From positions 1 through 22,236 of IMG/VR virus record IMGVR_UViG_3300034019_000215: a stretch of 22,236 nucleotides of DNA, one strand, 5' to 3'. The position numbers were made by a program, and so were the translations under genes. Positions 1-22,236 of this stretch are shown here, one piece after another (positions within the stretch are counted from its first letter, which is position 1; every line of letters starts with the position of its first letter). The notes beneath the pieces are model-generated. The model saw nothing but the letters and a program-made list of their open reading frames with translations, made no database searches and was not told where the DNA came from. Source of the DNA: a virus.

Positions 1-188
1 ATTGTTTTTAACTGTGCAGTTGCTGTATCCGCATCCTTCACTAAACTTAAAATATCAGCTTCAAATTTATTAGCTTTAGCAGTTGAAGATGCAATATCCT
101 CAACGACACCTAAGTCAATTTTGTGAGATGCTAATTCAGTTTGTTCGTTTTTGAACAATTTTTCGTAGATAGATTTTTGTGTATTCAT
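1..188 (-). CDS. Phage hypothetical protein, 3' end beyond window
   Basis: This is an open frame starting at an ATG (186-188) and still open at the left edge, giving at least 62 residues beginning MNTQKSIYEKLFKNEQTELA. It is acidic and Lys-rich, probably helical, with no membrane segment or motif I recognise. It is the last visible gene of the late operon, 36 nt after the stop of the small Cys-rich gene, and follows the XkdF-like protease. A scaffold-like or minor head protein would fit that position, but this is inference from order only. The gap before it is very AT-rich and I see no clear promoter box in it. Confidence 0.75.
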   Translation of the reverse strand, partial: MNTQKSIYEKLFKNEQTELASHKIDLGVVEDIASSTAKANKFEADILSLVKDADTATAQLKT

Positions 189-224
189 ACTTAAACAATT
201 TTTAGATTTATATTTGTTTTATTT

Positions 225-431
225 TTATCCGTTTTGACGTATGATAGTTCTCACTCCGCTGACCTCAGTTTGAGTAGCAGCAGGTTCGTTAACTTCAGCA
301 GTTTTACCGATGCCTTGCGCTTGTAAACTGCCATCACAACATTTAGTTGAGTATGTTTCGTCTTCACATAGGCAGCCTCTTTTGCTACCAGCTCTTGGAC
401 TTGCCTTGCTTGGTGTTTTAAATTTGCTCAT
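225..431 (-). CDS. Small Cys-rich phage protein
   Basis: A 68-residue protein starting MSKFKTPSKASPRAGSKRG. The core has C-x-C, then CC and a DGSLQAQGIG stretch, a pattern I associate with small conserved proteins in the structural region of Bacteroidetes phages. An upstream in-frame ATG at 464 would add 11 residues. I prefer 431 because it overlaps the protease gene end by only 14 nt and the protein then begins with a basic, Ser/Pro-rich tail typical of these proteins. The cysteines (CLC and CC) could bind a metal or form disulfides, but the function is unknown. It lies between the protease and the truncated gene at the left edge. Confidence 0.7.
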   Translation of the reverse strand: MSKFKTPSKASPRAGSKRGCLCEDETYSTKCCDGSLQAQGIGKTAEVNEPAATQTEVSGVRTIIRQNG

Positions 432-1002
432 TAAGTAAATTTTTAAGTTGTTCAATAATTTCATTTTTCTTTTGTTGCTCTAATGACATTTCTAATTTAT
501 CAGCGAAGTATCCCTCAATTGAGAAGCCTTTAACCTTGCCAGCTTTTACGTCTTGCCATACCTCATCGTTATCCACTTTCATAGAAATCATCCACGTTCC
601 TTTTGGCAAATTGAAGCCATATAATTGGGATTTATCCGATTTACTATCCTCAATCAACCAAGACTCAACAACAGTCATTCCTTTGACTGCGTCTTTATGT
701 TCGTAGGTAGCGTTGGATTGGTTTCCGTTCTTAAAGAATAACTCCATAGCTTGACGCACGGTGTCCTCAGAAAAGTAGATATAATACTCCTCTTTTTTTT
801 GATTTACACGGTATATTTTTTTATTTGGTATAAGAGCAGCACCCATTAAGATACGCTTCTCTTTGTCTACTTCTTTGAGTTCTACTTCGTGTTTTGATAG
901 TGCTACAAAGTTCTCCTCAATCGCAGGAGATTCGACTACACTCACGGCATCAATTCCGCTCTGCTCGTCTTTAGGGTCAATGATTAATTCAATAACGGTC
1001 AT
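418..1002 (-). CDS. XkdF-like prohead serine protease (S78_2 type)
   Basis: A 194-residue protein resembling the putative phage serine protease XkdF family, which matures the prohead. Landmarks are VVESPAIEENFVAL near residues 22-35, an IYFSEDTVRQ segment at 75-84, the candidate catalytic His in YEHKD (H102), a WLIEDS segment (115-120), and KGFSIEGYF with the candidate nucleophile Ser161. The last 25 residues are a charged helix. It begins 20 nt after the tape-measure gene and is followed by the small Cys-rich gene. Such proteases usually sit beside capsid or scaffold genes, which suggests the head module continues past the left edge. The family call is by motif memory; the assignment of individual catalytic residues is inferred. 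Confidence 0.75.
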   Translation of the reverse strand: MTVIELIIDPKDEQSGIDAVSVVESPAIEENFVALSKHEVELKEVDKEKRILMGAALIPNKKIYRVNQKKEEYYIYFSEDTVRQAMELFFKNGNQSNATYEHKDAVKGMTVVESWLIEDSKSDKSQLYGFNLPKGTWMISMKVDNDEVWQDVKAGKVKGFSIEGYFADKLEMSLEQQKKNEIIEQLKNLLNEQI

Positions 1003-1022
1003 ATCTATTTAACTTTTTAATG

Positions 1023-2984
1023 CTACAATGTTGCGTTTTCAATTCGGTTTCTATCTAAACTCTGAGCAGTAGTTACTGAGCCACTCACTACATAAGCCTG
1101 AACTGGTTGCTGCTGAAGTTGAGCTAACTGATTAACTCCTGAGTTACCGACTACGTTAAACGATGGAGCTTGTGCTGCTGAACCTGAAAAACTATTTGAT
1201 AGGTTGCCTCCACCTCCACCTCCGCCTCCACCTCCACCATCAGGAGTTTGTACGGCAGTAATTGCTTTGATGTTTTTAATACCTGCTGCAATAGCCAAAC
1301 CTGCGTTTATTGGCGCAAGTACAGGACCGACTACTGGAATACCTATTGTAGACGTGTAAGCCTTTTGTGCTGATACAAAAGTTTGAATAGTAGCCTCTGC
1401 AATCGCTGCTGCTTTTCCTGCTGCGGTTTGTCTACCAAATAAATCTGCAACTTGTCCGAGAGTATTAGCCGTAGTGTTTAGTGCATCTTCTTGATTTTTT
1501 TTCTTTAACGCGTCAAGTTCTTTCTCTTTTTCTATTTTTTCTTTAGCAGCTTTTTCGTCTGCTTCTTTTTGTTTTGCTTTAAATTCTTGGTCTTGCTTAT
1601 AAGCTATGTCTTGGTATTTTAAGTTGATGTCGTTTTGCTCATTTAGTTTAGCTATTTCAATATTATTTAATGCCTCAGCATTGCCTTTAGCTAAAGTTTC
1701 TAATTCAAAGTATTTATCCTGTACTGCTAAAAGTTCTTTTTCTTGGTCTGAAAGTGTGTTTAAATAGTTTTGATTTGCTATCTCTTCTAATTTAGCATCC
1801 AGTTGCTGCTTTTGTTCTAATTCAAGTTTGTCAGCGTCAGAATTTGATTTAGCAATTAAATCTTTTTCAGCTTTAATTCTATCTTGCTCCGTTTTGTAAC
1901 TTTCCTTTGCTGCGTCTTTTGCTGCTTTAATCCTATCTTGCTTGTCTTTAACATCGTCAACTTTGTTTTGATTAACGATGTCTTTTTTATCTTGACGGGC
2001 TTGTTGCAAGTCCTCCTTTTCTTTGACTAATGTTTCACGAGCTTGGACTGCGTTTTCTTTAGCCTTTTTGATTAACTCTTCATCGGCTTCCAAGTTGACA
2101 AGTTTCTGATACCTTTGCTTCGCTAACCAGTAAATGTTTTCTGCTCGTGCTACGGAATCTTTCTCCAATTCAATGCGTTCTTCAGCTTGTGCAACTTTCA
2201 TCTTACGAAGCTCTGCAGTTGTAGCACCTTGTGCCTCTGCCATTGCATACTCAAAGTCCTGATTCCTTTTTAAATCGTCAGCTCTCTTGTCTAATTCTTT
2301 GGCATTGTCTTTAATAGCTTTAGCACTTTTATTTAAGGCTTGAGTGTAACGTGCATTACGTTCTATCTCTCCTGTAAATACGTTGGCTATTTTGTCAAAG
2401 TTTTCAATAAGTAAACCAATACCCACAATAAGGATACCGATTCCTGCAGTCATAAATGCTCTTGACGCAACAGTCATACCTTTAAAAGCAGCTATTGCAG
2501 TATTTTTTAAGTCATTAAGAAACGGTAATGATTCTTTTATTCCTTGTACTCCTTGCTGAATAGCCATTGCAGATTGAACTTGCAACATAGCCTTTTCTAC
2601 TGCTTCTGATTCCACACCAAAAGCACCCATCGCACCCTGTGCTAAGCTGAACCCTGCCGTTACTCCACCTAATGCACCGCCAAGTTTTTGTCCCATATTA
2701 GTGGCAGCAGCATCAACCGCCATATCCGTTTGGATTTGTACCTTGCGATAGTTACCAACGGTCTTTAGGAGGTCTTGATATTCCTTTGTAGTGGTTTTAC
2801 CAGCAGCAGCTAATTCATACAAGCGGTCTTCAGCTTCGCCCATTCGAGCAGTAAGCGGTTGAATTTCGCCATATACGTCTGCAAAACTTGCTGATACATC
2901 GTGAGTGGCTTGTGCAAGGTTATCCATTGCATTAACCGCTTGTTTAGTATCTACGTCTATCTTTATAGTTTTAACCTCTGCCAT
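1023..2984 (-). CDS. Tail tape measure protein
   Basis: A 653-residue protein with tape-measure architecture. An N-terminal helical region of about 150 residues is followed by a hydrophobic segment at about 178-194 (TAGIGILIVGIGLLI), then a very long Lys/Glu/Ala/Gln-rich coiled coil at about 205-500. An Ala/Gly-rich hydrophobic region at about 510-575 comes next, then eleven consecutive glycines at 583-593 and a Gln/Ser-rich tail. It would set tail length and help DNA entry during injection. It is short for a long-tailed siphovirus tape measure, so the tail may be modest in length. Its start overlaps by 14 nt the end of the 53-aa gene upstream, and the big tail protein lies just before that. 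Confidence 0.9.
   Translation of the reverse strand: MAEVKTIKIDVDTKQAVNAMDNLAQATHDVSASFADVYGEIQPLTARMGEAEDRLYELAAAGKTTTKEYQDLLKTVGNYRKVQIQTDMAVDAAATNMGQKLGGALGGVTAGFSLAQGAMGAFGVESEAVEKAMLQVQSAMAIQQGVQGIKESLPFLNDLKNTAIAAFKGMTVASRAFMTAGIGILIVGIGLLIENFDKIANVFTGEIERNARYTQALNKSAKAIKDNAKELDKRADDLKRNQDFEYAMAEAQGATTAELRKMKVAQAEERIELEKDSVARAENIYWLAKQRYQKLVNLEADEELIKKAKENAVQARETLVKEKEDLQQARQDKKDIVNQNKVDDVKDKQDRIKAAKDAAKESYKTEQDRIKAEKDLIAKSNSDADKLELEQKQQLDAKLEEIANQNYLNTLSDQEKELLAVQDKYFELETLAKGNAEALNNIEIAKLNEQNDINLKYQDIAYKQDQEFKAKQKEADEKAAKEKIEKEKELDALKKKNQEDALNTTANTLGQVADLFGRQTAAGKAAAIAEATIQTFVSAQKAYTSTIGIPVVGPVLAPINAGLAIAAGIKNIKAITAVQTPDGGGGGGGGGGGNLSNSFSGSAAQAPSFNVVGNSGVNQLAQLQQQPVQAYVVSGSVTTAQSLDRNRIENATL
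1206..1238 (-). repeat. GGN codon run: 11 consecutive glycines in the tape measure
   Basis: Eleven consecutive GGN codons (GGT, GGA and GGC mixed) in the tape-measure gene. Most are GGTGGA pairs, so the tract is a near-perfect 6-nt repeat that could vary in length by slippage in multiples of two codons. It probably forms a flexible linker between the hydrophobic region and the C-terminal tail. Confidence 0.85.
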
Positions 2985-3132
2985 TTCGTTTATTTATAAG
3001 TTCTCTTTTACCTTGTTTGATTGCCTTCTTCATAGACGTGTGCAGCTTGTATTTTCCTTTGGCTATTTCTATCTCCTCGCTGATGCCGTAGTGGTTATCT
3101 AACTGGAGCATTGCTATTATTTGTTGTATCAT
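2971..3132 (-). CDS. Small phage protein between tail protein and tape measure
   Basis: A 53-residue protein, MIQQIIAMLQLDNHYGISEE at its start and basic at its end (KKAIKQGKRELINKRNGRG). Its ATG (3130-3132) overlaps the stop of the large tail gene as ATGA, and its TAA (2971-2973) lies 14 nt inside the tape-measure gene, so it fits both neighbours and is very likely translated by coupling. I recognise no family. A small gene directly before a tape measure is often a tail-assembly chaperone, but at 53 residues, and with the frameshifting gene further upstream, this is only a weak suggestion. Confidence 0.7.
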   Translation of the reverse strand: MIQQIIAMLQLDNHYGISEEIEIAKGKYKLHTSMKKAIKQGKRELINKRNGRG

Positions 3133-5537
3133 TCTATTACTATAAAAATGTTATCAGTAGTCTGCGTTTCGTTAGCGTAATTAAACCTTACACCTATTGT
3201 GTACACGTCACCGCTTGTCAAAGGTCCTGTTGTTATAGTTACGTTTTGACTTGACGTTAAAGTTGTTTGGCTTAATGCAATGTCAGCAGCAGAAGGAGTG
3301 AGCAAAGCAGTAATACCTCCGTTAGGAATGTTGATTGCAGTAACTGCTGAGCCACCACCCGCAGGTATATTTATAAACGGTACTTTGTTAATCATTGGTC
3401 TAAAATCTAAGTAAAGCGAGAACTGAACTTCTCCTGTGGTTAGGTTCGTGTTCATATCGTTTATGATATATCGCTTGTCTCTGATAATTAACCTATCGTT
3501 TAATTTTAGGTTTGTCAAAACTCCTACTGGCAAGGTGGTTTTTACCGACACTAACCTTTGTTTTAGGTTGTAAAGATTGTATAAGTAACTAAAATAATAC
3601 TGGGCAAAGACGGTGTTTTGTATTGGGTATTCTAAAAGCGTTGATGTTTCAGGTGCAAAATTTAAAGTTAAGTCCGTATTATTGTAGTACAAGTCCTGAC
3701 CGAATGGTGTGTAGTTGGTAATAGTTACAATTGAACCCCTATCAAATTTAAAATTGCAATCTTGGTTGTCATATTGATACAATAGAATTGGCTTAGGTGT
3801 ATATGGAGCAAACTCATTATTAAGAGCATAACCAACTTGTAAATTTGTTCCAGTAAATTTCTGCTGCAATAAGTTTTCAAATGGAAGCTCAATCGTATAT
3901 TCTCCTCCATCGTAGTCATACTGATAAGTCATATCTCCATAACCACGAGAAAACATTTGATTAAATTGCTTATTTAAAAACGCTTCACTATCCGTAAACT
4001 TAAAAGATATTTTTTTGTAAAGTGGCATACGAGCAACATCAATCGAAGCTATGTCCGTGTCTTCCGTGATGTCTACAATCGCTCCTTGACCGTACCACGC
4101 ATCCAAAGGCTCAATGTCATAAACATTAACGTCTGAACTAACGCAAACCATATTAAACGTCTTTAGGATTCCTGTAAAGAAATCTGATATCTTCATTTGT
4201 GGTGCATTGTACTCCAAACTTTGCGTCATAATCATAGAGGTTGCTGCGTTGGTTGTAGACTGCGATTCAGTAATTAAAGACGAACCACTTAAATAATTTA
4301 CTGCATAATTTAAAGAGTGAGTTATATTGACTGCTTGTGTAGGTCTTAAATATACTTGATAAGAAATATTCATACCTGAAGATTGATTAACTACATCCAA
4401 AGTGTAATTACCAACATTAGAAAATTCAATAGAGTTTAATAAGTTTCCGTTTTGATACACGTCAATAAACGTAGGAACTAAAACAGACATAGTAAGAATA
4501 TCAATAGATAATATGTGCGTCAGAACTCCGTTAATTTCAGTAAAAGTTATGGTATCAGCAGTAATGTCAAATGAAGAAGATAAGTCATAAATTCCACTCG
4601 GTGGGCTTACCGATTCAATATTTATTAAATGTTGCTTTCCAATTACTTCAAATTCGCTCTTGTTTTTGTAGTACAAGAATAGCTTAGTAAATCGGTCATC
4701 AGTTAAGAACGTGCCCTCAAATGTTACTCCGTATTTTGCTTGGATTAAATCAAAGATTGCTCTAACCCTTAATGCAGGAAAAAGCTCGTCATATTTTACT
4801 GCTCCACTTGTTGCGTGTATATCGTTTTGAGATATAGCAGTTATATCTAACCAGTTAGGAGACGTTGCATTTACATAATTAGATTGATAGTGCCAAATTC
4901 GCTTAGAACTAATCAAAGGATATTTTACATCATATTGATTTGTTGCATCCGTAATTCTATTTTGTACCTCAGTTCCTGTGTATGTATGATTGTAAGCAGT
5001 ATAGTCCAAATCCGACAGTAAGTCCTCTCCAAAGTAATCTTTCAAGGTTCTGCCATCGCCGTAAAAAGTTACCGTATAGCTTTCAGGTCTTCCGTTTTTT
5101 AGGTTTGCCTTTTCGACTTGCAACTTACCCCTCCTAAAGAAAGTTAAGTCAATCTCAATAAACGAATCTAATCTTAAATTGTAATCAAATAAAGCATTGA
5201 CATCTGACTGATAAAAATGCTGAAGGATTTGGTTGTTATGGTCATTAGCAGGAATCGTAAAGCTCTGCGAAAAGTCCGTAAAGGTTTTAGATATGTCTTG
5301 TACGTTTTGTACTGTGCTTGTGAGGTTTATTGTTTCGTCATTGAATAGTTCTAAGCGTTCCGAGTTTGCATAGTTACCAAACAAACCACCTAACGAGTTA
5401 AGATAGTCAATCATACATTGACCGCTTTCGCATACTCCTCCAGCATTGGTAACGGACTGAAAAAAGTTGTTGACTACCGATGTTGTTATGTTTTGGTAGC
5501 GTGTTGTACTGACGTATAAGTGAACCTCTCTGCTCAT
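3129..5537 (-). CDS. Large tail/baseplate protein of Bacteroidetes phages
   Basis: An 802-residue protein rich in Tyr, Asn, Thr and beta-forming residues. After a short N-terminal part with two nearby cysteines (C36, C41) comes a segment at about 84-110 with FTDFSQSFTIPANDHNNQIL followed by HFY, a signature I associate with a conserved tail protein of Bacteroidetes phages. The middle has repeated beta-rich stretches and the last 80 residues look like a small beta-sandwich or adhesin-like domain. It probably forms the baseplate hub or tail-tip structure beside the tape measure and may contact the host. It begins 1 nt inside the end of the 350-aa tail gene and ends as ATGA with the 53-aa gene. 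The precise structural role is inferred from size and position. Confidence 0.7.
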   Translation of the reverse strand: MSREVHLYVSTTRYQNITTSVVNNFFQSVTNAGGVCESGQCMIDYLNSLGGLFGNYANSERLELFNDETINLTSTVQNVQDISKTFTDFSQSFTIPANDHNNQILQHFYQSDVNALFDYNLRLDSFIEIDLTFFRRGKLQVEKANLKNGRPESYTVTFYGDGRTLKDYFGEDLLSDLDYTAYNHTYTGTEVQNRITDATNQYDVKYPLISSKRIWHYQSNYVNATSPNWLDITAISQNDIHATSGAVKYDELFPALRVRAIFDLIQAKYGVTFEGTFLTDDRFTKLFLYYKNKSEFEVIGKQHLINIESVSPPSGIYDLSSSFDITADTITFTEINGVLTHILSIDILTMSVLVPTFIDVYQNGNLLNSIEFSNVGNYTLDVVNQSSGMNISYQVYLRPTQAVNITHSLNYAVNYLSGSSLITESQSTTNAATSMIMTQSLEYNAPQMKISDFFTGILKTFNMVCVSSDVNVYDIEPLDAWYGQGAIVDITEDTDIASIDVARMPLYKKISFKFTDSEAFLNKQFNQMFSRGYGDMTYQYDYDGGEYTIELPFENLLQQKFTGTNLQVGYALNNEFAPYTPKPILLYQYDNQDCNFKFDRGSIVTITNYTPFGQDLYYNNTDLTLNFAPETSTLLEYPIQNTVFAQYYFSYLYNLYNLKQRLVSVKTTLPVGVLTNLKLNDRLIIRDKRYIINDMNTNLTTGEVQFSLYLDFRPMINKVPFINIPAGGGSAVTAINIPNGGITALLTPSAADIALSQTTLTSSQNVTITTGPLTSGDVYTIGVRFNYANETQTTDNIFIVIE

Positions 5538-6589
5538 TAGATAACTGAGTTAATGATGTCGTATGCGTATTCAAATTCAAGTTGGTAATTAATCATTCTT
5601 GAATTAAGTTCCTTTTGTAAGTCCATTGATTTTGTATTGAGCTTTGCAGCCGTTCCGTTTACCAATATCTTTTCGCTTAACATCATTTGCTTAATGACTT
5701 CTTTGAAATCTTCATCAACCCAATCAGAGTTCAATCTTATGGTTTGCTTTCCGTTGACATTCATTAAATGCGTTTGACCTTCTATAACTGAGTAGTTAGG
5801 AAAAGCATCAGGCAGTAAATTGTATTCAGTTGATTCCGTGTTTAAGGTGTCATAAGATGCGCCAAAGAACCACTCTCTTTGCCACGCTCCAAACTTGTTT
5901 ACAAAGTCAACTCTGACTGGAGTATATTTGCATTTTGTTTTAGGATAAAAATAACCAGTCCAAGCAACCGCTCCAACGCTATCAATTAATTCAACTTTAT
6001 TTCCTACACCAATAAACCCTGTATAAACTCTTGGGAAGTTGCTTACTCGGTTTGATAAACCAGAAATTGTTAAGTTGTAAACTGAGCCTGACGGGCTTGT
6101 GTATCTCATAAACGTATTGTTGCTATTTGATACGGTAATCCATCCAATGTCAGTTGTTCCGCTATAATAGTAAGTCATTGGCGAAAGCAATACCTCAGTC
6201 AAAGACGGATTAGAAAGGTCAGTATAATATCCAAAGCCTTCAAAACCTTTGTGCAGTTCAGCAGAACCTACCTCTGCAAATGTGTTGCCAATTCTTCTAA
6301 ACTTACGGATTTGTATTTGGCAGTATTGTGTTATCGTCGTGTTCTGATTTACTGCGGGAGTAGTTTGTATTGAGTTGTGATTAATGTACTCTCTGATGTA
6401 GGGCGAAATATCATAGTAAGTCGCAGGCGCATTAGTCGCAGGAATTAGCTTTGATAATACATATTGAGGAGCAGTAGGTATTGCACTTGTATTGGTGCTA
6501 TTCCATAACCTTAATTCAATTTTAGTTTCAACTTGTCCCGCTACGTTTATAGTTACGATGTATGGACTTCTTGTAAATATGTTAGCCAT
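5537..6589 (-). CDS. Tail protein, possible distal tail component
   Basis: A 350-residue protein starting MANIFTRSPYIVTINVAGQV. It is beta-rich throughout, with YYDISPYIREYINH at about 58-71 and GAWQREWFFGAS near 233-244; the C-terminal third becomes helical and charged (QMMLSEKILVNGT, then QKELNSRM). This layout is familiar from tail proteins encoded before the tape measure in Bacteroidetes phages, and a distal-tail or tail-tip adaptor role would fit. There is no signal peptide or membrane segment. The start overlaps the connector gene by 8 nt and the end meets the 802-aa gene by 1 nt, so the three are probably translated together. Exact function not established. Confidence 0.65.
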   Translation of the reverse strand: MANIFTRSPYIVTINVAGQVETKIELRLWNSTNTSAIPTAPQYVLSKLIPATNAPATYYDISPYIREYINHNSIQTTPAVNQNTTITQYCQIQIRKFRRIGNTFAEVGSAELHKGFEGFGYYTDLSNPSLTEVLLSPMTYYYSGTTDIGWITVSNSNNTFMRYTSPSGSVYNLTISGLSNRVSNFPRVYTGFIGVGNKVELIDSVGAVAWTGYFYPKTKCKYTPVRVDFVNKFGAWQREWFFGASYDTLNTESTEYNLLPDAFPNYSVIEGQTHLMNVNGKQTIRLNSDWVDEDFKEVIKQMMLSEKILVNGTAAKLNTKSMDLQKELNSRMINYQLEFEYAYDIINSVI

Positions 6590-7100
6590 TTTGTTTTTGT
6601 ATTTGGTCTATTTGTTCATTGAATAATTTTAGAGCATCAAGTCCGTATTTTTCTACCAGCTCCTCAGGTAGTCGCTTGTAAGCTGCCTCAAATGGTTTAG
6701 TAAAAAACAAACTCGGTTTGATGCCGTTCATAAATACGCTACGAGCAATTGCAAATGATAAACTCTTTCTGCTTTTAAACTTACCCTTGTCTCTTGGTGC
6801 TAAACCTTTCTTAACTATCCATTTATCAAAAGCCTTTGGAGGAGGCATCTTGGATTTATAGGAGTAAGGTGTGTTGTACTTCTTTTTCTTACCTGAAACC
6901 CCTGCATCTTGAAACACTCCGTAGTCTTCCATTGCAAACTCAATAGAAATAGAGTTAGGCATTGTCTTTACTGTACCTTGAATTGATTGATACAAGCGTT
7001 TAGACGAGTTTTTACGTAGCCTTGAAAGGTTGCGCCTTGCTTGACTAACAACATAGTCTCTAAAGCGTTCTAATTCCTTTTGTACTTCCGTGTTTTGCAT
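6582..7100 (-). CDS. Head-tail connector / HK97 gp10-like neck protein
   Basis: A basic 172-residue protein. Characteristic parts are an N-terminal helix (EVQKELERFRDYVVSQARRN), a central IEFAMEDYGVFQDAGVSG followed by a Lys-rich stretch, KAFDKWIVKKGLAPRD, and a C-terminal KPSLFFTKPFEAAYKRLPEE. The pattern of a short helix, a small beta domain, a 'Y..F.D.G' segment and a final helix after FF matches small connector or tail-completion proteins of the HK97 gp10 type, adapted in Bacteroidetes phages. It overlaps its upstream neighbour by 1 nt and its downstream neighbour by 8 nt. Confidence is moderate because the family is divergent. Confidence 0.65.
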   Translation of the reverse strand: MQNTEVQKELERFRDYVVSQARRNLSRLRKNSSKRLYQSIQGTVKTMPNSISIEFAMEDYGVFQDAGVSGKKKKYNTPYSYKSKMPPPKAFDKWIVKKGLAPRDKGKFKSRKSLSFAIARSVFMNGIKPSLFFTKPFEAAYKRLPEELVEKYGLDALKLFNEQIDQIQKQNG

Positions 7101-7555
7101 CAGCAGATTGTTACCTCGTTAGGTATTAATATGTCAAGTGTCATAGTCCACCCTGCCATAAAGTTCTCAAAGCGTTCAGTAAACGGCTCACAAGTAGGAT
7201 TGCCGTCAACAACGTACTTATCATCCCACAAGTTTCCGTGTAGCATTAACGCATAGGCTCTATTTAAGACCTCCAATTGTGTGTTGAGTACATCTTGCTC
7301 ATTTGAGTTGCCTCTAAACACGTCAGTCGTTGCAGATTTGCTTATGTCAACAATGTCCATAGCTATTAAAGAAACGTTAAAGCGTACAACATTGGTTTCA
7401 AACGATGCGTTGTTAATCATCAAATGTACAAGCGGAAAGATTGTCTGCTTGTTTAAGTCCACTTCAAAGATGTCTCCTTCCGTTACTGTGTTCACAATAG
7501 GGTCAGCTATAAAATGTGTTTTAAGTTTGTTCGTTATATCGTAAAATCCTTTCAT
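7100..7555 (-). CDS. Putative tail terminator / tail completion protein
   Basis: A 151-residue protein starting MKGFYDITNKLKTHFIADPI. It has the plan of a small alpha/beta tail terminator: an N-terminal helix, a hinge with FPLVHLMINNASFE (40-53), a beta strand (VVRFNVSLIAMDIVD), a helix over DVLNTQLEVLNRAYALM, then strands ending in GWTMTLDILIPNE. Its ATG overlaps the stop of the -1 frame of the preceding frameshifted gene as ATGA, and its own end overlaps the connector gene by 1 nt. Function is inferred from size, fold pattern and location between terminase and tail genes. Confidence 0.55.
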   Translation of the reverse strand: MKGFYDITNKLKTHFIADPIVNTVTEGDIFEVDLNKQTIFPLVHLMINNASFETNVVRFNVSLIAMDIVDISKSATTDVFRGNSNEQDVLNTQLEVLNRAYALMLHGNLWDDKYVVDGNPTCEPFTERFENFMAGWTMTLDILIPNEVTIC

Positions 7556-7827
7556 CGTCTTAGTTGTCTTTCAAGTTGTCTTTGTTCGATTTCATTTTTT
7601 TGCTTTTCGAATGTGAGATAGGTAAGACATTTAGTAACCCTTGACTTGGCGATGTCGTCAAACCTTGTGACATCTCCTTTAGCGAGTGCATAAAGTGACT
7701 GATACCATCCCCATCGTTTGCTAAATTGAGTTGTTTCGCTAAAGTCTGCGATAGGCTCTTCTCCTTCTTCATCTCCGTCTCCAAATAGTTCAGTGTAGCT
7801 TGCAGTAAGTCGCTTTCTAAAGTCCAA
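7552..7827 (-). CDS. -1 frame extension of the frameshifted phage protein
   Basis: This is the downstream half of a probable frameshift fusion. Slipping back one base on a T9 run joins the 163 codons starting at 8315 to 91 codons here, giving a 254-residue product. The -1 frame looks like genuine protein: an acidic GDGDEEGEE patch, then KRWGWYQSLYALAKGDVTRF and a charged helix ending RQLERQLRR. I associate WGWYxSLYxLAxGD with conserved Bacteroidetes phage proteins. Its TGA (7552-7554) overlaps the next gene's start as ATGA. An ATG at 7851 opens the same frame eight codons before the junction, so separate translation is possible but less likely. A homopolymer sequencing error is the other alternative. 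Confidence 0.7.
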   Translation of the reverse strand: MDFRKRLTASYTELFGDGDEEGEEPIADFSETTQFSKRWGWYQSLYALAKGDVTRFDDIAKSRVTKCLTYLTFEKQKNEIEQRQLERQLRR

Positions 7828-8315
7828 AAAAAAACCGATGCTGCAATACATACGTCTAATGGTGCGTACTGCATTAGCTCCTCCATATCTTTGTTAGGGT
7901 TGTATTCTGCTATCTCGTATTTATCTCCACTTCGTGTTTTTATAGGGCGATACAAAACTGCCATTGCCTTGTGGAATTTATCCCAGCTCTGCAAATGAGA
8001 ATCCAAATCCACGTACTCTCCAAAGGTTATATCTTCTAACTCAGGAATAAAGCCAAACTCAATATCGCCTATCATAAATTTAGGTGTGAATTTTGGCACT
8101 TGATTAAACAGTTGCGTGAAGTGTGCTATTAATTCATTGAGTGAAGTGAGCTTTATCTTGGCTACTTCTATTAATCGGATTCCGCAAAATATCTCTACCA
8201 TCTTTTGAGCTACAAACTCTTCGTCAGTAGAGTCACGTTGCACCTTCAAGAAGTCCTGATAGTGCTTTAGTGGGATTTCGTTTAGTGTTGATGGTACGTT
8301 TATTTGTACTTCCAT
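7560..8315 (-). CDS. Phage protein with frameshift site (possible tail assembly chaperone)
   Basis: The unshifted frame gives 251 residues. The first 163 look well folded: LNEIPLKHYQDFLKVQRD near the start, then MIGDIEFGFIPELEDITFGE followed by YVDLDSHLQSWDKFHKAMAV at about 80-120, and LYRPIKTRSGDKYE. After the T9 run the frame-0 tail turns Ser/Lys/Asn-rich and low in complexity (ending KKMKSNKDNLKDN), as expected of an out-of-frame reading. Both a 251-aa product and a 254-aa -1 fusion may be made, as in the G/GT tail assembly chaperones of lambda. Unlike G/GT, however, this gene does not directly precede the tape measure. It starts 2 nt after the 61-aa gene. The chaperone role is inference. 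Confidence 0.7.
   Translation of the reverse strand: MEVQINVPSTLNEIPLKHYQDFLKVQRDSTDEEFVAQKMVEIFCGIRLIEVAKIKLTSLNELIAHFTQLFNQVPKFTPKFMIGDIEFGFIPELEDITFGEYVDLDSHLQSWDKFHKAMAVLYRPIKTRSGDKYEIAEYNPNKDMEELMQYAPLDVCIAASVFFWTLESDLLQATLNYLETEMKKEKSLSQTLAKQLNLANDGDGISHFMHSLKEMSQGLTTSPSQGLLNVLPISHSKSKKMKSNKDNLKDN
7826..7834 (-). promoter_or_regulatory. T9 slippery run for -1 ribosomal frameshifting
   Basis: On the minus strand the site reads GG, then nine T, then GGAC. Frame 0 reads GTT TTT TTT TGG; one base back gives TTT TTT TTG GAC, which enters the frame that stays open to 7552. The run contains the heptamer T TTT TTT, in which both the P- and A-site tRNAs can re-pair after slipping. I found no obvious stable stem directly 3' by eye. 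Confidence 0.6.
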
Positions 8316-8317
8316 AA

Positions 8318-8503
8318 TTATTTAACTTGTGATTCGTCTTTTTGTAACACATAGGCATAAGCCTGAGCCAGCATCTGAGTGTGCCTTCTGACGTTGAAGA
8401 TGTCGTTGAATACGATGTTGACTCTTTTGCCTGTCTTGTCTTTGATAAATTGCTCTACTACCCTAATCATTTTAGGCAGCTCATCGGATGTTGTATTGTC
8501 CAT
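8318..8503 (-). CDS. Small phage protein after the large terminase
   Basis: A 61-residue protein, MDNTTSDELPKMIRVVEQFI at the start, with VNIVFNDIFNVRRHTQMLAQ near 28-47 and AYAYVLQKDESQVK at the end. It looks like a short helix, a strand, then a long helix, with no membrane segment or metal-binding pattern. The start overlaps the terminase end by 23 nt and the stop lies 2 nt before the next gene, which supports real coding. I do not recognise the family beyond an impression of similar small proteins next to terminases in Bacteroidetes phages. Confidence 0.65.
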   Translation of the reverse strand: MDNTTSDELPKMIRVVEQFIKDKTGKRVNIVFNDIFNVRRHTQMLAQAYAYVLQKDESQVK

Positions 8504-9641
8504 AGTTAGATTTTAGTCCGAGTGCTTCCATCTCGTGGTATCGTAAAGCATCAATAGCGTGATTGTAGTGGTCTATCGGTCTTCTCATACGTTGACCTTG
8601 CTTGTCAGTATCCCAACAATATGAGCGGAGTTCTTTGATGAGGTTCGTGCTTTGCTTGGTTACTAAGTAATCTTGTCTTTGCATTACGTCTATGCCGTAG
8701 TTGATTGAGTCAGCTCCTTTCGTTACTCCTTTGATTGTTTTGCCTTGACGTCTTATCTCCTCTATTGATTTAGGTTCTGAGCTATCTGCGTAAATAATAA
8801 CTCCTGACGGAAGTATCTTAGCTATGTCGGAGTTAACCATTCCTGTTCGGTAAACAAGTTCGTTTACTATCCGTGTTCCGTTATAATTGTAAATCTCAAT
8901 TGCTGCCGTAGGGTCATTCGTGTATCCAAAGTCAAGTCCTATTCCTATCAGCTTTGCTTCTTTGGGTATTGTGTCGATTTCTTTCCAGTTGTTAAATACC
9001 ACTCCTTCAAGACTACCTACTTGACCTAAGCCATACACTCGCCACCAATTAGCCCAATAAGAACTCGTAGCTGCTTTGTCACGATTCTTTTCAATTTGTG
9101 TGACAATACTTTCGTCTAAAGCCTCGTTATCTTTGTAGGTTAAGATTATAAAGTCCGTGTCAGGTTCGTCTTTTAGTTCCTTGTGTACCCAAAACTCATT
9201 GGCAGGGTTAAAGTCCAAGTAAACCTCTTGCTTTGTACGTATTGAAAGCTCATTGTATGACTCAAAGGTTACGTTGTTGCACTCGTTAATGTACAAGATG
9301 TCACGTCTTGCACCTCTGAGTTTAGAAGCATCATCTGCTGAAAAGAACTCTACTACGCTTCCGTTTTTAAAATGATATGTAAGCAGCGACTTATTTAACT
9401 GTTGGTCATAAAATCGGTTAGTCCACTTTAGTATTTTGACAAAGTCTTTTAATGCTCCCCTTCTTAGATGAGGTATACTTTCTGCTACTATGCTTATTTC
9501 GAGTCCGTCTTTACGTAGTGCCTTGTCAATTAACACAGCAAGGATTGAGTACGTTTTTGAAGCCGACGTTCCACCTTGAACAATCTTAATACGCTTTTTT
9601 AAAGCAAGTACCTTATTCGTTGCCGTTGTCCTCTTGTACAT
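8481..9641 (-). CDS. terL: Terminase large subunit
   Basis: A 386-residue packaging ATPase and nuclease. The N-terminal motor shows a deviant Walker A (GGTSASKT, 23-30), a Walker B with catalytic carboxylate (ILYINE, 115-120, E120) and the coupling segment YLDFNPANEFWVH (141-153). The C-terminal RNase H-fold nuclease has acidic residues in GLDFGYTNDP (D237), IIYADSSEP (D286) and DHYNHAIDALRY (D364 in the last motif). The protein drives genome packaging into the prohead through the portal and cuts the DNA. The start overlaps the small-subunit gene by 29 nt. The length is within the usual range for compact terminases of this type and nothing appears missing. Confidence 0.95.
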   Translation of the reverse strand: MYKRTTATNKVLALKKRIKIVQGGTSASKTYSILAVLIDKALRKDGLEISIVAESIPHLRRGALKDFVKILKWTNRFYDQQLNKSLLTYHFKNGSVVEFFSADDASKLRGARRDILYINECNNVTFESYNELSIRTKQEVYLDFNPANEFWVHKELKDEPDTDFIILTYKDNEALDESIVTQIEKNRDKAATSSYWANWWRVYGLGQVGSLEGVVFNNWKEIDTIPKEAKLIGIGLDFGYTNDPTAAIEIYNYNGTRIVNELVYRTGMVNSDIAKILPSGVIIYADSSEPKSIEEIRRQGKTIKGVTKGADSINYGIDVMQRQDYLVTKQSTNLIKELRSYCWDTDKQGQRMRRPIDHYNHAIDALRYHEMEALGLKSNYGQYNIR

Positions 9642-9945
9642 CAGGGAAAAGTGGTAACTCGGTTATTGTTTGCTCTACTTGCTGTAGCGGTGCGCCATAG
9701 CCTGAATCCATCAATGCTTTGTAAGCCGTTACATCGCCTTCACGTGCCTTTTTAATCAACGCTAACGTCATCAAATCCTCTTGGCTCATAGTTTCCTGCT
9801 CGCCTGTTAATGGGTTCTTTAGCGATTGATTTACTTCTAACCATTGACGTGCTATTGTGCTTCGGTTCTTTGCGCCTTTAGGTCTTCCGTTTGGGTTTCT
9901 TACCTCACCTTTTTTAGCAGGTATTAAGTTTTCTTCGTTTGCCAT
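9613..9945 (-). CDS. terS: Terminase small subunit-like protein (DUF5681-type N terminus)
   Basis: A 110-residue protein. The N terminus carries KKGEVRNPNGRPKGAKNRST, the basic motif of DUF5681-type phage proteins, followed by a helical region and an acidic tail (FPDVQEDNGNE). Its place directly before the large terminase, overlapping by 29 nt, supports a role in DNA recognition for packaging. The basic Gly-rich motif could contact DNA. No classic winged HTH is obvious, so the call rests on the motif plus position. The 19-nt gap to the ABC/GNAT gene upstream shows no promoter. Confidence 0.75.
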   Translation of the reverse strand: MANEENLIPAKKGEVRNPNGRPKGAKNRSTIARQWLEVNQSLKNPLTGEQETMSQEDLMTLALIKKAREGDVTAYKALMDSGYGAPLQQVEQTITELPLFPDVQEDNGNE

Positions 9946-9964
9946 CTTTCTAATTTATCTCTAA

Positions 9965-11029
9965 TTATTTTAATTCAAATGATGCAGTTATTCTATTCTT
10001 TGAAGTAGTTCCTTCTAAAACACCTTTTTTTGCTTCTGATACTCTACCATATCTAACGCAATCCCATTGCTTTGATTTTTTTAATGCAAATATTAAACTT
10101 GGTGCAGAAGTCATTATATTAAATCTTTGTTGTTCTTGTTTATATAATTTTCCAATTTCATTTAATAATTTTAATCCAATGCCAGCACCTTGATAATCTG
10201 GCAATATAACCAATCTATGTACTTTCTTCATATTCTTTACCTTTGGGTGCGGAAAGTGAAGTATGCTTATAAATCCTGCTATCTCATCGTTTACTGTTGC
10301 TATAAATACATTTGCAGCGTTGTTATGCGAATGGCTTAAATAGTGGTGCTTAGCAAACATTTTCCAGATGCTTTTATCTCCGTAATTGAATATTTCAAAT
10401 TTGATATCTGGTCTATTTTTTTTTTGCCCTTCAAAACTTTGAAAGGTCATCGTATCGGTGTTAAATACCCAATCAGGCATTAGCCAATCTTGTACGTCAA
10501 AGTGACAAGTAACTGCTATAAACTTTTTATCCGTTTTTCTAATTGCTTTCTGCATAGCAAATGAACCTATTTGTGCAACGTTTCTATCTACAACGCTTGT
10601 AAACTCATCAAATACAAAAAACTTCTGCTCTTCTAAAATTGCACGTGCTAAGTCAACACGCATCTTTTGTCCATTACTTAAAACTGAGTAAGGTTTTAAC
10701 CAACTTGGTGGACTTGAAAACCCTACTGAATTAAATGCAGATGTTATTTCTTCTACACTACATTCTTTTGGCATATCATCTAATACAGTTTCTTTCGTGT
10801 ATTCATAGGATGTTATGTAAGCATCTTTAAATAATTGTTTAGCTATTGTAGTTTTTCCTGTTCCGCTTTTTCCTACAATTAAACCTACTTGCCATTGTTC
10901 AGGAATGTTTATGTCTCCCTTAAAGTGTTCTACAATGTTTTCTGATTGTAAATCAAACTTACCAATAACCGAAGCAACTCTAAAAGTTTTACTTGGTTTG
11001 GATTCTTTTATAATGTCAAAAGTCGGCAT
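9965..11029 (-). CDS. ABC-ATPase fused to a GNAT acetyltransferase domain
   Basis: A 354-residue two-domain protein. Residues 1-200 are a complete ABC ATPase: Walker A GKSGTGKTT (53-61), signature LSNGQ (117-121), Walker B FVFDEF with E142, D-loop SVVD, and H-loop His176. Residues about 207-354 are a GNAT domain with an acetyl-CoA loop (LPDYQGAGIG, 275-284) and a distinctive FAKHHYLSHS motif (226-235). It has no membrane segments, so it is not a transporter subunit on its own. The HHYL motif recalls Mom-like GNATs that modify adenine in phage DNA, which is inference. It overlaps the ParB-like gene by 22 nt and precedes the terminase. The GNAT half is unusually AT-rich (15 G/C in each of the two 60-nt lines 10081-10140 and 10141-10200). 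Other substrates, protein or small molecule, remain possible. Confidence 0.85.
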   Translation of the reverse strand: MPTFDIIKESKPSKTFRVASVIGKFDLQSENIVEHFKGDINIPEQWQVGLIVGKSGTGKTTIAKQLFKDAYITSYEYTKETVLDDMPKECSVEEITSAFNSVGFSSPPSWLKPYSVLSNGQKMRVDLARAILEEQKFFVFDEFTSVVDRNVAQIGSFAMQKAIRKTDKKFIAVTCHFDVQDWLMPDWVFNTDTMTFQSFEGQKKNRPDIKFEIFNYGDKSIWKMFAKHHYLSHSHNNAANVFIATVNDEIAGFISILHFPHPKVKNMKKVHRLVILPDYQGAGIGLKLLNEIGKLYKQEQQRFNIMTSAPSLIFALKKSKQWDCVRYGRVSEAKKGVLEGTTSKNRITASFELK

Positions 11030-11529
11030 TCGTAACCCTCCTCAATTAATTTGTTATAAGTATTTTCTTGGTGTTCCTCATCCTTACAAATAACTTCAAT
11101 ACGATAAAGATTATCAATAGTGCTGCTTAAATCTTTTAGCTCTAAATCTTCATCCGCACCTAAAATAATAGGCAAATCTAAACCCCAATCCTGTATCTTT
11201 TCAGTATCCCATTCGTTAGCTAACATATCCCAATCCCATTCTCCAAAACCTACGTTGTCTTTTACTATGAATTCGTCTTTTTGCAGCTCGGTTAAACCTT
11301 CAGCCTTGACAATATACACTTCTTTCATACCTGCTTCCTTACACGCTTTTAAACGCATATTGCCGCCAAGCACGATGTTGTTCTCATCTACTACGATAGG
11401 TCGTAGCTCCAGCATTTGAGGAAACTCCTGTATTGACTTGACTAACTTTTTAAACTTATCGTCTTTGATTAGACGTGGATTCTTTGGGTTCGTCTTTACT
11501 TCGCTGATTTTAACTTTATCTACCTTCAT
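11008..11529 (-). CDS. ParB-like nuclease-domain protein
   Basis: A 173-residue protein with a ParB/sulfiredoxin-fold domain: VKISEVKTNPKNPRLI (6-21), then LVKSIQEFP (29-37), LRPIVVDENNIVLGGNMRLK (42-61, the GGNxR form of the ParB box) and ACKEAGMKEVYIV. The C-terminal 40 residues form a small extra domain (YRIEVICKDEEHQ onward) seen on phage-type ParB proteins. It lacks the central HTH of chromosomal ParB, so it is not a partition protein. In phages such proteins usually accompany a DNA methyltransferase; here the partner is the ABC/GNAT fusion, which it overlaps by 22 nt. The domain can bind a nucleotide and sometimes cuts DNA; which applies here is unknown. Confidence 0.85.
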   Translation of the reverse strand: MKVDKVKISEVKTNPKNPRLIKDDKFKKLVKSIQEFPQMLELRPIVVDENNIVLGGNMRLKACKEAGMKEVYIVKAEGLTELQKDEFIVKDNVGFGEWDWDMLANEWDTEKIQDWGLDLPIILGADEDLELKDLSSTIDNLYRIEVICKDEEHQENTYNKLIEEGYECRLLTL

Positions 11530-11530
11530 A

Positions 11531-11893
11531 TTATGCTTCGTATGCTTGGTAAATCTTTCTTAGGTTAAATACTATCTCTCTAAAACAAGAAGCGCAAGAG
11601 GATGGCTCTAAACGCACTTTCATTATTCTTGAATAGATTTCTTTTACTTTTGTTACTTCGGTTGGTTTGAATGTTTCTCTTTCAAGGATTCGTGTTTCCG
11701 TAAGCCAGTTGTACTCCTCTTCAGTTAGACATTCGGGTTTGCGGTATGGAAACCACTCATTGAGTTTTTGCTTACGCTCTTCGCATCCGCAGTCCTCTCC
11801 TGCTATAAAGTTAACGAGCTTCTTAATTCCTGTTACTTCGGTTATTTGCTCTATGGTATCCCCTAACCCTTGTGCTTTTTTCTTTGTTGCCAT
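11531..11893 (-). CDS. Conserved phage protein with cysteine pairs
   Basis: A 120-residue protein starting MATKKKAQGLGDTIEQITEV. It has a CGC pair (C35, C37) followed by ERKQKLNEWFP, and a late C-x-x-C (C100, C103), with C55 between, so metal binding is possible. The first 30 residues (GLGDTIEQITEVTGIKKLVN) look like an amphipathic helix pair. I have an impression of similar proteins (GLGDTI, CGC-ERK-KLN) in Bacteroidetes phages, always without known function. It lies 1 nt upstream of the ParB-like gene and 3 nt after the 66-aa gene. Confidence 0.7.
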   Translation of the reverse strand: MATKKKAQGLGDTIEQITEVTGIKKLVNFIAGEDCGCEERKQKLNEWFPYRKPECLTEEEYNWLTETRILERETFKPTEVTKVKEIYSRIMKVRLEPSSCASCFREIVFNLRKIYQAYEA

Positions 11894-11896
11894 TGT

Positions 11897-12097
11897 TTAT
11901 TTTTTAGTTATGTACCACCATCGTGGCTCTATTATAGTATTCAAATCTTTACAGTCTTTATCTTCTTCTCCGCTCCAAACAATTTTCAGCAGCCTGTACT
12001 TGGTTACTTCGTTTTTTTCTATCTCGGTTACCTGACCTTCAAAATAGCAGTCTCCATCTTCAACGTCTCTAATTATATCTCCAACACTAAATGTCAT
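11897..12097 (-). CDS. Small hypothetical phage protein
   Basis: A 66-residue protein, MTFSVGDIIRDVEDGDCYFE at its start, then GQVTEIEKNEVTKYRLLKIV and WWYITKK at the end. The pattern of short strands with 'GDIIRD...G.V' looks like a small SH3-like or KOW-like beta barrel, but I cannot name a family. It overlaps the sigma-factor gene end by 4 nt (ATGA type) and ends 3 nt before the next gene. Confidence 0.7.
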   Translation of the reverse strand: MTFSVGDIIRDVEDGDCYFEGQVTEIEKNEVTKYRLLKIVWSGEEDKDCKDLNTIIEPRWWYITKK

Positions 12098-12621
12098 AAT
12101 AAATCAAAATCGTTATTACTGTAATCTTCGTAGTCTTCGCCTACCTCATCTTTCAATCGTTCCTTGCAGTTCTTTAGCGTGTTAAATATCGAAGTGAGTG
12201 AGATGCCTGAATCTTTAGCTATATCCCTCATTGATGCGTTGCCTTCCTTGTAAACTTTAAATAACATTGAATCATACCAATGCCAGTTATCCATCTCTTC
12301 GTTTATTTTTTGGTGTATTCTTTCTAAGGCTTCGTGTTTTTCTAACTCTGAGTCTTCGTCTGCAACTCCTCTTACTTCGTCTAATGATAAAAACTGAACA
12401 CTACCAGTTTTGTTTATTTCAAATGCTCGGTTGCGAAGCATCATCCACATTAAAGCAATGTTTGGTTTTCCGTCTTTGAGTATCTTCTCCTCGTAATTGT
12501 ACTTGACAATTCTTAGGTAAACATCTTGCACAACGTCTTCTGCAAGGTCATACTCTCCAAATGAACGGACTATCTTAACCCATTCTTTGTGGTGGTCTGC
12601 TAATATTTTAAGTGCATCCAT
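12094..12621 (-). CDS. Phage RNA polymerase sigma factor-like protein
   Basis: A 175-residue protein with ECF-like sigma features. Residues 15-40 (VKIVRSFGEYDLAEDVVQDV, then YLRIVK) match region 2, including the core-binding 'AEDVVQDVY'. LMWMMLRNRAFEINK (57-71) resembles the end of region 2. Residues about 115-157 form a region-4 HTH (EGNASMRDIAKDSGISLTSI). An acidic linker (about 85-105) and an acidic tail (EDYEDYSNNDFDLL) flank region 4. It is the first gene after a terminator and a good host-type promoter and heads the late operon, so it could redirect host polymerase to phage promoters. Its own targets are not visible. Small HTH regulators are the alternative. Confidence 0.8.
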   Translation of the reverse strand: MDALKILADHHKEWVKIVRSFGEYDLAEDVVQDVYLRIVKYNYEEKILKDGKPNIALMWMMLRNRAFEINKTGSVQFLSLDEVRGVADEDSELEKHEALERIHQKINEEMDNWHWYDSMLFKVYKEGNASMRDIAKDSGISLTSIFNTLKNCKERLKDEVGEDYEDYSNNDFDLL

Positions 12622-12637
12622 TTGATTAAATTCTAAA

Positions 12638-12668
12638 CAAATATAGGATTAAATTCTAATCACGCAAA
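12638..12668 (-). promoter_or_regulatory. Bacteroidetes-type promoter of the late (sigma) operon
   Basis: On the minus strand a TTTG box (12668-12665) is followed after 19 nt by TATATTTG (12645-12638), matching the Bacteroidetes consensus TTTG / TAnnTTTG. The start codon of the sigma-factor gene is 17 nt further on, so the 5' leader is very short. Confidence 0.75.
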
Positions 12669-12672
12669 TAAA

Positions 12673-12700
12673 TTAAAAAAGCCACCTGTTAAAGTGGCTC
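12673..12700 (-). terminator. Hairpin terminator of the recombination operon
   Basis: The arms AGCCAC (12680-12685) and GTGGCT (12694-12699) form a 6-bp stem with an 8-nt loop, followed on the minus strand by a T6 run. The hairpin overlaps the last codons of the small HTH-like gene and lies just upstream of the late promoter, separating two transcription units. Confidence 0.75.
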
Positions 12701-12910
12701 TAAATTGTTTAAGTAAATTTCTCGTGAAACGTAGTTATCTATCTTGTGTAAGGTTGATAAGGTTACGTCTTTTCGCTGAAGGAAGTTGTTTAACTGAAAC
12801 TGGTGCATCTTTAGTCCTTTGGCTTTTATGTCTTGGACTATTTGGTTTCGTGTTTTTACAAGCAGTATCCTATGCAGTTGTTTTCGGAGTGTGTCATCGT
12901 CTATATACAT
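12689..12910 (-). CDS. Small HTH-like (XRE-type) phage protein
   Basis: A 73-residue protein. The part TRNQIVQDIKAKGLKMHQFQ followed by LNNFLQRKDVTLSTLHKIDN reads like a small XRE-type helix-turn-helix: a helix, a turn at 'KGLK', a recognition-like helix and a 'vslstL.ki..y' closing helix. It may bind DNA as a regulator. I use the ATG at 12908-12910, which overlaps the previous stop as TGATG; the frame also offers a TTG one codon earlier. It is the last gene before the terminator. The HTH call is by pattern only. Confidence 0.6.
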   Translation of the reverse strand: MYIDDDTLRKQLHRILLVKTRNQIVQDIKAKGLKMHQFQLNNFLQRKDVTLSTLHKIDNYVSREIYLNNLEPL

Positions 12911-13146
12911 CAAAAAGGAAGGTCATCGTCAATACTATCTCCAACAGGTCTGCGCTCTTCAGTAGAAGCTACATACGGCTCGCTGAATGATGCTGAAAAG
13001 AATTTACCTGCTTTGCCTTCTTTTATCCATAGAGCAACTTCCATCTCTTTACCGTTTACGTTTACTTTTCCTTTGTAGTCAGGATGGTTGTCCATTCTCT
13101 TGTTCGTGTTCTTAAAGATTGCTCCTGTGTTTGTTTTGTTTTCCAT
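12910..13146 (-). CDS. Small protein with SSB-like acidic C-terminal tip
   Basis: A 78-residue protein: TGAIFKNTNKRMDNHPDYKG, then KVNVNGKEMEVALWIKEGKA, GKFFSASFSEPY, and the tip DSIDDDLPF. The body resembles DUF736-like small beta proteins of phages and plasmids. The last six residues (DDDLPF) match the acidic, Phe-ending tip by which single-stranded DNA-binding proteins recruit partner proteins. It sits in the recombination operon with the ERF annealing protein and the exonuclease. I infer it may work as an SSB substitute or decoy on single-stranded DNA, but no classical OB-fold signature is evident at this length. Confidence 0.65.
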   Translation of the reverse strand: MENKTNTGAIFKNTNKRMDNHPDYKGKVNVNGKEMEVALWIKEGKAGKFFSASFSEPYVASTEERRPVGDSIDDDLPF

Positions 13147-13274
13147 TATATGTTAAAAATTAAATTGATTACTAAAATAATTGCGATTACTGTTACCAGT
13201 ATCATTGTGCCAATAGCAGCCATTTCGCTTTTGCTTTTTTCTTGGCGGGTTGGTTTATATTCTTTTTGTTTCAT
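13146..13274 (-). CDS. Small single-pass membrane protein
   Basis: A 42-residue protein, MKQKEYKPTRQEKSKSEMAA, then one hydrophobic helix (IGTMILVTVIAIILVINLIF) and a very short tail. The basic N terminus should stay in the cytoplasm. I chose the ATG at 13274 because it follows the previous stop by 1 nt (TAATATG); the frame stays open upstream to 13349, but that would overlap the MazG-like gene by 74 nt. Function unknown; phage early operons often contain such proteins. Confidence 0.6.
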   Translation of the reverse strand: MKQKEYKPTRQEKSKSEMAAIGTMILVTVIAIILVINLIFNI

Positions 13275-13275
13275 A

Positions 13276-13539
13276 TTATTCTGATTTAGTTCGTTTTGTA
13301 ATTGCTTCTCGGTAGCCATCTGAAAAACCTTTGACATAATGCAGCTCAATCTCTTTCTTAATACGGCTTAAATAAAGCGTGGCATCCATCAACTCCTCAA
13401 GCAAATGGTTTATCCATTGGTCAAGAGTTAGGTCTTCTCGGTCTAATGTAGTTCCGTATTTCTTTAGCCCAGTTGCAGAGCGTTCAGCATACTTAGCCAT
13501 AACGGATAAAACTACTTTGTCGGTTACTTCTTGGTTCAT
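13276..13539 (-). CDS. MazG-like / phage nucleotide-metabolism protein
   Basis: An 87-residue, mainly helical protein. Key parts are ERSATGLKKYGTTLDREDLT (19-38) and WINHLLEELMDATLYLSRIK, with the EELMDA motif typical of all-alpha NTP pyrophosphatase-like (MazG-type) proteins that use paired acidic residues to bind Mg2+. 'KYGTTLDR.DL' followed by 'HLLEELMDA.YL' is common in phage and prophage proteins of unknown substrate. The C terminus (HYVKGFSDGYREAITKR) is another helix. Its start overlaps the exonuclease gene end as ATGA. The enzymatic role is inferred. Confidence 0.65.
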   Translation of the reverse strand: MNQEVTDKVVLSVMAKYAERSATGLKKYGTTLDREDLTLDQWINHLLEELMDATLYLSRIKKEIELHYVKGFSDGYREAITKRTKSE

Positions 13540-14216
13540 AGCATTTGAATTAGTGCGTTGTAATACTCACGAGCAAGTTCTATCTTTTCTTTTATCTGCT
13601 CAATTACTTGTTCGTCTTTTTGTACATAAAATACTTTGACTCTTCGGTTCTTAGGTATGTGTGAAAACTGATGTTTAGTCTCTACCTCTTCACGCAAATG
13701 TAAATCCTCGTCAATCTTGTGCAGTTTCCAATGCGCTCGCCTGATTTCATCTTCTACCATTTCAAGTGGAGTATCAACAAGGCAGTAACAAAGCATTGAC
13801 TGTTGTTTTCCTGTGAGCCACATATATCCTTGAAGTTGGTAAAAATAGTCCTTGTTAGGAATTTCGGTGTCAAAAAACGGAAAGGTAGTAGCATCCCAAG
13901 AGCTTTTAACGTCTAACAATACATCTTCCGTGTTTACGTCAGGTGTACCAGTTATCCAATCGTTTGTAAAATGCTCCTCATTCTTGTAAATAAACTTTAC
14001 GTTTAAGACATCATTGACTAACAAGATAGCATCATCTTCAACTTGGATTCCTTTGTCCGTGTAACGTGAGCTAAACTCTTTCTTGATGCCGTATTTATGT
14101 TCTAACACTAACTCGTGAATGTAAGTCTTTGCCGTCTGAGACAAGAACTCACTTTTAGAGCGAGGTGTAGCCATCAGTTTCCCGATAGCTGAACACCTAA
14201 TTTTGAGAGCCTTCAT
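13536..14216 (-). CDS. YqaJ-type viral recombinase (lambda-exonuclease fold)
   Basis: A 226-residue PD-(D/E)XK exonuclease. Landmarks are CSAIGKLMATPRSK near the N terminus, KGIQVEDDAI (55-64, acidic E60), GTPDVNTEDVLLDVKSSW (90-107) with the catalytic D93, D102 and K104, and YFYQLQGYM (124-132). It would resect double-stranded DNA ends to give single strands for the ERF annealing protein, whose gene precedes it with an ATGA overlap. That pairing is the phage synaptase-exonuclease module analogous to lambda Red. The C-terminal third is charged and helical. No key motif is missing. Confidence 0.9.
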   Translation of the reverse strand: MKALKIRCSAIGKLMATPRSKSEFLSQTAKTYIHELVLEHKYGIKKEFSSRYTDKGIQVEDDAILLVNDVLNVKFIYKNEEHFTNDWITGTPDVNTEDVLLDVKSSWDATTFPFFDTEIPNKDYFYQLQGYMWLTGKQQSMLCYCLVDTPLEMVEDEIRRAHWKLHKIDEDLHLREEVETKHQFSHIPKNRRVKVFYVQKDEQVIEQIKEKIELAREYYNALIQML

Positions 14217-14737
14217 AGCGCATTAAGCATATCCGTTTGACCTTCCGTTAAAGCAAACGATGATTCCAGCTTTTCACGTGTATACTCGCCTTTTGCAATG
14301 GCTTGTACTGCTGCTGCAAATCGCTTTTGGTCAATCGCAGGTAGTTTCTTCTCCGTCTTTGAGTTGTCTTTAGAATCAGGGTCGGATTCAGTCTCATCAA
14401 TTAAGAACAAACCATTAAGAGCATACTTACGTGCGTAGCTTGATGCAGTACCAGTACATTGCTCACTTGACATTCCTTTGTGTTCTCCAAGCTCTGCAAA
14501 TCCGTTTACTTCAAATTCTCCCTTATCAAAAGAAAGTATAGCAGTAGCCTTTAAAAATAACTTGTTTCCTACTTGAATAATGTCATCAGTTAAAGTTAAA
14601 ATTCCTTCGTGTTTTTGTAACAAAGGCTTAACTGATTCAAGAATTTGCTCTGCACTTCGGTATTTGTATTTTCCGAATGCGTTAAAAGAGCCTTTTGGAC
14701 ATTTTAATTCTGCCTGAATTTTTCCTAATTTTTCCAT
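14213..14737 (-). CDS. erf: ERF-family single-strand annealing protein
   Basis: A 174-residue recombinase. The N-terminal half has FNAFGKYKYRSAEQILESVK (18-37) and PLLQKHEGILTL, and the family signature lies at 96-114, GTASSYARKYALNGLFLID. The DETESDPD segment after it is a typical acidic linker, followed by a small helical C-terminal domain. It anneals complementary single strands at the ends made by the neighbouring exonuclease. It has its own TATATTTG box upstream and a short AT-rich leader ending CACACGCT before the ATG, so it heads the recombination operon. Confidence 0.92.
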   Translation of the reverse strand: MEKLGKIQAELKCPKGSFNAFGKYKYRSAEQILESVKPLLQKHEGILTLTDDIIQVGNKLFLKATAILSFDKGEFEVNGFAELGEHKGMSSEQCTGTASSYARKYALNGLFLIDETESDPDSKDNSKTEKKLPAIDQKRFAAAVQAIAKGEYTREKLESSFALTEGQTDMLNAL

Positions 14738-14759
14738 AGCGTGTGTTTTTAATTATATA

Positions 14760-14767
14760 CAAATATA
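14760..14767 (-). promoter_or_regulatory. TATATTTG -7 box before the ERF gene
   Basis: TATATTTG matches the Bacteroidetes -7 consensus TAnnTTTG and lies 22 nt upstream of the ERF start codon. The position 19 nt further upstream reads TATC rather than TTTG, so the -33 box is weak or absent. The box may need an activator, or the operon may be fed by read-through from the early genes. Confidence 0.5.
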
Positions 14768-14777
14768 GGCATTATTT

Positions 14778-15140
14778 TTAATTGTTGATACTTTTATCTA
14801 AAAAATCTTTAGTTGGAAGTAAAATTCCTTTACTGGTGTTAGAATCTCCACCTAAAACATCTTTACAAGTACCTACATATTTTCTGCACATTTGCTTTAA
14901 AGTGTCGGTTTTAATCAAAATACAATGGTCATCGCTGAACCAATAGCACCAATATTCTGCTTGGCTTGTGCTTATTCCGCTTTTATGACCTCTGCTTTCA
15001 TACTCAACAAATATGTTTCCTGTATCTAAGCATTTAAAGTCTCGTTTTACTTCTATTCTTTTACCAAGTAGTTCAAATAATTGAGTCTCAAATTCCTTAC
15101 CGATTTCTAAATCGTATCTAAAGTCGCTATTGTGTTCCAT
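14778..15140 (-). CDS. Predicted PD-(D/E)XK-type phage nuclease
   Basis: A 120-residue protein. FRYDLEIGKEFETQLFELLG (7-26) leads into RIEVKRD (28-34) with an E-x-K pair (E30, K32), then TGNIFVEYESRGHKSGISTS (40-59) and AEYWCYWF. This order, an acidic helix, IEVK, 'TGNI.vEye' and 'SGI.ts.AeyW', is that of small PD-(D/E)XK nucleases in phages, for which Holliday-junction or end-processing roles are possible. It starts 14 nt inside the end of the NinG-like gene, which also suggests a recombination role. Activity is inferred, not shown. Confidence 0.65.
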   Translation of the reverse strand: MEHNSDFRYDLEIGKEFETQLFELLGKRIEVKRDFKCLDTGNIFVEYESRGHKSGISTSQAEYWCYWFSDDHCILIKTDTLKQMCRKYVGTCKDVLGGDSNTSKGILLPTKDFLDKSINN

Positions 15141-15645
15141 CTTTTATCTTTTGTTTATAGGTTTTTATAATTTCTTTTAGTTCGTCTACTGACCATCGCT
15201 TTTCTAAATGCGCTCTACCTTGCAATTCAATCAATCTTTCTGCTCCTATTCGTTTTTCGATACCGATTTGGTAGTTCAAGAGGTTGCCAGACAAAAAAGT
15301 ATTGCAGTGTTCGCATTGTAGGTGGCAGTTATCTTCGTCAAAACGAACGTTTGAATGTCCGCCTTGCGAGTAATAGTGTCCGCAATTTTTTTTCTTAGGA
15401 AGTTTGTTGCAGCTTATGCAGTTCAATCCCTTATCACGCTCTCTTATGTAAGTGTTAAATACCTTTTGTGCTTCTTTTAACCAGTCTGATGTGGTTTTCA
15501 GGTCGTTTTTCATTCGTGTTTTCGTCTGCTTCCATTGCTTCTCTTTGGCTTCAGCTACAAAAGCACGGACACACTCGTCTTTTAAGCAGTATTTTTGATT
15601 AAAGCGGATAGGCTCAAACTTCTCTTTGCAGTTCTTGCATCTCAT
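15127..15645 (-). CDS. NinG/Rap-like recombination protein
   Basis: A 172-residue protein matching lambda NinG (Rap), a structure-specific nuclease for recombination junctions. An N-terminal zinc ribbon has C3, C6, C20 and C25, followed by a basic helical region (KQWKQTKTRMKND, then DWLKEAQKVFNTYIRERDKG). The core is an HNH-like centre: CISCNKLP (76-83), CGHYYSQGGHSNVRFDEDNC (88-107) and LQCEHCNTFLSGN (109-121), with abundant Cys/His ligands. The C-terminal helix is charged. Its start overlaps the previous gene as ATGA. It probably resolves branched DNA formed during phage recombination and replication. Confidence 0.9.
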   Translation of the reverse strand: MRCKNCKEKFEPIRFNQKYCLKDECVRAFVAEAKEKQWKQTKTRMKNDLKTTSDWLKEAQKVFNTYIRERDKGLNCISCNKLPKKKNCGHYYSQGGHSNVRFDEDNCHLQCEHCNTFLSGNLLNYQIGIEKRIGAERLIELQGRAHLEKRWSVDELKEIIKTYKQKIKDGTQ

Positions 15646-15896
15646 AAAGTAATGCTTTCATCTATCCAAATTCTAAATGCTCTCTGCAAGTCTACCTGCT
15701 CGTTAAATACTTGCTCTGCGTGTTCTTCGTCTATTCGTAAAACTAAACGGTCAGTCTTTTGAATCTCATCAGCTAACATATTGGCTTTGTTTTTTAGTCC
15801 TTGACGAAATACGGATTGGTCATTTAAGTCTTCAATGAAGTCTGCTAATACTGGCAGGAACGCTGCTAAGGCAACTAACTTTTTTTCTCTTTTCAT
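15642..15896 (-). CDS. Small helical hypothetical protein
   Basis: An 84-residue protein beginning MKREKKLVALAAFLPVLADF, then mostly charged helix (LKNKANMLADEIQKTDRLVL, then EEHAEQVFNEQVDLQRAFRI). The N-terminal stretch is moderately hydrophobic but too short and basic to call a signal peptide with confidence. It overlaps both neighbours by 4 nt as ATGA, so it is clearly within the operon. I do not recognise it. Confidence 0.65.
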   Translation of the reverse strand: MKREKKLVALAAFLPVLADFIEDLNDQSVFRQGLKNKANMLADEIQKTDRLVLRIDEEHAEQVFNEQVDLQRAFRIWIDESITL

Positions 15897-16195
15897 AATT
15901 GATTTTCTATTTGGTTATACTTTATTTGGTTTTCAAGTTCGTGTTTTACTCGTGTCAGCTCAATGTTTCTATTAGCGAGAATTGTATTTTCTCGACTTAT
16001 TGATACTGCGTGTTCGTAAAGGTTAGTCAAGAACGCTATCGCCTCTAATAACTCCTCTTCTGATTGCTCTGCTCCTTTGATGTATTCAGTTGCCTCAGGT
16101 CTTGTTTTTAAGATGTTCTCTCGTGCGTTTTGGATTCGTTTTTTGATAGTCCAAAGGTTTGCACCTGTTTTGATTTTTTGTAGTCCGATGTCCAT
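15893..16195 (-). CDS. Coiled-coil hypothetical protein
   Basis: A 100-residue helical protein: WTIKKRIQNARENILKTRPE near 15-34, an acidic segment (GAEQSEEELLEAIAFL), and a C-terminal coiled coil (ILANRNIELTRVKHELENQI). It is likely a dimer or an adaptor. It starts 1 nt inside the helicase-like gene end and ends as ATGA with the next gene. A helicase-loading or helicase-associated role would fit the position after the helicase, but nothing in the sequence proves it. Confidence 0.65.
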   Translation of the reverse strand: MDIGLQKIKTGANLWTIKKRIQNARENILKTRPEATEYIKGAEQSEEELLEAIAFLTNLYEHAVSISRENTILANRNIELTRVKHELENQIKYNQIENQL

Positions 16196-17130
16196 TAGAA
16201 AGGGTTTTTATTTGCTAATCTACGGAGTTTCTCTGATGTGTTCATTAACTCGTCAATTTGCTTTTGTACTTCTTTAGGGCGATGAGGTGTTAAAGGGTCT
16301 ACTCCGTTTATTTCAAAGCCGATGCCTGAGTTAAAATTACAATACACTGGCTCGTTAAGTGCCGTATGCTTACCTCCTGTCTCAGTATCTTTTACTTTCT
16401 CGACGCCTACCCAAGTTATGAACTTCATTGTTTCGTGTTTGATTAGCCTGTGTATTACAAACATATCATCGCAGCGATTTAAAAAGGCTTTACCTCCTTC
16501 AATATGGTCTTTCAATGGCGGCTTTAAATGTCCTTTCCATTCTCCGTCTTGGTATAGGTTTGCGCTTCTACCACTTTCAGAGTTTGGATGCGTGTTGATG
16601 TAGATTGTCATTCCTGTTTGATTTACAAATTGCCTTGCTCGGTTCATAAATTCGTAATTACCTGCAAAGCTCATCTCTCGGTCAAGTCCAGTAAAAGGGT
16701 CAATCAATCCTACATTCGCTCCACTTTGTTTAAATAGCTCTAATACCTCATCGGGTTTGTAAAGTTTAGTGTTATCGATAAACACGAATGACTGCTCTAA
16801 GAACGCAAGGTCTCCGCTGATTTGCGAGTGACTTAATTTACTGAAGTGCTTACCTCGATACATCTGAATCATATCTCTAAGGATTTGACCCTTCTGATTT
16901 TCGCCTGACCAAATGCAGAACGTTAGATTGTGTTTAAGTGCTAAGGTTAAAAAGTACCAATTAATCCAATATGTTTTCCCGACATTGTCGTGTCCTAAAA
17001 TGATGTTTAATTGCTTTGGTTTAAATCTTAAATGTTCATCAAGGAAGCAGTCAAGTCCAAGACCTTGTTTTATTTTACCATCTCTGACATCCAGTAGGTA
17101 CTGAAGTGAGTCTCCTTGTTTACTTAACAT
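16195..17130 (-). CDS. RecA-fold replicative helicase-like ATPase
   Basis: A 311-residue ATPase with the DnaB/RepA-like plan. Walker A is GHDNVGKT (46-53), preceded by LNIILG. LTFCIWSGENQKGQILRDMI (69-88) is motif H1a-like, with an acidic residue (E77) as in DnaB-type enzymes. Walker B is GLIDPFTGLD (141-150, D144), and a motif H3-like TGMTIYINTHPNSESGRSA follows. The C terminus is a charged helix. It lacks the separate N-terminal primase-interaction domain of DnaB, so it resembles compact phage or plasmid helicases. It overlaps the DUF6291 gene by 7 nt. It probably unwinds DNA at the phage origin with the DnaA-like protein. Confidence 0.85.
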   Translation of the reverse strand: MLSKQGDSLQYLLDVRDGKIKQGLGLDCFLDEHLRFKPKQLNIILGHDNVGKTYWINWYFLTLALKHNLTFCIWSGENQKGQILRDMIQMYRGKHFSKLSHSQISGDLAFLEQSFVFIDNTKLYKPDEVLELFKQSGANVGLIDPFTGLDREMSFAGNYEFMNRARQFVNQTGMTIYINTHPNSESGRSANLYQDGEWKGHLKPPLKDHIEGGKAFLNRCDDMFVIHRLIKHETMKFITWVGVEKVKDTETGGKHTALNEPVYCNFNSGIGFEINGVDPLTPHRPKEVQKQIDELMNTSEKLRRLANKNPF

Positions 17131-17699
17131 AGTCCTAATTTACGTGCTAACAATAATTCTTTAGGCTCTTCAACTTCGGTAGTCTTCTTGTTTTTAGAGA
17201 GCCATTTATTTGCAGTCAAATATAAGGAAGTATATTTTTTATTCCCTTTGAAATTTTCAATAGAATCTAACACCTCATCAATATCATCAATAGAATATTT
17301 AATTAAGAGTTTTTCTACATCTGCGTTTGTTATAGACAAGTGAGCGAAGCTCCTATATATATCTTTAGATATAACACTATCACTATCACTTACACTATCG
17401 GCATTTTTGGTATCGTTTGGTACTTTTGGTATGCGGTCGGATGCGGTCGCATTCCATCGCTTCTTTGCGTTTTCACTATTACGCTCTCGTATTCCTTCGT
17501 ACTTAATAAGGTCTCGCTTTAAACTTTGTTTTATAGGTTCAAATGCAATCTCTATCAATGGATTTTCGGGATTTGGGTTTTGGTCATTTACATACTTTAG
17601 TAAATGCTTAAATAATTTACCTGCTTGAACATCGTCAAGTTTTTCTACCGTGTGAATAATATCACAATAAAGTAAAAATGAATTTTTGTCTTTTGCCAT
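17124..17699 (-). CDS. DUF6291-family phage protein (replication-associated)
   Basis: A 191-residue protein. The start MAKDKNSFLLYCDIIHTVEK, then LFKHLLKYVNDQNPNPENPL and IEIAFEPIKQSLKRDLIKYE, is the DUF6291 pattern common in Bacteroidetes phages. The C-terminal part (ITNADVEKLLIKYSIDDIDE, then YTSLYLTANKWLSKN) resembles the helical domain found in replication initiators and helicase loaders. An upstream in-frame ATG at 17729 exists, but the family start and the preceding terminator hairpin favour 17699. It overlaps the helicase-like gene by 7 nt, so a helicase-loading role is plausible but unproven. Its expression may depend on the leader upstream. Confidence 0.75.
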   Translation of the reverse strand: MAKDKNSFLLYCDIIHTVEKLDDVQAGKLFKHLLKYVNDQNPNPENPLIEIAFEPIKQSLKRDLIKYEGIRERNSENAKKRWNATASDRIPKVPNDTKNADSVSDSDSVISKDIYRSFAHLSITNADVEKLLIKYSIDDIDEVLDSIENFKGNKKYTSLYLTANKWLSKNKKTTEVEEPKELLLARKLGLC

Positions 17700-17800
17700 T
17701 CTGCGACTTTTAGCAATAAAAAAGCCCATTAAGTTTCGCAGTCGCAGTGCTACTCCTCAATGAGCTTTCAATAATTTTTTTTATAGGTCTGCGACACCTC
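17700..17800 (-). promoter_or_regulatory. Structured leader with GTCGCAG/CTGCGAC pairing sites
   Basis: About 100 nt before the DUF6291 gene. On the minus strand, site A is GTCGCAG (17795-17789), site B is CTGCGACT (17747-17740, in the loop of a terminator hairpin) and site C is AGTCGCAG (17708-17701), ending 1 nt before the ATG. B can pair with A over 7 bp or with C over 8 bp. Pairing B with C would make a pseudoknot that covers the ribosome-binding region. A weak -7-like box, TATACTTG, lies at 17810-17803. Control by attenuation or translational blocking is inference. Confidence 0.5.
17715..17766 (-). terminator. Terminator-like hairpin before the DUF6291 gene
   Basis: On the minus strand AGCTCATTGAG (17766-17756) and CTTAATGGGCT (17733-17723) pair over 11 bp including two G-U pairs, followed by T6 and ATT. 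The 22-nt loop carries the CTGCGACT element. As an internal hairpin within an operon it would reduce or gate read-through from the DnaA-like gene into the helicase genes. Confidence 0.6.
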
Positions 17801-17821
17801 TGCAAGTATAACGATAATTAT

Positions 17822-18226
17822 CTAAATAGGTTGCTCGTGTTGAAAACTTTTTTGATGGTCATATCTTCCCTCGTTATTCCAGCGTCGGATTCTACGTAGC
17901 TTCTCTAAGTTTGTGGCTTTGTTTATGTCCTCAAAGATATTCCGTCTTTGTCTCGTAAACGTCAAAGGCTCTGCCATTAGTTGTGCGCAACTTTCAGTCA
18001 TCTTCTGATACAATCTATCGGTCTTTAACTCTTCGTGTTTGCGTATCGAGTGCAACACGGTTGAGTGGTCTCGGTTTAATAGCTTACCTACTTCTCCTAA
18101 AGTTAGCTCCTGAGAGCGATACAATGCCCAACAAAGGTAATGTCTTCTGAAGACGTAGAACTGCTCTCTGCTGCGCCCGTTTAAGCCTTCTGACTCAATG
18201 TATTCTTTTACTTGTTCTATATTCAT
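17822..18226 (-). CDS. DnaA domain IV-like DNA-binding protein
   Basis: A 134-residue protein with the C-terminal DNA-binding domain of DnaA and no ATPase domain. Residues 21-63 contain REQFYVFRRHYLCWALYRSQ, then ELTLGEVGKLLNRDHSTVLH, which includes the DnaA signature of the type 'GRDHSTVLHA'. The remainder (RQRRNIFEDINKATNLEKLR) is basic. It would bind DnaA-box-like sequences and could mark the phage origin or compete with host DnaA. Its start overlaps the 48-aa gene as ATGA, and the structured leader follows it. Such truncated DnaA-like proteins occur in phage replication modules. Confidence 0.85.
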   Translation of the reverse strand: MNIEQVKEYIESEGLNGRSREQFYVFRRHYLCWALYRSQELTLGEVGKLLNRDHSTVLHSIRKHEELKTDRLYQKMTESCAQLMAEPLTFTRQRRNIFEDINKATNLEKLRRIRRWNNEGRYDHQKSFQHEQPI

Positions 18227-18369
18227 TGTGGTGTTACTTTAAATTTTCCATCATTATATCTGCCTGATTCGAGTAAGTCCATCTTCTTCCAGTATGCAAG
18301 GCTTTTTGAAGTGAATATCCACTCTTGGACTACTGCCAGTCCTACTTGGTATGTTAGTTTAAATCTCAT
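18223..18369 (-). CDS. Small phage protein upstream of the DnaA-like gene
   Basis: A 48-residue protein: MRFKLTYQVGLAVVQEWIFT, then SKSLAYWKKMDLLESGRYND and a KFKVTPQ end. It reads as a strand, a helix and a basic segment with an aromatic face. Its ATG (18367-18369) and TGA (18223-18225) both make ATGA overlaps, with a short upstream frame and with the DnaA-like gene, which strongly supports translation. I do not recognise a family. Confidence 0.65.
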   Translation of the reverse strand: MRFKLTYQVGLAVVQEWIFTSKSLAYWKKMDLLESGRYNDGKFKVTPQ

Positions 18370-18458
18370 ATCTCGTTTATTTTTATTTCACAAATTCGTT
18401 TATATAAATCAAAGTCAAAGTTATCCCAGTATCGGTTCAATTGGTAGTCTCTAAACAA
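18366..18458 (-). CDS. Possible tiny TTG-start gene
   Basis: If TTG at 18456-18458 is used, this gives 30 residues (LFRDYQLNRYWDNFDFDLYK, then RICEIKINEI, with Met at the start). The TTG overlaps the upstream gene's stop by a few bases and the TGA makes an ATGA overlap with the next ATG. Composition is protein-like, but there is no ATG inside this part of the frame. The frame also stays open further upstream, overlapping the neighbour, so the real start is uncertain. Confidence 0.3.
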   Translation of the reverse strand: MFRDYQLNRYWDNFDFDLYKRICEIKINEI

Positions 18459-18765
18459 ACCAAGTGCCCTCTTCGTGTGGGTTAAAGTGGTAGCATTGAT
18501 AGGCAAACTCGTGGAAGTGGTCTGATGCTCCGTAAGTAAGTTCTGCGATAACATCTTCTGCTTGTGTGATTGTGAGTTCTTTGCTCCATTCTGCGGTTTC
18601 AACTGTCCAGCTTTCATTGTCGTTAATTGGGTTATAGTGATACATTAAATCTATTGTGGCGATGTGTTCGTCATCCCATCGGTTGTAAACATCTACTGTT
18701 AAGATGTGTGTGTAGGCATCAGAGTTCTTCTCTGCATACCAATATTTATTTTCCGTATTTTTCAT
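18451..18765 (-). CDS. Hypothetical acidic phage protein
   Basis: A 104-residue protein from the ATG at 18765: MKNTENKYWYAEKNSDAYTH, then ILTVDVYNRWDDEHIATIDL and SKELTITQAEDVIAELTYGA. The rest is acidic and rich in Trp, Tyr and His, ending NPHEEGTWFV. It looks like a compact alpha/beta protein. A second in-frame ATG at 18783 would add six residues (MLIEST) but lengthens the overlap with the upstream membrane-protein gene from 20 to 38 nt. No family recognised. Confidence 0.6.
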   Translation of the reverse strand: MKNTENKYWYAEKNSDAYTHILTVDVYNRWDDEHIATIDLMYHYNPINDNESWTVETAEWSKELTITQAEDVIAELTYGASDHFHEFAYQCYHFNPHEEGTWFV

Positions 18766-18985
18766 TGTAGATTCTATTAACATATTTAGAATAAAAATTA
18801 GATAGTTCGTGTTTCTTTACAAAGTGAACTTGCGTGTCTAACGTCTTAAAATCTTTTACAGGAGGTTTGACCGTACTGATGAGCCACATTAAAAACATTG
18901 CTCCTACGATTACTGTAACTAAACCACCAAGTATCTGACGTTCATCTTGGTTGAGGTCTGAGAATAAAAATTTGATTGTTTTCAT
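18746..18985 (-). CDS. Single-pass membrane protein
   Basis: A 79-residue protein with one clear membrane helix at about 19-38 (LGGLVTVIVGAMFLMWLIST), flanked by a charged N terminus (FLFSDLNQDERQ) and a basic soluble tail (KPPVKDFKTL onward, ending YNEKYGK). The start overlaps the 51-aa gene as ATGA and is preceded by the ACACGCT sequence also seen at other starts. Function is unknown; superinfection or host-takeover roles would be speculation. Confidence 0.6.
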   Translation of the reverse strand: MKTIKFLFSDLNQDERQILGGLVTVIVGAMFLMWLISTVKPPVKDFKTLDTQVHFVKKHELSNFYSKYVNRIYNEKYGK

Positions 18986-19137
18986 AGCGTGTCTTTTAAA
19001 AGTTTTAACATTAAATTGTAAAGTGCAAATGCGTGTTGAGTTTCTTTGTGGTCAGTACCAAGCGTATCTCGTTTGGTTACATACTCTTGCCAAAGTTTCT
19101 CCTCTTCAACAAGCATTAGTTTTGTGTGTTCTTTCAT
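18982..19137 (-). CDS. Small first gene of the early operon
   Basis: A 51-residue helical protein: MKEHTKLMLVEEEKLWQEYV, then TKRDTLGTDHKETQHAFALY and NLMLKLLKDTL. It starts 23 nt downstream of a TATATTTG box, making it the first gene of the early operon, and its stop (TGA, 18982-18984) forms an ATGA overlap with the membrane-protein gene. The amphipathic, Leu-rich helices could dimerise. No family recognised. Confidence 0.65.
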   Translation of the reverse strand: MKEHTKLMLVEEEKLWQEYVTKRDTLGTDHKETQHAFALYNLMLKLLKDTL

Positions 19138-19159
19138 AGCGTTTGTTTAAATGTTTATA

Positions 19160-19193
19160 CAAATATATAACCTTATTCGTAATTATCAACAAA
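19160..19193 (-). promoter_or_regulatory. Bacteroidetes-type promoter of the early operon
   Basis: On the minus strand TATATTTG (19167-19160) matches the -7 consensus. Upstream, GTTG (19190-19187) lies 19 nt away and TTTG (19193-19190) 22 nt away, so the -33 element is present though its exact register is unclear. Transcription would begin near 19154, shortly before the ATG at 19137. Confidence 0.65.
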
Positions 19194-19323
19194 AAAGTTA
19201 CATTTTTTTTAAAGTTTTTTTAGATTCCTTGATTTTACAAGGGTTACAGACGCAATATTTTTTGACAATTATTTTACTTTACTTACATTTTAGTATAAAA
19301 TAAGGGGTAATTCTTACCACCTA

Positions 19324-19391
19324 ATGTATAAAGAAATGTAAAATCTATACCTTAAAGGGTGCTTATGTATAAAGAAACGCAAAATCTATAC
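19324..19391. repeat. Two 27-bp direct repeats
   Basis: Copies at 19324-19350 and 19365-19391 match at 25 of 27 positions; they differ only in the middle (ATG versus ACG and TA versus CA). Each contains GTATA and TATAC, forming a short inverted repeat of 5 bp with a 15-nt spacer. The start-to-start distance is 41 bp, about four helical turns, so bound proteins would lie on one face of the DNA. Iterons or operators are both possible. Confidence 0.7.
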
Positions 19392-19402
19392 ACTATCGGG
19401 TA

Positions 19403-19430
19403 CAAAAAAGCCTCCGATTAAAGAGGCTCT
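19403..19430 (-). terminator. Hairpin terminator after the metallophosphoesterase gene
   Basis: Arms AGCCTC (19409-19414) and GAGGCT (19423-19428) with an 8-nt loop, followed on the minus strand by T6. It lies 36 nt after the stop of the metallophosphoesterase gene and closes the lysis block. Confidence 0.75.
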
Positions 19431-19465
19431 TACGCTATGTAGTAGAAAACTTTGTCGCAAATATA

Positions 19466-20500
19466 CTAAAAATTGTGAGTAAGCCGTGCCACTTGACCAA
19501 ATTCTTTGTGATGTACAAATCCTTCAACTGCTTTAGGAACGAAACCATAGCCGTTACGATGATGCCAGCTATCAGTACCTGATGGACTTCTTAGCGATTC
19601 TACTGTAACTCCGATATAATCCTTTGACGTTTTGTGATGAACGTGGTGCGTGTAAACGTAGCGGTGTTTAGTTTGACTCCATTCTAAAGGAAACTCAGTT
19701 GCCATCAATAAAGGTAAGTCTTGGTGTTTCGCTCCATCTCCGTGAGTCGTGCCGATAAGGTTCTTTCCGTACTGGAAGCCTTTTCGATGTGCAATTGAGC
19801 AGTCAAAAGTAATGTTCTTGCAATCTTTAAACCAAGTCTGAATAACGTCAGCAAGAAAGAAACCGTGTGTATAATCGTGATTAGAGGGATTGAAAGTAAA
19901 ATGTACGTCAGCAACCCCGATAAGAAGTTCAAGAATCTCAACATAAAGTTTTTTAGCTATTAAAAAGTTAGAGTACCACATTCCATCCGTGTCCTGAGAT
20001 GTTCCTGCAGTAGTTGTTCGTTTTGGAGTATCGATGTGCAGAATATCGTTGCCTCCTATAAATAAAATCTTGTCAATCTTAAATCCACTTGATTTATCTA
20101 AAATGCCTTTGACTCCTTCTAAGACACGTTGTACTGCTATTTGGTTGTTGTATGTCTCTCCTACTTCGAAAGCATCGCAGAGCTTACCTATGTGTATGTC
20201 AGCAGGGTCTATGACTAATAAGTGTCCGTCAGTTGATGGATTCCGTGTTATTGTAGGATATTTTGGTACATAAAGACGAATCTCACTTAAAATAGCCTCA
20301 CGAATCTTCTCGTAGTTCTGCTCCTCCTCAGGTTTGTAGTTTGGATTTTTAAAGAATAACGAAGCCTTCTTAGATTTTAGCCATCCGTGTTTTACGTCAG
20401 CATCATTTAAGCCCATACCATTGGACTCTTGTTTTATCGCTCGATACTGCTCAATGATTTCAAATTCATCTTGCTTCAAGCGGATTCTTGGTATCTTCAT
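19466..20500 (-). CDS. Calcineurin-like metallophosphoesterase
   Basis: A 344-residue protein. The metal-binding motifs appear in order: DPADIHIGK (98-106, D-x-H), FIGGNDILH (147-155, a GGND in place of GDxxD), NPSNHDY (204-210, the NHD motif), GTTHGDG (250-256) and YVYTHHVHHK (281-290, the closing HxH). The N-terminal 90 residues are charged and probably helical. Such enzymes hydrolyse phosphodiesters or phosphomonoesters; in phages the substrate is usually unknown, and both nucleic-acid processing and defence against host nucleotide signals are conceivable. The start overlaps the spanin-like gene by 4 nt (ATGA). A terminator follows. Confidence 0.85.
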   Translation of the reverse strand: MKIPRIRLKQDEFEIIEQYRAIKQESNGMGLNDADVKHGWLKSKKASLFFKNPNYKPEEEQNYEKIREAILSEIRLYVPKYPTITRNPSTDGHLLVIDPADIHIGKLCDAFEVGETYNNQIAVQRVLEGVKGILDKSSGFKIDKILFIGGNDILHIDTPKRTTTAGTSQDTDGMWYSNFLIAKKLYVEILELLIGVADVHFTFNPSNHDYTHGFFLADVIQTWFKDCKNITFDCSIAHRKGFQYGKNLIGTTHGDGAKHQDLPLLMATEFPLEWSQTKHRYVYTHHVHHKTSKDYIGVTVESLRSPSGTDSWHHRNGYGFVPKAVEGFVHHKEFGQVARLTHNF

Positions 20501-20910
20501 AAAGTGTATTTAGCAAACTTCATAAGGTATTTAGCAAGGAATCCTACGCCAAAGCCTATGATAAACAACCAAAGGTTAGGTTTTTTGTTTTTATGCTTCT
20601 CAGTTTTGTACTTAACTACCTCTACTTTTTCAATCATTCTTAGGGTATCTCGTTTTAACTTATACTCAATACGTGTCTGCAATCGTGTTTTAGGCACGTA
20701 GGAACGCTTGTAACGAACTATTGTATCTTTTTGGACTATTACCTTCTCCCAATAAATTGAGTCTCTTAAAACGTACGGAATTGAGTCTATCGAACTGACA
20801 GTAATTGTGTCCGCAATCGTGTCGCAGGAGTAACCTTTCTTGATTGCTTTACCAAGATGGTAGTTAGCTGAACACGAACTCAAAAGTAAAATCAATAAAA
20901 ACAGTCTCAT
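20497..20910 (-). CDS. Lipoprotein with C-terminal membrane helix, candidate u-spanin
   Basis: A 137-residue protein. The N terminus MRLFLLILLLSSCSANYHLG has a lipobox with the lipidation cysteine at C13, so it should be anchored to the outer membrane. A soluble segment with regular alternation (DSIPYVLRDSIYWEKVIVQK, then DTIVRYKRSYVPKTR and a long basic helix) spans the periplasm, and a C-terminal helix at about 112-130 (NLWLFIIGFGVGFLAKYLM) would sit in the inner membrane. This is the topology of unimolecular spanins such as phage T1 gp11. Its place after holin and amidase fits the final lysis step. A plain host-type lipoprotein is the main alternative. Confidence 0.65.
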   Translation of the reverse strand: MRLFLLILLLSSCSANYHLGKAIKKGYSCDTIADTITVSSIDSIPYVLRDSIYWEKVIVQKDTIVRYKRSYVPKTRLQTRIEYKLKRDTLRMIEKVEVVKYKTEKHKNKKPNLWLFIIGFGVGFLAKYLMKFAKYTL

Positions 20911-21554
20911 AGGTTCTTTAGCATTTCAATCATTCTTGGACAAGGGTAGATATCGCTTTTGTCTTTACGTACTGAATTATGGGTGTAAATTCCTTTCGTG
21001 TTTTTAAAGGCTTCTACGTCAAGTCCAAATATCTCGGCACGGTATTCTTTAGGTATGTCGTAAATTTCACACAAGTAAACAACCAACTGACGAGTGCTTT
21101 CGATTTGTGCATCCGTGTATTTGTACCAGTGCTTGTATCCCTTATATGGTGTATCTAAAGTAGTTACCATTGAGTCAGGTACAGGAGCGTTAACGTAGTT
21201 GTAAAACTTTCCGTTTTTTTCTTTTAAGTATCCCCAGTTGCAAACCTCTATACCTATTGATGACTTGTTGAGGTTCTTATAAGGTACTCCTTGTGCTTTA
21301 AATTCTTTTTGTCCTACACCTAAATGCCAAGACCAATGTTTAGACGAAAAACACTGAACTATTAATCCATCAGCACCAATGATAAAAGCCGTAGCTATCC
21401 TCTCCGTGTTTCCATTCCAGTAGCGACTAACTGCCTCAGCATTGCCACCCCCTGCCGTATGGTGCAAGTAGATTTGAGTTTTAAGAGATTCTTCAGCAAA
21501 GAACTGAGATTCCTTTAAACGAGCTTGTTTAATTTTTGTGATGTCTAATTTCAT
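20907..21554 (-). CDS. N-acetylmuramoyl-L-alanine amidase (endolysin)
   Basis: A 215-residue protein with the Amidase_2 (peptidoglycan recognition) fold. The first zinc site is in YLHHTAGGGN (29-38, H31), followed by ERIATAFIIGADGLIVQCFS and KHWSWHLGVGQKEF. SSIGIEVCNWG (98-108) is the conserved inner strand. The final metal ligands should be H192 in YTHNSVRKDK and C205 in PCPRM, as in T7-type lysozyme. It cleaves the amide between the glycan and the stem peptide after holin release. No signal peptide is seen, consistent with holin-dependent export. It starts 1 nt after the holin stop and overlaps the spanin-like gene by 4 nt. Confidence 0.92.
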   Translation of the reverse strand: MKLDITKIKQARLKESQFFAEESLKTQIYLHHTAGGGNAEAVSRYWNGNTERIATAFIIGADGLIVQCFSSKHWSWHLGVGQKEFKAQGVPYKNLNKSSIGIEVCNWGYLKEKNGKFYNYVNAPVPDSMVTTLDTPYKGYKHWYKYTDAQIESTRQLVVYLCEIYDIPKEYRAEIFGLDVEAFKNTKGIYTHNSVRKDKSDIYPCPRMIEMLKNL

Positions 21555-21555
21555 A

Positions 21556-21978
21556 CTACTTTAATTCTTCCATCTGCTCTTTGCCTCTCTTGACAAACTG
21601 CATAAATTTTTCCCAAACATTAATACCAGTTACTGAGAAGTAGCTTTCGTTGATACTCTTGATTTCGGTAAATACGCAGAACGCAGTAAAGGCTTTTGTC
21701 AGGATTAAATCAACTGAGATGAAGTAGCCTAATAAATCCGCTAACACGAACTTTTCTACCATAAAGATAAATACTATAGCACCACTATATAAAAGGCTCT
21801 TAGAAATCGTATTAGAAAGCCTACGGGAGCGTATTGATGCCCATCCGTTTTTTCGTACGCTTCTCCAAATTCCAAAAGCCATATCAAGGATGATTGTAAA
21901 AATAGCCATCAAGACCATCGGCTTAACTGGAGCTAAGACTGTAATCATAGAAACAAGAAAGAGAGATTTAGTTTTCAT
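21556..21978 (-). CDS. Phage holin family protein
   Basis: A 140-residue membrane protein with about three to four hydrophobic helices: 5-34 (a pair, around FLVSMITVLAP and VLMAIFTIILDMAF), 62-82 (LLYSGAIVFIFMVEKF) and 88-107 (VDLILTKAFTAFCVF). The ending TEIKSINESYFSVTGINVWE is characteristic of the phage holin 4 type ('toxin secretion/phage lysis holin'). The basic loop VRKNGWASIRSRRLS should be cytoplasmic. It would time lysis by opening the inner membrane. It overlaps the 52-aa membrane-protein gene by 11 nt and directly precedes the amidase. Confidence 0.85.
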   Translation of the reverse strand: MKTKSLFLVSMITVLAPVKPMVLMAIFTIILDMAFGIWRSVRKNGWASIRSRRLSNTISKSLLYSGAIVFIFMVEKFVLADLLGYFISVDLILTKAFTAFCVFTEIKSINESYFSVTGINVWEKFMQFVKRGKEQMEELK

Positions 21979-22126
21979 AAGAATTAATGATATGCCAAGT
22001 AAAGTAAAATGTCATACAGGCTGCGAGTAACTTGTGGTAAACGTGTTCGCCTTCCCAAATTAATGCAATGGCGGCTGCGTAACCACAAACAAAGTACATT
22101 GAACCTATTGCGTCTTTATGCTTCAT
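21968..22126 (-). CDS. Small two-helix membrane protein before the holin
   Basis: A 52-residue protein: MKHKDAIGSMYFVCGYAAAI, a short polar loop (WEGEHVYHK), then LLAACMTFYFTWHIINSYEN. Two hydrophobic segments at about 7-24 and 32-47 make a helical hairpin with a short basic N terminus. Its overlaps of 11 nt with both neighbours support it as a real gene. The size and topology fit a class II holin or an antiholin-like partner, which is inference. Confidence 0.65.
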   Translation of the reverse strand: MKHKDAIGSMYFVCGYAAAIALIWEGEHVYHKLLAACMTFYFTWHIINSYEN

Positions 22127-22236
22127 CTCCTAAAAATTGTGGCTCATAAGGGAACTCCTCAGTTACTGCGTGTCCCGCAAATGCGTGTTTTGGGTTCTTT
22201 GGTTCTACAAGGTTAGCTCCGAAGTCGTAAAGCTCG
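22116..22236 (-). CDS. C-terminal end of a phage gene, 5' part beyond window
   Basis: The frame is open from the right edge to a TAA at 22116-22118 and gives 39 residues, ELYDFGANLVEPKNPKHAFA followed by GHAVTEEFPYEPQFLGDEA. It is acidic and contains Pro, like an extended tail. The stop overlaps the 52-aa gene by 11 nt. Too little is visible to name a function. Confidence 0.65.
   Translation of the reverse strand, partial: ELYDFGANLVEPKNPKHAFAGHAVTEEFPYEPQFLGDEA

Follow-up and report, generated by a model that had tools for sequence, protein, structure and literature searches.

A viral ParB-like protein and its ABC ATPase-GNAT partner as a predicted DNA-modification cassette

Gene layout and the ABC ATPase domain

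The window analyzed here is the whole stretch of 22,236 bases of a virus record from IMG/VR. Its minus strand carries a ParB-like gene of 173 amino acids (11008..11529) and its partner, a gene of 354 amino acids (9965..11029) in which an ABC ATPase is fused to a GNAT domain. Both open reading frames were present with the expected lengths and overlap by 22 nt (11008..11029), as the initial annotation had described; the overlap probably reflects translational coupling of the two genes. The cassette had also been placed directly before the terminase. This is not the case, as a gene of 110 amino acids with a DUF5681 match (9613..9945, minus strand; PF18932, E 1.4e-10) intervenes. It is probably a packaging gene and was treated as context outside the enzyme, as was the gene for the terminase large subunit at 8481..9641 on the same strand (PF04466, E 1.4e-15; PF17288, E 9e-15).

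The ABC-GNAT protein matched PHROG 11143 over its whole length (E 1.8e-98). Homologues were found in 81 phage records, with hosts including Oenococcus, Lactococcus, Gordonia, Pasteurella, Leptospira, Porphyromonas and Aeromonas. Close relatives in IMG/VR were under purifying selection, with dN well below dS (e.g. dN 0.035 and dS 0.57). The whole-length match, the homologues in phage records and the low dN indicate that the cassette is more than a chance arrangement. In the passage of Iyer 2021 that treats such proteins (PMC7824862), which cites Iyer 2013, an ABC-coupled GNAT is predicted to perform an acyl modification, itself uncharacterised, of a DNA base, and QAX98348.1 is the published exemplar. 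This protein of Aeromonas phage AsFcp_2 was recovered among the homologues of the window protein (H27; 34% identity over 88%, E 9e-49). Judged by sequence, the window cassette is a member of this published, predicted ABC ATPase-GNAT DNA-modification family. The same passage (PMC7824862), Iyer 2013 aside, mentions neither ParB and its C-terminal domain nor natural fusions or donor genes. The leads added here are computed associations; they concern a putative docking domain of ParB, the fusions and the donor genes.

The ABC ATPase domain comprises residues 1-205 (10415..11029, minus strand) and was identified by Pfam ABC_tran (E 2.7e-10, above the gathering cut-off) and by the fold of a natural ParB-ABC-GNAT fusion. 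All four motifs of a complete ABC ATPase are intact, as the initial annotation had read them, and were invariant or nearly so in an alignment of 12 diverse phage homologues. On the minus strand, these are the Walker A motif GKSGTGKT (residues 53-60, 10850..10873; G53, S55, G56, G58 and K59 invariant), the signature LSNGQ (117-121, 10667..10681; conserved in phage homologues), the Walker B motif ending in D141 and the catalytic E142 (10604..10624; invariant) and the H-loop His176 (10502..10504; invariant). The domain had further been proposed to act as an SMC/MutS-like clamp, for which no support was obtained. Only 56 residues separate the end of Walker A (T60) from the signature (L117), with no long coiled-coil insert, and this spacing leaves no place for SMC-type arms, in contrast to the long insert of SMC and Rad50 clamps. 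In the fold search with the natural fusion, the best matches of the ABC domain were nucleotide-binding domains of the transporter type, e.g. MJ0796 and FtsE. ATP-driven dimerisation of the ABC domains around DNA is nevertheless possible.

Three other assignments of the ATPase were considered and rejected. A transporter role, as implied by the phage annotation "iron siderophore transporter", would call for a permease, and no transmembrane permease partner was annotated in the ABC-GNAT neighbourhoods viewed, where the recurrent neighbours were ParB, terminase and other phage genes. ABC-F ribosome protection, an NCBIfam suggestion, scored far below the cut-offs among the matches listed. The match to the PADLOC defence family mad3 is limited to roughly 50 residues of the ATPase.

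Linkage of ParB-like genes to ABC-GNAT

The survey of relatives covered 479 loci in 110 clusters at 60% protein identity; the loci were gathered by similarity searches that started from the ABC-GNAT family, and the cluster counts do not represent an unbiased sample. Of the 361 viral loci with room for one, 265 (41 of 63 clusters) had a ParB-like gene immediately upstream of ABC-GNAT on the same strand; among the loci from bacterial genomes, 63 of 76 had one. The overlap of 22 nt seen in the window recurred exactly in 211 loci (24 cluster representatives); 36 loci had one of 4 nt. A single open reading frame spans ParB with its C-terminal domain, ABC and GNAT in three loci, two from bacterial genomes and one from a virus (L217, L171 and L291). 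One subclade, which includes T4-like phages, has neither ParB nor the C-terminal domain. A conserved link with ParB, whose absence the initial annotation would have taken as a refutation, is borne out by this survey. A terminase gene was found downstream in 195 of the 243 ParB-positive viral loci with room. The suggestion that DNA is marked before it is packaged agrees with this position, which the cassette has in most relatives, but T4-like and Mu-like phages carry it elsewhere and the argument is one of position only.

The ParB-like protein of the window has two parts. Its N-terminal domain (residues 1-125, limits approximate; 11155..11529, minus strand) is the one common to ParB-methyltransferase fusions. 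The protein matched ParB_N (PF02195) with an E value of 1.5e-6 and 28.6 bits, compared with a gathering cut-off of 26.3, and PHROG 498 (DNA methyltransferase, N-terminal part) with an E value of 5e-28. The second part, at about residues 139-173 (11011..11115, minus strand), ends in YRIEVICKDEEHQENTYNKLIEEGYECRLLTL and occurs beside or fused to ABC-GNAT in relatives. ParBs linked to ABC-GNAT end in this conserved domain of approximately 45 residues. Open reading frames with the domain lay directly upstream of ABC-GNAT, or were fused to it, at 357 loci representing 79 of the 110 clusters. Only 17 of 375 were scored elsewhere in the collected loci, most of them ParB reading frames that overlap ABC-GNAT or lie somewhat further upstream of it. 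In Mu-like phages of Pseudomonas and Porphyromonas, the C-terminal domain is kept alone in a tiny upstream gene. Among the relatives of the window, its identity was 0.66, compared with 0.47-0.54 for the rest of the ParB. From this we infer a putative docking piece for ABC-GNAT. The model of a natural ParB-ABC-GNAT fusion reached a pTM of 0.61, and the docking reading does not rest on it. Alignments of fusions with ParB-only rows were dropped, as one (A6) put the ParBs on the ABC domain and another (A7), judging by its low identities, did likewise.

Several loci showed further variation. In one Porphyromonas phage (L017, 4870-4998), a protein of 42 amino acids labelled "acr candidate" matches the C-terminal domain (E 3e-6) and overlaps ABC-GNAT, so the label is probably wrong. 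Two loci (L020 and L021) are nearly identical to window positions 9965-11529 in ABC-GNAT (dS 0.005) and differ in the adjacent ParB gene (dS 0.25), a contrast that points to recombination between the two genes. In phages of lactic acid bacteria and streptococci, ABC and GNAT are encoded by separate adjoining genes, and fusion of the two is therefore optional. Three loci that are 84-90% identical to the window (L140, L141 and L143) have ABC and GNAT split at an identical point with an overlap of 23 nt; the shared split point suggests gene fission or frameshifting and not a chance error.

Kinship of the GNAT domain and signs pointing to DNA

The GNAT acyltransferase domain comprises residues 207-354 (9968..10411, minus strand). 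Pfam GNAT families matched the fusion with E 1e-8, above their gathering cut-offs, the AlphaFold2 model of the domain has a pLDDT of 91, and the fold search agreed. The HHYL motif reported by the initial annotation is present at residues 228-231 (10337..10348, minus strand) and conserved. In 98 aligned GNAT sequences, Y230 and R272 were invariant and H229 was conserved in at least 90%, as was L231. The acyl-CoA-binding motif QGAGIG (residues 280-285; 10175..10192, minus strand) has Q280, G281 and G283 conserved in at least 90%.

The domain had been likened to Mom of phage Mu, which also belongs to the GNAT superfamily, and comparison of the predicted structure with Mom had been suggested. The outcome places the GNAT nearer to protein acetyltransferases. 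The window GNAT had no match to the Pfam Mom family PF25680 at E values up to 1, while Mu Mom matches it at 2.4e-75, and profile comparison gave a probability of 75% for RimI and 5% for Mom. Neither test supports membership of the Mom family. The closest among the folds listed was IAA acetyltransferase (Z 14.6, rmsd 3.2 over 136 residues), followed by RimI (Z 14.3, rmsd 2.9 over 130 residues) and Naa50 (Z 14.1, rmsd 2.9 over 136 residues); these three are tied, and the ranking of GNAT folds is no predictor of substrate. The Mom structure 8bv8, which is in the PDB, was outside the 50 fold matches listed, which is no proof of difference. An unforced profile alignment of GNAT and Mom matches a conserved His-Tyr pair and a conserved Arg of one family to those of the other; the pair falls in the HHYL motif and corresponds to His58-Tyr59 of Mom. 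Because the Arg is found in TmcA too, only the His-Tyr pair is telling for a likeness to Mom. The aligned Mom sequences lack the Q/RxxGxG acyl-CoA motif that the window GNAT keeps, and no ABC partner was seen beside the Mom genes viewed, in contrast to the fusion studied here. The N-terminal acetyltransferases RimI, Naa50 and Ard1 are among the best-ranking solved folds, but they are stand-alone or ribosome-linked protein enzymes, unlike the ABC-fused GNAT. RimI lacks HHYL and has Asn where the ABC-GNAT family has Arg272.

The genomic setting points to DNA. Many of the listed phage relatives of the window ParB are named methylases. Lactobacillus phage T280 encodes an annotated DNA modification methylase whose N terminus is the ParB domain; its gene immediately precedes the terminase, and a gene with an ASCH domain is close by. 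In P335-like and related phages, ParB-ABC-GNAT occupies the slot of the T280 methylase, with an ASCH gene adjoining in related phages. The ParB-DNA methyltransferase fusions of PHROG 498 share the ParB N-terminal domain and, in T280, the position; they differ in that their enzyme is a methyltransferase, whereas here it is ABC-GNAT and the ParB has an extra C-terminal domain. Two Mu-like phages have ABC-GNAT behind the tail genes, a similarly late place close to that of mom in Mu. One Enterococcus phage has a Mom-like gene after its DNA polymerase gene; in Enterococcus phage 9184, that place is taken by ABC and GNAT as separate genes. One Mom gene also has a ParB partner: in Microbacterium phage Appa (L512, 2469-3621), a ParB-like gene with a CxxC-type tail overlaps the Mom gene by 8 nt. 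DNA modification is supported as the most likely role, as predicted. Of the initial reading, this role and the ParB link are supported, and the specifically Mom-like GNAT and the SMC/MutS-like clamp are not.

Predicted acylation reaction, donor genes and alternatives

To our knowledge, no member of the ABC-GNAT family has been assayed and no modified base is known from a carrier phage. Full-text literature searches, with Iyer 2013 outside their scope, yielded no experimental work on the family. The reading we favor, with somewhat better than even confidence, is that of a ParB-guided, ATP-dependent DNA acyltransferase that would mark phage DNA. The ParB-like protein would bind or slide on phage DNA, and its C-terminal domain would hold ABC-GNAT. 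ATP probably pairs the ABC domains, as it does in other enzymes of this type, and they may grip or distort the DNA and license the reaction. The GNAT would then move an acyl group from acyl-CoA to a base, at an exocyclic amine, and this mark may shield phage DNA from restriction. No accessory donor gene adjoins the window cassette, so its donor is probably the acyl-CoA pool of the host, with acetyl-CoA as the simplest candidate. The family has been a predicted DNA-modifying one since 2013; the ParB partner, the C-terminal domain, the fusions and the donor genes make a concrete system of it, in which partners can be named and masses predicted. If the reading is true, ATP-gated, ParB-guided acylation joins the ways in which phages hide their DNA from restriction. 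Cultured carriers include Lactococcus phage P335 and the Gordonia phages Jace and Axumite.

Relatives in six clusters have an aspartate decarboxylase gene, a CoA-transferase-III-like gene or both near ABC-GNAT and often abutting it (e.g. L287, 878-4138; L006, 4447-7212; L205, 1-2576). The decarboxylase of phage Jace matched its Pfam family with E 2e-33. One viral lineage has ParB followed by ABC-GNAT, decarboxylase, CoA-transferase and a further ABC-GNAT; in the first part of this series, genes overlap by 4 nt. The CoA-transferase-III-like gene was found in no other phage among 50,697 records. On the tree, the trait changed at least three times (the starred branches force three), with gain and loss indistinguishable. 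It is possible that these genes form a dedicated acyl-CoA supply. The CoA-transferase-like proteins have about 225 amino acids, compared with a Pfam profile length of 366, and some score below the Pfam cut-off, which makes their activity uncertain. In one clade, a formyltransferase-like gene (PF00551) lies downstream of ABC-GNAT, often directly, at 56 loci in 10 clusters (e.g. L007, 1805-2452; L013, 6107-6724; L017, 6125-6598). In some Gordonia phage records it is labelled as a tRNA-methyltransferase.

Together, the three accessory genes suggest that some variants use an aminoacyl-type donor, for example beta-alanyl-CoA. A more specific proposal, which we put forward tentatively and regard as more doubtful than DNA acylation in general, is that ParB-ABC-GNAT cassettes place an aminoacyl-type mark on phage DNA. 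Some variants would make their own donor, with the decarboxylase and the CoA-transferase-like protein yielding beta-alanyl-CoA (predicted mass shift +71.04 Da) and the formyltransferase-like protein capping the amine (a further +28.00 Da), while ParB would choose or feed the DNA and ATP binding would gate the reaction. If true, this would add a new class to the known DNA modifications.

Acylation of proteins is the strongest alternative, although we consider it unlikely. ParB and ABC would bring the GNAT to targets on DNA, and it would acetylate host RNA polymerase, ribosomal proteins or packaging proteins of the phage, in the manner of phiKMV Rac. The nearest folds and profiles, those of RimI, Naa50 and Ard1 and not of Mom, are consistent with it, and, according to the passage cited above (PMC7824862), there are known phage GNATs with RNA polymerase as their substrate. 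The tied fold scores are silent on the substrate, however, the ParB partner has the domain found with DNA methyltransferases and with one Mom gene, and decarboxylase and CoA-transferase donor genes would be odd for simple protein acetylation.

Improbable is a machine for segregation or packaging, in which an ABC clamp would be loaded by ParB onto the phage DNA close to packaging, under regulation by the GNAT. The pairing of ParB with an ABC protein recalls ParB-SMC, and the terminase lies downstream in most ParB-positive viral loci. Against this, the ABC domain has a transporter-type fold and no coiled-coil arms, the GNAT motifs are conserved as in a working enzyme, and the position of the cassette varies in Mu-like and T4-like phages. 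Least probable of all is acylation of tRNA or another RNA base by a TmcA-like NTPase-GNAT enzyme: TmcA, the tRNA(Met) cytidine acetyltransferase, acetylates the exocyclic amine of a base using ATP, likewise joins a P-loop NTPase and a GNAT with an Arg before the acyl-CoA strand in one chain, and was matched by the natural fusion in Foldseek (2zpa; rank 16, 407 alignment columns), but this structural match is weak, as is the profile similarity (probability 6.5%), and its NTPase is of the helicase type, its substrate is RNA and it has no ParB, whereas the ABC-type cassette has a ParB partner that points to DNA.

A more distant arrangement was seen in SSU5-type phage-plasmids (L018, 3596-6740), which encode two ParB-like genes, an ABC gene and an "ABC transporter" gene that matches GNAT weakly. 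ABC genes related to the one in these phage-plasmids occur in approximately 890 plasmid records.
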